From Candidatus Woesearchaeota archaeon (lineage in GTDB: Archaea; Nanobdellota; Nanobdellia; Woesearchaeales; UBA9642), in assembly GCA_003599145.1 (NCBI GenBank), contig QZIT01000005.1, forward strand, positions 1 to 59,501: DNA of 59,501 bases. Reading direction: 5' to 3'. The notes beneath the pieces are model-generated. The model searched no databases. It saw only the letters and a list, made by a program, of their open reading frames with translations, and had not been told where the DNA came from. The translations under genes and the position numbers were made by a program. Below are positions 1-59,501 of this stretch, one piece after another (the stretch's first letter is position 1; each line of letters begins with the position of its first letter).

Positions 1-1862
1 CAGGCACAGGACTAAAAATATGCCTACTCACAACCTGCATAAGCAACAACGGCTACGACAAAAGCCCAAACTACCCCATAACAACAAACACAAACAACAA
101 CAATACAAATCAACCGCCTAACCCTCCAACATGGTTGGAGCCAGCAACTACGAACATTGACACCTATGATTTTCATATTCAAGTCTTTCCGATGACAGAT
201 GCAGAGAATGATTCGCATATTGCAACAGACTTCGAATTATGGGATGTTTCCGCAAACCAAAGAGTATGGAGCTCATTGTATAATACGGTTACTAGATCAC
301 ATATCCATAAAGGAGATGGGACATTTGAAGGAAATCTTGCTGGTGCAGATCATCTCTTGTATGATCATGAGTACAGGCTAAGAGCTAGATTTTATGAGAA
401 TGCAACTGTTAACAATGTCAGTGATTGGAGTGTATGGAGAACATTTCATACCATTATAGAGCCAGCAAATTCAACTTCTAATCTAACCTGGACTCCTCGT
501 GAGGGCTATGCTATTCAATTGGTTGCTAAAGATATTAATGTTCCTGTCAATATTCAAATGGCGCCAAATATGTATAATAATCTTCCAACACCTCAACAAC
601 CATTATTATATGTTACCCAGCTCTACGGTCAGATAGGAGTAATACTCAAAAATGGAACTTACAAAGAATATGCGACCAATCTGCTTAACTATCCTTCTTT
701 TGGAAACCTTCCAGGCTCAGGAGAGACTGGTGTTGATGGCCTCTATGTTGATCAAAATACAGGAGACCTCTTTGTCAGCATGGTGTATCAGGATAATAGT
801 TCCTCAACAGGTTTTCTTGGAAAAGTAGTTCATTTCTATACAAATGCTGCAGGTGACTCATTCACCAATGCAACAACAATTTTAAATGGCATACCGGTAA
901 GTCCGTCTCATCATGTTCATACTATCACGCGTGGGCCTGACGGAAAGCTCTATATGGGTACAGGAGATGCAGATGATGTGACGGGAGCACAGGACATAAA
1001 TAAACTAAACGGAAAAATTTTGCGTTTCAATGACGACGGCAGTATTCCTTCAGATAATCCTATTCCAGGAAACTACGTGTACGCAAGAGGATTCAGAAAT
1101 CCTTTTGGTCATGCTTGGCGTCCAGGCACCAATGAACTGTTTACTACAAATAATGGGCCTGATTCAGATGATGGAATATACAAAGTATCTAAAGGGTCTG
1201 TATTCGGATGGTGCTGTAACACTTCTGCAGGCACTTGGCATTTATGGCCAGACACGGTAGCTCCTGTTCAAATTGCTTTTGACAGGGGAAATTCAGGATT
1301 TCCTGTAGAGAGTAATGGTTCTCTCTACGTTGCCTTATCTGGTTCAACCTACAGTCCTGATCCGAGTTCCATTTCAAAAAGAATAGTGCAGATAAAAATC
1401 AATGCTGATGGAACAGAAGGACAATATCTTGATTTAGTAACGTATACGGGAAATGGCTTTTCAGCACCGATAGGACTGGCTTTTGGAACTGATGGACTTT
1501 ATTTTACTGATATCTATGGAGAATCAGGATTTGTCGGAGTCGGAAAAACAAAGGGCAATATTTACAAGATTGTAGTTGGAAATGTAAGTACGATTCCTCC
1601 TCCTGAAAATTTTACAGCAGGGCTTGGAAACAAACAATGGTATCCTCAAGGTCTTCATATGATTTGGGTATGCAAAGGCATAGGAGGCAGCGGCAGTTAT
1701 CGTTATGATTTCTACTTTGGCGATGGAAATCAACAAGTAGATTATACTTCTGACAATGTTTACCATATCTATCCAGCAACAGGAACCTATACTGCAAACT
1801 GCACGGTCCATGATTTGATTACAGGAAAAACAGCAGATGCTTCTACAAATATAACCTTTTAG
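1..1862 (+). CDS. Secreted PQQ/sorbosone-dehydrogenase-like beta-propeller protein (5' partial)
   Basis: The frame is open from the left window edge (first full codon at position 3), so the TTG at 135 is not the start and the N terminus lies outside. The visible 619 residues begin with an Asn/Pro/Thr-rich stretch, then a fibronectin-like region. A six-bladed propeller of the glucose/sorbosone dehydrogenase family follows, from about residue 195 to 525, with HTITRGPDGKLYMGTGD, GKILRF and ARGFRNPFGHAW as its signatures. A PKD-like domain with YFGDG closes the protein. This family usually oxidises sugars outside the cell with PQQ, but cofactor residues cannot be confirmed by eye and the substrate is unknown. 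The gene converges on the GH8-like gene with a 30-base gap. The pairing suggests extracellular carbohydrate processing, which is inference. Confidence 0.8.
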   Translation, partial: GTGLKICLLTTCISNNGYDKSPNYPITTNTNNNNTNQPPNPPTWLEPATTNIDTYDFHIQVFPMTDAENDSHIATDFELWDVSANQRVWSSLYNTVTRSHIHKGDGTFEGNLAGADHLLYDHEYRLRARFYENATVNNVSDWSVWRTFHTIIEPANSTSNLTWTPREGYAIQLVAKDINVPVNIQMAPNMYNNLPTPQQPLLYVTQLYGQIGVILKNGTYKEYATNLLNYPSFGNLPGSGETGVDGLYVDQNTGDLFVSMVYQDNSSSTGFLGKVVHFYTNAAGDSFTNATTILNGIPVSPSHHVHTITRGPDGKLYMGTGDADDVTGAQDINKLNGKILRFNDDGSIPSDNPIPGNYVYARGFRNPFGHAWRPGTNELFTTNNGPDSDDGIYKVSKGSVFGWCCNTSAGTWHLWPDTVAPVQIAFDRGNSGFPVESNGSLYVALSGSTYSPDPSSISKRIVQIKINADGTEGQYLDLVTYTGNGFSAPIGLAFGTDGLYFTDIYGESGFVGVGKTKGNIYKIVVGNVSTIPPPENFTAGLGNKQWYPQGLHMIWVCKGIGGSGSYRYDFYFGDGNQQVDYTSDNVYHIYPATGTYTANCTVHDLITGKTADASTNITF

Positions 1863-1892
1863 AAATGATGATTAGTAACGAACAACAATAGA

Positions 1893-3950
1893 TTATGAAG
1901 CCATTTGGAATCTGCCGAAACCACTGATGGAATCAACACAACCGCTTTCTATACATGCTTTAAAGTTTAAGCCAACAGGATACACTTGTCTATACACTTC
2001 AACGTATCCACCTGATTTTTCACATCCGAGTATTTGCACATCTCCCTGGGGAGTATCAAACACTATAGTTCTACAGGTTCCACTGGTAACATCGTTTTTT
2101 TTATTACAGGTGTTTGCATCATAAACACAAGAATAACTTAAAGATGCAATACCTTCAACTGGAGGATTAGAAGTATCAGGAGGCGTAGAATTGGTACTAT
2201 TTGTTGTGTTTGTTTCATTGATGGTATTATTCAGCGTACTATTCATAATAGGAATGAACCTTGCAAAGCCATTGCTATTTGAGATGCAGCCGTTAGCTAG
2301 GCATGCCTGATAAGGAATTCCTGTTGGAGCAGTCCTTTGATACAATTCTATATAATTATCGTTTTTCAAACAGGCAAACATTACTATGTTTCCTGAACCT
2401 ATGCTCCAAACAAGAGTCCTGCACTTTCCATCGGTTATATCGCTCGTGGTGATACATGGCAAATTGGAACTATACGTACATGAAGATTGAAGGTTTCCAA
2501 TATTCAAAATTGGCGGAACTATTGGGGGAGGAACTACAGGAGGAGGAATTACGGGAACAGTATCATTGATTAGAGGAAGAGTTCTATTGAGATTAGCCAA
2601 CACAAACGCAGGAATATCCCTTCCTATTCCCATGCCTAATGCTCTTACCGCAAATGATTGAGTGTACACTCCAAAGCATGCTGCATTATCAAACGTTTTT
2701 GTTGCAGGAGTATAATGCGCTAGTGCACTGTCCAGGGTGCTCTTAAACAATGACGGATTGCCTCCTGACTGATGCAATGCTTGAAGTCCTTGAACAAAGT
2801 ACCCTGATTGATAATTGGCAGCGCTTCCATCAGGATAAAACTGCAATGGTGCACTGTTTGGATTCGTCATATGTTTTTGGCTTAACAAGTCACAATACTT
2901 TTGAAGATAAGGCAAAACAACATTTACTTGCTTTGCGTAATAATTAGCTTGACATAAAGCAAGGGCTCTTGATGCGTCATATCCGTCCCATATCACAGGG
3001 TTGCAGGTGTTTGTGCATTCAGCTTGGGGAATTCCTGCAGCATTAATATTCCATCTAAAGCTTTTTCCAGGAGGAACCGTAAATGATTGACCGTTAAATT
3101 TAGCAGCTTGCAAGTAATTCAACGTAAAGTCTTTTGCAGCAGTAGAATATTTGGTGTCGTTGGTATTTGCGAACGCTTCAAGCATGGCAATGATTGCATC
3201 AGGATAATATCCTGTATAGGCAAAATCTGTGCTTGAAATGCCTGCGTTTTTGACATTTGCTCCGCCAGCAAGCCAGTTGCATACTGTTCCAAAATTTGTT
3301 GGCCTGCAGGTCTTTTCAACTTCATAAGTGAGCATATCGTCTGCAAGATTTTTTGCCAGAACAGCATAATTTTCCTTCTGCGCTGTATCCGTAAAATAAG
3401 AGTTTTTGCTTGCAGTAAATAAGGCAATAATTATTCTTGCTGTGCCATCGCTCGCGGTATCACAATTTCCGTTGATTCCCTGTTTGCAGGCTTCTAGAGT
3501 ATCTCCATTCCTATATACTCTCCATGAGGGAATGTTTCCATAGCTGCTCTTTATTGCTCTTACGGTATTATAAAACTGATCCATTTTTTGCTGATCTTTT
3601 CCCATAGCTGCAAGTATTCCTACCTGACTGAATTCATCGGTCACCATACAATTGTGCGTAAAGTCAATTGATTGACCGGAATTGCAATTATTTCCATTTT
3701 GTAAATCAGTCAGTTCGCAGCTAGAACTCGTTTTGAACCACGGCACCCATGCTTTATCTCCTATAGTAGTAACGACATGGTCATTTGCATACAACGCATT
3801 AAGAAGTGTATCATAATTATCGCTTCTGGTTTGACTATCAAATCCTGTTTCAGCTTCGTTGAGCAATGGCGCGGCTAAAACTATGGACACCAAAAGCATT
3901 ACACACAGGGGGTATAGTATTACACTTTTTGTTATGGTACTCAAAATCAC
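1893..3950 (-). CDS. Secreted GH8-like glycoside hydrolase with two C-terminal Cys-rich modules
   Basis: 685 residues with a signal peptide (about 1-27). Residues 35-450 look like the (alpha/alpha)6 barrel of glycoside hydrolase family 8. The stretch TDEFSQVGILAAMG (about 104-117) resembles the family's SEGQGYGM catalytic-acid segment, with Glu106 in place, and TASDGTARIIIALF (about 165-178) resembles its second conserved block. A Pro-rich linker follows (about 460-478). Then come two related modules of about 75 residues, each with a CRT[LI]V core, a GNIVMFAC/GDVQILGC strand, and an ending of C-x4-C-x6-GF[AG]RF. GH8 enzymes cut beta-1,4 glucans or chitosan; the substrate here is unknown. The apparent start is GTG with GGAG only two bases upstream, so the exact start is uncertain. 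A TATA-like element lies at 4039-4047. Confidence 0.72.
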   Translation of the reverse strand: MILSTITKSVILYPLCVMLLVSIVLAAPLLNEAETGFDSQTRSDNYDTLLNALYANDHVVTTIGDKAWVPWFKTSSSCELTDLQNGNNCNSGQSIDFTHNCMVTDEFSQVGILAAMGKDQQKMDQFYNTVRAIKSSYGNIPSWRVYRNGDTLEACKQGINGNCDTASDGTARIIIALFTASKNSYFTDTAQKENYAVLAKNLADDMLTYEVEKTCRPTNFGTVCNWLAGGANVKNAGISSTDFAYTGYYPDAIIAMLEAFANTNDTKYSTAAKDFTLNYLQAAKFNGQSFTVPPGKSFRWNINAAGIPQAECTNTCNPVIWDGYDASRALALCQANYYAKQVNVVLPYLQKYCDLLSQKHMTNPNSAPLQFYPDGSAANYQSGYFVQGLQALHQSGGNPSLFKSTLDSALAHYTPATKTFDNAACFGVYTQSFAVRALGMGIGRDIPAFVLANLNRTLPLINDTVPVIPPPVVPPPIVPPILNIGNLQSSCTYSSNLPCITTSDITDGKCRTLVWSIGSGNIVMFACLKNDNYIELYQRTAPTGIPYQACLANGCISNSNGFARFIPIMNSTLNNTINETNTTNSTNSTPPDTSNPPVEGIASLSYSCVYDANTCNKKNDVTSGTCRTIVFDTPQGDVQILGCEKSGGYVEVYRQVYPVGLNFKACIESGCVDSISGFGRFQMAS

Positions 3951-4117
3951 AGCTCCTTATAAAATAATTATTAACAGCTTAAAGCAATTAATATCATTTC
4001 ACAAAAAATTGAAACTTATGACTACTTCTGGGAACTCCTATTTAAACCCATGCTTTTTTTACTCTATGAAAAAATGGCATGCTATATAGACTTTGCGTGA
4101 TGTATATAGATAAATCT

Positions 4118-4573
4118 TCACGAGAATTTTTTTCTATCGTAAAAATCATGCTGGTGTTCATGGCCCTCAGGCTGATGAACGTGTTTTATGGCACAGCTGT
4201 AAATTTCCATCTGATTGACAACTGCCTTGATGTAGGCAACGACACCATTGGCATATTCACAGTACATGCAATTCATTTTCTGAAAAAAAGTCAGCTTGCT
4301 GAGAAGCTGTCTGTCCATGGCAAAATAGTCACTTCTTTTAATTTTGGGAATGTCGTGCAAACCAAAATAAACAAATTGAAATTGTCTTGCAAAGATATCA
4401 GCCAACATCAGAGGGAAGAGGCAAATGTATGCCGAAAACGTAGATATAATAACCGTAAATATGTTTCCATTTCTCAGTCTTTTACCTTTTTGGGGAATAA
4501 TGAATGACGCCATGCACACGCAAGTATGCTCGAGAATAAAAAGGTTTGCAATAATAAGAATAATCCCTCCCAA
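4118..4573 (-). CDS. Small membrane protein with C-x2-CEYANG motif, conserved hypothetical
   Basis: 151 residues if read from TTG 4573, or 131 from ATG 4513; the start is unresolved because GGGAGGG lies just inside the longer form. There are one or two hydrophobic segments in the N-terminal half. The conserved-looking C-terminal part has MNCMYCEYANGVVAYIK followed by YSCAIKH, and a His-rich tail ends the protein (HVHQPEGHEHQHD). I recall bacterial hypothetical proteins with a similar NCxYCxYxNG...WCPIKH signature but know no function for them. The paired Cys and His-rich tail suggest metal or redox chemistry, which is inference. It sits 36 bases downstream of the permease on the same strand and may be the last gene of that operon. 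Confidence 0.6.
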   Translation of the reverse strand: MGGIILIIANLFILEHTCVCMASFIIPQKGKRLRNGNIFTVIISTFSAYICLFPLMLADIFARQFQFVYFGLHDIPKIKRSDYFAMDRQLLSKLTFFQKMNCMYCEYANGVVAYIKAVVNQMEIYSCAIKHVHQPEGHEHQHDFYDRKKFS

Positions 4574-4609
4574 ATGCGAGTTTATACGTTTAATTCTGAG
4601 AGTGTATTA

Positions 4610-5581
4610 TCATATTGCGTTTAGTATATATCCCAGTATTATTATGCCAATTACCGTTATTGCTACGAATGCCGCTAATAATTGCCACTTCATCACTTTA
4701 CGCAGTATTAAGAGTTCTGGAATTGATATGGTTACTATTGCGGTCATAAATGCTAGAGCAGTTCCTAGCGGCACTCCTTTTGTTACTAGTGCTTCCATTA
4801 CAGGTATTACACTCATTGAATTTGCATAAAAGGGTAAGCCAAACAATACAGCCATAGGTACAACGTACCATGCTTTTGATGAGAGATATGTTTCAATAAG
4901 ACTTGCAGGCACAAATCCGTGTATTATTGCACCCACTCCTACGCCTAATACGACATAAGGGAATATTTTTTTTGTGATTGTCCATCCATCTATCCACCAA
5001 AATTTTAGTAGTTCTTTTAATGGCGGTTTTTTGTGGAATTCTTTTTCTAATTCTTTTTTTGAATGTGTTTTTAGAAGTTCAGTTTCGACGTATTTTTCTA
5101 GATGTAATTTTTGTATGAGCATCCCCCCAAGTATTGCAACAGTGATTCCTATGAGATTGTATAGTATCGTAACGTTCATTCCAAACATTGCAGGGAATAA
5201 ATATAACGATGCTTCATTAATCAGAGGTGATGCTATAAGAAATGCAAACGTCACACCTAAAGGAATTCCTGCACCAACAAATCCAATAAACAACGGAATT
5301 GAAGAGCAAGAACAGAAAGGAGTTATTACTCCCAAAAGTGCAGCAAGTAAGTAATCAAGGCCATACCATCTTCTTTTTGTTAATATGTCTCGAACTTTAT
5401 CCGTTGGAAAAAAATACCTAACAATTGCCATTGCATAATTTATGAATAGCAATAATATGCCGATTTTTATGAGATCATAAATGAAAAAGTTTATTGCATC
5501 CCCACTATAGGTTCCTCCAAGCCCTAACCACTTGTTGGACACGATGTTTGCGAACCATTGCAGTGGATAGAAAATATCCAT
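4610..5581 (-). CDS. SO_0444/ArsP-type permease (DUF318)
   Basis: 323 residues with about eight to ten membrane segments. The family signature TPFCSCSSIPLFIGF, with its CSC motif in the membrane, is followed by FLIASPLINEASL and repeated in weaker form by GLPFYANSMSVIPVMEAL in the second half. This is the inverted-repeat pattern of DUF318 permeases. Characterised relatives such as ArsP export organoarsenicals; others are linked to thiol or metalloid transport. Here it directly follows a CxxC thioredoxin-like gene (stop and start adjacent) and an ArsR regulator, so a metal(loid)- or redox-responsive efflux operon is likely. The actual substrate cannot be told from sequence. Confidence 0.85.
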   Translation of the reverse strand: MDIFYPLQWFANIVSNKWLGLGGTYSGDAINFFIYDLIKIGILLLFINYAMAIVRYFFPTDKVRDILTKRRWYGLDYLLAALLGVITPFCSCSSIPLFIGFVGAGIPLGVTFAFLIASPLINEASLYLFPAMFGMNVTILYNLIGITVAILGGMLIQKLHLEKYVETELLKTHSKKELEKEFHKKPPLKELLKFWWIDGWTITKKIFPYVVLGVGVGAIIHGFVPASLIETYLSSKAWYVVPMAVLFGLPFYANSMSVIPVMEALVTKGVPLGTALAFMTAIVTISIPELLILRKVMKWQLLAAFVAITVIGIIILGYILNAI

Positions 5582-5809
5582 TTACAACCACGTCTTTATC
5601 TCTTCGCTACTCGCGATTCTTCCAGAACATTTTACCTGTCCGTCAATTGCAAGTGCAGGTGTTGACATTACGCCATATTGAATAATGTCCGATATATCGG
5701 TAATTTTTACTATTTCAGCATTTGCTTTTTTTTCTTCAACTGCTTTTCTTGCATTTGCTTCTAGCATTTTACATTTAGAACATCCAGTTCCTAATATCGC
5801 TATCTTCAT
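5582..5809 (-). CDS. Thioredoxin-like small redox protein (redox-active disulfide protein 2 type)
   Basis: 75 residues with an N-terminal beta strand followed by the active-site motif GTGCSKC (Cys10, Cys13) and a cis-Pro motif STPALAIDG near residue 50. Length and order match the minimal thioredoxin/glutaredoxin-like proteins of archaea that often accompany DUF318 permeases. The start codon overlaps the arsR stop by four bases and its stop abuts the permease start, so the three genes are surely co-transcribed. It likely reduces a thiol substrate or the permease's CSC site, which is inference. Confidence 0.88.
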   Translation of the reverse strand: MKIAILGTGCSKCKMLEANARKAVEEKKANAEIVKITDISDIIQYGVMSTPALAIDGQVKCSGRIASSEEIKTWL

Positions 5810-6066
5810 TTTTTCACCTTTAGCACTTTGAAAAGAGCATTAACGCGATTATCTTTTATGGAATACAAAATCTTTTTGCCATCTCTGCGGAATTTTATTA
5901 TGCCCCATTCTAGAAGTTTTGCAAGATGCATAGATGTATTGGACTGGGTCCTATCAATTTTAGAAGGAATCTCACAAGCACAACGTTCTCCATCACTTAA
6001 AACTTGAAGTATTTTATGCTTAGTCTCTTCGCCTAATGCTTTGAATAAGTTTAAATCAGACATCAT
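5806..6066 (-). CDS. ArsR-family winged-helix transcriptional regulator
   Basis: 86 residues from the ATG at 6066. The open frame continues upstream, but that extension runs through the promoter and operator. Helix-turn-helix region: LFKALGEETKHKILQVLSDGERCACEIPSKIDRT, then SNTSMHLAKLLEWGIIKFRRDGKKILYSI. The ERCACEI motif places two Cys where ArsR proteins bind arsenite or other soft metals (ELCVCDL in ArsR). It heads the operon with the thioredoxin-like and permease genes. A perfect 22-bp palindrome covers its start codon, so it is very likely an autorepressor released by a metal(loid). Confidence 0.88.
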   Translation of the reverse strand: MMSDLNLFKALGEETKHKILQVLSDGERCACEIPSKIDRTQSNTSMHLAKLLEWGIIKFRRDGKKILYSIKDNRVNALFKVLKVKK

Positions 6067-6085
6067 ATCAATATATATTGATATG
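6064..6085. promoter_or_regulatory. Perfect 22-bp palindromic operator of the arsR operon
   Basis: The half-site CATATCAATAT is followed immediately by its exact inverse complement, with no mismatch over 22 bases. It overlaps the first bases of arsR and lies directly downstream of a TATA element, so a bound dimer would cover the transcription start. ArsR/SmtB operators are typically imperfect AT-rich 12-2-12 palindromes, which this resembles. Confidence 0.8.
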
Positions 6086-6100
6086 TAATATATAAAGTTT
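6086..6100 (-). promoter_or_regulatory. TATA promoter of the arsR operon
   Basis: On the minus strand CTTTATATATTA precedes the palindrome and lies about 22-34 bases upstream of the arsR ATG at 6066. This fits a leaderless archaeal transcript whose start falls inside the operator. Confidence 0.6.
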
Positions 6101-6162
6101 GCCAATAAAAACACTCCAGAAGCCAAAATCTAGAGACCCTGCGAAATCATCAAAATAAGAAT

Positions 6163-6204
6163 AGCCCAGTCAACTGCACCTCAAGGGTGTAGCATCTCAG
6201 GGCT
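6163..6204 (-). other. Two-tier stem-loop between dsrE and arsR
   Basis: On the minus strand AGCCC (6204-6200) pairs with GGGCT (6167-6163), and inside it CTACACC pairs with GGTGCAG (7 bp with one G-U) around a five-base loop. It lies 9 bases after the dsrE stop and about 60 bases before the arsR promoter. It could be a transcript end or RNA-stabilising structure of the tRNA-Gln/dsrE unit, or part of a small RNA. No function is established. Confidence 0.45.
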
Positions 6205-6212
6205 TTTGTTTC

Positions 6213-6533
6213 TTAGAATGTGAGGATTTTGTCTGATTGTTCGACGATATTCATTAAGTCCTGCATGGTTGATAGGGGGCATACTGCTGAGCCTTCTTTT
6301 TGTCTTGATTTTAGACAGGTGCCGCAGGCAAATATGTGCCCTTTTAATTTGATGAATTTTTGAACCTCTTCTTTAACATTAAAATGTTCGTCATCAATTT
6401 CTTCATACTCCACTCCTTTGCCTATGAGAAATACGCTTGCTTCGTGTTCTTTATTAAGGGAGAAATTAGCAAATCTGAAAGCATTCCAGACGGTTTCTGG
6501 GTCTGCTTGACTGATTATTATTCCTATTTTCAT
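6213..6533 (-). CDS. DsrE-family sulfur-relay-like protein
   Basis: 106 residues from the ATG at 6533. The frame stays open further upstream only because it crosses the tRNA gene, and GGTGA five bases before this ATG decides the start. It begins MKIGIIISQADPETVWNAFRFANF and holds VFLIGKGVEYEEI, then FIACGTCLKSR-like sequence (HIFACGTCLKSR) near residue 75, where DsrE-fold proteins keep a reactive cysteine. The late VCPLSTMQDLMNIVEQSDKILTF ending is typical of the family. DsrE-type proteins carry persulfide sulfur or act in tRNA thiolation relays; the partner here is unknown. It lies just downstream of tRNA-Gln on the same strand and may share its transcript. Confidence 0.82.
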   Translation of the reverse strand: MKIGIIISQADPETVWNAFRFANFSLNKEHEASVFLIGKGVEYEEIDDEHFNVKEEVQKFIKLKGHIFACGTCLKSRQKEGSAVCPLSTMQDLMNIVEQSDKILTF

Positions 6534-6611
6534 CACCATCACCTTGTATGTACACCCGTGGTGTTCTTTGTAGAGCTCTTCGTGTCCTATGTATATTGCC
6601 AATGTTACGAA

Positions 6612-6699
6612 TAGCCCCGCTCGGATTCGAACCGAGGTCCCCGCCTCCAGAGGGCGAGATGATTGGTCTGTGTCCAATTGACCGCTACACTACGGGGCT
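6612..6699 (-). tRNA. tRNA-Gln(CUG) with a 15-nt intron in the D-loop
   Basis: The acceptor stem AGCCCCG/CGGGGCT pairs perfectly, with discriminator A at 6612 and no encoded CCA. Anticodon stem TCGCC/GGCGG encloses loop CTCTGGA, giving anticodon CUG (6650-6648). T-arm CTCGG TTCGAAT CCGAG is normal. The D-arm is 15 bases too long. The excess, TTGGACACAGACCAA (6677-6663), is framed by GGTC pairing with GACC, and each strand is followed by the bulge AAT. Cutting AA|T at both bulges leaves GGTCAATCAT, a normal D-loop and D-stem, with the junction at about position 21/22. This matches the archaeal splicing-endonuclease motif in its relaxed form without an inner helix. Confidence 0.88.
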
Positions 6700-6783
6700 A
6701 TATGCTGAAGAAGCAGCGCTTGTTTTTTAAAAGTTTGTATTTTTAGCTAACTTTTTAAAGTGCAACTGCTTTTCAAAAGGGTC

Positions 6784-7131
6784 ATGGCACAGAGATATAC
6801 GTCTCGGTATGACTTTCTCTCAAATCATACTATTAAAATTGCAGTTGTTATTATCTTGCTTGCCTTTGTCCTGGTAACCCTTATATGGAAGCCGTTTATA
6901 GGATTGCTGCTCATCATTTTTTGCTCTTTGGGCATTCTTGCGTACACTGTAAGAGTTTCTCCCAATAAATGCCCTTCATGCCATAGGGACGGCAGGGAGC
7001 TTGAAACAAAAGAATATATACGGCAGATACAGGATGAAGTTCCATCAATACTGTATCAAGATCACTACAGGTGCAAGTACTGCAAGCATCGTTGGGAAGG
7101 AGAACTCTACACTCAGGATGATGCTGAATAA
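6784..7131 (+). CDS. Membrane-anchored zinc-ribbon protein, hypothetical
   Basis: 115 residues from ATG 6784, about 26 bases after the TATA element CTTTTTAAAG (6751-6760), which favours this leaderless start over an upstream GTG. Two adjacent membrane segments (about residues 18-60) are followed by a cytosolic tail with C-P-S-C-H near residue 68 and C-K-Y-C-K-H-R-W near residue 101, a treble-clef/zinc-ribbon-like four-Cys pair. Function unknown; it may sense or recruit a partner at the membrane. It is followed after 48 bases by a membrane phosphoesterase with its own TATA box. Confidence 0.7.
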   Translation: MAQRYTSRYDFLSNHTIKIAVVIILLAFVLVTLIWKPFIGLLLIIFCSLGILAYTVRVSPNKCPSCHRDGRELETKEYIRQIQDEVPSILYQDHYRCKYCKHRWEGELYTQDDAE

Positions 7132-7179
7132 CGATACATTCTCAGAAAACTTTATTAAGATCCCTAGTTCAATACCTCT

Positions 7180-8271
7180 ATGAATAGATTTACCATGACT
7201 TTATTGTTCATTCTCACGTTTTTAGCCTTATGCATAGCTATACATGTTTATGTGCTATCAACGCTTGCGCATTTTTTTTCTATTACCAAAACGCCTGTTT
7301 TTTATCTTGGAGCTGCCTTTTTGGCTTTAGCGTTTGTCCTTATCAGCATTCTGGAAAGAAAATTTCACGGACATATTATGAAAATGCTCTATCTTCTTTC
7401 AGCAGTGCTTATAGGCATAGTATTCTTTTTCTTGATATTTATCGTTATACATGACATTTTGAGTTTATTTATCACCATACCACCGTATAGTGCAGGAATA
7501 GTCATCAGCGTGCTTGTAGCCCTATTAACTATTATCAGCCTTATCAATGCAAGCTCTTTCCGCGTTAAGGAAATAAAATTGCCTATGGCAGTTTCAAAAG
7601 AAACAACGATTGTGCAGCTTACAGATTTGCATTTAGGCCCAGTAAGAAATGAAGAGTATCTTTCTAAAGTCGTAAAGAAAATAAATGAGCTTAATCCTGA
7701 CATGGTTCTTATTACTGGTGATTTATGCGATGGCAACGGCAAATTCGACAAAGATACGGTTGCTCCGTTAAACCAGATAAACGCAAAAACGTTTTTTTCA
7801 ACAGGAAACCATGAAGACATTGAAGGCATTGAAAAAATGACTGCAATATTAAGCACGACAAAAGTCATCATGCTCAGAAATACTGATACTGTTTACAAAG
7901 ACATTCAGATTATCGGTGTTGATAATCCTCCTTTTGAAAAAAAATGGCTTGCAGACGCATTAAAAAAGATAAAGATGCAAAACGTTCCCAGAATTTTAAT
8001 GTACCATCCTCCTCAGGAATTTGAAATTGCAAATAGTTTGGGCATTAATCTGCAATTATCGGGACACACTCATTCTGGGCAGATATTTCCCTTTGAGCTG
8101 TTTGTACGACTTTTTTATCCAAGAGTTCACGGACTGTATCATCATAAGGGAAGCTATTTGTATGTTTCTCCAGGAACAGGAACATGGGGCCCTCCTATGA
8201 GATTAGGAACAAGAAATGAAATTACGTTGTTCAGGCTGATTCCTGATGCCGATACTTCACGTATTCAATAA
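7180..8271 (+). CDS. Membrane-anchored metallophosphoesterase (YaeI/YkuE-like)
   Basis: 363 residues. Residues 1-130 form four membrane segments. The catalytic domain follows with the five metallophosphoesterase motifs in order: QLTDLHLG, ITGDLCDG, TGNHED, MYHPP (family GHxH-preceding His block) and LSGHTHSGQ. The ending YLYVSPGTGTWGPPMRLGTRNEITLFRL is typical of YaeI/YkuE phosphoesterases, some of which hydrolyse UDP-diacylglucosamine-type lipids. The substrate here is unknown. The start is supported by a TATA element (7150-7160) about 25 bases upstream. Its last 41 bases overlap the convergent DedA gene. Confidence 0.9.
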   Translation: MNRFTMTLLFILTFLALCIAIHVYVLSTLAHFFSITKTPVFYLGAAFLALAFVLISILERKFHGHIMKMLYLLSAVLIGIVFFFLIFIVIHDILSLFITIPPYSAGIVISVLVALLTIISLINASSFRVKEIKLPMAVSKETTIVQLTDLHLGPVRNEEYLSKVVKKINELNPDMVLITGDLCDGNGKFDKDTVAPLNQINAKTFFSTGNHEDIEGIEKMTAILSTTKVIMLRNTDTVYKDIQIIGVDNPPFEKKWLADALKKIKMQNVPRILMYHPPQEFEIANSLGINLQLSGHTHSGQIFPFELFVRLFYPRVHGLYHHKGSYLYVSPGTGTWGPPMRLGTRNEITLFRLIPDADTSRIQ

Positions 8272-8872
8272 TTACGGGGATAAAAGAAACGACGATAACA
8301 AAAATAATCACCAAACTAAAATGGTTCTTCACAAACGGAATATTTCCAAAAAAATAGCCTGTAAATAAGAATAAGCCTACCCAAACAATGCCTCCTACAA
8401 TATTATACTGTATAAACTTCCCATAGGGCATTTTTCCTACTCCTGCAAAAAATGGCGCAAACGTTCTTACAATAGGAACAAATCGTGCTAAAACAATGGT
8501 TTTGTTTCCGTACTTTGCAAAAAACCTTTTTGTTTTATCGAGGTACATTTTTTTGAATATCTTCGGATATTTTTTAAACGCCTTTGCTCCAAAATAACTG
8601 CCTATCCAATAATTGACCGTATCTCCTAAAACTGCCGCAACAGATAAAAGAATAAATAAAATCCAGATATTCAGCACGTTTACCGCAGCAAGAGTTCCTG
8701 TTGCAAAAATTAAAGAATCACCGGGAAGAAAAGGGGCAATGACAAATCCTGTTTCAAGAAAAATGATGATAAATAATAAAAGATAAACTAATGTGCCAAA
8801 CTGCTGCACTATCAAAGCAAGATACTTATCCAGATGAAGAACATATTCAATGAAGAGTTTAATGATGCTCAT
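8231..8872 (-). CDS. DedA-family membrane protein
   Basis: 213 residues with about five hydrophobic segments. DedA hallmarks are visible: FLETGFVIAPFLPGDSLIFATG near residue 40, VNYWIGSYFGAKAF near residue 88, and KYGNKTIVLARFVPIVRTFAPFFAGVGKM near residues 120-150. DedA/VTT proteins are half-transporters, several of which flip lipid carriers such as undecaprenyl phosphate or phosphatidylethanolamine. The acidic residue of the FLPGDS loop and the Arg in ARFVPIVR are present, so it looks functional. Convergent overlap with the phosphoesterase gene at the 3' end. Confidence 0.92.
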   Translation of the reverse strand: MSIIKLFIEYVLHLDKYLALIVQQFGTLVYLLLFIIIFLETGFVIAPFLPGDSLIFATGTLAAVNVLNIWILFILLSVAAVLGDTVNYWIGSYFGAKAFKKYPKIFKKMYLDKTKRFFAKYGNKTIVLARFVPIVRTFAPFFAGVGKMPYGKFIQYNIVGGIVWVGLFLFTGYFFGNIPFVKNHFSLVIIFVIVVSFIPVIIEYVKYRHQESA

Positions 8873-8907
8873 GGCTTTGTTATTTTATAAGGATTTATAA
8901 AGTTTTA

Positions 8908-9618
8908 TTAAACCACAGCAAGAAAATGTTCGTATTCTGCGTTGAGCGCAGTTCTTAATGGATTTGGAATATCAAGCGAACACCCTTGTTGGTAAAGCAA
9001 CTCGCCGAATGCTTTCAAACGCGTTCTATCGTCTAAATCCGCCATAAGCAAAATATTAACTCCCAAAGTTCTTTTATCTTGTTCTAAATCAAATACTTCA
9101 TCAGTCAAATCCCATAATGCCTGTCTGTGCCTGAATCCGGAAACTAAGCCTGTTGAGGGTGTCGCCATTGCTGCAATCTCAGCGTAAATCTGCGCGTCTG
9201 CTCCTCTTGAAAGATGATAATGCAAAGCTTCGCTTTGTGTCAATTGGTCTCCTCTAGCGATTCTTTGGGCAAAATATTGCTCAAGCTGAAAGTAGCTCAT
9301 AGCAGAAGCAGTAATAAGCATCATTCGCTCTCTCATACCTATAGGAAAAAACGAAAGAGCAGACTGATAATGTTCCTCTGCAGCGTCAAGAAAATAAAGA
9401 CTTCCTGTTTCAGAAGTGCTGTCTAATAAATTTGCAGCCATTTCTGCATGGTAGCAAGCCTGCAGAAGCACATCATCGATTCCCATCGCGTTTAAAATAG
9501 CAGGATTGGTTATTTTCGCCTGTATGCCTTCAACCGTTGCCTCATCAGGAATTTGTGTTTTAATTTCAGGCAATCCCAAAGATAGATATGCTCCTTTTAA
9601 TGATGTTACTCCTACCAT
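8908..9618 (-). CDS. Helical hypothetical protein (TPR-like)
   Basis: 236 residues, predicted largely helical, with no motif I recognise. The stretch FLDAAEEHYQSALSFFP near residue 77 resembles a tetratricopeptide helix, followed by regular Ala/Leu/Tyr-spaced helices to the end. No signal peptide or membrane segment. The ATG at 9618 follows a TATA-like TTTATAAAATC on the minus strand (about 9633-9643). Codon use matches its neighbours, which supports a real gene. Confidence 0.65.
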   Translation of the reverse strand: MVGVTSLKGAYLSLGLPEIKTQIPDEATVEGIQAKITNPAILNAMGIDDVLLQACYHAEMAANLLDSTSETGSLYFLDAAEEHYQSALSFFPIGMRERMMLITASAMSYFQLEQYFAQRIARGDQLTQSEALHYHLSRGADAQIYAEIAAMATPSTGLVSGFRHRQALWDLTDEVFDLEQDKRTLGVNILLMADLDDRTRLKAFGELLYQQGCSLDIPNPLRTALNAEYEHFLAVV

Positions 9619-9705
9619 GCCGTGCAGAAGTACTGTTGATTTTATAAAACTTATGAAGCATAAACTATTTAAATCATTAATGAAAGAGCTAAAACAGGTG
9701 ATACG

Positions 9706-9855
9706 ATGATAGAATATGGAGAATTTAAAGGAAACAAATTGATCAAATTAAAAAGAAGCGAAGACGATACCTTTCCCTTCAGTTTTGGAAAATCAAAGGC
9801 AAAATTAATTGTCGAGCATTTTGATGAAATAAAGAAATTCGCTGAAGAAGATTAA
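9706..9855 (+). CDS. 49-residue hypothetical protein
   Basis: ATG at 9706 with GGTGAT eight bases upstream and a TATA element AACTATTTAAATC at 9662-9674. It encodes a charged 49-residue protein beginning MIEYGEFKGNKLIKLKRSE, with a Phe-rich middle (TFPFSFGKSKAKL) and an acidic end (KKFAEED). The first half reads like a short beta hairpin. It lies 35 bases before the putative nuclease gene and may be co-regulated with it, although that gene has its own promoter. Function unknown. Confidence 0.6.
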   Translation: MIEYGEFKGNKLIKLKRSEDDTFPFSFGKSKAKLIVEHFDEIKKFAEED

Positions 9856-9890
9856 TATATCTTTTTAAACACCAAATCATTCCCGCAGGC

Positions 9891-10967
9891 ATGGGCTGGA
9901 ATGATGGATGGACAGATAAGAAGAGAGCCATTATAGGAGATGATGCAGAGTTCTATTTAGCACAGCTCTTTAAAATGTATGTGAATCCCAACGGCTCGAG
10001 AAGGCCTGACTTGATTTCTCCTGCAAACAGCTATAAACCGAGATTTACCCTTGAAGTAAAATCAGGAAAATGCGCAAAAGGCGTCATGGTTGATTATCAA
10101 CTGCATTATGCGTTAACATCGAGGGATGATTATAATGACTTGCCTGATACTCCTCAAAGAGTTTTTGAAGGCATGGGCATTGCTGACTTTCATGCCCCAA
10201 AAGAAATCGCCTATTATCATGCTGTAGTAAGCAGGGATAAATCAGTAAAATCAGAAGATATCAAAATGCCTTTTGCAACAATGAAAATAGACTGGCAGGA
10301 TGTGTATATAGCACCTAATGAATTTGGATTCTATAGTTTTGTAAGGGCAAAAACGCAAAGAACAGGACTTTCTGCTGCATACATTATAGAGGAGCTTACC
10401 GAGCTTATGTTGAGAGATGCACGAGGAGTTTCTGTTGGACTAGAGGCAAGAAAAATGGATCCCCAGTCATGGCAAAATTTATTTGGGGAAGATATCAAGG
10501 CATTAGTAACAGGAAATTTAGATGACACCACAAAACATGGAAGAATTCGCATTGATGCGTTAAGGAGGATTTATCCTGGCGTCGATGATTTAAAGGGAAT
10601 GCAGTTGCAGGGCCCTCAAAATACGACGCTGTACATTCTTTTTGATAAAGACCATTATGCACTTTTCAATACGCAACTAAGAAAAACCATAGGCGAACGA
10701 TTGCCTTTTATGGAAGAAGTTGCGCTGGAAAGAATTATCGCACGAGAATGGCTGAGAAAAGTAAAGCCAAAAATTATTACCCGCGAAGATATGTTTGGAG
10801 GAAAACCAGAGCAAGTTGCCAAAGTCTATAAGGGCATGACCAAAGTGCAGTGGAAAACAGCACAGAGATTAGCACAATGGCGCCATGCAGACGATACCTT
10901 TGAGCCTATTCCTATGCCCTTTTCTGACAATGGTGCAAAGGGCAATCTTGATGAAGTTCCATACTGA
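9891..10967 (+). CDS. Putative PD-(D/E)XK-fold nuclease, otherwise unknown
   Basis: 358 residues, not a family I can name. The first 60 residues carry what looks like a complete PD-(D/E)XK nuclease core: helix GDDAEFYLAQLF with a Glu, then RRPDLIS with the Asp, then TLEVKSGK giving E-x-K on the next strand. The rest is basic and mixed alpha/beta, with an Arg-rich helix (HGRIRIDALRRIYPG) and REWLRKVKPKIITREDMFGGK. This core is shared by Holliday-junction resolvases, restriction enzymes and Cas4-like nucleases. It stands alone, without a methylase or helicase. TATA element CTTTTTAAAC at 9861-9870 supports the ATG at 9891. Confidence 0.6.
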   Translation: MGWNDGWTDKKRAIIGDDAEFYLAQLFKMYVNPNGSRRPDLISPANSYKPRFTLEVKSGKCAKGVMVDYQLHYALTSRDDYNDLPDTPQRVFEGMGIADFHAPKEIAYYHAVVSRDKSVKSEDIKMPFATMKIDWQDVYIAPNEFGFYSFVRAKTQRTGLSAAYIIEELTELMLRDARGVSVGLEARKMDPQSWQNLFGEDIKALVTGNLDDTTKHGRIRIDALRRIYPGVDDLKGMQLQGPQNTTLYILFDKDHYALFNTQLRKTIGERLPFMEEVALERIIAREWLRKVKPKIITREDMFGGKPEQVAKVYKGMTKVQWKTAQRLAQWRHADDTFEPIPMPFSDNGAKGNLDEVPY

Positions 10968-10971
10968 TACT

Positions 10972-11685
10972 TTATTTTTTTTCTGCAATCGTGCTCGGGC
11001 TTCTTCTCCCAATAATAGGGCCATCACGAACAGAAAATCCTGCATGTTTTAAATTATCTCTGACAAATCTCGCGCAGGAATAGGTACTGAGCTTTCCATG
11101 CTTGTTCATTTGATCAAAAATAGCTGAGAAAAATTCCTTTGTCCAGAGTTCAGGAACTTTCGCTGGAGAAAAGGGATCAAAGAAAACAGCGTCGGCATTT
11201 TCAGCAACTTTTTTTATTTCCTCTCGCGCATCTCCAAACATCATGATAAGTTTTAGTTTATTACTTCTATTATTCTTTTTGCCGTCGTTTTTTTCTTCAG
11301 CATTATTTTTTATCTTATTTTCTGTTTTATAGTCAGCAATAAAAATAGTCTCTTCATCTTCTAAAAACTTTTTAACAAATTCCTTAATAAAAAAATAACT
11401 TTTAAAATCAGGCTCTATCTCCAAGACTTTTTTCAAAATTTCTCGGTCATTTTCAAAGCAATACACCGTAACGTCGTCATCAATAATATCAAGCGCAGCA
11501 GCAGCATTATAGCCTAGACCAAAGCAAACATCAAAGATGACTGGATTTTTTATCGTGTCAACCTGTAATGCCTTCGCGTGCTTTTCAAACGCCTCCTCCC
11601 TTCCTCCTGACTTCGTGTGATAATGGTCTTGTATTTCGTTATTATAAAAGGTTACTGAACCGTCGTCGGTTATTACTTTTTCCAT
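10972..11685 (-). CDS. MnmC-like SAM-dependent methyltransferase
   Basis: 237 residues from ATG 11685, chosen because TATA element TTTATATATAG (11716-11706, minus) lies about 25 bases upstream; the open frame extends 27 codons further through that promoter. SAM-binding motif VIFDVCFGLGYNAAAALD is near residue 50. The MnmC-specific C-terminal block is VFFDPFSPAKVPELW, then LSTYSCARFVRDNLKHAGF and GRRSPSTIA. A low-complexity Lys/Asn/Glu insert sits in the middle (about 125-150). MnmC finishes the modified U34 of some tRNAs (methylation of nm5U); the archaeal relatives lack the oxidase half, as here. Divergent to pyrE with closely packed promoters. Confidence 0.82.
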   Translation of the reverse strand: MEKVITDDGSVTFYNNEIQDHYHTKSGGREEAFEKHAKALQVDTIKNPVIFDVCFGLGYNAAAALDIIDDDVTVYCFENDREILKKVLEIEPDFKSYFFIKEFVKKFLEDEETIFIADYKTENKIKNNAEEKNDGKKNNRSNKLKLIMMFGDAREEIKKVAENADAVFFDPFSPAKVPELWTKEFFSAIFDQMNKHGKLSTYSCARFVRDNLKHAGFSVRDGPIIGRRSPSTIAEKK

Positions 11686-11764
11686 GATGTGAAGAAAAGG
11701 ATGTTCTATATATAAATGTTTATGCATGCGCAAAACATATAAAGTATCTGAACATTCCGGCATC

Positions 11765-12430
11765 ATGGTTAATTTTTACGAAGAGACCGAACTAGCCAAG
11801 AAAAAATTTTTGGATGTTGCAAGGATTTCTCCTGAGAAACCAATACAGTTTGATTCAGGATACTTCATGCCCATGTACATGAATACCAGAGCGCTGATGT
11901 TTCATCATGATGATCGAACACATATTATTCATGCGTTGTATTGGCTTATGAGGCAAAACGTTGAACCAAGCATCATTGCAGGTGTGGAAACAGCAGGAAT
12001 CCCCTGGGCAGCATGGCTTGCAGAGAAAAGACAGTATCCTTTTGTATATGTAAGAAAAGAGCGAAAAACACATGGATTGGAAAGACAAATTGAAGGTGGA
12101 AATGTAAACGGTAATCGCGTTGTTGTCCTCGAAGAATTGCTTTCCACTGGACAAACAGCAATCGATGCAATAAAAACAGTAAGAAGCGAAGGAGGAGTTG
12201 TTAAGTACTGTTTATCTTTGTTTTCCTATAATTTTCCGGAAACACAGGCAGCATTTGAAGCATTAGATCCTCCATGCAAAAGCATTTCTCTTTTAACCTA
12301 TGACGAATGGATGACCATGGCTAAAGAAGCAAAGAAAATAACTCCTGCAGATGTTGAAAAATTAAACGAATGGAACGCAGACCCCTTCAACTGGGGAGAA
12401 AAGCATGGCTTTCCTCGAATACAAAGGTGA
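11765..12430 (+). CDS. pyrE: Orotate phosphoribosyltransferase
   Basis: 221 residues from ATG 11765, 25-30 bases after TATA element CATATAAAG (11736-11744); the longer open frame would start before the TATA box. It converts orotate and PRPP to OMP. The type I phosphoribosyltransferase fold is clear: IAGVETAGIPWAAWLAEK, then YVRKERKTHGLERQIEG (catalytic Lys-containing flexible loop), then the PRPP loop VVVLEELLSTGQTAIDAI. The usual E/D-D pair of the PRPP loop is E-E here, a conservative change. pyrF follows with its GGTGA ribosome site overlapping the pyrE stop, so they form an operon. Confidence 0.92.
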   Translation: MVNFYEETELAKKKFLDVARISPEKPIQFDSGYFMPMYMNTRALMFHHDDRTHIIHALYWLMRQNVEPSIIAGVETAGIPWAAWLAEKRQYPFVYVRKERKTHGLERQIEGGNVNGNRVVVLEELLSTGQTAIDAIKTVRSEGGVVKYCLSLFSYNFPETQAAFEALDPPCKSISLLTYDEWMTMAKEAKKITPADVEKLNEWNADPFNWGEKHGFPRIQR

Positions 12431-12434
12431 AAAA

Positions 12435-13328
12435 ATGACGTATCTTCAGAAATTAAGAAATAGTGCAGAACAGACAAAAAGTGTTGTATGCATGGGCTTA
12501 GATCCTGTTGTTGAGGCAATGCCTGAACGATATGCAGTAGCAGGCATCAAAGGCGTTCCTGCATACTTTCATGAGCTATTCAGAGAAATGCTTAGCCAGA
12601 AAGTTTTTCCTGCTGCCTTTAAGCCAAATGAAGGCTTTTATGTTGTTCACGATAATCCTAGAAGAGGTGAGTTTTTTGGCTCCATTACTTTAGCAACAGT
12701 TATTGGAGAAATAGAGCGATTATTTCCAGGAATTCCCATCATTCTTGACAGCAAAAGAGCAGATATTGCAAAATCATCTTTAAATTATGCAAAACACATT
12801 TTTGAAAAGTGGGATGTTGACGCAACAACCATTTCTCCTTACATGGGAAGCGATTCTGTCTTTCCTTTCACACAGTTTTGCAATTTTGAAAAAGGCGTGT
12901 ATATTTTAAACAGAACCTCAAATTCTGGTGCTGCAGATATTCAAGATGCAGCTGGCCCAGGCTCTATGCAATGTTTGTATTCTCATGTTGTTGCTCCCAA
13001 AATAGCAGAATGGGCTGCGCAAATGTCAGGAGTAGGAGCAGTAGTAGGCGCAACGTCGTTGCCTGAATTAGAAGATCTTGCAAGATTTTACGCAGAAAAA
13101 GATGTTCCTTTATTAATACCTGGCGTCGGAGGCCAGGGAGGAAAGGCTGATGAAGTTGCAAATGTACTGAGAAATTCTGGCTATGATTTAAGATTAGCAC
13201 GAATCAACAGTTCGTCTGATTTAACACATCCTTGGCATAAGCATCGACAGCCTGCTCCTGCAGATTACGCAAGAGTATGCGTTGATAACTTGCGTGAGAT
13301 GCACGAACAAATAGGATTAAAAAGATAA
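12435..13328 (+). CDS. pyrF: Orotidine 5'-phosphate decarboxylase, long (type 2) form
   Basis: 297 residues from ATG 12435, preceded by GGTGA (12426-12430), rather than the ATG at 12405. It decarboxylates OMP to UMP, the last pyrimidine step. The catalytic D-x-K-x-x-D is intact in ILDSKRADIAKSS, substrate contacts FKPNEGFY and VVGATSLPEL are present, and LIPGVGGQGGKADEV binds the phosphate. Length and the GGQGG block match the bacterial type 2 PyrF rather than the roughly 210-residue enzyme common in archaea, suggesting past transfer. It is translationally coupled to pyrE. Confidence 0.93.
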   Translation: MTYLQKLRNSAEQTKSVVCMGLDPVVEAMPERYAVAGIKGVPAYFHELFREMLSQKVFPAAFKPNEGFYVVHDNPRRGEFFGSITLATVIGEIERLFPGIPIILDSKRADIAKSSLNYAKHIFEKWDVDATTISPYMGSDSVFPFTQFCNFEKGVYILNRTSNSGAADIQDAAGPGSMQCLYSHVVAPKIAEWAAQMSGVGAVVGATSLPELEDLARFYAEKDVPLLIPGVGGQGGKADEVANVLRNSGYDLRLARINSSSDLTHPWHKHRQPAPADYARVCVDNLREMHEQIGLKR

Positions 13329-13359
13329 CATTTATAATCCTAAAAAAAGTCCTGCAACC

Positions 13360-13674
13360 ATGGCAATAGACCTTTATATTGGAAGGGAACCACAGCAGTA
13401 TCTTCTTTGGAATCCTAATATGGCGGCAATTCCTTGTAAGTCTTTCGAAGATTTAATGGTGAGAATGATGGAATATATGGGCAGACAGCCAACAGAAACT
13501 TATAAGCTTATTCCTCAAAATGCAGACTTAACAGCCAATCAACAAAAGGCATTGGATGATACTATTGCCATGCATAACGATTTAGTGACTGTTAGAGCAA
13601 CGCTTACAAGAGTAAGAATCCAAATTGCAGATGTTATAGCATCAGTAGAAACATCAGAGCAAAGATTACGCTAA
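13360..13674 (+). CDS. Hypothetical 104-residue protein
   Basis: No recognised domain. An N-terminal beta-rich part (MAIDLYIGREPQQYLLWNP) is followed by an amphipathic helix (SFEDLMVRMMEYMG) and a long C-terminal helix from about residue 58 to the end that could form a coiled coil. Its own TATA box (CATTTATAAT, 13329-13338) and a GTCCTGCA element (13349-13356) precede the ATG at 13360, so it is transcribed separately from pyrEF. Its stop abuts the convergent MFS gene. Confidence 0.65.
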   Translation: MAIDLYIGREPQQYLLWNPNMAAIPCKSFEDLMVRMMEYMGRQPTETYKLIPQNADLTANQQKALDDTIAMHNDLVTVRATLTRVRIQIADVIASVETSEQRLR

Positions 13675-15009
13675 TTATTTCTTTCTAAAGGTCATGATGC
13701 TGTACACGGCACCCCGAACTGCACGTACGGTAAATATATTTAACAGCAAGTCTTTATAGGATATGCTTTGCACTGTTCTTACTTCTTTTAGCTTAGGCAA
13801 AAAGATAAAGGAAACAGCATATCTTGCAATGAAGCTCATCAGGAATATCAACAGTATGGATGAAGCAAAAACATGGTTGTATTTTACTATCAAGCTTCCT
13901 ATGCCTGCTCCTATGAAAATTGCAATGCCGTTGAAAACGTTAAAATAAGCAACATAGGTTGCCCTTTGTTCAGTGTTGGTTGCATCAAAGATAAAATTGG
14001 CGCTAGTCAACTCAAACCCCGCCCAAGCAAAGCCTGCATAAATTTGGATAAGGATGAGATAAGTCATATTAGGAGAAAGCATCCACAGAAGAGGAACAGC
14101 AGGCATCAAAAACCCCGCCAGTGTTAACATCTTCCTTGTTCCGTATTTGTCAGAGGATTTCCCCCACCAGGGCATGAATAGGTATTTTGAAATAATAGAA
14201 ACACCGGTCACCACAGCAAAAACCAAATAGTTGAACCCTAAGTCATACAGCATATAAGCAGTAAAAAATGGCCCTGCAAGATAAACCGAGAAGTTCATCC
14301 ACGTTAAATAATAAAACAAGCTTCCAAAATTGTTTGCTTTTATATCCCGAAAAAAATTTTTTATGGAGAGGTTCAATCCATGCTCTACATCATACTCTGG
14401 CTCATACTTCTTGGTGAGGTAAATAAAAGACCCTAATCGCATAAACAGGGCAAGCCCAAAAAGAGCCGCAAACCCAATATATTGTGTTAAGGTATTTCCT
14501 GAAAACTGCTCTAAAAGATAGCCTCCTAAAAGAAACGTAATGAAAGAAACAAACCCTATAACTCTGTTTCTTTTTGAGAAATAGACTCCTCTTTCCTTTT
14601 CATCAACTAAATCTCCCATCCAACTGTGCCAGATAGGATTGATAAGCATTCCAGTAATCGTGTATAAACAGACAAATGCTATTAAGTGCCATACCTGTAA
14701 ATCCCCAAAGAAAAAAACCAAAGCAATAGGAATGTAAATCCACCCTTGAAAGAGTCCAAACATCGCAACAAATCTTTTTCTAGATTTGAACACTTTCAAC
14801 AGCTTTGTCGAATAGATATCAGCTAAAGAGCCTAATAATTGCGGTAAAGCAGTTAATAATCCTAACTGTATGGCAGTTGCCTTTAAGAACACTGCAAACG
14901 CGCTAAAAAACGATTCCCCAAAGCCAACCATTGCAGAGTAAAATGCTCCATCAACTATAGAATATTTTAGACTTCTCTTTATTTTACTCTGTTTTTCCTG
15001 CTCGTCCAT
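13675..15009 (-). CDS. Major facilitator superfamily transporter
   Basis: 444 residues with about twelve hydrophobic segments in two halves and a cytosolic N terminus rich in Lys. The MFS loop 2-3 signature appears in degenerate form (LLTALPQLLGSLADIYSTKLLKVFKSRKRF), and the symmetric loop in the second half reads PWWGKSSDKYGTRKMLTLAG. MGDLVDEKERGVYFSKRN between helices 4 and 5 is typical of MFS transporters of unknown substrate found next to metabolic genes. Substrate cannot be inferred. No close functional link to its neighbours. Confidence 0.88.
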   Translation of the reverse strand: MDEQEKQSKIKRSLKYSIVDGAFYSAMVGFGESFFSAFAVFLKATAIQLGLLTALPQLLGSLADIYSTKLLKVFKSRKRFVAMFGLFQGWIYIPIALVFFFGDLQVWHLIAFVCLYTITGMLINPIWHSWMGDLVDEKERGVYFSKRNRVIGFVSFITFLLGGYLLEQFSGNTLTQYIGFAALFGLALFMRLGSFIYLTKKYEPEYDVEHGLNLSIKNFFRDIKANNFGSLFYYLTWMNFSVYLAGPFFTAYMLYDLGFNYLVFAVVTGVSIISKYLFMPWWGKSSDKYGTRKMLTLAGFLMPAVPLLWMLSPNMTYLILIQIYAGFAWAGFELTSANFIFDATNTEQRATYVAYFNVFNGIAIFIGAGIGSLIVKYNHVFASSILLIFLMSFIARYAVSFIFLPKLKEVRTVQSISYKDLLLNIFTVRAVRGAVYSIMTFRKK

Positions 15010-15096
15010 TTTATTTTACTATATTTGTATTGTTTAAAATATACCAATATACATATTCCTATATTTAAATGTTTCTATTTTAAGAAGAAATAGATG

Positions 15097-15762
15097 TTAT
15101 GCATGGCGTATCCATTGTTTAGATACATGCAAGATAGGGCTTTTTTTATCAGTAATTCCTAAGAAACCAACAACTTGCAAAGCATCTTCTGTACTTCTAT
15201 TATAATAAACAGCATGGGGATCTCCAATGGGAGTTCCTTGAAGAGAATCACCAACAGTAAGATATATTTGCGGATGAACTCGTCTTTCATCACGGAGTGC
15301 TTTTGCATAGTCTGCATCATTCAGTCCAAGCTTCCAAAGTGGTACAATAGCATTATCCTGAATTCCTAGTTCGTCAAGGCTTGCAGCAAACATTGCAGTG
15401 TATCCCTCTGGAGTAAGAGAAAAGAAAGGAAAGCATCCTTCAGCAATAACTCCTGTTTTTGCTCTTGGAATAACTCTTTCAGGTTTTTCAGCGTGTCTAA
15501 ATTCTTCAGGAATAAGCAAGTTTTCTAATTGATAGCTTTTTGAATCTCCTGTTCCGTCTCCTTTAGCAAAAACAATAGCGTAAAGCTCACCAACTTTTGC
15601 TGTTCCATAGGTAACAGGAATAATAGTTCTCGCAGAGTTTGGTTTATCAGGTGTCAATGTTAAATCGGGAAAATCCTGAAACTTCATTCCTGTAGTAGCT
15701 TCATATGCAGAAAGAGCCTTTTCCAAAGGCATTTTCAGGGTTTTGAGATCTGGAATATCCAT
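15097..15762 (-). CDS. Hypothetical protein, 221 residues
   Basis: No family recognised. Mixed alpha/beta, soluble, no signal peptide. Notable stretches are ARTIIPVTYGTAKVGELYAIVFAKGDGTG (about 44-72) and HAVYYNRSTEDALQVVGFLGITDKK (about 183-207). A TATA-like TTTAAATAG (15792-15784, minus strand) lies about 25 bases before the ATG, so it is a leaderless single gene. Codon use resembles neighbouring genes. Confidence 0.65.
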   Translation of the reverse strand: MDIPDLKTLKMPLEKALSAYEATTGMKFQDFPDLTLTPDKPNSARTIIPVTYGTAKVGELYAIVFAKGDGTGDSKSYQLENLLIPEEFRHAEKPERVIPRAKTGVIAEGCFPFFSLTPEGYTAMFAASLDELGIQDNAIVPLWKLGLNDADYAKALRDERRVHPQIYLTVGDSLQGTPIGDPHAVYYNRSTEDALQVVGFLGITDKKSPILHVSKQWIRHA

Positions 15763-15840
15763 AGAGTATACGCAATAGCTTAACTATTTAAATGTTTCCA
15801 TTTTATAGTCTTTTAAAAGTAGTAACAAAAAGAGAAAAAA

Positions 15841-16962
15841 TCACTTATAAACCCAAACTCCATTTTCCTGAGCTAATTCTCCATCAACCCAGATTTTTCC
15901 TCCTGGATTATTATTTATTTTTCGCAATTCCAAGACTAAATCCCAATGGATGTCGCTTTCATTCAAACCACCGCCTGCAGAAAGAGGTGTTTTGTACGCT
16001 TGCCCTGGAGTTATATGGACAGTGCCGCCTATTTTTTCATCAGTCAACAGATTTTTAGTGTATTGAGTAATGCCGCGATTGCATCCTATGCCAAATTCCC
16101 CTAATCTTTTAGCTCCCTTAAGCGAAAGCATTTTTTCCAAGAAAGGAAAATTTTGCTTTGCGTCATAGCCAGTTATTTCTCCATTGCCTAATTTGAGGAT
16201 AATTCCCTGCACTTCATTGCCATCTCTTACAGAAGGATAATCAAAATAAACTGTTCCATAGGCAGAATCTTCAACAGGCGCATACCAGATTTCACCATCA
16301 GGCATATTATGTCTTCCATCTCCAATGGCTGCTCCTCTTCCTCTCAGGCTCAAATGCAAGTCTGTTTGCCCAGAAACAACAATATGAACATCTTCTGCAT
16401 CATCAAACAACGCTTTCAGGCTTTCCATTCTTGCTCTTTCTGCCTTCCAGTCTCTATTCGTTGCCCCATAGAAAAATGTTTCATAATCAGCTAAACTCAT
16501 GCCTGCATCTCTTGCAAGAGCTTCGCAGGGATAACCTAAAACAAGCCATTTTTTTTCTTGAAAGTCTTTTCCATCTCCCATGATTCTATCGCCAACAGGC
16601 TTTCTTACCATCCTTACATAATCTGCAACCTTTTCTGGAGCAACGTCTTTCAAAAAATACGGGTCAGTTGTTGCGTTAAGCTTGATGACAGCGGTTGATT
16701 CTTCAACAATAGTGCATAGTCTTTCTGATTCAGCAGCCAATAGTTCTTTATCATTCACTTCTATCAGTGCTCTTTTCTCTTTTACTGATTGCAAATCATA
16801 AAAAACACGTGCTCCCTTTTGCATTGCAAGGCTTCCTAAAAAAACTGCAAAATCGGTAAATTCAGGCTCTCCAAAGACAAATAATCTGTCGCCTTCTTGA
16901 ATATTTGTAGAATGATTAATGGCAATTTCTGCAAGCTTTTCAGCCCTTTGATCTAAACTCAT
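15841..16962 (-). CDS. M29-family aminopeptidase
   Basis: 373 residues from ATG 16962; the longer open frame adds a spurious hydrophobic stretch overlapping the divergent gene's promoter. M29 (AmpS/AmpT) enzymes are dinuclear-metal aminopeptidases. The conserved C-terminal block is present: LGEFGIGCNRGI carries the first Glu, TDEKIGGTVHITPGQAY the Glu and His, and GGGLNESDIHWDLVLEL the final His and Asp. The N-terminal half holds the family's GDRLFVFGEPEFTDFAVFL. Cytosolic peptide turnover is the likely role. Divergent from the 17042 gene over an 80-base promoter region containing the symmetric GTTTATAAAC. Confidence 0.9.
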   Translation of the reverse strand: MSLDQRAEKLAEIAINHSTNIQEGDRLFVFGEPEFTDFAVFLGSLAMQKGARVFYDLQSVKEKRALIEVNDKELLAAESERLCTIVEESTAVIKLNATTDPYFLKDVAPEKVADYVRMVRKPVGDRIMGDGKDFQEKKWLVLGYPCEALARDAGMSLADYETFFYGATNRDWKAERARMESLKALFDDAEDVHIVVSGQTDLHLSLRGRGAAIGDGRHNMPDGEIWYAPVEDSAYGTVYFDYPSVRDGNEVQGIILKLGNGEITGYDAKQNFPFLEKMLSLKGAKRLGEFGIGCNRGITQYTKNLLTDEKIGGTVHITPGQAYKTPLSAGGGLNESDIHWDLVLELRKINNNPGGKIWVDGELAQENGVWVYK

Positions 16963-17041
16963 GCTATCACCCAACGACAGGATTGTTTTATGGTTTATAA
17001 ACTTTAGGAAACTTAATAAAAGGACAAACAATCCTGAAGCG

Positions 17042-17614
17042 ATGTTCACGTTAGACCAGATTATCCAGATTTGCGATGAGCAAATAGGCCATAATGGAGA
17101 TCATGCATACAGGGAATTTTTGCTTAGACAAATAGAGATGCATCCAGAATATGATTTAGGCTATCGAAGACCTAATGGAAAAGCATCTGGATTAACAGCA
17201 TATCCTTGGGCAAACGTGCTTATTGACAAAACAAGGATTTTTTCTTATCTTTTAGGAGATATTCCTATAGCAACAGCAGAAGGAAAGAAAAGAATTGGCA
17301 GAGATAAACATGGAAATCCTAAAACTATAGATAAAAGAGCTGAAGATTTGACGCTATTGTCTCAAAAGTCTATGGGCATAAATACGAGTTATAAGGAGAA
17401 TAGGCATGACCATAAGCTTCTTACAGTGTATAGAAGACTGATGAGCAGAAGATATAGTGTAAATTTTGGCCATGCAAATTTTCAGAACTGGCAGAACATA
17501 ATAGATGAAATAGGCAAAGATCCTGCTATAGTTGCTTATTTTGGAAGGGCAATTTCGTATGCAGACGTTTCCCAGCATAATAAAGGAGAAAGAGGAAGCT
17601 ATAAAAAGCAATAA
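17042..17614 (+). CDS. Hypothetical basic protein, 190 residues
   Basis: Starts at ATG 17042 after a TATA-like ACTTAATAAA (17011-17020) and the AATCCTGAA element; the longer open frame back to 16961 would overlap the M29 gene's start. The protein is basic and helical with YRREFLL-like stretches (AYREFLLRQIEMHPEYDLGYRR split over residues 19-40) and a Lys/Arg-rich middle (KKRIGRDKHGNPKTIDKR). I recognise no domain. Charge suggests nucleic-acid binding, which is inference only. Confidence 0.6.
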   Translation: MFTLDQIIQICDEQIGHNGDHAYREFLLRQIEMHPEYDLGYRRPNGKASGLTAYPWANVLIDKTRIFSYLLGDIPIATAEGKKRIGRDKHGNPKTIDKRAEDLTLLSQKSMGINTSYKENRHDHKLLTVYRRLMSRRYSVNFGHANFQNWQNIIDEIGKDPAIVAYFGRAISYADVSQHNKGERGSYKKQ

Positions 17615-17645
17615 ACTTTATTAACCCCTGCATAAAACTTCTACC

Positions 17646-17993
17646 ATGATAACCTGTGATAAATGCGATGCTTTGTGTTGTAAGGCAATAGCAGTTCCTA
17701 TAGAAACGCCTGAAAAAGAAGACTTTGAAGATACAAGATGGTATTTATTTCACGAGAATGTTTCCTTGCATATTGACTTTGAAGGACAATGGTGGGTTGA
17801 ATTTCATACCAAATGCAAAAACCTGAAAGAATTAAAAGAGCCTGGAAAGCCAAAGTTTGGATGCGCTATTTATGACAAAAGACCGCCTATGTGCAGGGAT
17901 TACAAATTAGAAGAGTGCCCTAGAAATTTGAAAGAATATAAACATGACTTTTTTACCTTAGAACAGCTTGATGCATATTTCAGTAAACAATAG
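17646..17993 (+). CDS. YkgJ-type cysteine-cluster protein (UPF0153-like)
   Basis: 115 residues with the zinc/iron-chelating signature of the YkgJ family: ITCDKCDALCC at the N terminus, a single Cys near residue 58, and CAIYDKRPPMCRDYKLEECP near residues 80-98. Such proteins bind an Fe-S cluster or zinc; their role is not defined. The start is leaderless (TTTATTAACC about 25 bases upstream). Its last 14 bases overlap the convergent pyrBI gene. Confidence 0.82.
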   Translation: MITCDKCDALCCKAIAVPIETPEKEDFEDTRWYLFHENVSLHIDFEGQWWVEFHTKCKNLKELKEPGKPKFGCAIYDKRPPMCRDYKLEECPRNLKEYKHDFFTLEQLDAYFSKQ

Positions 17994-19512
17994 GAACTAT
18001 GACTTTAGGAAGTCCTGCTATAAACGCTTCTTTTTCCTTTGGTTGTATTTTTCTTCCTTCAAAGGCGTAAGGCTTTCTGCAATACCTGCATCTGATAGTG
18101 CCATCATGATAGAATTTAGGAGGAACATCTTCAGTAACCACTCTGGTTATGCAATTATCGTTCTGGCATAAGAGATAAACAAATTTTTCAACAACCTTGC
18201 CACCTTTGATAATATTAATGGTTGCCTCTGGAGAAATCAACGCAATTTGCTTTAATTCTCTTTCTGTTAAGGTATCTAAGCTTGATTTGACAAATGACTT
18301 ATCATCTTTGGGCTCCATATCAATAGGCGCTGAGCTATAGCCTCTCTCCGAAAGCTGAAGTTTATCTGCAATAAGCCTTGCATAGCCTCTTGCAACATGG
18401 TCAATGGAAATTCCTGAATGAATATCGTCAATGAATTTTCCTGCTTTCCTTTTTCCGGTTTTATGTCTTACAAGCCTATTATTGCCATGTTCTAAATCAG
18501 GATGCAAATAGCCTGAAAAAGGAGTATAACTTTCTGTTTGAAGAATAGACCATAATAGTGCTTTTCTTAGTAAAACTCCGTTTTCTGCTTGACGAAAAAA
18601 CCCTTGATTTTTAGTATAGTATGCGCTGATTTCTATTTCTGCCAGTTCACTATTGACAGGCAATGGGTGCAATAATTTTGCAGCATGATCCCTTAAAGTT
18701 TCTTTAGTAATTCTGTATTTTTTTAATAACTCTTCAATTTGCGCTTGGGTAATGCCCTTCATTCTTTCTAGCTGAGGTCTGGTCATATAATATGAATATG
18801 GATCTACCTTGGAAAGAACATCTTGCACTGTTTTTTCCCTAAACACTTTAACTCCTTTGCTTTCAAGAAGCTGTTCTAAATCTTTAGGCATTCCCAATGC
18901 ATCTTCTGTTGCCCAATAAATCTGAGGATTTTGAAAATGAGACAGCCCTAAGCTTAAAGAATGTACAGTCCTTCCATGTGCCAAGTCACCGCCAAATCCC
19001 ACGCGTATATTATCAAGACTCTGGTCATTCCCCAGGTATAATGAAAATAAGTCTAGCAATGCCTGAGTAGGATGTTCATTTTTTCCATCTCCTCCATTGA
19101 TTACTGGTATGCCTACAACATCAGCAGCCCACTGCACAGAGCCATCATTCGGATGTCTCATAACAATAATGTCAGCATGATTTGCCCAATACATCATCAA
19201 TGTATCCCTAACACTTTCTTTTTTTTGCAAAGAAGTTCCTTCTTTTCCTGAAAATCCATCTCTAGACCCTCCTAACTCGCGCATAGCAGTATTAAAGCTG
19301 GTTCTTGTTCTGGTACTGTCTTCAAAGAACATATAAGCAAGGGTTTTTCCTTTTAATTCATCTCTCAAAGCATTTCTCTGCTCTGATTTTTCTCTTTCCC
19401 ATAAATCAGCAGCAATTTCGCATAAATACAGAATTTCGTCTCTTGATAAATCTGTAATAGAAATAATGTCTCTGTTGCTAAAATCAATCCCTTTGTCAAG
19501 ATACCTATGCAT
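17980..19512 (-). CDS. pyrB: Aspartate carbamoyltransferase, catalytic-regulatory (PyrB-PyrI) fusion
   Basis: 510 residues joining both ATCase subunits. Residues 1-330 are PyrB: carbamoyl-phosphate loop FFEDSTRTRTSF, the 80s loop GTSLQKKES, HPTQALLDL, and the aspartate-domain MTRPQLERM and HPLPVNSE. After a linker, residues about 365-505 are PyrI: GISIDHVARGYARLIADKL corresponds to the allosteric nucleotide domain, and CQNDNC with CRYC gives the four zinc Cys. It makes carbamoyl aspartate, the first committed pyrimidine step, presumably with built-in CTP/ATP control. Fused PyrBI is known in Thermotoga and some other lineages. Catalytic residues are intact. Confidence 0.93.
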   Translation of the reverse strand: MHRYLDKGIDFSNRDIISITDLSRDEILYLCEIAADLWEREKSEQRNALRDELKGKTLAYMFFEDSTRTRTSFNTAMRELGGSRDGFSGKEGTSLQKKESVRDTLMMYWANHADIIVMRHPNDGSVQWAADVVGIPVINGGDGKNEHPTQALLDLFSLYLGNDQSLDNIRVGFGGDLAHGRTVHSLSLGLSHFQNPQIYWATEDALGMPKDLEQLLESKGVKVFREKTVQDVLSKVDPYSYYMTRPQLERMKGITQAQIEELLKKYRITKETLRDHAAKLLHPLPVNSELAEIEISAYYTKNQGFFRQAENGVLLRKALLWSILQTESYTPFSGYLHPDLEHGNNRLVRHKTGKRKAGKFIDDIHSGISIDHVARGYARLIADKLQLSERGYSSAPIDMEPKDDKSFVKSSLDTLTERELKQIALISPEATINIIKGGKVVEKFVYLLCQNDNCITRVVTEDVPPKFYHDGTIRCRYCRKPYAFEGRKIQPKEKEAFIAGLPKVIVPIVY

Positions 19513-19550
19513 TAAAAAGGAGGAGAAAACTTTATGATATTTAAGGTTTG

Positions 19551-19937
19551 TTATTTGCCTTTGAGCGCTTTGAATACTTCTTCAGTAAGTACTGCTAAAT
19601 CGACAGGTTTTGCATGGAGAAACGAATCTCCCCTTCTTGCTTCGAAAAAAGTAACTCCAAAGTCTGAATGTTTTACAACTTCTTTTGCTCTCTCTGATTG
19701 AGGAGGCAAAGAGACTACGGTATATGGCAAATCTGCGCTCCGCACTATCTTCTGGACAGCTTCAGATAAACTAGCGTAAGCAATAGAATGGCCAATTTGG
19801 GGAGTACTTTCCAAAAAAGTCCATGTTGAAGTTGCTTCATCATATCCTTCAAGAATAATGTCAGTATAGCGTTTCTGATGAACTGATCTCGCATATCCTG
19901 AATCGACTTGGAAACAATTAAATTTGGTGTATGTCAT
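19551..19937 (-). CDS. Hypothetical protein, 128 residues
   Basis: Soluble alpha/beta protein with no recognised domain. Ends with a regular helix (VDLAVLTEEVFKALKGK) and holds KEVVKHSDFGVTFFEARRGDSFLH near residue 87. TTTATAAATG upstream (19963-19954, minus) gives a leaderless ATG at 19937. It lies 38 bases upstream of pyrBI on the same strand and could be co-transcribed with it, which is its only functional hint. Confidence 0.6.
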   Translation of the reverse strand: MTYTKFNCFQVDSGYARSVHQKRYTDIILEGYDEATSTWTFLESTPQIGHSIAYASLSEAVQKIVRSADLPYTVVSLPPQSERAKEVVKHSDFGVTFFEARRGDSFLHAKPVDLAVLTEEVFKALKGK

Positions 19938-20037
19938 AGTACAAGGATTGATTCCTCATTTATAAATATTTCTATTTTTACTACTACGTAATGAGTAAAA
20001 TAAAAACATTTATATATAACCATCTATCAACAAAACT

Positions 20038-20703
20038 ATGGATATCCGAGTAGGCTTTGACCTTGATGGAACATTGTATGAAACAAGACCTGTTATTTTT
20101 AGTGTAGACCAGAGATTAAGGACTGTTTTAGGCTATCCTCAAATATCTGAAGAGAGATACTTTTCTCAGTTTCAAACAAGAGACTGGAGAAAGTTCTATA
20201 GTAATTTAGGAATAGCAGAAAGCGACATAGACCGCATTATTCAACTTTTTGTCAGCGAATTTGAACGCGTTGAACCCCCTTTAATGTTACCTGGTGCAAA
20301 AGAAGTTATAGCACAGGCAGAAGCTGAATTGGGATTAAATAGCTTATATTTTATTACCAATGACCCTATGAACAGGGTTAAAAGACGATTTCAGAGAGAT
20401 GGATTAGAGCACTTTTTAACAAGAGTCGATACTCCCTTTCAAGGAAAAGCAAAAGAATTGCATAGGTTGGCAATGCAGCATCCTGATATTCCCTTTGCAT
20501 ATATAGGAGATTTAGTTTCTGACGGAGAAGATTGCCTTGAAGCAAGAAATAGGGGAGCAGAAAACATCCAATTCTATGCAATGCTTCACCAGTATGCATT
20601 AAATACGGCAGATTCTATGAGAGCATTTATTGAAAAACATCCTGCATTTGCAAAAACATTAAATAGTGTACAAGATATACCAGTAATATGGAGCCCACAA
20701 TAA
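20038..20703 (+). CDS. HAD-superfamily phosphatase
   Basis: 221 residues. The four HAD motifs are visible: nucleophile loop GFDLDGTLYET (Asp8 and Asp10), motif II ITND near residue 104, a Lys in FQGKAKEL near residue 136, and the acidic motif IGDLVSDGEDCLEA near residues 157-169. A helical cap lies between motifs I and II. Substrate is probably a small phosphorylated metabolite, possibly a nucleotide given the coupled kinase. The TATA box TTTATATATAA (20010-20020) gives a leaderless start. Its end overlaps the kinase start by 16 bases. Confidence 0.86.
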   Translation: MDIRVGFDLDGTLYETRPVIFSVDQRLRTVLGYPQISEERYFSQFQTRDWRKFYSNLGIAESDIDRIIQLFVSEFERVEPPLMLPGAKEVIAQAEAELGLNSLYFITNDPMNRVKRRFQRDGLEHFLTRVDTPFQGKAKELHRLAMQHPDIPFAYIGDLVSDGEDCLEARNRGAENIQFYAMLHQYALNTADSMRAFIEKHPAFAKTLNSVQDIPVIWSPQ

Positions 20704-21296
20704 TTGCCGTATTAGGTGGTCCTGGTACTGGCAAAAGTTTTCTGGTAAAAAAGCTTGCTGAATATTACAATGCAGAAACTATTCTTGAATCTTTAGAGAA
20801 AATACCTCCAAGAATCATTGAAAATTTTAAAAAAGACATAAGGCAGATGGAAACTATTCTGTGGTTTAGGAATAAACAATTAGAAGAAATAGAAAGCGCA
20901 ATTGCCTTAAAGAAGAAAGGAAAAATAGTCATCATGGATACCTGCCAGATATCCAATGATTTGCATATTACCACCATGACGCAGGGCTTTGAAGAGGAAA
21001 TTCTGCTCAAAATGGTAAAAGGAGAAAGAAAATACTTTCCTCAACCAGACATTTTAGTCTTTTTAGACGCTTCTGAAAAGAAAATAAGAGAATTCACCTT
21101 TAAAAGAGGATGGGATTTTGACACCAATGAAAAATTTTTGAAAAGAAATTTGTCCATACAAAAAGCCCATAAGGAGTATTGCAAACAGCACAAGAAAGAA
21201 GTAGTTTATATGAATAGAGATAAGCTTGATTTCAATAAAAAAGAAGATTTAAAGAAAGTGATTGATGCTATTGAAAGATTCAAAAATCAAGTATAA
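20688..21296 (+). CDS. P-loop kinase, deoxynucleoside-kinase-like
   Basis: 202 residues. Walker A is LGGPGTGKSFLVKKLAEYY at residues 9-27; the strand KIVIMDTCQISND near residue 80 resembles the Walker B/DRS region of deoxynucleoside kinases, and DILVFLDASEKKIREFTFKRG near 120 resembles their LID entry with basic residues. It probably phosphorylates a nucleoside or nucleotide, though another small-molecule substrate is possible. Overlap with the HAD gene suggests a coupled kinase-phosphatase pair. The C terminus converges on the relE-like gene with a 10-base overlap. Confidence 0.72.
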   Translation: MEPTIIAVLGGPGTGKSFLVKKLAEYYNAETILESLEKIPPRIIENFKKDIRQMETILWFRNKQLEEIESAIALKKKGKIVIMDTCQISNDLHITTMTQGFEEEILLKMVKGERKYFPQPDILVFLDASEKKIREFTFKRGWDFDTNEKFLKRNLSIQKAHKEYCKQHKKEVVYMNRDKLDFNKKEDLKKVIDAIERFKNQV

Positions 21297-21625
21297 TGAA
21301 ATTTTCTTTCATAGTTTTTATGGTTAAACCATTCAAGAATAATGCTGACAATCTTTATCTCGTCGCTTTCTATAGTATACAACAATCTCCATCCGCTTCT
21401 TAAATCATATTTCCAAAGATTATTTATATGATATTTTTGAATGTATTCTTTTGGCCAAAGTTTTTGAGGAATTTTTATTCCTGAAAGAGGATTTTGTTTT
21501 AATGCATCTTGGACTTTTACTATAGCCTTGTAAAGCTGTCTATCCTGAAATGTACCGTTTTGAAGTTCCTCAAAATCATCTTTAAGTTTTTTTGAAATAA
21601 AAGCTACAAAAAACTGTCTGCTCAT
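21287..21625 (-). CDS. relE: RelE/ParE-family toxin
   Basis: 112 residues. The family pattern is clear: a basic N-terminal helix (SKKLKDDFEELQ), a central LWPKEYIQKYHINNLWKYDLRSGWRLLYTIE with the Arg-rich catalytic strands, and the ending IILEWFNHKNYERKFHY typical of archaeal RelE, where the Tyr and Arg residues cut mRNA in the ribosomal A site. Four-base overlap with the upstream small gene marks a toxin-antitoxin operon. The toxin residues look intact. Confidence 0.85.
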   Translation of the reverse strand: MSRQFFVAFISKKLKDDFEELQNGTFQDRQLYKAIVKVQDALKQNPLSGIKIPQKLWPKEYIQKYHINNLWKYDLRSGWRLLYTIESDEIKIVSIILEWFNHKNYERKFHYT

Positions 21626-21876
21626 CTCGTTACCAGTCCCTCAGCAAAAAGTCTCTTTATCCTTTCAGGATTATAGGTCCAGAATACGCAGCCTTCTTTA
21701 TCTATAATTATTTTTCCAGATTCTTGCAGATAGTCCAGAATCACTAAAAACGTCTGATACATCATCTTTTTAGGGAGCTTATTCCATAATTGATATTTTC
21801 CGTACTTCTGACTGTGTTTTCTAATGGTTTTTTCCACCATGAGTACAGAATCAAGAGTGGGGCTGTGTAATTTCAT
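21622..21876 (-). CDS. Antitoxin-like winged-helix protein partnering the RelE toxin
   Basis: 84 residues. A predicted winged-helix layout (QLWNKLPKKMMYQTFLVILDYLQESGKIIIDKEGCVFWTYNP) runs over residues 29-70, unlike the RHH or AbrB antitoxins usual with RelE. It lies upstream of and overlaps the toxin by ATGA-type four bases, the standard antitoxin-first order. The start is leaderless, with a 10-bp palindrome directly before it. It likely represses its own operon, inferred from position and fold. Confidence 0.72.
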   Translation of the reverse strand: MKLHSPTLDSVLMVEKTIRKHSQKYGKYQLWNKLPKKMMYQTFLVILDYLQESGKIIIDKEGCVFWTYNPERIKRLFAEGLVTR

Positions 21877-21910
21877 CTTATATAAGTATATATAAGAACT
21901 TCTATATAAA
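21877..21910 (-). promoter_or_regulatory. Promoter and operator of the toxin-antitoxin operon
   Basis: On the minus strand the TATA element TTTATATAG (21910-21902) is followed by CTTATATATA and then the perfect palindrome CTTATATAAG (21886-21877), ending at the antitoxin ATG. The two 10-base units match at 8 of 10 positions. A repressor bound here would cover the transcription start. Confidence 0.55.
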
Positions 21911-21962
21911 TTTTTTGGTGTTTTTTAGAGAAGATTTACGAGCTTAACAGAAAAAATTACGA

Positions 21963-22157
21963 TTACTTTCTCAGATAATTAACCTTGTGAAACACAACCA
22001 TGAATAAAGAGCCTAATAAAATAAAGAACCCTATGGCCGTTACCAAAGAAACTTGCGCTTCTCCTCCGGCAACCATGCCTGTAATGGTTAAATCATTAGC
22101 AATAAAGAAAATGCTTATGGCAATTAAAATGAAAAACAGATAAAAGTGAAATTTCAT
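21963..22157 (-). CDS. Small two-helix membrane protein
   Basis: 64 residues from ATG 22157, which sits about 25 bases after a TATA-like TTTATAAGC on the minus strand; the longer open frame adds an implausible charged leader. Two hydrophobic helices (about 5-22 and 38-56) flank a short loop with DLTITGMVAGGEAQ. The TITG[MKF] segment is common in small exported or membrane proteins of DPANN archaea. Function unknown. Confidence 0.6.
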   Translation of the reverse strand: MKFHFYLFFILIAISIFFIANDLTITGMVAGGEAQVSLVTAIGFFILLGSLFMVVFHKVNYLRK

Positions 22158-22194
22158 AACTATATTAGTTTTCCTGCTTATAAATAGTTTTCGG

Positions 22195-22608
22195 TCAAAA
22201 AATATCAATTTTTGTTGCGCCTAAAGACTGTGATGCTATATACTCATTGAGCATCATGCGTATGTTTCGTTCAAAAGTCGTATTTTCATCGTTGTGCTCA
22301 ACAACATTAATAACAGTATGACCGTTGAGTCTTGCAAATTCAATGTGGCCTTTGCCGCCTGTATACGCCCAGGCAGTCTCATCATACATGCCTGCAATCT
22401 TAATAAAAACATCAAACAATGTTTTATAATCAGGGCAATTTGGATGTGCAATTAACCAGTCTCTTCTATCAGTATCCTGTTTAGTCATATTTCTTAAAAG
22501 AACATATGATGCAGAATAATGTATTTCATCCTTGCCTAAATCTAAGAGTGTAGGAGCATGGGTTTCCCCATCTGCAAGCAAAACTACAGGTAAGTCGTCT
22601 AATGCCAT
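22195..22608 (-). CDS. Hypothetical protein, 137 residues
   Basis: Start at ATG 22608 (MALDDLPVVLLADGETHAP) fits a TATA element at 22630-22640 on the minus strand; an in-frame ATG at 22653 would lie upstream of it. A soluble alpha/beta protein. The opening VVLLADGETHAPTLLDLG and the middle GKGHIEFARLNGHTVINVVEHND resemble a Rossmann-like or alpha/beta-hydrolase layout, but no catalytic motif is certain. Single gene. Confidence 0.6.
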   Translation of the reverse strand: MALDDLPVVLLADGETHAPTLLDLGKDEIHYSASYVLLRNMTKQDTDRRDWLIAHPNCPDYKTLFDVFIKIAGMYDETAWAYTGGKGHIEFARLNGHTVINVVEHNDENTTFERNIRMMLNEYIASQSLGATKIDIF

Positions 22609-22693
22609 AGGGTGAGAAAGTTGCGCTTGTTTAAATAAGTTATTTAAAACCAATTATATTTTCCATATAGAAAATAAAACAATCATCCACAAA

Positions 22694-22753
22694 GTATATA
22701 AATGAGTTGTAGTTATCTCTTCATTGTTGAGCTTAAATCAACCATTGGAGGTG
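22694..22753 (+). promoter_or_regulatory. Promoter and leader of the heat-shock operon
   Basis: TATA element GTATATAAATG (22694-22704) is followed by a leader of about 30-35 bases with a strong GGAGGTG (22747-22753) before the hsp20 ATG at 22760. In the leader GTTGA can pair with TCAAC around a seven-base loop, and ACC can pair with the GGT of the ribosome site, so temperature-sensitive masking is possible but weakly supported. Confidence 0.5.
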
Positions 22754-22759
22754 GTAAGC

Positions 22760-23176
22760 ATGTATTTAGACCCAATAAGAGACATGAAACGCATACAGAA
22801 AGAAATTGATTCTATGTTTCAGACTTCATTCAGAGACTTCAGGCACCCATTAATCGATGGCAGCGATTTCAGAATGCCTCTGACTGATGTTGAAGAAACA
22901 GAAAATAGCATTACGGCAACGTTTGAACTTCCTGGCGCAAAGAAAGATGAAATTCAGCTGAATGTAACGCCAAAAGAAATAGAAGTCAAAGTTGAACAAA
23001 AACAGGAAAAGCAAGGAAGTTATACATTTACTACAAGGCAATATTATAGAAAGCTTCCTTTGCTGACAGAAATCAATCCCGAACGTGCAGAAGCAAAATA
23101 TGAAAATGGCGTGTTAGAAGTTAAAATGCCAAAAATGGAACGAATTGACAGCAAAAAAAGACTGCAGATACAATGA
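22760..23176 (+). CDS. hsp20: Small heat-shock protein Hsp20 (alpha-crystallin domain)
   Basis: 138 residues from ATG 22760, fixed by GGAGGTG seven bases upstream. The alpha-crystallin domain covers about residues 35-135: PLTDVEETENSITATFELPGAKKDEIQL, then VKVEQKQEK and the A-x-x-x-N-G-V-L-E-V-K-M-P signature (AKYENGVLEVKMPKME). The C-terminal I-x-I anchoring motif is present as RLQIQ. It holds unfolding proteins for the DnaK system. It starts a five-gene operon and overlaps grpE by four bases (ATGA). Confidence 0.93.
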   Translation: MYLDPIRDMKRIQKEIDSMFQTSFRDFRHPLIDGSDFRMPLTDVEETENSITATFELPGAKKDEIQLNVTPKEIEVKVEQKQEKQGSYTFTTRQYYRKLPLLTEINPERAEAKYENGVLEVKMPKMERIDSKKRLQIQ

Positions 23177-23709
23177 CTGAAAAACACTCTTCGGAAACTG
23201 AAGATAAGGAAGATAAAGGAATTCCTGAAGAAATAAAAAAAGAAGAAAAACACGCTGAAAAAAAAACACACAAACACGACACTAAAATAGAAGAGCTTAC
23301 AGAATTATTAAAAAGAACGCAGGCAGAATTTGAAAATTACAAAAAAAGAGTTGAAAAAGAAATAGGCGAAAATAACAAATTCGCGTCTGAAAAAGTGATA
23401 AAAAAGTTATTGCCTGTCATTGACAGCTTTGAACTTGCGCTAAAAAACCATCAGGACCATGAAAAGTTTGTAAAAGGCATGGAACTGATTTATGCACAGT
23501 TGATGGGCACGCTCAAAGAAGAAGGATTGCAGCCTATCCATGCACTGCATAAGGAATTCGACCCTTACAGGCACGAAGTGTTGTTGACAGAAGAAAATGA
23601 AAAAGACAACATTGTTTTGGATGAACTGCAAAAAGGATATTTATTTCATGGAAAAGTGTTGAGACACACAAAAGTAAAGGTTGGAAAACATGGAGAACCT
23701 GCCCGTTAA
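23173..23709 (+). CDS. grpE: GrpE nucleotide-exchange factor
   Basis: 178 residues. A Glu/Lys-rich N terminus (1-45) leads into the long dimerising coiled coil (ELTELLKRTQAEFENYKKRVEKE) and the compact beta domain with LPVIDSFELAL, GLQPIHALHKEFDPYRHEVLLTE and GYLFHGKVLRHTKVKVGK. These are the conserved GrpE signatures. It promotes ADP release from DnaK. The start overlaps hsp20 by four bases, and 20 bases at its end overlap the next small gene. Confidence 0.95.
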   Translation: MTEKHSSETEDKEDKGIPEEIKKEEKHAEKKTHKHDTKIEELTELLKRTQAEFENYKKRVEKEIGENNKFASEKVIKKLLPVIDSFELALKNHQDHEKFVKGMELIYAQLMGTLKEEGLQPIHALHKEFDPYRHEVLLTEENEKDNIVLDELQKGYLFHGKVLRHTKVKVGKHGEPAR

Positions 23710-24001
23710 GAAAAAGCTGATGATACCGCCAGAGCATGTATTGAGATTTTTCATCTCTGAAGACGAACAACTCGATGACCTGATTATTTTGCATCACGAC
23801 AAATTCGAAATGTGCACTACAGACAAGGCATTGTATGAAGCCATGGGCTCGATTAAAGAATATGACCAGTTCAACAAGCCAAAGCTTGCAAAGTTTTTAG
23901 AAGTAGTGAAAATTTTGCCTGAAGAAAAAAAAATACTGACACACGAGCGCGTTGAGCAATTGAGAAAACTCGCTTTGAAAAAAAGAAATGGAAAAATTTG
24001 A
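23690..24001 (+). CDS. Hypothetical protein inside the DnaK operon
   Basis: 103 residues from ATG 23690 (AAAGG upstream), overlapping grpE by 20 bases. It is followed by about 90 purine-rich bases before dnaK. No family recognised. The sequence MIPPEHVLRFFISEDEQLDDLIILHHDKFEMCTTDKALYEA is alpha/beta and vaguely recalls the middle of a PIN domain (the TTDxAL strand-helix), but the Asp that should start a PIN domain is absent, so this is only a guess. The C terminus is basic. Its position implies co-expression with the chaperones. Confidence 0.65.
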   Translation: MENLPVKKKLMIPPEHVLRFFISEDEQLDDLIILHHDKFEMCTTDKALYEAMGSIKEYDQFNKPKLAKFLEVVKILPEEKKILTHERVEQLRKLALKKRNGKI

Positions 24002-24092
24002 AAAGAAAAAATTAAATTCAAAAAAAATAATAAGAAAGAAGATAAAAAGAAAAATAAGCTTAAGAAAAAAATAATAACAAAAGGTGATGAAC

Positions 24093-25949
24093 ATGAAAAT
24101 AATCGGTATTGATCTTGGAACAAGCAACAGCGCAGCCGCGTTTTTAGAGGCTGGCAAACCAAAAATAATTCCCAGCGCAGAAGGAACAACCGTAGCAGGA
24201 AAAGCATTCCCGTCTATCGTTGCCTTTACAAAAGACAATCAAGTCTTAGTAGGAGAACCTGCAAGGCGACAGGCAGTCAGCAATCCTGAAAGAACCATCA
24301 TGGCTGCAAAAAGAAAAATGGGAACGAATTTTAAATATGAAATGAACAATAAAGAGTATACTCCCCAGCAGATTTCTGCTTTCATTTTGCAAAAAATAAA
24401 AAAAGATGCAGAAGAATTTCTCGGAGAAAAAGTTGAAAAGGCAGTTATTACTGTTCCAGCATACTTTGATGACAATCAAAGGCAAGCAACCAAAGACGCG
24501 GGAACCATTGCAGGATTGGAAGTTATCAGAGTCATTAATGAGCCAACCGCAGCAAGCTTGGCGTATGGCGTTGATAAAACAGGAAAAGAGCAGAAAATCC
24601 TCGTCTATGATTTTGGAGGGGGAACCTTAGATGTTACCATCATGGAATTTGGCGACGGTGTTTTTGAAGTTAAGAGCACGTCTGGAGATACCCAGTTAGG
24701 AGGAACAGACATGGACAATGCCATTATTGACTTCATTGTAAAAGATTTCAAAGGCAAAGAAGACATCGACCTTTCAAAAGATAAAACGGCAATGCAAAGA
24801 GTGAGAGAGGCTGCAGAAAAGGCAAAAATAGAATTATCCACGACGATGGAAACAGACATTAACTTGCCCTTTGTCTCTGCAGATAAAGACGGCCCAAAGC
24901 ATTTAACCTTGAAAATTACCAGAGCAAAACTCGAAAGTTTACTAGACCCTATTGTCAAAAAAACGAAGCATCCTATGGAACAGGCCATCAAGGATGCAGG
25001 TTTATCGGTTAAGGACATTGATAAAATTATTTTAGTAGGAGGGCCTACAAGAATGCCTATGGTGCAAAAATTTGTTGAAGACTTCATAGGGAAAAAAGCA
25101 GAAAGAGGCGTTGACCCAATGGAATGTGTTGCCATGGGCGCAGCCATACAGGCAGGAGTCTTGGCAGGAGAAGTGAAAGATGTTTTGCTTTTGGATGTAA
25201 CTCCCTTAACCTTAGGCATTGAAACGCTGGGAGGAGTATTCACGAAACTCATCGAAAGAAATACAACCATCCCAACAAAAAAAAGCCAGATTTTCAGCAC
25301 TGCAGCCGATAATCAAACTGCAGTAACCATCAGGGTTTTTCAGGGAGAAAGACCTATGGCTACGGATAATAAACTCTTAGGACAATTTGACTTAGTAGGA
25401 TTGCCTCCTGCACCACGAGGAGTTCCTCAAGTTGAAGTTGCCTTTGATATTGATGCAAACGGTATTGTTCACGTGCATGCAAAAGATTTAGGCACAGGCA
25501 AGGAGCAAAGCATCAGAATTACGGCAACGCAAAAATTAAACGATGAAGAAATTGAGCAGATGAAAAAGCAGGCAGAAATGCATGCGGAAGAAGACAAAAA
25601 AAGAAAAGAAGAGGTAGAAACCATTAATCAAGCAGATGCACTTGTCTATACGTCTGAAAAACTCTTTGAGGATTTCAAGGATAAAATAGATGAAGGCAAA
25701 ATCAAAGAAACAAAGGATATGATTGCAGGCCTGAAAAAATTATTGGAAGCAGAAAAGAAAGATGCTGCTCAGATAAAAGCAGAGATGGAAAAAATCAACA
25801 AAAAACTACAGGCAATGAGCACTGAACTGTATCAAAAAGCTGCTGAAAAGCATCAAACAGAGCATCCCGAACATGCAGAGCAGAAACCTAAGAAAGGAAA
25901 AAAGAAAGATGACGTCATTGATGCAGAGTATGAAGAGAAAGACAACTAA
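24093..25949 (+). CDS. dnaK: Hsp70 chaperone DnaK (bacterial type)
   Basis: 618 residues from ATG 24093, with GGTGAT just upstream. ATPase signatures: [10 protein letters not shown] at the N terminus, [19 protein letters not shown] near residue 175, and [15 protein letters not shown] near residue 312. The substrate-binding domain opens with [17 protein letters not shown] and the interdomain linker is hydrophobic. The C terminus [13 protein letters not shown] matches the bacterial DnaK tail. It folds proteins with DnaJ and GrpE. Archaeal dnaK genes are generally taken to be bacterial acquisitions; composition here is not visibly different from neighbours. Confidence 0.97.
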
Positions 25950-25976
25950 TTTAAACAGGTTGCTTTTCCGTTTATC

Positions 25977-27053
25977 ATGTCAAAAGACTACTACAAGATT
26001 TTAGGAGTGGAAAAAGGAGCAAGCAGAGATGAAATTAAATCTGCCTATAAAAAACTTGCAAAAAAATACCATCCGGATGTCAACAAAGATGCGAATGCTG
26101 CAGAAAAATTCAAAGAAATCAACGAGGCAGCAAGCGTTCTTGGCAATGACGAAAAGAGGCAGCACTATGATCAGTACGGCAGTGATTTTGTAAACCAAGG
26201 CGGTTTTCAGGGGTTCAGCGGTTTTGACAGCACGTCCTTCAGAGATTTTGACGATATTTTTGACACTTTTTTTTCTGGATTCGGCTTTCAAGGACAAAGA
26301 AGAGGAAAGCAAAGAGGCAGTGACTTGCGATATGATTTGGATATTTCTCTCGAAGAAGCTGCAACAGGAACAACAAAAACTATTGAACTGGAAAAAAATG
26401 CAACCTGTGATATCTGCAATGGCCTAGGAGGGCATGACATTGAAACCTGCTCAACCTGTCAAGGTTCTGGAGCAATGAGACGGCAGGCAAGAACTCCTTT
26501 TGGTGTTTTTCAGACAACATCTACCTGCAGCCATTGCAATGGAAGAGGACAGATACCTAAAAAAACCTGCAAGAAATGCCATGGGGAAGGCATTATTGAA
26601 ATTTCGGAAACCTTAGACGTAAAAATTCCTGCAGGCGTTGATAATAACTCCAGATTAAGATTAACAGGAAAAGGAGAAGGCATTAAAAATGGAATTTCTG
26701 GTGATTTGTATATTTTTATCCAGGTAAAGCCCCATAAATATTTTGAAAGGCAGGGTGATGATTTATACTTGGATGTTAATCTTACGTTCAGTGAGGCTGC
26801 TTTGGGAACAAGCATCGATGTTCCGACAATAGACGGCAATGCAAAATTGAAAATTCCCCAAGGAACACAACCAGGAACTGTTTTGAAAATGCATGGAAAA
26901 GGCATGCCCCATGTCAATGGCCATGGAACAGGAGACCAATTGGTAAAGATACAAGTTGAAATTCCCCAAAAGCTTTCCAAAAAGCAAATAGAACTCTTAA
27001 AAGAGTTTGACAAAGAGCATAAAAAAGGATTTTTTGAGCGAGTGTTTAAGTAA
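25977..27053 (+). CDS. dnaJ: Hsp40 co-chaperone DnaJ
   Basis: 358 residues. J domain (1-68) with the HPD motif in KYHPDVN, then a Gly/Phe-rich segment, then four CxxCxGxG zinc repeats ([32 protein letters not shown]) over about residues 141-205, then two C-terminal beta domains ending with [23 protein letters not shown]. Complete class I DnaJ. It stimulates DnaK ATP hydrolysis and delivers substrates. It follows dnaK after 27 bases and ends the operon. Confidence 0.97.
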
Positions 27054-27108
27054 TTTTTTGAACTGATAAAGCCATAAAGTTTAAATAGCAAAAATTAATT
27101 CTGCAGGT

Positions 27109-27855
27109 ATGGTTTCCTCGTTAGTCAGAAAGTTTTTGGTATTGACCATAGCCACCTATCTCTCACCTTATATCGTGCCTACACACCAGCTAAGGGAAAA
27201 GCCAGTTAATGCAGAAGCAAGGGTTCTTGAAAAAGACATTTTTCCTGTGTTAAGCCCTGATATGCAGATAGCCCTTCCAGAAATATATGCATTAAAGATG
27301 CAAGAAAAAATAAATTCGCTTAAACTGCTGCCGTATACAGATGCTATGGAAAGCATAACCACTCCTGAAGAAGCGGCAGCATACATAACGGCGTTTATGG
27401 AACATGGAGGGGAAACCATCGACAGCAGAATATACTTTGAGCCTGATTATTGCGCATCTTTTAAAGTCATGCATCAAAGGCTTATGCATTGCAAAAAAAT
27501 AGCAGATGATTGTGATGGAGGTGCACTGGCAGCAGCTGCATTATTGCAGGATAACGGGTTTCCTTCGCACATCCTTATTTTAGAGACTTTTCAAAGTCCT
27601 TATAGCAGAATGCTCAAGACGACTTCCCATGCAGTTTTTCTTTACAGAACACAAACGGGCTTTGGAAGCCTTGGCATTAACCCTTCAGATATGCAGCAGC
27701 CTGTCCATAAGAATATCAGCTCCCTAGTAAGACAAATAAATACTGCATCCAAGCAAAATTATCAGCGGTTCTCTGTCTATGATCTCTCAAGAAAATATGC
27801 TGACTTTGCGTCAAACAACAAGAATAACGATGTATATATATCAGGATCAGAATGA
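27109..27855 (+). CDS. Exported transglutaminase-like cysteine protein, paralogue 1
   Basis: 248 residues with an N-terminal hydrophobic signal or anchor (about 6-24). The core has DYCASFKVMHQRLMHC, then DDCDGGALAAAALLQDNGF with a likely nucleophilic Cys, then SHAVFLYRTQTGFGSLGINPSD with a His and an Asp/Asn. The order Cys-His-Asp is that of transglutaminase-like peptidases. The family is not one I can name. TATA TTTAAATAG (27080-27088) and the AATTCTGCA element precede the ATG. A paralogue follows immediately. Confidence 0.65.
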   Translation: MVSSLVRKFLVLTIATYLSPYIVPTHQLREKPVNAEARVLEKDIFPVLSPDMQIALPEIYALKMQEKINSLKLLPYTDAMESITTPEEAAAYITAFMEHGGETIDSRIYFEPDYCASFKVMHQRLMHCKKIADDCDGGALAAAALLQDNGFPSHILILETFQSPYSRMLKTTSHAVFLYRTQTGFGSLGINPSDMQQPVHKNISSLVRQINTASKQNYQRFSVYDLSRKYADFASNNKNNDVYISGSE

Positions 27856-27898
27856 AAATGTTTTAATAGCACCTTAGTAATAGCAGATTTGCAAGCTC

Positions 27899-28720
27899 AT
27901 GAAAAGAAATCATAAAATGAAAAAATATGCGAGAATCACAGCATCTCTTGTTGCAGTATCGCTAGCATCCTGTTTTTACCGACCATCTCCTGAAGAGCTA
28001 AGATTGCAGGCCTATTTAAAAACACCTATTGTTGAAAACAGCCACCAGAGCATGGCAGTCATATCTGAATGCGACATTGCAGAAATGCCCTCTCAAAACG
28101 AAAAAATGTACTTTACGCATGGACCTTTTGAAGAGCAGATTGATGAGCAAGCACCTTTCCTCAAAGCAAGACGTTTGCGAGATCTTGATTATTGCGCAGC
28201 AATAGACAACGTTCATACTCCTGCAGAAGCGACAGCATATATCCAGCAAAACATGACTCATGGAGGAGACATGGCTGACGGAGAATGCTACGGCAATGTA
28301 GATTATTGGGCATCATTCAAGATCATGCATGAAAGCAGGTTCAAGGATGCAGAGGGAAGAATCATTGATGATTGCGATGGAGGTGCACTGGCAGCAGCTG
28401 CATTATTGCAGGACAATGGCTATCCTCCTGTTTTTATCATGATGAACAATGAAGAAAACGAAAGCCACGTCGTTTTTGCCTATAGAACTCCCGAAGGATA
28501 TGGTTCATTGGGCATGAGGAACAGCGACATAAACCCTCCTTGTTCAAAAAGCATAACAGACCTTGTCAGAACCATCGGAACGAGATCAAAACACTACTTT
28601 ACTTCATATCGACTGTATGACATGAGCAAAATATTTCCTGACTTTGCAGAGAATGATAAAAATAACGACCTATTGCCCTTTCCCATTATGAACCCGGCAG
28701 CGCCTTTTGGCGGTTACTAA
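27899..28720 (+). CDS. Transglutaminase-like lipoprotein, paralogue 2
   Basis: 273 residues, starting with a signal peptide and lipobox SLASC (Cys about residue 25), so probably lipid-anchored outside. The core repeats the pattern of the previous gene: PAEATAYIQQNMTHGGD, DDCDGGALAAAALLQDNGY, SHVVFAYRTPEGYGSLGMRNSD and a C-terminal YDMSKIFPDFAENDKNND. A duplication product of its neighbour. A role in surface peptide or peptidoglycan-like cross-link chemistry, or in acting on neighbouring cells, is possible but unsupported. Confidence 0.7.
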   Translation: MKRNHKMKKYARITASLVAVSLASCFYRPSPEELRLQAYLKTPIVENSHQSMAVISECDIAEMPSQNEKMYFTHGPFEEQIDEQAPFLKARRLRDLDYCAAIDNVHTPAEATAYIQQNMTHGGDMADGECYGNVDYWASFKIMHESRFKDAEGRIIDDCDGGALAAAALLQDNGYPPVFIMMNNEENESHVVFAYRTPEGYGSLGMRNSDINPPCSKSITDLVRTIGTRSKHYFTSYRLYDMSKIFPDFAENDKNNDLLPFPIMNPAAPFGGY

Positions 28721-28759
28721 ACCACATGCTTTATAAAACCCTGTTTATTTGCTCTTTTC

Positions 28760-30091
28760 ATGAAAATAATTTCTGACCTGCATCTGCACTCGAAATATTC
28801 TCGAGCCTGCTCTAAAGATTTAGATTTAGACAACATGCAAAAATGGGCCATGGTCAAGGGCATTAATCTTTTGGGTACAGGAGACTTTACCCATCCCATC
28901 TGGAATAAAGAATTAAAAACAAAGCTAGAAGGAGAAGACGGCATATACTCGCTAAAAGGAAAAAAGCAAAATAATTTTAATTTCATGCTCACCACAGAAA
29001 TTTCTCTTATTTATACTCAGGAAAGAGGAAGAAAGGTTCATAATATTGTCTGGGCTCCTGATTTGGAAGTCGTTGACCAGATTATCGAATACTTGTTAAA
29101 AAAAGGCAGATTGGATTATGATGGAAGGCCTATTTTTAAAATTCCCTGCCCTGAATTCACAGAATCTTTAAAGGAAATCAGCGAAGATATCGAGGTCATT
29201 CCCGCACATGTATGGACGCCGTGGTTTGGAATGTATGGAACAAATTCTGGCTTTGATTCACTGAAAGAATGCTTTCAGGACAAGGCAAATAAAATTTATG
29301 CAATAGAAACAGGCATGAGTTCCAGCCCTGAAATGAATTGGCGCATTGATGAACTTAAGAACAGGGCAATCGTAAGCTTTTCCGATTCGCATTCCTTTTG
29401 GCCTTGGAGATTAGGCAGAGAAGCAACAGTCTTTGATGTAAAAAAATTAACCTATAAAGAGATTATAAGGCAGATACGAAACAATGAAGTCCATTCAACT
29501 ATTGAAGTAGACCCTGGCTACGGAAAATACCATTTCACAGGCCATAGAAACTGCAATGTTGTTTTAAATGCTGAAGAAGCAAGAAAAGTAAATAATATCT
29601 GCCCAAAATGCAAAAAAGCGTTAACCATAGGAGTATTGGAAAGAGTTGAGGCGCTTGCAAATCATCCAGAAGGATATAAAATACAGAACACAAAACCTTC
29701 GTACACGTTAGTGCCCTTGTCTGAATTAATTTCTGGCTATTATCACTATCCTGTTGCCAGCAAAAAAACATGGGAAATCTATAATAGGTTTATGGCAGCG
29801 TTCAAAACAGAATTTACTATTTTATTGGATGCAGAAGAAAAGGAGCTAACAAACGTTGATGCAGAAATTGCAAAACTCGTTATGAAAAACAGGGCAGGCA
29901 AGGTAGAAGTATTACCTGGCTTTGACGGTGTTTACGGTGTTCCTGTCATTCATGGAAACGAACAGTATGATTTTGATGTTAAAGAAAAGCCGGCAAAAGT
30001 TTCAAAAAAATCTGAAGGAAAAATCAACCCGAAAAAAGAAATAGGCAAGACTACAACAAAAGAACAGGCATCATTGAGCAAATTTTTCTAA
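28760..30091 (+). CDS. Endonuclease Q (EndoQ), PHP-domain DNA-repair nuclease
   Basis: 443 residues. The PHP domain starts with ISDLHLHSKYSRACSKDL, holds LGTGDFTHP, then VIPAHVWTPWFGMYG and SFSDSHSFWPWRLGREAT, the metal-binding His/Asp series of EndoQ. The zinc-finger region follows (HRNCNVVLNAEEARK ... ICPKCKKALTIGVLERVEAL, about 255-295). The C-terminal tail is Lys-rich. EndoQ nicks DNA 5' of deaminated bases (hypoxanthine, uracil, xanthine) and of abasic sites in Thermococcales and some other archaea; the C-terminal tail there binds PCNA, and QASLSKFF at the end here resembles such a PIP motif. Confidence 0.9.
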   Translation: MKIISDLHLHSKYSRACSKDLDLDNMQKWAMVKGINLLGTGDFTHPIWNKELKTKLEGEDGIYSLKGKKQNNFNFMLTTEISLIYTQERGRKVHNIVWAPDLEVVDQIIEYLLKKGRLDYDGRPIFKIPCPEFTESLKEISEDIEVIPAHVWTPWFGMYGTNSGFDSLKECFQDKANKIYAIETGMSSSPEMNWRIDELKNRAIVSFSDSHSFWPWRLGREATVFDVKKLTYKEIIRQIRNNEVHSTIEVDPGYGKYHFTGHRNCNVVLNAEEARKVNNICPKCKKALTIGVLERVEALANHPEGYKIQNTKPSYTLVPLSELISGYYHYPVASKKTWEIYNRFMAAFKTEFTILLDAEEKELTNVDAEIAKLVMKNRAGKVEVLPGFDGVYGVPVIHGNEQYDFDVKEKPAKVSKKSEGKINPKKEIGKTTTKEQASLSKFF

Positions 30092-30709
30092 GACTCCCAA
30101 TTCTGGAAAGAACTTTTGAACAGTTATCACAGGTGCTATTTGAACCATGTGCTTGAGATGCCTATAGCAATCTGAAAGGGTATCATCACGCTTCATGTAC
30201 TGCAGCAACGCACTATTGCCTCTTTCTGCGGTGACATAATCTAGATGATTTTCACAGACAGTAAAATAAACAAAAAAGTTAGTTCCCCGAGAGGTATAAA
30301 GAAAAGAATAAAAACGTTGTAATTGTTCCTCTGCACCAGAACGGTCTTCTAAGGTTAATCTCGCAAGCCTTCGAATTTCTTCTTCAAGCAATTTCTTATC
30401 AAGAGAAAACGTTTCAACAGTAAACCGCATAGAATACAATGTTGCGTCTAAAGGATAATACAGCCTTTTATGAGCTGGGCTGTAAACAGGAGCTGAAACG
30501 CTGCAATGGCTGTGCGCATCGCAAAATCTGATATTTGATTTTTGAACAGGAAATAAATCACGTTTTGGCATTTCAGAAGGATGCACTAAAGAAGGCCTGA
30601 AATAACCTTGAATGCCATGCTCTTTTTTATAATCCTCAACAAGCGCTTGCGCTCTTGTTCTTATTCTCTCACTAAAATGTTGCCATGGAAAAACAATATC
30701 TTCAATCAT
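30071..30709 (-). CDS. Hypothetical protein, 212 residues
   Basis: Soluble, helical in the second half, no recognised motif. CDAHSHCSVSAPVYSPAHKR near residue 63 has closely spaced His/Cys residues that could bind a metal. ATGA overlap with the cupredoxin-like lipoprotein upstream shows it is translated from that operon, and its end overlaps EndoQ by 21 bases convergently. Function unknown. Confidence 0.65.
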   Translation of the reverse strand: MIEDIVFPWQHFSERIRTRAQALVEDYKKEHGIQGYFRPSLVHPSEMPKRDLFPVQKSNIRFCDAHSHCSVSAPVYSPAHKRLYYPLDATLYSMRFTVETFSLDKKLLEEEIRRLARLTLEDRSGAEEQLQRFYSFLYTSRGTNFFVYFTVCENHLDYVTAERGNSALLQYMKRDDTLSDCYRHLKHMVQIAPVITVQKFFPELGVLEKFAQ

Positions 30710-31071
30710 CGCACATCTAAAAATCCTAGAATAGCATTATCATCATCACAACTCTTGCAAGAGATGGTAAATTCTCCACTTGCATCTGCAGTAAAGGCTG
30801 CTTGTCCTGTCGTATAGTAATCATTGACGTAATCTCCAAGAGAAACAAAAACAGGGTCTTCAAAAAAGAACGTTAGTTTTACAATATCTCCTTCATCAAC
30901 AACCATGACAGGAGGCTCAACAAAAGAGTCGTGCAGGCGCACATCGAACTCCTTAACGACTTTGTTTTCCTGCACAGGGTTTTGAGTATCGTAAACAACG
31001 GTTCCTGTTGATTGCGTTGTGCAAGCTAGCAATAACAAAGAAATGCTAAAAATAAAAAAAAGTATTTTCAT
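30706..31071 (-). CDS. Small lipoprotein with cupredoxin-like fold
   Basis: 121 residues. Signal peptide with lipobox LLLAC (Cys17). The rest, EFDVRLHDSFVEPPVMVVDEGDIVKLTFFFEDPVFVSLG... and the ending GEFTISCKSCDDDNAILGFLDVR, reads like the beta strands and C-terminal loop of cupredoxins. However, the usual Cys-His-Met copper set is incomplete (Cys present, His and Met not at the expected places), so copper binding is doubtful. It is the middle gene of a three-gene operon. Confidence 0.66.
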   Translation of the reverse strand: MKILFFIFSISLLLLACTTQSTGTVVYDTQNPVQENKVVKEFDVRLHDSFVEPPVMVVDEGDIVKLTFFFEDPVFVSLGDYVNDYYTTGQAAFTADASGEFTISCKSCDDDNAILGFLDVR

Positions 31072-31079
31072 GGTTTCCC

Positions 31080-32285
31080 TCAGATGGTAAATTCAGGAGG
31101 CCTGTTTTTGTCTTTAATGAAAACATACACATCCTGGCTTGCACTCAATACGCCATCAGTTACGGTAATAGTAACTTTATAGCTTGCCGTGCATCCTTTT
31201 TCAGTGCAGCCATCTTCATATGCATCATCATACGACGTTAGCTTTTCTGATGTATCCATCCATCCTGAATATTTAATGGTAAGCTTGTCTCCTTCTCTGT
31301 CTGTTGCATCAACCTTTAAGGAAACAGTTTCTCCTTCAAAGACAGTAATGTTAGGTATGACTTTCATGACAGGGGCAGTGTTGATCAATCTCACCGTAAC
31401 CTTGAATTCTTGTTTTTTAGTTTCTATGCCATCAGAAACCGTAACAAAGGCGTTATACGTTCCTGCATCTCCTATTGCTGTTTGCCATTTTCCGCTACTG
31501 TCAAATGGCTCTGAATAGGTTATGGTTAATTTCTGATTGTCAGGGTCATTTGCTTTAACATTTAATGCTATAAGGTCTCCTTCCATAATAGTTACATCGT
31601 CTGTTCTTGTTTCAAATAGAGGGGCCCTGTTTACATTAATGACATTAACCGTCAATTCTGCTCGTGATGATTTTCCCTCTTTATCTGTTGCCGTAACGAC
31701 AACTGTGTGGTCTCCTGCATCATCAAAGGTTGTTTTATAGACTGGAGATTCCATCCATCCTGAGTAAGCAACGGTAATATCTTTATCTGTTCCATCAGGA
31801 TCAAAGATGTTGCAATCAATGAAAACTTCTTCATCTTCATTTGCCGTTAATAATTTTGGACACTCAATGACAGGCGCTTTATTCGTAGGCTTGACAATAA
31901 TCAAGACATCCTGCTGTACAGTATCTTTGCCGTCGTCGGCAGTAACGGTTACCAGATATCTTCCTGCATCTCCTTCCTGCGTTTGCCATTTTCCATTGCT
32001 GTTTAATGGATCGTCATAAGTAAAAAGTATTTTGTCTCCATCAGGGTCGCTTGCTTTTGGCGCAAGAACAACCAAGTCTCCTTCAGTAACCTCTATTGTT
32101 TTTACAGGCTTTGTTTCAGGAATTTCCGGAACGGTTGTTGTGTTGCTTGCATTGCTTGTGTTGGAAAACAAATCAGAATCAAAAATAACTTCTCCTGTTG
32201 TTGTATTTGTCGGCTGTTGTACAGCACATGCAGTAACTAAAACCAAAAGCACAATTCCAAATAAGACATACCTCATTAAAACCAC
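31080..32285 (-). CDS. Lipoprotein with four cadherin/Ig-like surface repeats
   Basis: 401 residues. Signal peptide with lipobox LVTAC (Cys about 20), a Thr/Asn-rich linker, then four tandem repeats of about 85-90 residues. Each is built on APV-E-P...EGD-V-L-V-A-DPDGDK-L-(Y)...GTY-VTV-DG, the pattern of cadherin-like or Ig-like bacterial/archaeal surface domains. Two repeats carry SGKWQT-GDAG and two carry YSGWM. Such proteins make adhesive or calcium-dependent surface stalks. First gene of the operon with the cupredoxin-like lipoprotein. Confidence 0.85.
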   Translation of the reverse strand: MVLMRYVLFGIVLLVLVTACAVQQPTNTTTGEVIFDSDLFSNTSNASNTTTVPEIPETKPVKTIEVTEGDLVVLAPKASDPDGDKILFTYDDPLNSNGKWQTQEGDAGRYLVTVTADDGKDTVQQDVLIIVKPTNKAPVIECPKLLTANEDEEVFIDCNIFDPDGTDKDITVAYSGWMESPVYKTTFDDAGDHTVVVTATDKEGKSSRAELTVNVINVNRAPLFETRTDDVTIMEGDLIALNVKANDPDNQKLTITYSEPFDSSGKWQTAIGDAGTYNAFVTVSDGIETKKQEFKVTVRLINTAPVMKVIPNITVFEGETVSLKVDATDREGDKLTIKYSGWMDTSEKLTSYDDAYEDGCTEKGCTASYKVTITVTDGVLSASQDVYVFIKDKNRPPEFTI

Positions 32286-32426
32286 CCATTAACTTAATAC
32301 TGTTTTAATACATAAGTAGTATATAAATATTTCTATTGCGGAGTAAAGACATATTTAATTTGCGAGTTGATGGATTGATTTATAAAAAGATCAAGAAACA
32401 TCAAAAAAAAAGAATAACAACGCTCC

Positions 32427-33254
32427 TTACAATTCTTTCCAGTCTTTCTCTGCCTTTTTTAATTTTTCAGGAGTCTTGGTGTCAAACCACTGCCCTGAAA
32501 AGACATATCCAAACAATTTATGCTGATGCGCAAGCTTGGGAAAAACATCCTGTTCTAATTGGGCAAATCCGTCAGGAACAAAATTCAAAACCTCTGGATT
32601 CATAATATATAATCCTGCGTTGATCAAATTAGAGAGTGAATTTTCCTTGTTGGGTTTTTCAACAAAGGTTATTATTTTATTTCCATCAAGCAATGCAACG
32701 CCATAACTGCTCGGATCATCAGTTGTGGTTAATGCAATGGTTGCAATGCCCGCATTATTATTATGGAATGCATATAAATCATTCAAGTTTATATTTTTCA
32801 GCTCATCGCCATTGCACATAATAAACGGTTCTGTTAAATACGGCTTTGCCATGTTTAAAGGCCCTGCAGTTCCCAATGGATGCGATTCCTCCAAATAGGT
32901 AATCCTTACTCCAAACTGCAAACCGCTTCCAAAATACTCTTTAATTGGTTTTCCATTGCTTCCTATGGCTATTAATATGTCTTTAATATCAAATTTCTTG
33001 AATAAATCCAGCAAATGCTCTAAAATAGGCCTATTATGAATGGTCATCAAGCATGACGGCATATCTTTATTCTTAATTCTTGAAGACTTTCCTCCTGCTA
33101 AAATCAGCGCTTTTCGGGGTTTTCTATACGACAATGATTTTGTTAAGAGTAATTCTACTGCATGGCTTCTGTTTTTTATTTCTGTACCATCAATAAGCTC
33201 ATCAACCCTTTGCAGGACATCGTTATCAATAGTCAGCGTTACCCGTTCCTTCAT
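32427..33254 (-). CDS. RHH DNA-binding domain fused to a sugar-nucleotidyltransferase-like domain
   Basis: 275 residues. Residues 1-45 (MKERVTLTIDNDVLQRVDEL ... NRSHAVELLL) are a ribbon-helix-helix domain of the CopG/NikR type. Residues 48-275 are an NDP-sugar pyrophosphorylase-like domain: KALILAGGKSSRI, NRPILEHLLDLF, the GDEL metal site, and FVEKPNKENSLSNLINAGLYIMNP. The motif that should read GxGTRLxPxT...PKPL is GKSSRIKNKDMPSCLM, so the catalytic Lys is replaced by Ser. This suggests a sugar-nucleotide-responsive repressor rather than an enzyme. An inverted repeat lies between its TATA box and start, consistent with autoregulation. Confidence 0.8.
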   Translation of the reverse strand: MKERVTLTIDNDVLQRVDELIDGTEIKNRSHAVELLLTKSLSYRKPRKALILAGGKSSRIKNKDMPSCLMTIHNRPILEHLLDLFKKFDIKDILIAIGSNGKPIKEYFGSGLQFGVRITYLEESHPLGTAGPLNMAKPYLTEPFIMCNGDELKNINLNDLYAFHNNNAGIATIALTTTDDPSSYGVALLDGNKIITFVEKPNKENSLSNLINAGLYIMNPEVLNFVPDGFAQLEQDVFPKLAHQHKLFGYVFSGQWFDTKTPEKLKKAEKDWKEL

Positions 33255-33260
33255 GATTAT

Positions 33261-33344
33261 ACTAATGCGTTAGTCTATTTAAATATTATCATACCTTATC
33301 ATACAAAAAGAAAGATTTATATATATCATCATACTTCATATGAT
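33261..33344. promoter_or_regulatory. Divergent promoter with operator repeats next to the RHH gene
   Basis: Between the two divergent starts are: ACTAA-N4-TTAGT (33261-33274) just upstream of the RHH gene; its TATA ATTTAAATA (33277-33285); two direct copies of TTATCATAC ten bases apart (33286-33294, 33296-33304); a rightward TATA TTTATATATATC (33316-33327); and the inverted pair ATCATA-N5-TATGAT (33328-33344). RHH dimers bind pairs of short half-sites spaced by a helical turn, so the ATCATA family is a candidate operator set. Confidence 0.55.
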
Positions 33345-33380
33345 AAAGTAAGATAGAACGTAAATAAAGCAGGTGAAAAC

Positions 33381-33455
33381 ATGCTGGTCTATGCAGAAGA
33401 ATTCCTTGAAGTCATCGATGATGACGTAGAAAATTGTTTTAGCGATTATCTCTGA
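33381..33455 (+). CDS. 24-residue micro-ORF, hypothetical
   Basis: ATG 33381 with GGTGA six bases upstream (33372-33376) and a TATA box about 55-65 bases before it. It encodes a strongly acidic 24-residue peptide, MLVYAEEFLEVIDDDVENCF followed by SDYL. It overlaps the 3' end of the convergent methylthiotransferase by ten bases. Promoter, ribosome site and the operator-rich spacer favour real expression, but at this length chance cannot be excluded. It might be the regulated target of the RHH protein or only a leader peptide. Confidence 0.4.
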   Translation: MLVYAEEFLEVIDDDVENCFSDYL

Positions 33456-34706
33456 GCTCTCAAGTCAAATCGCGTTGTTTCTGTTATTTTTACGTTTAAA
33501 ACATCCCCTAAAGCAACATCTTTTATCAAAATTTGCTTATAAGAATCATTTCTTCCTATGGAAAAGCCGTTTGTACCAAAATCATCAATTAAAATTTCTC
33601 CCTCCCAGTCAAGCCATTGTCTGTTATTCGCAGCAACAATATCGTTAAAGAGCAAGTGCATTTTTTCACTCCTGACTTTTGATATCTGCCCATGAACCTG
33701 TTCCATATGCACAGCTTCCGTATTAGGTCTTAGCCAGAATCTTGAAATGTTCAGCACTTCAGGCTTTGTTTCCTTAACTAAAGTATAGGTATCCATAAAC
33801 TCCTCTTCTGTTTCTGTCGGAAATCCCAAAATAACGTCCGTGCTGATAGTGATCTCAGGAATTGCTTTTTTAAAAGCAGCAACTACTGTTTTATAAGCTT
33901 CAACGGTGTATCTTCTTTTCATCAGCCTTAAAATTCTGTTGTTTCCTGCCTGCACAGGAATATGCAAAAATTTAAACATCTTAGGATGCTGGTACACTTC
34001 AATGAGCTCATCAAGAAACTGCAATGCGTAATTGGGATTCATCATTCCCAGCCTGATTTTAAAATAGCCTCGCAAATTCAACAGTTCTTTCAGCAGTTCA
34101 ACAATGGAAGTATTTCTATCTAATCCATAACAGCCTGTATCCTGAGAAGTTAACCAGATTTCCTTGCATCCATCTTCAATTGCAGTTTTAGCTTGTTCAA
34201 CAATATCTTCTTTTGCATAAGAGTACAAATGGCCTCTGGCATGCTTTGTTTTGCAGTAACTGCAATTATCCAAGCAACCTTCATTTAAAGGAACAATCTC
34301 AATAACAGGATTTTTTCTCACTTTGGGAAGATTGAGTCTTTGTGTTTTTTGCCGCTGAATGTTTTGATAAACATTATTTTCAAGAGTCTGAGAAACTGCA
34401 GCGTCTATCTCCGTAAGATTATTAACGCCAATAACAGAAATATCCTTTAATTTTGTTTTCAGATAAGAAGGCTGAGCCTGAGGGACACAGCCAGCAACGA
34501 CAACTTTTTTGCCTTGATGCTTTTTAATTTCCTTCATCAATTTTGCTTCAGCGCTCTGTTTTACAGAACAGCTGTTAATAACAATAAGCTCTGCATCCTT
34601 TTCTTCTGTCAGTTCATGACCTTGTTTTTTTAGCATGCCAGCCATGAGCTCTGAATCAGACTGATTTAATGAGCATCCGAAAGTTTTCACAAAGACTTTT
34701 GCCATG
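33446..34706 (-). CDS. tRNA t6A37 methylthiotransferase (MtaB/CDKAL1-like)
   Basis: 419 residues from ATG 34706 (MAKVFVKTFGCSLNQSDSEL); the longer open frame adds a Cys-rich leader across the promoter. UPF0004 domain with its cluster Cys in FGCSLNQ, INSCSVK and AGCVPQ; radical SAM domain with CLDNCSYC near residue 148; HIPVQAGNNRILRLMKRRY typical of methylthiotransferases; C-terminal TRAM domain (GEILIDDFGTNGFSIGRNDSYKQILI). It converts t6A37 to ms2t6A37 in tRNAs reading ANN codons. Archaeal and eukaryotic form. Complete. Confidence 0.92.
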
Positions 34707-34795
34707 CTGAAAGAAATTTGCAGTGTTTTTAAAAGGTTGCGGTTGCATAAATAAAAAAGATTATAAACGCAAAAACAATCCTGCAGTTTGGTGAT

Positions 34796-36022
34796 ATGAT
34801 GAACAAGGAAAAACTGAAAATTGCCCAGCAAGTTATGAAAGATGAAAACATTCCCTTTTGGATTATTTACGCTGAAGAGGGAAGAGACCCTACCTTTGAA
34901 AGATTAATAGGGCCTCATGTTGTTCCTGCTGTTTTAGTTGTTTCCCAAAGAGCTCATAGAACTATTGTTTCATCATTAGATGCAGACAATATAGAAGAAG
35001 ATAAAATGTGGACCTACAGCGGTCAATCAAGACATTCTATTGAATCGCTTATCAACAGGGCATTGCGTGAATTGCATTTCGATCCTAGAGAAAGACCAGA
35101 ACAAACCATTGCGTTTAATTACTCGACAATGCGAGATGCAAAAACCGATTTATTAGGCTATGGTGTTGCAAAACATGTAATGAAAAGCATTAGAGATCAC
35201 TTTGGAAGTTTTAAGCACCAATCTGCAGAAGCAGTCATTTATGGCATGTACGACAGAAAAAGCCCTGATGAATTAAAAAAGATGACCATCGCTGCACAAA
35301 GAGCAGATGAAATTTTAAAAGTAACGTTTAGAGATTTGCAACCTGGAACAACAGAAAAACAAGCATATCAGCTTGTTCATAGCATCATGAACAGGAACTC
35401 AGCGTGGACTGCAAACTGCGGTGTTGTAAAAGAAGAGTTGGCTTGGGCAGCTAATCACTGTCCTGTTGTTCTTACAGGACCAAATTTTGCAAAAGGAGGC
35501 CATGCAGGAGCAAGCGATACTCAAATAATGCCTGGCCATACTGTCTATTTTGATTTCGGCGTTAAACTTACCTTTAAAGATGGAACGTCATGGTGCAGCG
35601 ACATTCAAAGAATGGGATATGTTTTAAGAGGCGATGAAAATCGTGCTCCTTTCGAAGTCCAAAAAGTGTTTAATGTGTTGGTTAAATCCATTGACGTGGG
35701 CATTGCAGCACTAAGACCAGGAGTTAAAGGCTATATGGTTGACGAAGCATCAAGAAAAATTGTTGTTGACGCCTTTGGCGTTAACTATGACCATGCAACA
35801 GGTCATTCTTTGGGAGAATCAACGCATAGTCCAGGAACAAGATTAACGGGAAGACAAAACCCTCTTTCACACCTTAAAGTGCAACCATGGGGAGTGTACA
35901 CGATAGAACCAAGAGTAAAAATCGATAATGGCGGTTCTATTGAGGAAGATGTTGTGGTTGTTCCTAACGGACCAAACTACACGTTATGCGAAAGACAAAA
36001 AGAACTCATCTATATTAGATAA
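34796..36022 (+). CDS. M24-family metallopeptidase (Xaa-Pro aminopeptidase-like)
   Basis: 408 residues (or one fewer from ATG 34799); GGTGAT at 34790-34795 serves either. The C-terminal pita-bread domain keeps all five metal ligands: FDFGV (Asp), SDIQRMGYV (Asp), ATGHSLGESTHSPG (His), IEPRV (Glu) and SIEEDV (Glu). The N-terminal creatinase-like domain (1-150) is present. It probably removes N-terminal residues before Pro, or acts as a related dipeptidase. The AATCCTGCA element and a TATA box (TTATAAACG) precede it. Confidence 0.9.
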   Translation: MMNKEKLKIAQQVMKDENIPFWIIYAEEGRDPTFERLIGPHVVPAVLVVSQRAHRTIVSSLDADNIEEDKMWTYSGQSRHSIESLINRALRELHFDPRERPEQTIAFNYSTMRDAKTDLLGYGVAKHVMKSIRDHFGSFKHQSAEAVIYGMYDRKSPDELKKMTIAAQRADEILKVTFRDLQPGTTEKQAYQLVHSIMNRNSAWTANCGVVKEELAWAANHCPVVLTGPNFAKGGHAGASDTQIMPGHTVYFDFGVKLTFKDGTSWCSDIQRMGYVLRGDENRAPFEVQKVFNVLVKSIDVGIAALRPGVKGYMVDEASRKIVVDAFGVNYDHATGHSLGESTHSPGTRLTGRQNPLSHLKVQPWGVYTIEPRVKIDNGGSIEEDVVVVPNGPNYTLCERQKELIYIR

Positions 36023-36052
36023 ATTTATTAATTTCCTTTTTTTATCATATTT

Positions 36053-36463
36053 ATGAATAAAAAAGGGGCTGAGTTATTAATACCGTTCATAGGCTTTGCT
36101 TTATGCATGGCATTCTTTATCACCATCTTTTTTTTGTTTTTCCCAGAACAGCAAAGAAATGACTGCTTTTTTCCTGCAGAAATTGACTGCAAAAGCTATG
36201 AAGTGCGCAACAGCACAACAGATTCTTTAGTGTTAGTATTGCAAAACAGATTTTCTGAACAGGTCAACATAACCTTTGCCGAGGTTTTAGACTCGAAATG
36301 CAATTTATTAACAGAAAGCAAATCTTGGGATATCAATGAAGAAGTAACCTTGTCATTTAACTGCACGTCATTAAAGGCAAGAAACCAATTTGTTTCTATA
36401 AACGTTGTTACCAAAACAGGCAGCTATTCGACAAAATCCACAGGAAAATTATTTGTAGGCTAG
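36053..36463 (+). CDS. Pilin-like secreted or anchored small protein
   Basis: 136 residues. The N terminus MNKKGAELLIPFIGFALCMAF resembles an archaeal type IV prepilin signal (KKG followed by a hydrophobic helix), then an Ig-like beta domain with several NxT/S sites and two Cys pairs (DCFFPAEIDC; SKC...NC). It may be processed by the prepilin peptidase and assembled in surface filaments, or simply anchored. It overlaps the convergent DRG gene by four bases. Confidence 0.66.
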   Translation: MNKKGAELLIPFIGFALCMAFFITIFFLFFPEQQRNDCFFPAEIDCKSYEVRNSTTDSLVLVLQNRFSEQVNITFAEVLDSKCNLLTESKSWDINEEVTLSFNCTSLKARNQFVSINVVTKTGSYSTKSTGKLFVG

Positions 36464-37554
36464 CGCAGATGTATTTCTAAAACATCTCCATCCTTTAAAA
36501 TGTGGTTTAACTGCAATTTCTGTCCTGGAAACTTACTTGATTTCCCCCATATCCTGCAGAATTTAAATTTTGCAACAAAATCTTTATGCAATTTATTGCA
36601 AACATCTTTGACTGAAGAATTCTTAAAAATAATCAAAGGAACGTTTAAGTCAGCCTCTTTTCCAGGCTCTTTCATATAAATTCTGATCAAGTTTAACTTG
36701 TAAAAAATCATCTCTTTTAGTTTTTCGATGTTGATGCTTTTTTCTGCAGAAACAGCGAGGTCTCCTTTCACTTTTTTCATGATTTCGCTTGCTTTTTCCT
36801 TGCTCACCATGTCTATTTTATTGACAACCGTGAGGCAGGGAACATACTGCTTATTGTCCTCGAGACAATCGATAAACTGGTCTATGTTGATATCTTCCCG
36901 TAAAACAACATCTGCATTGATCATTTTGAATTCTCTCATGATGCCTTTAATGGTATCTGCATCTATTTTTGTTAATTTTACGAGAGAAGCGACGTGAATG
37001 CCGTCTTTGATGGTTTTTGTTATGGTAACATCAGGCCTTTTTTGATTTAATCGAATGCCTCTATTATACAATTCCTTGATAAGGACATCATGATGCTCTG
37101 GATAGTGCACTTCTATCAGCAAAATAATTAAGTCAGCGCTTCTTGCTACACTCAAAACTTCTTTTCCTCTTCCTGTTCCATCAGACGCGCCTTTAACAAT
37201 TCCCGGAACATCTAAAATCTGAATTTTTGCATGATTAAAATTTAATGTTCCTGGAACAACCGTCAACGTAGTAAATGCATAGGCTCCTGTTTTTGATTTT
37301 GCATCAGTAATATGATTTAATAAGGTAGATTTTCCAACAGAAGGATAACCTACTAAAATAACCGTGCCATCGCCTGTTTTTCTGACATCATAGCCTGTTG
37401 TTTTTCCTTTTTTGCTGCTACGTGATTCCTGCTTTTCTTTTAATTTGGCTATCTTTGCCTTGACCAATCCAACATGATGCTGCGTTGCCTTGTTGTATTT
37501 TGTTTTGGCAAGTTCCGCTTCTAACTGCTTGATTTCCTCGTTATACTCAACCAT
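36460..37554 (-). CDS. DRG-family GTPase with TGS domain
   Basis: 364 residues. N-terminal basic coiled region (EEIKQLEAELAKTKYNKATQHHVGLVKAKIAKL) typical of DRG proteins, then the G domain: GYPSVGKSTLLN (G1), LDVPGIVKGASDGTGRGKEV (G3), VNKID (G4). An inserted helical part follows with VNKIDMVS, and a C-terminal TGS domain ends ILKDGDVLEIHLR. Archaeal and eukaryotic DRG GTPases bind ribosomes and assist translation. All motifs intact. Confidence 0.95.
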   Translation of the reverse strand: MVEYNEEIKQLEAELAKTKYNKATQHHVGLVKAKIAKLKEKQESRSSKKGKTTGYDVRKTGDGTVILVGYPSVGKSTLLNHITDAKSKTGAYAFTTLTVVPGTLNFNHAKIQILDVPGIVKGASDGTGRGKEVLSVARSADLIILLIEVHYPEHHDVLIKELYNRGIRLNQKRPDVTITKTIKDGIHVASLVKLTKIDADTIKGIMREFKMINADVVLREDINIDQFIDCLEDNKQYVPCLTVVNKIDMVSKEKASEIMKKVKGDLAVSAEKSINIEKLKEMIFYKLNLIRIYMKEPGKEADLNVPLIIFKNSSVKDVCNKLHKDFVAKFKFCRIWGKSSKFPGQKLQLNHILKDGDVLEIHLR

Positions 37555-37609
37555 GCTCTATAGAAAAAGATGGAGTATTTAAATGTTTCAATAAGAACGA
37601 AAATAGGTA

Positions 37610-38149
37610 GTGTACGAAATATTTATAAAGGTTGAGGATTATAAACAGCTTATGAACGAAGCGGAAACTACGCATGCAATTCTTAGAGTTATCGAAAATA
37701 TATTTGAAGAATTAGATAAAGTCCAAGAATACATGCGAGAACATAAGGGCAGTTACATTTCAACATTTCCACAGCATATTAGCGACAGAGCAAATAGAAT
37801 ATCTGGAAGCATCAAATATCTTGCCCAGCACGAACAAACTGATTTTGCAGAAGCAAGGATTGCAGCAGTAAATGCAGAAATAAGCAAGAAAGTGCTTGCC
37901 ATAGTCAATGAACTGGTTACAGAAGAAGTCAAAAAACAAAAAATAAACGAAGCCTTATTGGCTGAAATCCAATGGCTAGCAGGCAATAAAGGACTTTTAA
38001 ATTTTCCTGATTGGGCGTATGATGATTTAAGAAAAAGGCTTACCACAATACAAACAGAATTGCATAATGTTGAAAGCATAGAACAGGAAGTCTTGAAAAA
38101 ATCAAGAATTATTGAAAAGCTTACTAAAGCGTTGGAACAGCAAGATTAA
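37610..38149 (+). CDS. Hypothetical coiled-coil protein, 179 residues
   Basis: Starts at GTG 37610 about 27 bases after TATTTAAATG, or possibly at ATG 37652. Almost entirely helical with heptad-like spacing, e.g. LEEL-x-KVQEYMRE near residue 35 and a C-terminal LHNVESIEQEVLKKSRIIEKLTKALEQQ (in parts, residues 150-178). No domain recognised. It overlaps the convergent ART-like gene by four bases. Confidence 0.66.
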   Translation: MYEIFIKVEDYKQLMNEAETTHAILRVIENIFEELDKVQEYMREHKGSYISTFPQHISDRANRISGSIKYLAQHEQTDFAEARIAAVNAEISKKVLAIVNELVTEEVKKQKINEALLAEIQWLAGNKGLLNFPDWAYDDLRKRLTTIQTELHNVESIEQEVLKKSRIIEKLTKALEQQD

Positions 38150-38469
38150 GCTTTGTTTGCTTTGCTTTTATTAAACAAAATATACTCAATGACTCCTCCT
38201 CGTTGATTAACAATAATGCCATCATGGCCTTTTGCTTTTAATGCTTCTCTGTATTTTACGGCATCATCAAATCTTGCTCCAAACCTATCATACGAACGAA
38301 ACTCAGCAACGTCCATGTGATACGGATTGTTTAACTCTATTCTAAATAACTCGACATTGCCATATTGCTGTGCATACGTCTCATTATTCGTGCCAAACCA
38401 TTCTCCCAAACCAGCACTTGCAGCTCCAGAAAAGCCTTCTTTAGTACCATGATACGCTATGTATTCCAT
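38146..38469 (-). CDS. ADP-ribosyltransferase-like (ART-fold) protein
   Basis: 107 residues from ATG 38469 (AGGT upstream), just after the stop of the exported gene. It has the short-ART pattern: EYIAYHGTKEGFSG (conserved His), GEWFGTNNETYAQQYG, LFRIELNNPYHMDV, and KGHDGIIVNQRGGVIEYILFN with a final Glu. This order is seen in the small ART domains associated with phage and polyvalent proteins. The catalytic triad reads H-Y/F-E. A toxin or protein-modifying role is plausible; no immunity protein is obvious except perhaps the exported neighbour. Confidence 0.66.
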   Translation of the reverse strand: MEYIAYHGTKEGFSGAASAGLGEWFGTNNETYAQQYGNVELFRIELNNPYHMDVAEFRSYDRFGARFDDAVKYREALKAKGHDGIIVNQRGGVIEYILFNKSKANKA

Positions 38470-38471
38470 GT

Positions 38472-38846
38472 TCAAAACCTGCTCAATGCATACCAAGGAA
38501 CCTGTTTAAAAGTAATTCCCTGCTGAGTAAGCGTTTGTGCAACTTGCTGTTCTTGATACTCTTGCAACCCGCGAAAATTAATGTCGCAGCTTCCAAAAAG
38601 ATAAACAAGCGGTTGCGCTGAAAGCGTTATGTTATTGTTCTTGATAAATTCGGGGTGGTGCGTTTGCAAACTTTGCTTTAATGCATCATATTCCTGCACA
38701 GAAACATCATCCAAAACCATTCCCTGAAAGACAGAAGCATACTGCACGGAATTATTGTTTCGCAACTCAGAAATGTTTGACTGAACAATCGCAGTAAGGC
38801 TAATAGCAACTGCAGCAAGAAACGCTTTCGCAATAGTTTTCATCAT
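38472..38846 (-). CDS. Exported hypothetical protein, 124 residues
   Basis: Signal peptide about residues 1-22 (KTIAKAFLAAVAISLTAIVQS). Mature part is alpha/beta with a single Cys and ends EYQEQQVAQTLTQQGITFKQVPWYALSRF. No recognised domain. It precedes the ART-like gene by two bases in one operon, so the two products are made together. One is exported while the ART-like protein has no signal, an odd pairing. Function unknown. Confidence 0.64.
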   Translation of the reverse strand: MMKTIAKAFLAAVAISLTAIVQSNISELRNNNSVQYASVFQGMVLDDVSVQEYDALKQSLQTHHPEFIKNNNITLSAQPLVYLFGSCDINFRGLQEYQEQQVAQTLTQQGITFKQVPWYALSRF

Positions 38847-38871
38847 ACTCTAATTCAGAACACCTATATAT

Positions 38872-39927
38872 TTATTTCCATATTCCAGGAACAGGTTCTT
38901 TGCATTCAGGGCAAATTCCCTTAAAACTGTTAGTTTCAACATGATGGCCTATTCTTTTAATTAACAGTGCTTTGCAATTATGGCAATGCGTACTGGCGTG
39001 CTTTTCATCGACGATATTTCCTATATACACATGGTGCAGTCCTGCTTTTTTCCCTATTCTATAAGCATGAAGCAGTGATTCAAAATTGGTTTCCGGTATA
39101 TCTTTCATTTCATATTCAGGATGAAAAGCAGTAACATGCCATGGAATAGTATGGTCAATGCTTGCAATGAACCTCGCAATATTGGTTAATTCCTCTTCTG
39201 AATCGTTCTTTGTAGGAATGATTAACGTCGTTATTTCTATCCAGATTCCTAAAGCATGTGCTTTTTTTATCGTATCGAGAACAGGCTGCAATCTCGCCTT
39301 GCATATTTTGCTGTAAAACTCATCGCTAAAAGATTTTAAGTCAATATTCATGGCATCAACATAATCTTTTAACAATTCAAGGGCTTCATCAGATTCATAG
39401 CCATTGCTTACCAAAACATTCTTGATGCCTGCTTTTTTTGCCAGCCTGGCAGTATCATAGAGATATTCAAAAAAAATAATAGGTTCATTATAGGTATAGG
39501 CAATGCTCGGTATGTTGTATTTCTTGCAGGTTTCAACTATTTTTTCAGGCAAGAGTTCGTAACCAAATTTTCCTATTTCTACTTTTGCAAGCTCAGGTTT
39601 TTTTTCTTTTAATAAACGCAATTTTACTTCTTTGGAAACTTGTGATAAATCCCAATTCTGGCAGAAGCTGCATCCGAAATTACAACCAACAGTTCCTAAA
39701 GAAAATATTTGCGTTCCAGGCAAAAAATGAAACAATGGCTTTTTTTCAACAGGGTCATTGTTTACCGCAGATGCCTTGCCGTAAACTAATAAATATAATT
39801 TGCCTTCCCTATTCTGCCTTACCCCGCAGATGCCTGTATGGTTCTCTGCAATGATGCATTTTTGCTTGCACGCAGTACACTGAACTTTACAGTCTTCCAG
39901 CTGCTTGTATAAAATCGCCTCGTGCAT
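38872..39927 (-). CDS. amrS: AmmeMemoRadiSam-system radical SAM protein
   Basis: 351 residues from ATG 39927 (MHEAILYKQLEDCKVQCTACKQKC). N-terminal Cys cluster of the family (C-x3-C-x2-C-x3-C, then GICGVRQNREG), radical SAM motif CNFGCSFCQNWDLSQ near residue 80, and C-terminal C-x2-C pairs (CHNCKALL, CPECKEPVPGIW). It resembles pyruvate-formate-lyase activases but belongs to the AmrS group that occurs with Memo and AMMECR1 proteins, not seen in this window. Substrate not established. The open frame extends upstream through its promoter. Confidence 0.9.
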   Translation of the reverse strand: MHEAILYKQLEDCKVQCTACKQKCIIAENHTGICGVRQNREGKLYLLVYGKASAVNNDPVEKKPLFHFLPGTQIFSLGTVGCNFGCSFCQNWDLSQVSKEVKLRLLKEKKPELAKVEIGKFGYELLPEKIVETCKKYNIPSIAYTYNEPIIFFEYLYDTARLAKKAGIKNVLVSNGYESDEALELLKDYVDAMNIDLKSFSDEFYSKICKARLQPVLDTIKKAHALGIWIEITTLIIPTKNDSEEELTNIARFIASIDHTIPWHVTAFHPEYEMKDIPETNFESLLHAYRIGKKAGLHHVYIGNIVDEKHASTHCHNCKALLIKRIGHHVETNSFKGICPECKEPVPGIWK

Positions 39928-40023
39928 GATATTGGAAAGTAAATAAAGTTTAAAAAAGTTGGTAAATATAATATATACTAAATATTCGAAAACTATAAAT
40001 AGCAAGGAATATTCTAAAAAAGT

Positions 40024-40779
40024 ATGGGATTTGTAAGAACTATTCTACCGTATTTGGCGGTAGGATTTATTTCTGCTCCTGCTTATGCAACATTTTATGT
40101 TCCTGATACGCTTGAACAAACAACAGTTTCTGAAAAGAAAATTATAGACAATATTATAGAGCAGGAATTGAAAAAGACAACGCCTGTTAAAAAAAGGCCT
40201 CACGAAATACTGCGAGAAAGAAAAAAGTATGCGAGTCTTGATGTTCCTATTGAAACTGCACAAGTTGAAGATGCTGTTAAAGGCGCGGTAATTGACAGCA
40301 TACCAACAGAACCTTGGAATAGAATAAAGCAGAACGGGCCGTTTGATGGGAATGACTATTCTAAAAAAGGCAGGTTCAACACAGGCATTGGACTGCATTA
40401 TTTGTATTCAAATACAAACGCGCTTGATGGTGCATCAGTGAATATTGCTCCAGGAGTGTTTCTTTGGGACAGAATACGCTTGAGTGGAGATGTGGGTTTT
40501 AACAATACAGACCATAACCCTGGAGAGGACAGCTGGAAACTGGGAGCTTCTGTCTCAGGCCATATACCCTTAGGAAACAGAGTTAATTTTGTAACAGGAA
40601 TAGATGCGGGAAAATACCTTATTGAGAAAGGCAGAAGCAAGTCATATATGGGGTTAAGGCAAGGCCTTGAATTTTTTCTATCTTATGGAGGGGGAGTGCA
40701 AACTCTTTCATTCGATGTATTTGGAGAAAGCAACGGCATAGGGTTCAGGGTTATGCATACCTTTTATGGCCTTCAATAA
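40024..40779 (+). CDS. Exported beta-barrel-like protein, unknown family
   Basis: 251 residues. Signal peptide about 1-22 (cleavage near SAPAYA). A charged helical linker (30-105) is followed by about 140 residues of alternating polar/hydrophobic strands joined by short turns: RFNTGIGLHYLYSN, ASVNIAPGVFLW, RIRLSGDVGFNN, SWKLGASVSGHIPL, RVNFVTGIDAGKYL, LEFFLSYGGGV, GFRVMHTFYGL. This resembles an outer-membrane beta-barrel pattern ending in an aromatic residue, unexpected in an archaeon. A secreted beta-sandwich is the alternative. Leaderless start after AACTATAAATAG (39990-40001). Confidence 0.62.
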   Translation: MGFVRTILPYLAVGFISAPAYATFYVPDTLEQTTVSEKKIIDNIIEQELKKTTPVKKRPHEILRERKKYASLDVPIETAQVEDAVKGAVIDSIPTEPWNRIKQNGPFDGNDYSKKGRFNTGIGLHYLYSNTNALDGASVNIAPGVFLWDRIRLSGDVGFNNTDHNPGEDSWKLGASVSGHIPLGNRVNFVTGIDAGKYLIEKGRSKSYMGLRQGLEFFLSYGGGVQTLSFDVFGESNGIGFRVMHTFYGLQ

Positions 40780-40812
40780 AACATTTATAAAGAAAAAAAA
40801 ATTCCCGTAACC

Positions 40813-42096
40813 ATGCTCGAAGCAATACTGCATTCTAAACTTACGCGAAGTTTAACCTTGGGGTTAGCGTTGTTAACTACGGGGCAGGTTCCTTTTGAAA
40901 ACCCTATTAAACCGCTGCATGCTACAACTATTGAAAGTTTTATAGATTATATGCTTAAGGAGGGCACATCAACAGATGGAAATGTCTATGACCTTACTAT
41001 CTATTATGACAACAGCATTGCAATTGCAAAATATTTCTTTGACAAATCAAGCAAACCAGCAATAGTCATTGGCTACCCTCATGCAGAAGGCATCATGACT
41101 GTTCTCGATGGCGGTATTGATGGCCCTATAGACGGCATACCAGACAAATACGGGCTAACGAGCCAAGATATTTTTAATCCAGGAGAGTTATCTCTTGAAC
41201 TTGGAGCAACTCCTCTGGAAGCAAGGGCAAGAGAAGATGTAACTGCAGAAATGCAGTATATTATAAGGTACGTTGTTAACCGTAGCAAAACAATAACTTC
41301 ACCTTGGGACACCTTGAACTTAAAAGTAGAAGAGCATCCTGAGCTTACCGTACTAGACATCCCTCCACTTTCACCTTACCTTCTAACCCAAGTCATGGCA
41401 AGTGTAAAGAATCAGCCTTTGATAAACGGCAAACACCAGATGGAAACATCCGTACAGGGAGGCAGAACAATAGTCACCTACACACCTGATGAGGCATTAG
41501 ATGTAGAGTGGTATGGCAGACATGTTCTTAAAGTAAGGGAAACTCAGATTGATGGAAAGCCAGAGCATGCTACGTATACTGACAGAACAGTAAAACCAGA
41601 AATAAAATATGCAGACGTGCTTGTTCATCTTGCACAGATAAAACCGCTTCAAGGACAGGACATTTTGAATTTTCTTCAATTCTGCGCAGAAAATTCTCAG
41701 AGTGAACGCCTCCAAGAGATTGACTCCAGTGGAGCAGTTACGAAAACATACACAAGATACACAGGACACGGCGTATTGACTTCCATTGATAGAAAAGACA
41801 CTCTTTTTGAATATATGAGCAGATACAGCGAAATCGACGGGTATTATGCAGACAACAATGAGCTATACTTTATTTTTAACATTCCAAATAACGACACTAT
41901 ATATACTGTTCGTGAAGGCTATCCAAATGGATTAATTGATGGCATTCCAGAAGAAATGTTCAGTACATACAACGACCAAAAAATAACAATGGAGCTTACC
42001 GTTCCGCCTCCCCAGCAATTGTATGCGTATAGAAAGTACTTCCTTGATTTAGCTGAGCATTATCAAGCCAATGCAGCCATTAAGGACTCACGATAA
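40813..42096 (+). CDS. Exported protein of a tandem family with DG-x-x-DGIP motifs, paralogue A
   Basis: 427 residues with a hydrophobic N-terminal signal (SLTLGLALLTTGQ). No known domain recognised. Two copies of a loop built on DGG-x-DGP-x-DGIPD (near residue 97) and NGLIDGIPEE (near 375) suggest an internal duplication and a calcium-binding-like turn. Other shared landmarks are VPFENPIKP after the signal, EMQYI..., GGRTIVTYT and EWYGRHVLKVRETQIDGKPE. Its own TATA box TTTATAAA (40784-40791) lies 29 bases before the ATG. Confidence 0.72.
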   Translation: MLEAILHSKLTRSLTLGLALLTTGQVPFENPIKPLHATTIESFIDYMLKEGTSTDGNVYDLTIYYDNSIAIAKYFFDKSSKPAIVIGYPHAEGIMTVLDGGIDGPIDGIPDKYGLTSQDIFNPGELSLELGATPLEARAREDVTAEMQYIIRYVVNRSKTITSPWDTLNLKVEEHPELTVLDIPPLSPYLLTQVMASVKNQPLINGKHQMETSVQGGRTIVTYTPDEALDVEWYGRHVLKVRETQIDGKPEHATYTDRTVKPEIKYADVLVHLAQIKPLQGQDILNFLQFCAENSQSERLQEIDSSGAVTKTYTRYTGHGVLTSIDRKDTLFEYMSRYSEIDGYYADNNELYFIFNIPNNDTIYTVREGYPNGLIDGIPEEMFSTYNDQKITMELTVPPPQQLYAYRKYFLDLAEHYQANAAIKDSR

Positions 42097-42129
42097 CCTT
42101 TATAAATACTCAAGCAGTTCTGCAGTCCT

Positions 42130-43452
42130 ATGTTAGAGAAACTATTGCATTCTAAAACAGTAAGAGGAATAGCTACAGGCTTGGCGTTATTAACCACTGC
42201 ACAAACAACGCTTGCACAGACTCCTGTACTGCCTTTTGAAAATCCTATAAAACCAGTATCTTCTGCTACTGTTGAAAAAGCTATCAGACTTCTCATCGAT
42301 AATGGAGCGCTCATACAGGGAGTATACGAAGCAAAAATAGACTATGGAAATAATTTTGCATATATTCATTATTGGCCATCATTTCCAAAACTGCTTGCCT
42401 CAGATCCTGATCTTGATGGATTTTTCATAACGTATCACACACCTGAAGGATTCGTAGCAGTGCTTGATGGGGGTCCAAATGGACCTGTTGACGGCATACC
42501 TGAAGCATACGTGGTAACGAAAACAGATGCAGTAACTCCGGATGATTTGCTTAGAGAAATAGAGAATAATCCTGAAGCCATAGACCTAACTACAGATCCA
42601 GAAATGGCAAGAACAAGACAGGATGTAACTTCTGAAATACAGCATATCCTAACACTATTTGCAAACTCAGAAATGCAGCCAGATGGAAAAGCAGTAACAC
42701 TTAAAGACTCAAAGTTCGATGTCGATCTGCACAATCAGCAAAAGATACCTTTCCCAGTGATTTCACCGTACAGTGTTTCAGAAGTTCTTGAGATGGTAAA
42801 AATGCATCCGCTCAACCAAGGTTATCAGCTTGATACCTTTATGCAGGGAGGAAGATTAGTGATGACCTATACTGATGGAACTTTGGAAACAGACTGGTAT
42901 GGAGGAGACATCCTTAGAGTAAGGGAAACAAAAATAGATGGAAAGCCAGAAATCGCAAGTTTTACCGACCAAACTATTAATCCAGAAATGAAGTATATAG
43001 AACTGCTCCTGAATCTTGCTCCAACAGAAAAGTTGTACAGTGATGAAATCATTCAATTTATAGAGTTTATCTTAAAGAACCACAAGGTAAAAGAGTACGG
43101 ACAAAAAGTCATAAATAATCAAGATACTCTGGTTTATCAAGAATATCAACTGATAACGCAGATGCACGCAGAGGAAGATACTCTTACGTTAGCTATTGGC
43201 TATACGCGATATGAAGATTTTTATGATAATTTTGGCATGCTCGTGTTTAACTATAGAGTAAAACCAGACACCATTATGAAATCAGTTCATGAGGGATTCC
43301 CTCTTGGGCCTATAGACGGAATACCAGAAGGCATCATGCTTATGGACAAAGACAAAACCAAGGTCCCTATAACTCCAGAAGGCATTTATGAATATCAAGA
43401 TATTGTGCAGGGCATAATCCGTAGCGCTTCATCAGGAAAAGTCATTAAATAA
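42130..43452 (+). CDS. Exported protein of the DG-x-x-DGIP family, paralogue B
   Basis: 440 residues, clearly related to the previous gene along its length: VLPFENPIKPVSSATVEKA, FVAVLDGGPNGPVDGIPEAY, SEIQHILTLFANSE, GGRLVMTYTDGTLETDWYGG, RVRETKIDGKPEIASFTDQ and a final GPIDGIPEG. The signal peptide ends near TTLAQ. Own promoter TTTATAAAT (42099-42107) plus an AGTTCTGCA element (42116-42124). Function unknown; the repeated acidic Gly loops could bind Ca2+. Confidence 0.72.
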   Translation: MLEKLLHSKTVRGIATGLALLTTAQTTLAQTPVLPFENPIKPVSSATVEKAIRLLIDNGALIQGVYEAKIDYGNNFAYIHYWPSFPKLLASDPDLDGFFITYHTPEGFVAVLDGGPNGPVDGIPEAYVVTKTDAVTPDDLLREIENNPEAIDLTTDPEMARTRQDVTSEIQHILTLFANSEMQPDGKAVTLKDSKFDVDLHNQQKIPFPVISPYSVSEVLEMVKMHPLNQGYQLDTFMQGGRLVMTYTDGTLETDWYGGDILRVRETKIDGKPEIASFTDQTINPEMKYIELLLNLAPTEKLYSDEIIQFIEFILKNHKVKEYGQKVINNQDTLVYQEYQLITQMHAEEDTLTLAIGYTRYEDFYDNFGMLVFNYRVKPDTIMKSVHEGFPLGPIDGIPEGIMLMDKDKTKVPITPEGIYEYQDIVQGIIRSASSGKVIK

Positions 43453-43485
43453 ACATTTATAAACCATAAAACAGTTCTGCAAAAG

Positions 43486-44820
43486 ATGTTTTCAGAAATA
43501 ATGCACTATCTGGGAAATTCTAAAACAGCAAGAAGCATACTTGCAACACTGTCTTTAACAGCAATGGCTCAATCACCAGTAATACCTTTTGAAAAGCCCT
43601 ATGGAAGATTAAGTGAGCAAGTAATTGAGAGCTATGTTAATTTGCCTATTGAACAGGGCAAATATGTTGAAGGGCAATATCCGTATTACAGCCTTATTAT
43701 GCATTCTCTTAAAAATTTCGCGCTCATAGAGTATTATCCTGTAGCCCCAAAAGAATTTTCTAGCGATCCAGACATGCCTTTAATGCTGACAACATTTACC
43801 AAGGCAGACACCTTAAAAGGATATTATGATGGAGGCTTTGATGGCATTATCGATGGAATACCTGACAAGTTTTTCTCTACGGTAACTGATGCAGACAACT
43901 ATGAAAACTTCATAGAAGGCGTTAAAAACGGATTGTATTCTGTTGAACATGATCATGATTTGATGGGAACTATTTCTAAGCAGGAAAGAGTAAAAGAATA
44001 TCAGGAGTTTATTCTTAGTATACTACAAATATCCCCTGAAGATACTAAAGACTATTCAGAAGAAAAGAAAAGAGAGGCTGTTAAAATTCTCAAGGACGCA
44101 GTATCTCTTGTGCCAAAACCAAGTTTTTCTTCTTTTACCCTGGACGAATATCGATTTTTAACATCTCAAGGTTACTTTGCAACACTCTACAATAACGGAA
44201 CAGTTTCAATTTCCTATGAGTACGGAAGATTAGAGACTATACTTGCAGAAAACGACACCGCAATATTTATTGAAAGAAACCCTATTAATGGCGTTGCAGA
44301 CACCATATATAATAGCGACCAAAGCACGTATGAACGCATCATTCGCGACTTGGTTCCAACACCTCCTTTGGAAAAAGAAGAAATGAACGCATTTATTGAA
44401 ACTATGAAAACTGGAGGAATCATAGATACAACAGTTCACAGCATACCTATTTCGAATTTGCCTGATCCCGGGGCGTTGGTTGAAATGCATGCGGTTATGA
44501 CAGGATTTCCTGAAGCTCCATGGGGAGATTTTGTCATGGCAGCGTTTGGGGAATATATTGCATTTCCAGAAATACAGTTCATCACGTTTGAATTTTATGA
44601 GGATACACTAAGCAAATCACCAACATACACCTCTATTGAGAACTCATTAGGAGGATTGCTTGATGGCATTCCTGAACAGCTCACGGTGAATGGCAAGGAA
44701 AAAGAAATAACCTCTCACGATGTAAAAACAGTGCAAAGCTACATGCGGGGGATAACCGATATAAAAGAAGAGTTAATCAAGGCAAAACAGCAATATTTAA
44801 ATAGTTCTCCTTTCAAATAA
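43486..44820 (+). CDS. Exported protein of the DG-x-x-DGIP family, paralogue C (most divergent)
   Basis: 444 residues. Signal peptide about 13-27 (ILATLSLTAMAQS) then VIPFEKPYGRLS, which aligns with the same position in paralogues A and B. The first loop is DGGFDGIIDGIPDKF (near residue 120), the second LGGLLDGIPEQL (near 385). The middle is diverged and more acidic. Promoter TTTATAAAC at 43456-43464 with AGTTCTGCA at 43473-43481. Third of three consecutive copies, each with its own promoter. Confidence 0.7.
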   Translation: MFSEIMHYLGNSKTARSILATLSLTAMAQSPVIPFEKPYGRLSEQVIESYVNLPIEQGKYVEGQYPYYSLIMHSLKNFALIEYYPVAPKEFSSDPDMPLMLTTFTKADTLKGYYDGGFDGIIDGIPDKFFSTVTDADNYENFIEGVKNGLYSVEHDHDLMGTISKQERVKEYQEFILSILQISPEDTKDYSEEKKREAVKILKDAVSLVPKPSFSSFTLDEYRFLTSQGYFATLYNNGTVSISYEYGRLETILAENDTAIFIERNPINGVADTIYNSDQSTYERIIRDLVPTPPLEKEEMNAFIETMKTGGIIDTTVHSIPISNLPDPGALVEMHAVMTGFPEAPWGDFVMAAFGEYIAFPEIQFITFEFYEDTLSKSPTYTSIENSLGGLLDGIPEQLTVNGKEKEITSHDVKTVQSYMRGITDIKEELIKAKQQYLNSSPFK

Positions 44821-44825
44821 AAATC

Positions 44826-45635
44826 ATGAAAAAGTGGTGGGTTTTACTGATACTCTTAACAATATTCTTTATTCCAGTAAAAGCATTTACCTGCCCTAAT
44901 TATGCTGAACCAAATAGCAGCAATGGCTGGGGAGCTGTAGAAATCTGCAATATTCGCTATTACTGCGGAGAAGCAGACAGTATTTGTCCTGAAGATTATC
45001 AGGATGCATTGACTTTAGTTACAACCAACTGCTCATTATGTCCTGATCCTGACTGCACAGGAAATCTTTCTGGCTATGTCTTTGATGCAGTAACAGGGCA
45101 GCCTTTAGCAAACGCAAATGTCAGCTTGCAATTATCCATTGTTCCTGGTTCTGTTTTAACCAACGCCATTGGCTTTTATCGGTTATTCCCGCCAACAGGC
45201 TATCAATTGCTTTCTGCTGCAAAAGCAGGCTATGATACTGTAGTGAAAGAAGCCTTTGTAACTAAAAATAATACAGAATTGAACTTTTCTCTTCCTTTAG
45301 GCGTATGCCATGCTGACTGCACCAATGCTTTTAACAGGTGCAGCGCTGCCTGTAACGGCTATACCTTTACCAATGCTTCAGGAACAGATGCTTGTAATTA
45401 TGCAGAACCTGAAATCATGGACGCATGCGAGAATAAAGTAAAGGACGTCGAAGTCTTTATTGATTTCTACAACGAAACCCACTCATGGTTTGCAAACTGC
45501 TGTGAAGGAACCAGATACTTAAAATACCATGCTTCAGCGGATACAGAATGTGAAGGCAATTTAATCAAATTCACCAAAATAGTAAGGTATCAGGAAAAGC
45601 CTGTGCAATTAGTTGTGGTTGTTTGTGACAACTAA
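44826..45635 (+). CDS. Cys-rich exported protein with carboxypeptidase-regulatory-like domain
   Basis: 269 residues. Signal peptide about 1-20. A Cys-rich start (CPNYAE, CNIRYYCGEADSICPEDY) is followed by a carboxypeptidase regulatory-like beta domain (LSGYVFDAVTGQPLANANVSL ... LTNAIGFYRLFPPTGYQLLSAAKAGYDTVV, about 80-145). A second Cys-rich helical part (CHADCTNAFNRCSAACNGY) and a final C-terminal beta part follow. More than 15 Cys suggest disulfide-stabilised surface exposure. Typical of DPANN surface proteins. It begins five bases after paralogue C. Confidence 0.72.
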   Translation: MKKWWVLLILLTIFFIPVKAFTCPNYAEPNSSNGWGAVEICNIRYYCGEADSICPEDYQDALTLVTTNCSLCPDPDCTGNLSGYVFDAVTGQPLANANVSLQLSIVPGSVLTNAIGFYRLFPPTGYQLLSAAKAGYDTVVKEAFVTKNNTELNFSLPLGVCHADCTNAFNRCSAACNGYTFTNASGTDACNYAEPEIMDACENKVKDVEVFIDFYNETHSWFANCCEGTRYLKYHASADTECEGNLIKFTKIVRYQEKPVQLVVVVCDN

Positions 45636-45661
45636 AACAAAAACTATTTAAAGAGCACTTA

Positions 45662-46558
45662 ATGAGAAACACTATGAAAGATGATGAGGAATCGTTAAAA
45701 GAAGATATTGCTGATTTAAAAAGCAATCTCAAAAAAGACGGCAAGAAAGTGAAAGAGCAATCTCAAAAAAAAGTTGAATGGAAAAAGATTATTCAAACTG
45801 CCATGCCTTTTCTGTTAATTCTCATGTTCATTATTGGTTTTCTTGTCGGCTATAACGTTAAAAAAGACAAAAGCACAGACGCTATTAACGACACTATACA
45901 GAACAATCAAAATAATGAGCCAGATGATGGCGGAATTTTTAATCTCGAACCATTAAACCAATGTTCTGACAGCGACAAGGGCATTAACGTAACCCAACAG
46001 GGAGAAGTGTATTTTAACAGCGCACTGTTTACCGACAGCTGCCACGGCAATCAGTTAAAGGAATATTACTGTGATCAAGATGATGATTTACAGACCTTCT
46101 TGAAAAACTGCGAAATTTGCGAGGATGGCGCCTGCTTGGTTTTTGAGGATAGAAGAGAAGGGTGCACAGAAACAGACAACTATGTTGATTATGAACTGAA
46201 AGGCTATGTCCTTGATAGAAACGGCAAATTGTTCAATGACTCCTGCTCATCAAAAACGCTTGAAGAAGCCTATTGTGATAGATTTGGCTATGGTGCGTAT
46301 AGCTATAAATTATGCGATAAATGCGAAGACGGCAGATGCGTTCCTGCCGAAGAAATACCACCAAAATGCAACGATACTGATGGCGGTATTGACTATTATA
46401 CAAAGGGAACAGTAACTGACCAAACAGGAAACAGCTACACTGATAACTGCCAGAGCAGAACGCTTGAAGAATACTATTGCAGCTCTTACGGCAATAAAAA
46501 AGTAACCTATAAGTTATGCCATAATGATTGCGTTGACGGCGCATGCATTGAAGTATAA
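45662..46558 (+). CDS. Membrane-anchored protein with three Cys-rich repeats
   Basis: 298 residues (an internal ATG at 45674 is the alternative start). A charged cytosolic N terminus, one membrane helix (about 44-64), an Asn/Asp-rich linker, then three repeats of about 60 residues. Each has C-x-D-x-D, a G-x-V/Y-x6-G strand, D-S/N-C, L-E/K-E-Y/A-YC and a C-x2-C-x-DG-x-C ending. Such repeats recur on DPANN cell-surface proteins and probably form disulfide-bonded knots. No enzymatic motif. Confidence 0.75.
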   Translation: MRNTMKDDEESLKEDIADLKSNLKKDGKKVKEQSQKKVEWKKIIQTAMPFLLILMFIIGFLVGYNVKKDKSTDAINDTIQNNQNNEPDDGGIFNLEPLNQCSDSDKGINVTQQGEVYFNSALFTDSCHGNQLKEYYCDQDDDLQTFLKNCEICEDGACLVFEDRREGCTETDNYVDYELKGYVLDRNGKLFNDSCSSKTLEEAYCDRFGYGAYSYKLCDKCEDGRCVPAEEIPPKCNDTDGGIDYYTKGTVTDQTGNSYTDNCQSRTLEEYYCSSYGNKKVTYKLCHNDCVDGACIEV

Positions 46559-46588
46559 TTTATAAAGTAAAAACACTTTCTGTACGCC

Positions 46589-47155
46589 ATGCAATTTACC
46601 TTTAGACCTGTTTCATCTATTCATGATTTAAACAGCCTTATAGACTTTTTATGGAAACAGCAGGAAAGAGTTTTTTATCCTAACTATGATTCCTGGCTGG
46701 AAGGAGTTTGCAAGCCAGAGCTTGAATCTGGCTATAAAAGAGCGTGGATTGCACTGTATGACCACCTCATCATAGGAAATGTCGTTGTTCAGCGACACAA
46801 GCAGCTTCCTGCACTTGAGCTTAAGAATGCAAGAGTTGACGAACGAGCAAAAGGCAGGAATGTTGCAAGCTTTCTTTTCAGGCAAGTTGAAGTAGAAAAT
46901 CCGTTTGGGTTCATGATTGCTGACTTCCCTGCAGACGACATAGCCATAGAAGGTTATTTGCTTTCTCAAGGATGGCAGATTTCCTATCAAGCTCAGTTAT
47001 ACGACTCGGAAAGATTAGAAAAGATTGTTGTAAAACCTAATAGAATTCTATTTCCCCATCAAGATATATTCCTTGATCCAGCCTTACCGGTCTCCAAGTA
47101 TCTAAAACAAGCTCAGCGTTTAGCCAATTTGCAAGCTGTTCAGGATTTCCAATAG
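46589..47155 (+). CDS. GNAT-like acetyltransferase with a read-through C terminus
   Basis: 188 residues. The core has the GNAT order: WIALYDHLIIGNVVVQRH (strands 2-4), LKNARVDERAKGRNVASFLFRQVE (strand 4 and the acetyl-CoA loop, R-x-x-G-x-x type), then GYLLSQGWQISYQAQLYDSE as the final strands. The last 40 or so residues, from about NRILFPHQ onward, are antisense to the truncated helicase gene and probably not part of the original protein. Leaderless start with TTTATAAAG (46559-46567) about 25 bases upstream. Acceptor substrate unknown. Confidence 0.66.
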   Translation: MQFTFRPVSSIHDLNSLIDFLWKQQERVFYPNYDSWLEGVCKPELESGYKRAWIALYDHLIIGNVVVQRHKQLPALELKNARVDERAKGRNVASFLFRQVEVENPFGFMIADFPADDIAIEGYLLSQGWQISYQAQLYDSERLEKIVVKPNRILFPHQDIFLDPALPVSKYLKQAQRLANLQAVQDFQ

Positions 47156-47693
47156 TTGCACTCAATCCGATAATCTGCACGTTCTTCAGCAGCATGCGAA
47201 GCATAGTGATCAAAATTTCCAGTGTTGGCCCTCTTGATGCATCATTCAGTAAATGAATCTCATCCACAATAACCACTTTTACCTGTTTAAGCCACGGTGT
47301 ATGATGCCTGAGCAAGCTGTCAAATTTTTCACTCGTAGTTATGATTAAATCATAATCACTGAGATAGTCATCGCTGCTGTCAATGTCTCCTGAAGAAATA
47401 GCAGTTTTGAAAGAGTATCTTTCTTTAAACTCATTGTATTTTTCGCTTGCCAATGCTCTTAAAGGGACAATATAAACAGCTTTTCCTTTATCATGAAATA
47501 CTGCATTGATAACAGCAAGTTCTCCTACAAGCGTTTTTCCGCTTGCCGTTGGCGTGCAAATAACCATGTTCTTATCTTCAAATAAGCCCTGATTAATGGC
47601 CTTTACCTGGCATGGTCTTAAAACAGAAAAGCGCTTTTCCAATACACTATAGACTTTTTCAGGAATTTTTTCCTTGTGCTTTAAGAGATGCAT
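47037..47693 (-). pseudogene. Truncated Hel308-like superfamily 2 helicase (first RecA domain only)
   Basis: 218 residues matching the N-terminal third of Hel308: Q motif LRPCQVKAINQ, Walker A TPTASGKT, YIVPLRALASEKY (Ia), DEIHLLND (II, DEVH-like), GLSATIGNPEQLANWLNAEL (III) and the post-motif WRPVRLDQGIYLDGEIEFY. The stop falls exactly there. Full Hel308 is about 700 residues with a second RecA domain, winged helix and ratchet, none of which follow. The downstream bases belong to the GNAT gene on the other strand. Without domain 2 it cannot unwind DNA, so it is a remnant or a split subunit. Confidence 0.72.
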
Positions 47694-47736
47694 AAAAGAA
47701 GGAGTAGTTATTCATATTTAAATGTTTAGAGAAAAA

Positions 47737-49419
47737 TTACATTTCATCCAACGCATCAATTCCTAATAACAGCAACCCGTTGGCAAGCACTATTTTCACT
47801 GCGCTCACTAAGAGCAATCTTGCTTTTTTTACGCTTTCTTTTTCCTTTAAAATCTGATGCTTATGGTAATATTCATTGAACTTCTGGCTTAAATCAAGCA
47901 AATATCTTGCCATCAATGCAGGCTTATAGTGTTCTTTGGCATCAGCAACCATAAAAGGAAACTGCTGCAACAACAACAGCAATTCTTTTTCTTCTGGTTC
48001 ATGCAATAATGAAAAATCAGCTTTAGCGTCAGTCTTTTTTCCATAATTTTTCAAGATTGAACAGATTCTTGCATGCGCATATTGGATGTAAGGACCTGTT
48101 TCTCCTTCAAAATCCAGCGCCTCATCAATATCAAACGTGATGACTTTATTATGATCTATTTTTAGGATGCTGAATCGTAATGCGCTCAAGGTTATTTGTT
48201 TTGCATTCTGCATTATTTTTTTCTCATTCCAGTCAGCGTGTCTTTTTTTGGTTTCTTCATAGGATTTTTTAATCATCGCATCGCGCACTTCTTCATACAG
48301 CGCCATGATGCCTTTTCTCGAACTGATAGGGCCTTCTTTCAACGCAACGAATTCATAAGGCAAATGTAAAAGTTTTTTAGTGAAGCCCATTAACGCCAAA
48401 ACTTTAAACAGTTGCTGGAAATACATTTTTTGCCTTGAGTCAACAACATAAATGCTTTCGTCAATGGCAAACTCCTTAAATTTTCTCGACGCTAATGCCA
48501 AATCTTTTGTTGCATATAATGAAGTGCCGTCGCTTTTTTTGATAAGGAAAACTCCTAAATCATATTTCTGCAAATCGACAAGAATCGCGCCTTGATCTAT
48601 TTTTGCTATGCCTTTTTTTAACAATATTTCTGCAATGGATTTTCCTTCTTTTTCAACTTCGCTTTCAAAATAAATCTTATCAAAATGAACATCAAACTCT
48701 TTGTAAATAGCAAGAAACTCGCTCATGGACCACTCTTTTGTTTTTTTCCATAACGCAATCAGCTGTTTATCGTCATTTTCCAGCTTTTGGTGGATTTCAG
48801 AAACTTCTTTTTTATAAGCAGGATTATCTTCGACTTTTTTTACGCCTTCAACATACAGCTTTCCAAGATATTTTCCTTTGTTTTCAGGTATCTTGTCTTT
48901 TGCGTGAAATTTTAAATAGCACCATAAACAAATGGCAATATGCGTTCCCACATCTCCAATATAATTTGCTCTGATGACCTTTACCCCGCTAAACTCATAA
49001 ATTCTGCTCAGGCTTTCTCCCAGAAATAACGTTCTTAAATGCCCGACATGAAATTCCTTATGCGTGTTTGGCTGGGAATATTCAATCATGACTTTTTCCT
49101 TACTGGCTTTGCCTTTTCCACAGTTTTCTTTTTCAGAAAGAATTTTCTTGATAATGCTTTCATTAAACGCTTTTTTGTTGATAAAAAAATTGAGATACGG
49201 CCCATTGTTTTTCACTTTTTCAATATAGGCATCTGGCTTTATTTTCTTCTGCAGCTCTTCTGCAATAGCTACAGGATTCTTCTTCATGGTTTTTGCAAGT
49301 ACAAAGCAGGGAAACGCATAATCCCCCATGTCTAGATGGGGAGGAGTTTCTAGTGCAATCTCGATTTCCTTTAATCCCGCAGCCTTTGCAATGATTTTTT
49401 TTACTTCTTGTTCAAACAT
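47737..49419 (-). CDS. argS: Arginyl-tRNA synthetase
   Basis: 560 residues. Class I signatures: SQPNTHKEFHVGHLRTLFLGE (HIGH motif as HVGH) near residue 120 and PISSRKGIMALYEEV (in place of KMSKS, as in many ArgRS) near 380. N-terminal additional domain with GDYAFPCFVLAK and the C-terminal helical anticodon domain beginning GPYIQYAHARICSIL. Complete. TATA TTTAAAAAAC (about 49441-49450, minus) gives a leaderless start. It charges tRNA-Arg, such as the intron-bearing one at 59230. Confidence 0.96.
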   Translation of the reverse strand: MFEQEVKKIIAKAAGLKEIEIALETPPHLDMGDYAFPCFVLAKTMKKNPVAIAEELQKKIKPDAYIEKVKNNGPYLNFFINKKAFNESIIKKILSEKENCGKGKASKEKVMIEYSQPNTHKEFHVGHLRTLFLGESLSRIYEFSGVKVIRANYIGDVGTHIAICLWCYLKFHAKDKIPENKGKYLGKLYVEGVKKVEDNPAYKKEVSEIHQKLENDDKQLIALWKKTKEWSMSEFLAIYKEFDVHFDKIYFESEVEKEGKSIAEILLKKGIAKIDQGAILVDLQKYDLGVFLIKKSDGTSLYATKDLALASRKFKEFAIDESIYVVDSRQKMYFQQLFKVLALMGFTKKLLHLPYEFVALKEGPISSRKGIMALYEEVRDAMIKKSYEETKKRHADWNEKKIMQNAKQITLSALRFSILKIDHNKVITFDIDEALDFEGETGPYIQYAHARICSILKNYGKKTDAKADFSLLHEPEEKELLLLLQQFPFMVADAKEHYKPALMARYLLDLSQKFNEYYHKHQILKEKESVKKARLLLVSAVKIVLANGLLLLGIDALDEM

Positions 49420-49547
49420 GCTCTATAAAAGAAGGTTCGTTTTTTAAAGTTATTGATTATAAGACAAGGAAAATAAGATCGACCGTCTAGTGTTCTAAAG
49501 AAGGACCTTTGAGAAAGACTTATAAATGTCGCATAGATGCTATTTCT

Positions 49548-49934
49548 ATGACCATACCCTTACGTCCACACCATATCGAAAGAATAATTGAGCTAGAGCA
49601 GAAGAATCCACTGTATCTCGCTTTATTCTCTCTTGTTGTTAGAACGTTGTATGGAAAGGCAACCTATGCAGATTATAAGAGTGCAATAAAAAGAGTCAAA
49701 GCAGGAGAGGAAATTGCAGTAACTCGTGAAGTGGGAGCTCTATGCACACATTGTCCTTATCAAGGGCCTTGTTTAAATCAAGAATATGACAGAGTATCTG
49801 AAATGGCTCCTTGGTTTATTAGAGCGATTGGAGGCACTGTTTTAAATGCACCAGAAGAAGATAAGAAAGCATTAAAAAGATTGAACGTGGATGAAGCGAA
49901 AACCTATACGTTACAAGACTTGATACATAGATAG
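49548..49934 (+). CDS. DUF1284-like Cys-motif protein
   Basis: 128 residues from ATG 49548, chosen because TATA element CTTATAAAT (49519-49527) lies about 25 bases before it; the upstream in-frame ATG is before the TATA box. It begins MTIPLRPHHIERIIELEQ, like the LRPHHLxCI start of DUF1284. A Cys cluster CTHCPYQGPC lies near residue 66. DUF1284 members are thought to bind an Fe-S cluster or metal; role unknown. Confidence 0.7.
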   Translation: MTIPLRPHHIERIIELEQKNPLYLALFSLVVRTLYGKATYADYKSAIKRVKAGEEIAVTREVGALCTHCPYQGPCLNQEYDRVSEMAPWFIRAIGGTVLNAPEEDKKALKRLNVDEAKTYTLQDLIHR

Positions 49935-49971
49935 TGATTTTTTCTCAAGCATCCCTGCGTTTTTTTTCTAA
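49935..49971 (+). terminator. Probable T-rich terminator after the DUF1284-like gene
   Basis: Right after the stop come GATTTTTTC and, 20 bases on, CGTTTTTTTTC. Archaeal transcription ends mainly at T-runs without a strong hairpin, so this pair is a likely terminator for the + strand before the convergent rps6e gene. Confidence 0.45.
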
Positions 49972-49982
49972 GAATGCCAAGT

Positions 49983-50390
49983 TTACTCTTCTTTTTTGTC
50001 TTCCGGTTTCTCTTCAGCTTTCTTTTCTTCCAAAGGAACAGAACCGTGAGTAACGACTTTTAAATTTACCTGTGCTGTTTTAGAGTAAATCGTGTCTCCC
50101 GCAACGTTTCTTCTTAATCTCAATCCTTTTCTGAGATCAATTCTATTGCCGACAGATTTTGTGATGAGAATTCTTTTTCTTGCTATGCCCGAAACGTCTT
50201 TTCTCATGGGAAAACCGCAGTAATCGCTTCCTCCTGTTATCATGAATTCATAGCCCGGAAAGCCTAACGCATCTCCTTTTACTGTTTGGCCAATTTTTTT
50301 GCCGATAAGCAATTTGGTATCTGCTTCTGCAAGAATTTTCTTTACGGTTCGCTTGGACTTTGGGTCCCCTATATTTAATTTAAATTCCAT
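49983..50390 (-). CDS. rps6e: 30S ribosomal protein S6e
   Basis: 135 residues. MEFKLNIGDPKSKRT, GDALGFPGYEFMITGGSDYCGFPMRKDVSG and RKGLRLRRNVAGDTI are hallmark S6e segments. A Glu/Lys-rich tail (EEKKAEEKPEDKKEE) extends the usual archaeal end. It binds the small subunit near the decoding-side foot. Start is ATG 50390 with GGGAGGT upstream. It has its own promoter and a structured leader rather than being read from the pilus operon alone. Confidence 0.96.
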   Translation of the reverse strand: MEFKLNIGDPKSKRTVKKILAEADTKLLIGKKIGQTVKGDALGFPGYEFMITGGSDYCGFPMRKDVSGIARKRILITKSVGNRIDLRKGLRLRRNVAGDTIYSKTAQVNLKVVTHGSVPLEEKKAEEKPEDKKEE

Positions 50391-50503
50391 GTGTACCTCC
50401 CAGAGCTTTTGGCTCAGTCATAGGTGAAGAAAAACACATCAGCGCCCAACGAATTGGACTCCGTGCTCCTTCAATAAAGAGGAAAAAACAGCTATTTAAA
50501 AAG
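50391..50503 (-). promoter_or_regulatory. Promoter and structured 5' leader of rps6e
   Basis: TATA element TTTTTAAATAGC (50503-50492) predicts a start near 50468 and a leader of about 75 bases. On the minus strand GTCCAA and TTGGGC pair around a TTCG loop (50459-50444), a stable UUCG hairpin. GAGC pairs with GCTC around five bases (50415-50403), immediately before the GGGAGGT ribosome site. Long leaders are unusual here because most first genes are leaderless. Confidence 0.55.
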
Positions 50504-50512
50504 ATGCTGGTT

Positions 50513-51508
50513 TTAAAAGATACTGGCTAATAATGCAGAGAACAGAAAATAAAAGAACAGGGAAGTTATCAAAAAGATAGGGATATATTTTAACCCTCCC
50601 TTAATATCTCCTTTTTCTATGGTCGAGATAATCATGCCTGCAAAAATGGAAATGATAGAAAGCGCAAATACGGAAAATATTCTGAAATCTCCTGCATCGA
50701 TGCCCACAGCAGAAATGCTCAAATGCTGAACCACAGCCTGCACATTGCCTATTTGCTGGGAAAAGGATGTGATGATGCTGATGAGCCTGGAGGATAAAGC
50801 AAACAGCGCAGGAGCAATGACCATGACAATGGCACCTATGAAAATCATATAGGTCAGTGTTTGCGCAGCCATCTCTTCTTTTAATGCAGCAGACTTTCTC
50901 AGGCTGATAATAACCTTATCAATGACTTCTGTTATTTTTCCACCGCTTTCAATTTCTCCAACAATCAAATCAATAGACCTTCGCAAAATAGGAGAATCGT
51001 ATTTTCTAGAAAATTCCAATAAAGCCTCGCTGACATCGTTTCCCGTAAGCACTTTTTTGGAAACCATCGTAATCTCTTTCGCGAGAATGCCAAATTCAGG
51101 CTGTATGGCAGACCATAGCGCGCGTTCAAAGGTCATGCCTCCCTTTAAATTAGTCGAAACCAACTGCAGATAATCTGGCAATAAAACTTCCAGTTTCTTT
51201 GTTCTGTCGTAAATTTTCAAGTTCATATAGACATGCAAAACTAGGACGGCAAAAACTATGAAAACGCCTTGAATGATAATCCAAAAAAGAAACGTTATCA
51301 AAAGAATGGCAGCAGGATTCTTGCCTGCAAGCAGAGGATAAAAGAATGTGAAGTAGAGTATGAACGTCAGCATCAGGGTAAGATAGAAAAGTACGCCAAA
51401 TGCCTTATAGGGCACTTCATCGTATCCTGCCTTCATCAAATACGTACGAAGCGTTGGCCTGTACTGCTTGAAGACGAATGCCTTTCCAAACTGCTCTAGG
51501 TACAGCAT
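50513..51508 (-). CDS. Archaeal TadC/FlaJ-like pilus platform protein (second copy)
   Basis: 331 residues with membrane segments near 35-95 and 215-330. The T2SF domain has LEVLLPDYLQLVSTNLKGGMTFERALWSA and SPILRRSIDLIVGEIESGGKITEVIDKVI, the two conserved TadC/GspF helices. It forms the inner-membrane base that the ATPase drives. Preceded by GGTGA and separated by ten bases from the other TadC-like gene, so the pair may form a heterodimeric platform. Last gene of the pilus operon before rps6e. Confidence 0.86.
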   Translation of the reverse strand: MLYLEQFGKAFVFKQYRPTLRTYLMKAGYDEVPYKAFGVLFYLTLMLTFILYFTFFYPLLAGKNPAAILLITFLFWIIIQGVFIVFAVLVLHVYMNLKIYDRTKKLEVLLPDYLQLVSTNLKGGMTFERALWSAIQPEFGILAKEITMVSKKVLTGNDVSEALLEFSRKYDSPILRRSIDLIVGEIESGGKITEVIDKVIISLRKSAALKEEMAAQTLTYMIFIGAIVMVIAPALFALSSRLISIITSFSQQIGNVQAVVQHLSISAVGIDAGDFRIFSVFALSIISIFAGMIISTIEKGDIKGGLKYIPIFLITSLFFYFLFSALLASIF

Positions 51509-51518
51509 GCAATCACCT

Positions 51519-52334
51519 TCATAAATTCACCTTCGGCCTTATCGAATGGAACATGGCAATGAAAAAAAACTGCAGTACAATGAGGAAAAATAAAATAACC
51601 ATTAAAAACGGAAGAGTGATGGCTATATTGGTAATGCTTGCAATGACAACGGCAAGCGTCATTCCCAGTGAGGGAATAACAATGGCAATCAGCATATAAA
51701 ACATGGTAAAGCTGTTAAGTTTTCTACCATACCTCTGAATTTCAAGCAGCTGCTCCTGGGCAATTTCGTCAAGGACTGCTTCTAGGGAATCAGTAACGTC
51801 GATACCTATGCGCAATGCATTGTTAATCTGAAAAAGAATTTTTTTGAATTTTTTTGACGGAGTGTATTTCATCGCATTTTCCAATGCCTCTTCTATAGGC
51901 GTTCCTAATTCGATATCCCTGACAATATCCTTAAAGTATTTATCAGAAGCTCCATAGCTTTTCGAAGCTTCAATAAGCGAATTGACCAAAGGCATGCCTG
52001 AATTAAGCTTTATCAGCAAATAGCGCCCTGCAAACAGCACTTCCTGATCAATCTCCTTTCTCCGTTTGATGATTGCCGCGTCCAATACTTTCATCATGAA
52101 ATGAAAAAAACCAAGCGTGAAGAGAACAAAGACAACAGGAATCCATACAAAAGAGCCGTGCTTTTTTAAAATGAAAAAAACAGAAAGAATAGTCATGCAG
52201 AGAGCGAGCACTAGGGAATTCTTCAGGTTTTTTGCCACAAACTCCTGGGGAGTTGTGTGAATGCCTGAAAGCTTTATTTTCTTTTTGAGTTCAGGATACC
52301 ACGTGGTCATCCTGTCAACAATGCTTGCTATCAT
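51519..52334 (-). CDS. Archaeal TadC/FlaJ-like pilus platform protein (first copy)
   Basis: 271 residues. DQEVLFAGRYLLIKLNSGMPLVNSLIEASKSYG and SKKFKKILFQINNALRIGIDVTDSLEAVLDEIAQEQL are the T2SF helices. Hydrophobic segments flank this domain. It lies 42 bases after the ATPase gene with GAGGTGGG upstream. Two TadC-type genes in a row occur in archaeal pilus loci of the euryarchaeal type. Confidence 0.86.
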   Translation of the reverse strand: MIASIVDRMTTWYPELKKKIKLSGIHTTPQEFVAKNLKNSLVLALCMTILSVFFILKKHGSFVWIPVVFVLFTLGFFHFMMKVLDAAIIKRRKEIDQEVLFAGRYLLIKLNSGMPLVNSLIEASKSYGASDKYFKDIVRDIELGTPIEEALENAMKYTPSKKFKKILFQINNALRIGIDVTDSLEAVLDEIAQEQLLEIQRYGRKLNSFTMFYMLIAIVIPSLGMTLAVVIASITNIAITLPFLMVILFFLIVLQFFFIAMFHSIRPKVNL

Positions 52335-52376
52335 CCCACCTCTTTGAATCGTGCTCTTCGAGTCGCGCTCTCTGAC

Positions 52377-53822
52377 TCAGCTCATCGTCAGCTTTCCCCT
52401 ATAATATCTTGACATGTGTATGCCAATATCATGAACATCTTCAATATTTTTCTTGACCATCCACTTTAAAATGTCTATTTTTTGCTGCAAATCACTCGCA
52501 ATCTCCTTTTCTGTTAATCCAGTATAGAGCTTTAATCGCTCGAACATGGTTACTGAATTTGCCACCTGCCGTATGAGGTCTTTTTGCGCATCCCACTGGA
52601 GCAAAACTTTAGAATCTCCTGTAGGCGTTATTTCGGCAATCTGCATAGTCCTTCTCGTTCCTGTTCTTCTATTTCTATTTTGAACAACAATCAAGGACAG
52701 CGAGGAAATCATTGCTTTCGGTATTTCAATAGGCGGATTCGTTAATCGAGTAACCACTTCTTCTGCGTTATTTGCGTGCAGCGTTGAGTAAACACTGTGT
52801 CCTGTATGCATAGCCTCAAGCAAAACTTCTGCCTCTTTTCTTCGCCTTATCTCTCCAACAATAATCCTATCAGGCCTCATTCTTAGACTATTTACCAATA
52901 AATCGAGCATGCTGACTTCTCCTTTTCCTTCTGGATTAGGCAACCTTGTTTCCATAGGCACCCAGTGCAAGGTATTGGGCAGTACCAGCTCCCTGGTGTC
53001 TTCGATAGAGATAATTCTTTGATTAGGGGGAAAGAAGTTTCCAATCGCATTGAGCATGGATGTTTTTCCAGAGCCTGTACCTCCTGTAATTAAAACAGAG
53101 AGCTCGTTTTGCACAGCAGACCATATCAATGCTGCAGATTCAGGAGTAATGGTGCCCAATTTGATAAATTTCACGATAGTCCACGGGTCACTCTCAAATT
53201 TTCTTATGGTCAAGGTGTTTCCTTTGCTTGAAATAGGGGATAATGTTGCGTTAATCCTGTCTCCTGTAGTTAAGTGTGCATCCATTAAGGGATTGAGATT
53301 AGTTATTTCCTTTCCAACATTTCTTCCTATCATAGTTGCGTAATGCCTTATTCTCGATTCAGAATAAATTCTAATGTTCGTTTCAAGCCATCCGTGCTTT
53401 CTATGATACACCCATAAGGGCTCAAGGTGATTGTTAATGACAATTTCCTCAAGGTATTTATCTGCCAGAAGAATCTCAATTCTTCCTAATCCCAAGTTTT
53501 CTTCAATGATATAGTTGATCAGCATGTTGGCTGTTTCTTCATTGGTTGAAGGAAAATATTTTTGAATAAGCCTTTTGATTTCCTTCTGGAACTTGAGCTT
53601 TATGCTTTCGGGCTCTCCTCTCTCAGATAATTCAATATCATCAACATCTACTTTAGTAATGAACTCCTGGCGAATTTTTTCCAGGATGATTTTGGTAGTA
53701 TCGCTGATGTTAGAAATATTGATCAAGTATTTGGCGACTGCATCGTTCTCATCTTTAGTAATCTGAACTTCAACAATAATTTTATCTGCTTCAATAGTGT
53801 ATTTATCCAGGATGGTTTCCAT
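52377..53822 (-). CDS. Type II/IV secretion ATPase (TadA/FlaI/VirB11-like) of the pilus operon
   Basis: 481 residues from ATG 53822 with GGTGA at the right spacing (an in-frame GTG three codons earlier is less likely). N-terminal domain with LGLGRIEILLADKYLEEIVINN, then LITGGTGSGKTSMLNAIGNFF (Walker A, near residue 240), ISIEDTREL, RPDRIIVGEIRRRKEAEVLLEA (Walker B region), and HTGHSVYSTLHAN (His box). It powers pilin assembly at the TadC-like proteins. All motifs intact. Confidence 0.95.
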   Translation of the reverse strand: METILDKYTIEADKIIVEVQITKDENDAVAKYLINISNISDTTKIILEKIRQEFITKVDVDDIELSERGEPESIKLKFQKEIKRLIQKYFPSTNEETANMLINYIIEENLGLGRIEILLADKYLEEIVINNHLEPLWVYHRKHGWLETNIRIYSESRIRHYATMIGRNVGKEITNLNPLMDAHLTTGDRINATLSPISSKGNTLTIRKFESDPWTIVKFIKLGTITPESAALIWSAVQNELSVLITGGTGSGKTSMLNAIGNFFPPNQRIISIEDTRELVLPNTLHWVPMETRLPNPEGKGEVSMLDLLVNSLRMRPDRIIVGEIRRRKEAEVLLEAMHTGHSVYSTLHANNAEEVVTRLTNPPIEIPKAMISSLSLIVVQNRNRRTGTRRTMQIAEITPTGDSKVLLQWDAQKDLIRQVANSVTMFERLKLYTGLTEKEIASDLQQKIDILKWMVKKNIEDVHDIGIHMSRYYRGKLTMS

Positions 53823-54441
53823 TATGCTCACCGTCTTTTAGTTTTTGAAGCTGCATGATGCGTATTCTTGCAGCGACGTGGTTGGGAGAGATTTCAAGCA
53901 CTTTTTGAAAGCATGCATGCGCTTCTTCGTGCTTATGCTCCTGCATCAGCTGCAGCCCTTTCTGATAAAGTCCCTCTTTGGTATCCTTAGGCACAGGGGT
54001 GTTTATAGCTTTTTCGCTTTCGCGAGGCTGATACCGGAACGTTCTTTCCAACGATGCAAATTCTGCTTTATCTTTCTTGACTTCTTCCAGCGCAGTAAGG
54101 TCTTTTGCTTTTTTTAGTTCAAAGTGGCTCGTAAGCAACGCTTTCTCTTTATCTGCAATAGCTTTCCCTGCGTGGAGTATTTTTTCTATCAGCTCTTTCG
54201 TTTTCATGCTGTCCGGAATCTGATGATAAAGATATTCAAGAGTAAAGAACTCTATTTTGCACCGCTGAAAATCAGTATGAAGATACTTTTCTATGAGCAT
54301 TAAGGTGTGTTTGATTTTTGAAAGCAGTTCGGATATTTTTTCATCTTCTTTAGTCAGCACTTTTGAACTTGCATCAGGGGGCGTTGGAATAAACCCCGGC
54401 TTTCTCATAAATTGCTGCACTACATTCTTGAATTCATCCAT
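53803..54441 (-). CDS. Helical TPR-containing protein of the pilus operon
   Basis: 212 residues, all helical. The C terminus has a TPR unit (GLYQKGLQLMQEHKHEEAHACFQKVLEISPNHVAARIRI in parts, residues 160-200). The middle is charged coiled coil (AGKAIADKEKALLTSHFELKKAKDL). No membrane segment. It overlaps the ATPase start by 20 bases and the preceding gene by eight. Likely a cytosolic adaptor for the pilus machine, inferred from position. Confidence 0.72.
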   Translation of the reverse strand: MDEFKNVVQQFMRKPGFIPTPPDASSKVLTKEDEKISELLSKIKHTLMLIEKYLHTDFQRCKIEFFTLEYLYHQIPDSMKTKELIEKILHAGKAIADKEKALLTSHFELKKAKDLTALEEVKKDKAEFASLERTFRYQPRESEKAINTPVPKDTKEGLYQKGLQLMQEHKHEEAHACFQKVLEISPNHVAARIRIMQLQKLKDGEHNGNHPG

Positions 54442-54982
54442 GCTCCACCTGCATAATGATGTCCTTTATTTTTTTATACATGCTAGGGGTCCTTTGATTT
54501 CCTGGAAGTCCGTTATAGACTGCAATTAACTGCACAGCTTCTTTTTTAGCAGCAAGAACGTCATTTTTTAACAGCAAAGACTTTATTCTATTGACAGAAA
54601 TATCAACAGGCGCGAATTCAGGAAGTGTTTGACTTTCAAATTCCTGGACTTCTTGGTAAATATTCTTTTCTTGCTGTCGTTTTTGCAGGTACACTTTTAT
54701 TTGCGCATGCACTTCTTCTAAGATCGTGAATGTTTTTTTCTTGTTTGCATCGTGATACGGGATTTTAGCATATTTGTCTTTTAATTCATCAAATATTTTT
54801 TTCGCCTGTATCAGGTCATCTTTTTCAAGGGCTTTTTGAACGTCCTTTGGATAATCTTTCTGTAGGGCAAAGATGCTTTGTTCTTCGTCGCGAATCATTT
54901 TTCTTCTGTCCATGGGTTTATTGTTATGCTCATCTAAAAACCTCACGATATCCTGCGCCAGCAGTTCTTCTATAGTTTTCAA
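54434..54982 (-). CDS. Helical coiled-coil protein of the pilus operon
   Basis: 182 residues starting at TTG 54982 (GAGGTG upstream; TTG overlaps the previous stop). Entirely helical and charged, with no recognised domain. KAKKIFDELKDKYAKIPYHDANKK resembles the repeated helix of its downstream neighbour, so both may share a repeat origin. Cytosolic; position implies a role with the pilus motor. Confidence 0.68.
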   Translation of the reverse strand: MKTIEELLAQDIVRFLDEHNNKPMDRRKMIRDEEQSIFALQKDYPKDVQKALEKDDLIQAKKIFDELKDKYAKIPYHDANKKKTFTILEEVHAQIKVYLQKRQQEKNIYQEVQEFESQTLPEFAPVDISVNRIKSLLLKNDVLAAKKEAVQLIAVYNGLPGNQRTPSMYKKIKDIIMQVEHG

Positions 54983-55431
54983 CGCAGAAGCACCTCGTCT
55001 TTATATTCATCCCATAATGCATTCACATCAGAAAAACTCCTTCTTCTTGCTTCCTGAAAGAAAAAGCTTTTTACTAGTTCAAGCTTGTTGGCAAGATGAT
55101 TCTCCCATAACGATCTTATTTTTGTTTCTGGAATTTTATTCTCCCTTGCTTTTTGCTCAAAATGATCTTTAAAATAGCGCAAGCTGACGCTGAATTCTTC
55201 TTTTTTTCTTTTCGTGAGCGCATTTTCTCCTGCATTAAGGTAAATAAAGGGAGTGGTGAACTTATAGTCTATGCCCAAGATTTTTTCCTCAACCAGAAAA
55301 TCAACCCATGATTGCACAATTTTAGGGCTTATTCTTAGGTTTTTTGCAGCATCACCAAGCGACATTTGACCTTTTTCCTTTAATAGCCCTATAAGTTTGT
55401 CCACGTCTGTCTCTATAGTGCTGTTTACCAT
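54979..55431 (-). CDS. Winged-helix protein at the pilus operon
   Basis: 150 residues. A winged-helix domain occupies residues 8-65: DKLIGLLKEKGQMSLGDAAKNLRISPKIVQSWVDFLVEEKILGIDYK. A basic helical C terminus follows. It is either a regulator of the pilus genes or a protein-protein winged helix in the motor complex. The gene overlaps the next by four bases and follows the large pilin-like gene after 53 bases. Confidence 0.75.
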   Translation of the reverse strand: MVNSTIETDVDKLIGLLKEKGQMSLGDAAKNLRISPKIVQSWVDFLVEEKILGIDYKFTTPFIYLNAGENALTKRKKEEFSVSLRYFKDHFEQKARENKIPETKIRSLWENHLANKLELVKSFFFQEARRRSFSDVNALWDEYKDEVLLR

Positions 55432-55484
55432 AATTCCTCTTTCGCTTTCATGCTATAAAAAGTTTGTTCATTATTCATAAGTGA

Positions 55485-56876
55485 TTAACACCCATATAGG
55501 GAAAATGAACTGTTTAAGTCATAATAGGCAACGCTGTATCTATCCAGCGTAAGGTTTTGCAGGGCAGCATCTGCGCTTTTGTAGAGCTCATTGGCTGAAC
55601 AATTGAAAAAAGCATCGGATAAAAACAGATAATCGACGTAAGAGCGGTTTTCCACGAAAGGTCCGTCTGCCAAAGATTCAATGCCACAGCAAGAGGAAAC
55701 GCCTGTGTCATTAGCAAGCCTCATAAGATAGCTAGGAGAGCGATTGTTAGTGATATAAGTTTGATTGATATATAGATTCTTGAAGGCAGTTATGTTGCCT
55801 GCAACGTTCCATATGCCTAGATAGCTGCTTTGCTTTATCGTTTTATTTTGTTGATACAGGCTATATAACGGATCGCTTAGCCCTTCTAAAGGCATCTCAA
55901 CAGCAATGCTGTCTGAATGTTCCCATGTTGCAAACGTGTCTTTGACAAAATAGGTGTAGTTCAGTATAGTCATAACAGACCAGGGAGTATGTTCCTGCAA
56001 CGTAAGTGCGTCTACTCTATAAGCAGTAGAAACGCTCAAATTGCTCTGCGAGAAATCTCCAAGAAGCACTGCATAATCAGCGAAGCTGCTATTTTCCAAA
56101 AGAGGATGTTCATATGTTGTTAAAGAAACAGTGGAAACATTTCCTTCTGGAAGGGCATTCACTGTCTTCAAAGCCAAAAAATCCGCGCCAGTATAGTCTG
56201 CATCAATAATAAAATAGAGTGTTTCTCCTTTCGTTACCATATACTTATTTTCAAAGGCAAAATTAACTTCTGGCGCAAGGATAGAATCTGGAAAAGATTT
56301 ATTGATAATGCCATAGTCAATCAAGCTTCCTAAGCTATTGCATCGTTGATTAAAAACATAAAGAGTTGCTTGAATAGCCCTGGTGTCGCCCATACCGCTC
56401 ATATATCTAAACTTAAAACTTGCATTGGTTAACACTCCTGACTTTCTTACCGTAAAGTTTTGCATGACCGGAAGCTGCGCATAGGTACTGCCACCTACCG
56501 TATTGTTAGTGATGTTGCTAAGGTTGAACCACAAATCCCCTGTATAAAAGGTTACAGGAACAGAGTTCATGATGATTCCTGATGTGGTTAATCGTTCAAA
56601 ATTGCACTGCAGTTCAGTTGCATTCATAACACCTTGTTCTGCAGAAAGGTCGCTTAGCGTTTCCAACGCTCTAATACCTGCAATAGACATTGTTGTTTGA
56701 AAATAAGGATTGATATTGCTTACATAATCCTCAACAAAATCAATGCGAAGTGCTTCTGCCTCAACTCTTTTATCAAAAGGAACAGTAGTTGCAGGAGCAA
56801 GCAAAAAATAGAATAACGTTGCAAGAAGAACTGCTAAAACAGTGAACAACGCACCTTTTTTGTTTATTGTTTTCAT
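55485..56876 (-). CDS. Large pilin-like surface protein
   Basis: 463 residues from ATG 56876, overlapping the previous stop as ATGA. N terminus MKTINKKGALFTVLAVLLATL has a class III prepilin-like signal (KKG then a hydrophobic helix), followed by about 430 residues rich in beta strands and NxT/S sites. Cys-x-Cys pairs occur near the end (SCCGIESL, FNCSANEL). It may be a major subunit or tip adhesin for the pilus. No catalytic motif. Confidence 0.74.
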   Translation of the reverse strand: MKTINKKGALFTVLAVLLATLFYFLLAPATTVPFDKRVEAEALRIDFVEDYVSNINPYFQTTMSIAGIRALETLSDLSAEQGVMNATELQCNFERLTTSGIIMNSVPVTFYTGDLWFNLSNITNNTVGGSTYAQLPVMQNFTVRKSGVLTNASFKFRYMSGMGDTRAIQATLYVFNQRCNSLGSLIDYGIINKSFPDSILAPEVNFAFENKYMVTKGETLYFIIDADYTGADFLALKTVNALPEGNVSTVSLTTYEHPLLENSSFADYAVLLGDFSQSNLSVSTAYRVDALTLQEHTPWSVMTILNYTYFVKDTFATWEHSDSIAVEMPLEGLSDPLYSLYQQNKTIKQSSYLGIWNVAGNITAFKNLYINQTYITNNRSPSYLMRLANDTGVSSCCGIESLADGPFVENRSYVDYLFLSDAFFNCSANELYKSADAALQNLTLDRYSVAYYDLNSSFSLYGC

Positions 56877-57379
56877 ATGAGCTCCCAAAGCGCCACTTCT
56901 GTAAGTACAGGCCCAAAAACCGTTGCATTCAAACCTGCTCCGTTTCTAACATAGGTTATTTTTCTTGATACCAAAACCAACGAAGAATTGTCAAACTTCT
57001 CATAGCTTCGATTATAAAGCATCGTTCCGTTGACTGCATAGTAAAACCCTTTATGAGAGGGCAGCAATCCAAAAGAGACATTTTGAATAGTGTCTCTTGC
57101 ATAAGCATACTTTCCATCTACATAAAACATCGCTATTTGCTGGAAAATAGTTGCATCATCCTGAACCACTCCTGACTGCCTTAGAGAAAAAATATAGGCA
57201 TTATCCAAATCCCGTATTTGAGTGTTGAGCAAAACATTCATATAGTCATCTAATGTCGTCATTGTTTGCGAAGGTGATGGCTGAAACGCGTTAAAACTGA
57301 GAATAACTAACAGGGAAATGACCAAAATGCTCAGCCCTATAAATGCATCTATCAAATAGAAATACCCTCTTTTTCCCAT
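56873..57379 (-). CDS. Pilin-like protein heading the pilus operon
   Basis: 168 residues from ATG 57379, about 25 bases after TATA CCTATATAAATC (57412-57401, minus); the longer open frame crosses the promoter. MGKRGYFYLIDAFIGLSILVISLL is a typical archaeal prepilin signal with KRG before the hydrophobic helix. The mature part is alpha/beta with NxS/T sites. First gene of the operon, likely a minor or priming pilin. Confidence 0.78.
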   Translation of the reverse strand: MGKRGYFYLIDAFIGLSILVISLLVILSFNAFQPSPSQTMTTLDDYMNVLLNTQIRDLDNAYIFSLRQSGVVQDDATIFQQIAMFYVDGKYAYARDTIQNVSFGLLPSHKGFYYAVNGTMLYNRSYEKFDNSSLVLVSRKITYVRNGAGLNATVFGPVLTEVALWELI

Positions 57380-57463
57380 ACACAGTCTAGAGGAGGATTG
57401 ATTTATATAGGTTTTGGTTATAGAATAGCAAAAAAGAAACATCCAGAACAGGTTATTTTGTAG

Positions 57464-57955
57464 TCATTTTTGCAGCTTAAAGAATTTTTTTATGCCAATG
57501 ATAAAAACAGGTGTATAGTCAGCTTTGTTTTTTACAATGTCTTTTTTTAAAAAAGCTTCGTCTACCCATTTTACAGAGGATATTTCTTTTTTTTCATAAG
57601 AAAGGTTATCATCGCTCACAGCAAGAAATATCTTATGAAACCCTTTATCATGAGGAGAAAAGTATTTAATCTTGAATAATTCCTTCACCTTTACTTTTAT
57701 TCCTAATTCTTCTTCTGTCTCCCGCACTATACACTCTTTATATGATTCATCAGAAACCGTGCCTCCTGCTGCATAGTTAAACATGTTCGGATTCCATATT
57801 TTATGGGGAGACCTTTTTTGCAAAAGAATTTGGTTTTTTGAATTTTTTAAGATGAGATGGGCACCGCGATGAATGTATTTCCCGCTATAAAAATCCTTTC
57901 TCGGTCTTAGCCCGATAATGACATCACGCTCATTAACTTCCATGGTTTTTTCCAT
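57464..57955 (-). CDS. Nudix hydrolase
   Basis: 163 residues. The Nudix box is complete, starting GGTVSDESYKEC and ending RETEEELGI (about residues 77-99). The N terminus MEVNERDVIIGLRPRKDFYSGKYIHRGAHLIL and KNSKNQILLQKRSPHKIWNPNMFNYAAGG resemble isopentenyl-diphosphate isomerase-like and ADP-ribose/NDP-type Nudix proteins. Substrate unknown. TATA CATTTATAT (57987-57979, minus) gives a leaderless start at 57955. Confidence 0.9.
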   Translation of the reverse strand: MEKTMEVNERDVIIGLRPRKDFYSGKYIHRGAHLILKNSKNQILLQKRSPHKIWNPNMFNYAAGGTVSDESYKECIVRETEEELGIKVKVKELFKIKYFSPHDKGFHKIFLAVSDDNLSYEKKEISSVKWVDEAFLKKDIVKNKADYTPVFIIGIKKFFKLQK

Positions 57956-58079
57956 GCCTTAGGAAATACCTATTTGCCATATAAATGTATTCATCTTAAA
58001 GAACTCTATATGCGTTCTCCGAAAGTCTATAAACTTCATAAACAGAAACCATTAAAAAACCAAAGTATTCTCTGTATTC

Positions 58080-58667
58080 ATGCTCTTTATTAAAACGAAT
58101 GAAACGCTTTCAGAACATATTAAAAAAGCGTTAACTTCAGGAATGTTTAAAGAAAATGGAGTTTTGCCTGTTATAGAATTTTCTGGCAGCATGAAGATTG
58201 AAGAGCATTTTTCTGTTATGCTTGCTGATGAACACAGTTCAGTCTTATCAAAAGTACCGTTGCAAAATCCTTTTTTTCTTTCCTTTGCAGAAAAGGCAGA
58301 TCAAGCTTTTTTAGGAAAAGAAAACGTAGTGTATGCAGGCCTGAGGACGTTTGATAAAAATTCCCTCAATCAGATAAGGAATAATAAGCAGTTTTCCATG
58401 AAAGAAATAAGCTTTGAAGGTTTGCATGAAACATGCGATGCAGTCATGGCAGTTTCAAGGGAAAAAAATCTATGGCTAAGCATCAACCTTTCTGTTTTAG
58501 ACCCTTCATTTACAGATATAGGATTTCCAGGAGGCTTAACGCCAAGGGAATTGATTTACTTTGTCCAAAGAATAAAGCTGCTGAAAAACCTTAAGGGAGC
58601 TGAAATTCTAGGCGTTTCTGAAAAAACAGAGAAAATTGCGGTAAAATTGGCTTTAGAGCTATGCTGA
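58080..58667 (+). CDS. Degenerate arginase/agmatinase-fold protein
   Basis: 195 residues versus about 300 for active ureohydrolases. The region NLWLSINLSVLDPSFTDIGFPGGLTPRELIYF (in parts, 148-180) is plainly the SxDxDxxDP...GGLxxxE block, but both metal-binding Asp are replaced (N and S). The DAHxD motif is absent, and GGDHS is reduced to ADEHSS. It should not bind the Mn pair and is probably a non-catalytic relative. TATA elements at 58027-58035 and the ATTCTCTGTA element precede the ATG. Confidence 0.66.
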   Translation: MLFIKTNETLSEHIKKALTSGMFKENGVLPVIEFSGSMKIEEHFSVMLADEHSSVLSKVPLQNPFFLSFAEKADQAFLGKENVVYAGLRTFDKNSLNQIRNNKQFSMKEISFEGLHETCDAVMAVSREKNLWLSINLSVLDPSFTDIGFPGGLTPRELIYFVQRIKLLKNLKGAEILGVSEKTEKIAVKLALELC

Positions 58668-58713
58668 GCAATCCAGCATAATCTTTATAAACCCCTCCCT
58701 CTTCCTTTGACTT

Positions 58714-58902
58714 ATGGGACGAATAAAAACAAGACTTATCAAGAAAGTGACCAATACGCTCTTTAAAGCGCACACAGAAGACATGAAGAAGGATTTTAAT
58801 GAAAACAAGCAGATGGTAGGAAAATACGTTAAACTTCCTTCAAAAAAAATGAGAAACATCATCGCGGGATATGCAACAAGGTTGAGCAAAGCCCAAGAGT
58901 GA
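58714..58902 (+). CDS. rps17e: 30S ribosomal protein S17e
   Basis: 62 residues, the archaeal length. MGRIKTRLIKKVTNTLF, KDFNENKQMVGKYV and SKKMRNIIAGYATRL are the S17e signatures. TATA CTTTATAAACC (58682-58692) gives a leaderless start. Alba follows, its ATG five bases after the S17e stop. Confidence 0.95.
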   Translation: MGRIKTRLIKKVTNTLFKAHTEDMKKDFNENKQMVGKYVKLPSKKMRNIIAGYATRLSKAQE

Positions 58903-58907
58903 TTTCC

Positions 58908-59189
58908 ATGCATGAAGATAACTCTATCTTTATCGGAACAAAGCCTTTCATGAACTATGTAACCAGCGTTGTTATGCAGTTTACCACAAAAGGCGCAACC
59001 ACTGTTTTCATTAAAGCCAGGGGAAAATTCATAGCAAGAGCAGTGGATGTTTCTGAAGTCGCAACAAAGAGATTCTTAAAAGATAAAATCAAAGTGGATA
59101 CTATCAAAATTGACAGCGAGGAGTTCAAAAATGTAGAAGGGAGGCAAGTGAGAGTTTCTACTATAGAAATTGCCTTAATTAAAATCTAA
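58908..59189 (+). CDS. albA: Alba chromatin protein
   Basis: 93 residues from ATG 58908; an in-frame GTG at 58899 would overlap the S17e stop. Alba signatures: NSIFIGTKPFMNYVTSVVMQF, VFIKARGKFIARAVDVSEVATKRFL and the C-terminal VSTIEIALIKI. The Lys acetylation-type loop residue lies in the KARGKFI region. It binds DNA and RNA as a dimer. Second gene of the S17e operon. Confidence 0.95.
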   Translation: MHEDNSIFIGTKPFMNYVTSVVMQFTTKGATTVFIKARGKFIARAVDVSEVATKRFLKDKIKVDTIKIDSEEFKNVEGRQVRVSTIEIALIKI

Positions 59190-59229
59190 TTCAATATCTT
59201 TTTATATACGTTCTTTTTCATTGTAGTAT

Positions 59230-59322
59230 GGGCCTGTGGTGTAACCAGGATAGCACAAGCGGCTTCGGACCGCTTAATCTGGGTTCGAACGAGACTAACT
59301 CATGAAAATCCCAGCAGGCTCA
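59230..59322 (+). tRNA. tRNA-Arg(UCG) with a 19-nt intron in the T-loop
   Basis: Acceptor GGGCCTG/CAGGCTC pairs (one G-U), discriminator A at 59322, no encoded CCA. D-stem GTGT/GCAC. Anticodon stem AGCGG/CCGCT with loop CTTCGGA, anticodon UCG. T-stem CTGGG (59279-59283) and CCCAG (59310-59314) enclose 26 bases instead of seven. TTCG (59284-59287) can pair with TGAA (59303-59306), followed on each strand by bulges AAC and AAT. Cutting AA|C and AA|T removes CGAGACTAACTCATGAAAA (59290-59308) and leaves TTCGAAT, a normal T-loop with the junction at 59/60. GAG/CTC forms a short inner stem. TATA TTTTTATATAC (59203-59213) lies upstream. Confidence 0.9.
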
Positions 59323-59342
59323 TATTTCATTAAGGTGATAGC

Positions 59343-59501
59343 ATGAAAGCGCAAAGAATGGATGGACCAACGAGTCAAAAACCGCGATTTTATTATTATA
59401 AACCAGGCATAGGATTTCCTCTTTTAATTATTCTTATAGGCTTATATTTATTGGGCAGAAGTTTAGGATGGATACCGGAAAATATATCAGTCTTTGCCAT
59501 T
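59343..59501 (+). CDS. Small membrane protein (3' partial)
   Basis: ATG 59343 with GGTGAT at 59335-59340. Fifty-three residues are visible before the window ends: a basic N terminus, then one membrane helix (about 25-40, GIGFPLLIILIGLYLLGRSLG), then WIPENISVFAI at the start of a second. Probably a short integral membrane protein, of the type with FPLLIILIGLYLL seen in many archaea. It starts about 20 bases after the tRNA-Arg gene. Family not recognised. Confidence 0.6.
   Translation, partial: MKAQRMDGPTSQKPRFYYYKPGIGFPLLIILIGLYLLGRSLGWIPENISVFAI

What the first reader, a model, noticed from the sequence alone, without database searches (positions are those of the whole stretch)
59230..59322. 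tRNA-Arg gene interrupted in the T-loop by a 19-nt intron at position 59/60
Seen directly: the T-stem encloses 26 bases. TTCG/TGAA forms the central helix; bulges AAC and AAT follow; cutting after AA leaves TTCGAAT exactly. The central helix directly stacks on the T-stem and a GAG/CTC stem lies inside, so this is close to a full bulge-helix-bulge motif. T-loop introns at 59/60 are known in some Thermoproteota; one here with the D-loop intron suggests a broad-specificity splicing enzyme in this lineage.
Basis: partly seen in the sequence, partly recalled or inferred. Interest (0 to 1): 0.78.

Follow-up and report, generated by a model that had tools for sequence, protein, structure and literature searches.

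The report
Archaeal arginine tRNA with T-loop intron
An arginine transfer-RNA gene in a small-genome archaeon is interrupted in its T-loop by a 19-base intron that the cell's ordinary tRNA-splicing enzyme should cut out; this intron position was already known, but here it turns out to be common across a whole order whose only detectable splicing enzyme lacks the features usually thought necessary to handle such introns.

Summary
Window 59230-59322 (+) is a tRNA-Arg(UCG) gene with a 19-nt insert (59290-59308) between T-loop positions 59 and 60. The insert forms a near-complete bulge-helix-bulge splice motif. Removing it gives a perfect tRNA that ARAGORN recognises; with it in place ARAGORN sees nothing. 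Intron-free orthologues occur downstream of the same neighbouring gene (alba) in related genomes. No second tRNA-Arg(UCG) was found. At least four other tRNAs of this genome (Arg-CCU, Ala-UGC, Asp-GUC, Gly-UCC) also carry 59/60 introns.

Position 59/60 is a known archaeal intron site, so this is a new member of a known kind. Two points go further. First, T-loop introns recur across the order, in many isotypes, and in tRNA-Arg(UCG) of Micrarchaeota, Thermoplasmata, Asgard archaea and others, with a covarying central helix. Splicing is inferred; no RNA data were available.

The parts
59203..59212 (+). TATA-like stretch about 20-25 bases before the tRNA gene; probable promoter
   Evidence: read directly; function inferred
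59230..59322 (+). tRNA-Arg(UCG) gene, unspliced, 93 nt
   Evidence: spliced form recognised by ARAGORN, unspliced not
59230..59289 (+). 5' exon, tRNA positions 1-59, ending TTCGAA
   Evidence: intron-free orthologue L026 is 92% identical over query 1-59
59290..59308 (+). 19-nt T-loop intron CGAGACTAACTCATGAAAA at 59/60
   Evidence: fold; splicing test; conserved architecture in other genomes
59309..59322 (+). 3' exon, T60 to discriminator A73
59284..59287 (+). central helix, exon strand TTCG (positions 54-57)
59303..59306 (+). central helix, intron strand TGAA
59288..59290 (+). 5' bulge AAC, cut after AA
   Evidence: cut site inferred from the BHB rule and the mature T-loop
59307..59309 (+). 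3' bulge AAT, cut after AA
   Evidence: cut site inferred
59291..59301 (+). inner stem-loop GAG-ACTAA-CTC, followed by one unpaired A (59302)
58908..59189 (+). alba-type DNA/RNA-binding protein gene just upstream; anchors synteny in four same-family genomes
   Evidence: the name Alba rests on recognition of the sequence, no family search was run

Best explanation
This is a functional, single-copy tRNA-Arg(UCG) gene carrying a short archaeal BHB intron at position 59/60. In the precursor the first four T-loop bases (TTCG) pair with TGAA in the intron, extending the T-stem and presenting two 3-nt bulges. The splicing endonuclease EndA cuts in both bulges (after AA on each side), and the RtcB ligase joins A59 to T60, restoring TTCGAAT so that the T-loop can fold and be modified. 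Shown: the anatomy, the conserved architecture, intron-free orthologues, and the presence of EndA and RtcB genes. Inferred: transcription, cleavage and ligation. The intron is probably a gain in this lineage, because same-family orthologues lack it; loss in the others is not excluded.
For: Exact fold. ARAGORN recognises only the spliced gene. Same-family genomes G001, G003, G004 and G005 have intact tRNA-Arg(UCG) downstream of alba, and G002 has an intact T-loop. G083 has an intron-free 92% identical gene followed by a homologous small membrane-protein gene. The same architecture with other intron sequences occurs in tRNA-Arg(UCG) of G015, G042, G017 and G020, found by exon similarity only. 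Covariation and inner-stem tests. Four other tRNAs of this genome have 59/60 introns. CGA codons occur in 43 of 66 window ORFs, so the tRNA is needed. EndA with the catalytic Y/H/K positions and RtcB are present.
Against: No RNA evidence. The 5' site is not a strict bulge because one A faces it. The only EndA found looks like a narrow-specificity layout, so efficient cleavage is not assured by precedent.
Confidence: 0.95

Rival explanations
1. The gene is a pseudogene: an insertion broke the T-loop and another gene supplies tRNA-Arg(UCG).
For: No RNA data; the genome is 97.5% complete, not closed.
Against: No second copy; all stems intact and A15-T48 kept; the insert has BHB anatomy in register; the same interruption recurs in many isotypes and genomes.
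Confidence: 0.03
2. The insert is the scar or edge of a mobile element that integrated into the tRNA 3' end, not an intron.
For: tRNA 3' ends are common integration sites; one relative (L031, G067) shows a duplicated tRNA-Arg 3' end close by; the Arg-UCG and Arg-CCU genes share 23 nt across intron end and 3' exon at 96% identity.
Against: Integration normally restores an intact tRNA; the window insert is 19 nt with no duplicated tRNA end; the conserved feature is the central helix rather than primary sequence.
Confidence: 0.02
3. The tRNA works unspliced with an enlarged T-loop.
For: None found.
Against: TTCG would be locked in a helix and could not form the T-loop/D-loop contact; intron-free orthologues and exact restoration of TTCGAAT argue for removal.
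Confidence: 0.01

Closest known systems
Archaeal BHB tRNA introns at noncanonical positions, including 59/60 (listed in PMC4090602; survey work on Thermoproteales cited there)
   Same: Same insertion point, same BHB logic, short intron, T-loop restored exactly.
   Different: Host is a 1.3-Mb member of an order containing Woesearchaeota/Nanoarchaeota genomes, not a crenarchaeon; the enzyme layout differs.
epsilon2 / ARMAN-type (Micrarchaeota) splicing with broad specificity (PMC6379350, PMC12397907)
   Same: Micrarchaeota carry the same 59/60 interruption in tRNA-Arg(UCG).
   Different: The window's EndA is one unit of 227 aa, not the three-unit 390-aa fusion; the order's introns are less often strict BHB than the genome-collection set (8/31 against 39/58, p = 3e-4).
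Nanoarchaeum equitans (alpha-beta)2 EndA (3IEY)
   Same: Closest solved relative of the window's EndA (E = 6e-39 to the alpha chain).
   Different: No beta subunit found, although the beta chain 3iey_B itself is within reach of the search (E = 8e-17).
Methanocaldococcus jannaschii alpha4 EndA (1A79)
   Same: Single-unit protein aligned almost without gaps, catalytic Y/H/K kept, no extra loop.
   Different: The alpha4 type is described as narrow in specificity (PMC6379350), whereas this order has many relaxed T-loop motifs.

Membership tests
Archaeal BHB tRNA intron at 59/60 | Insert between T-loop positions 59 and 60 whose removal restores a normal tRNA | tested here: met
Archaeal BHB tRNA intron at 59/60 | 4-bp central helix flanked by two 3-nt bulges in register with the cut sites | tested here: met
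   base 57 partner covaries
Archaeal BHB tRNA intron at 59/60 | Inner helix directly adjoining the 5' bulge (strict BHB) | tested here: inconclusive
   inner GAG/CTC stem present but one A intervenes on the 3' strand: relaxed form
Archaeal BHB tRNA intron at 59/60 | Splicing endonuclease and 3'-phosphate ligase encoded | tested here: met
   EndA, RtcB
Archaeal BHB tRNA intron at 59/60 | Excision in the cell | not testable with these tools
   no RNA data available
(alpha-beta)2 EndA with Crenarchaea-specific loop | Second (beta) subunit gene | tested here: not met
   one copy only; one clear copy in nearly all relatives; a very divergent beta cannot be excluded
(alpha-beta)2 EndA with Crenarchaea-specific loop | Crenarchaea-specific loop with conserved Lys | tested here: not met
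   9-residue insert of A. pernix absent in the window EndA and 28 relatives
epsilon2 (ARMAN) EndA | Three-unit fusion of about 390 aa | tested here: not met
   227-aa single-unit protein
alpha4 EndA | Single-unit protein as sole EndA, forming a homotetramer | tested here: inconclusive
   single unit met; oligomeric state not testable here

The most novel reading that the evidence does not exclude
In this archaeal order a single-subunit EndA, without beta partner and without CSL or ASL loops, removes relaxed-BHB introns from T-loops of many tRNAs. That would break the published rule that only (alpha-beta)2 and epsilon2 enzymes do this efficiently, and would make the order a second hotspot of noncanonical tRNA introns with within-genome intron spread.
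Probability: 0.4. Interest if true: 0.5.

Novelty: new member of a known kind. Interest (0 to 1): 0.35.

Why it matters
The single gene is ordinary by archaeal standards. The wider pattern matters in two ways. Standard tools miss these genes (ARAGORN and Rfam both do here), so tRNA sets of such genomes look incomplete. And the order pairs many T-loop introns with what looks like a homomeric EndA, which gives a clean test of what really determines EndA's substrate range.

Tried and rejected
Two of five own-genome pattern hits (L063, L064) have no tRNA context. A second EndA hit at C4:74634 (E = 0.13, four stops) and a lysine-rich hit at C1:44044 (E = 0.013) were rejected as a beta subunit. Bacterial hits in the collection scan are intact tRNAs or chance. 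The expectation that this order's introns would be strict BHB, given an alpha4-like enzyme, was tested and failed. The phylum-wide EndA scan was meant as a positive control for two-subunit genomes, but none with two clear full-length copies turned up. The primary paper on ARMAN EndA was not held. The RNA structure z-score of the whole gene is modest (-2.15) and was not relied on.

Full report
WHAT IS THERE. The window positions 59230-59322 on the + strand read GGGCCTGTGGTGTAACCAGGATAGCACAAGCGGCTTCGGACCGCTTAATCTGGGTTCGAA / CGAGACTAACTCATGAAAA / TCCCAGCAGGCTCA. The outer parts make a complete tRNA: 7-bp acceptor stem, D-arm with GG, anticodon arm with UCG, a four-base variable region giving an A15-T48 pair, and a 5-bp T-stem. 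The T-stem encloses 26 bases instead of 7. One unpaired A (59302) lies opposite the 5' bulge, so the 5' site is a 3x1 loop and the motif is slightly relaxed. Removing 59290-59308 leaves TTCGAAT. ARAGORN finds no tRNA before removal and tRNA-Arg(tcg) after. Rfam also misses the unspliced gene at its gathering score.

INDEPENDENT SUPPORT FOR THE BOUNDARIES. A genome of the same order (G083) has a 92% identical tRNA-Arg(UCG) without insert and with T-loop TTCGACT. It is followed by a small membrane-protein gene homologous to the one after the window's tRNA (E = 7e-7). In the window's own family, G001, G003, G004 and G005 have an intact tRNA-Arg(UCG) downstream of the same alba-type gene, and G002 has an intact T-loop. 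Four other genomes found by exon similarity alone (G015, G042, G017, G020) have T-loop inserts in this tRNA with other sequences but the same TTCG/CGAA central helix; a fifth, G137, has an insert without the clear helix. The insert therefore comes and goes at one position, as introns do.

NOT AN ISOLATED CASE. In the own genome (1.31 Mb, 97.5% complete) the pattern GTTCRAA-gap-TGAANNTCC gave five hits against none for the reversed control; three are in tRNAs. Together with genes found by other routes, five tRNAs have 59/60 introns: Arg-UCG (19 nt), Ala-UGC (27), Asp-GUC (37), Arg-CCU (139) and Gly-UCC (18, with only three pairs in the central helix). Isotypes were read by eye from the anticodon arm; ARAGORN misassigns Ala and Asp because they also hold anticodon-loop introns. 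tRNA-Trp has an insert at 53/54. A tRNA-like gene at 6611-6700, read by ARAGORN as Cys, is by inspection tRNA-Gln(CUG) with a D-loop insert. Across 145 genomes of the order, 119 match the T-loop pattern, which alone includes some chance hits and intact tRNAs; of 33 matches in the 30 loci read in full, 27 have a perfect 5-bp T-stem after splicing, in isotypes including Ala, Pro, Leu, Trp, Ile, Asp, Lys, Val and Arg. A scan of about 85,000 species genomes for tRNA-Arg(UCG) with this interruption gave 68 stretches. About 59 are real by T-stem and ARAGORN, all archaeal by title: mostly Micrarchaeota and contigs labelled Marsarchaeota, then Thermoplasmata, Woesearchaeota/Nanoarchaeota, Asgard and others; the bacterial hits are intact tRNAs or chance.

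STATISTICS. Over 89 introns with a perfect T-stem, base 57 and its intron partner covary: A57 with T 57 times and C once; G57 with C 24 times and T 7 times (Fisher p = 2e-14; 1e-4 within the order). The order-level own-genome hits were found with T fixed, but the other sets allowed either letter, so this is not built in; related rows are not independent. The inner helix starts exactly beside the 3-nt bulge in 39 of 58 introns of the wider set (about 4 expected) and 8 of 31 in the order (1.7 expected). The order is thus more relaxed (p = 3e-4).

THE ENZYME. The genome has one EndA (227 aa with a lysine-rich N-terminal extension). It is closest to the N. equitans alpha chain, then to M. jannaschii EndA. 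Pfam, NCBIfam and direct protein searches find no second subunit, although the N. equitans beta chain is within reach of this query (E = 8e-17). Nearly every relative also has one clear copy. The 9-residue Crenarchaea-specific loop is absent in the window EndA and in 28 relatives; the catalytic Y, H and K positions are kept. RtcB is present. Published work ties efficient removal of relaxed motifs to (alpha-beta)2 and epsilon2 enzymes and to CSL/ASL loops (PMC6379350, PMC12397907). Either the order has a hidden partner subunit, or a lone EndA here is broader than the rule allows. This is the one open question the finding raises.

MECHANISM. Most likely (0.95): the precursor is cut in both bulges by EndA and joined by RtcB. 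Anatomy and genes are shown; transcription, cutting and joining are inferred. CGA codons occur in 43 of 66 window ORFs and no second tRNA-Arg(UCG) was found, so the gene very probably has to work.

NOVELTY. Position 59/60 is on the published list of archaeal intron sites (PMC4090602), and T-loop BHB motifs are reviewed in PMC6379350. Very intron-rich tRNA sets have been reported in Asgard archaea (PMC11291895). In the open-access library searched I found no account of T-loop introns in Woesearchaeota-type genomes, but subscription papers were not covered. The gene is a new member of a known kind. The order assignment rests on two matching loci: L073 (Nanoarchaeota archaeon RS_12_52) equals the locus of G017, confirmed by sequence, and L072 (Woesearchaeota ARS73) shows the same gene and intron as G030.

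Noticed in passing
window 6611-6700 (-): ARAGORN calls tRNA-Cys(aca), but the stems and loop CTCTGGA read as tRNA-Gln(CUG) with a roughly 15-nt D-loop insert.
   Followed up: partly
L057 / G000:C3:14914-15127 (-): tRNA-Arg(CCU) has an unusually long (139 nt) T-loop intron whose last 10 bases (CTCATGAAAA) equal those of the window's Arg-UCG intron, hinting at exchange between the two genes.
   Followed up: partly
L021 / G000:C3:152255-152357 (-): tRNA-Trp(CCA) carries an insert between positions 53 and 54, just before an intact TTCAAAT T-loop, with CTGG of the T-stem able to pair with CCAG in the insert.
   Followed up: partly
relatives G123, G040, G023, G058: T-loop introns of different places in one genome resemble each other more than expected (0 of 1000 label shuffles reach the observed mean): likely within-genome intron spread.
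   Followed up: partly
L031 (G067) and L202 (G002): The 3' end of tRNA-Arg(UCG) appears to be repeated about 100 bases downstream, like the attachment repeats left by an integrating element.
   Followed up: no
L058:745-1428 (G000:C1:554244-554924): EndA has a lysine/glutamate-rich N-terminal extension of about 57 residues that most relatives lack or have in shorter form.
   Followed up: no
L061 / G000:C1:103262-103370: The intron-bearing tRNA-Ala(UGC) lies directly behind the 16S rRNA gene end, so rRNA and T-loop-intron processing may be coupled on one transcript.
   Followed up: no
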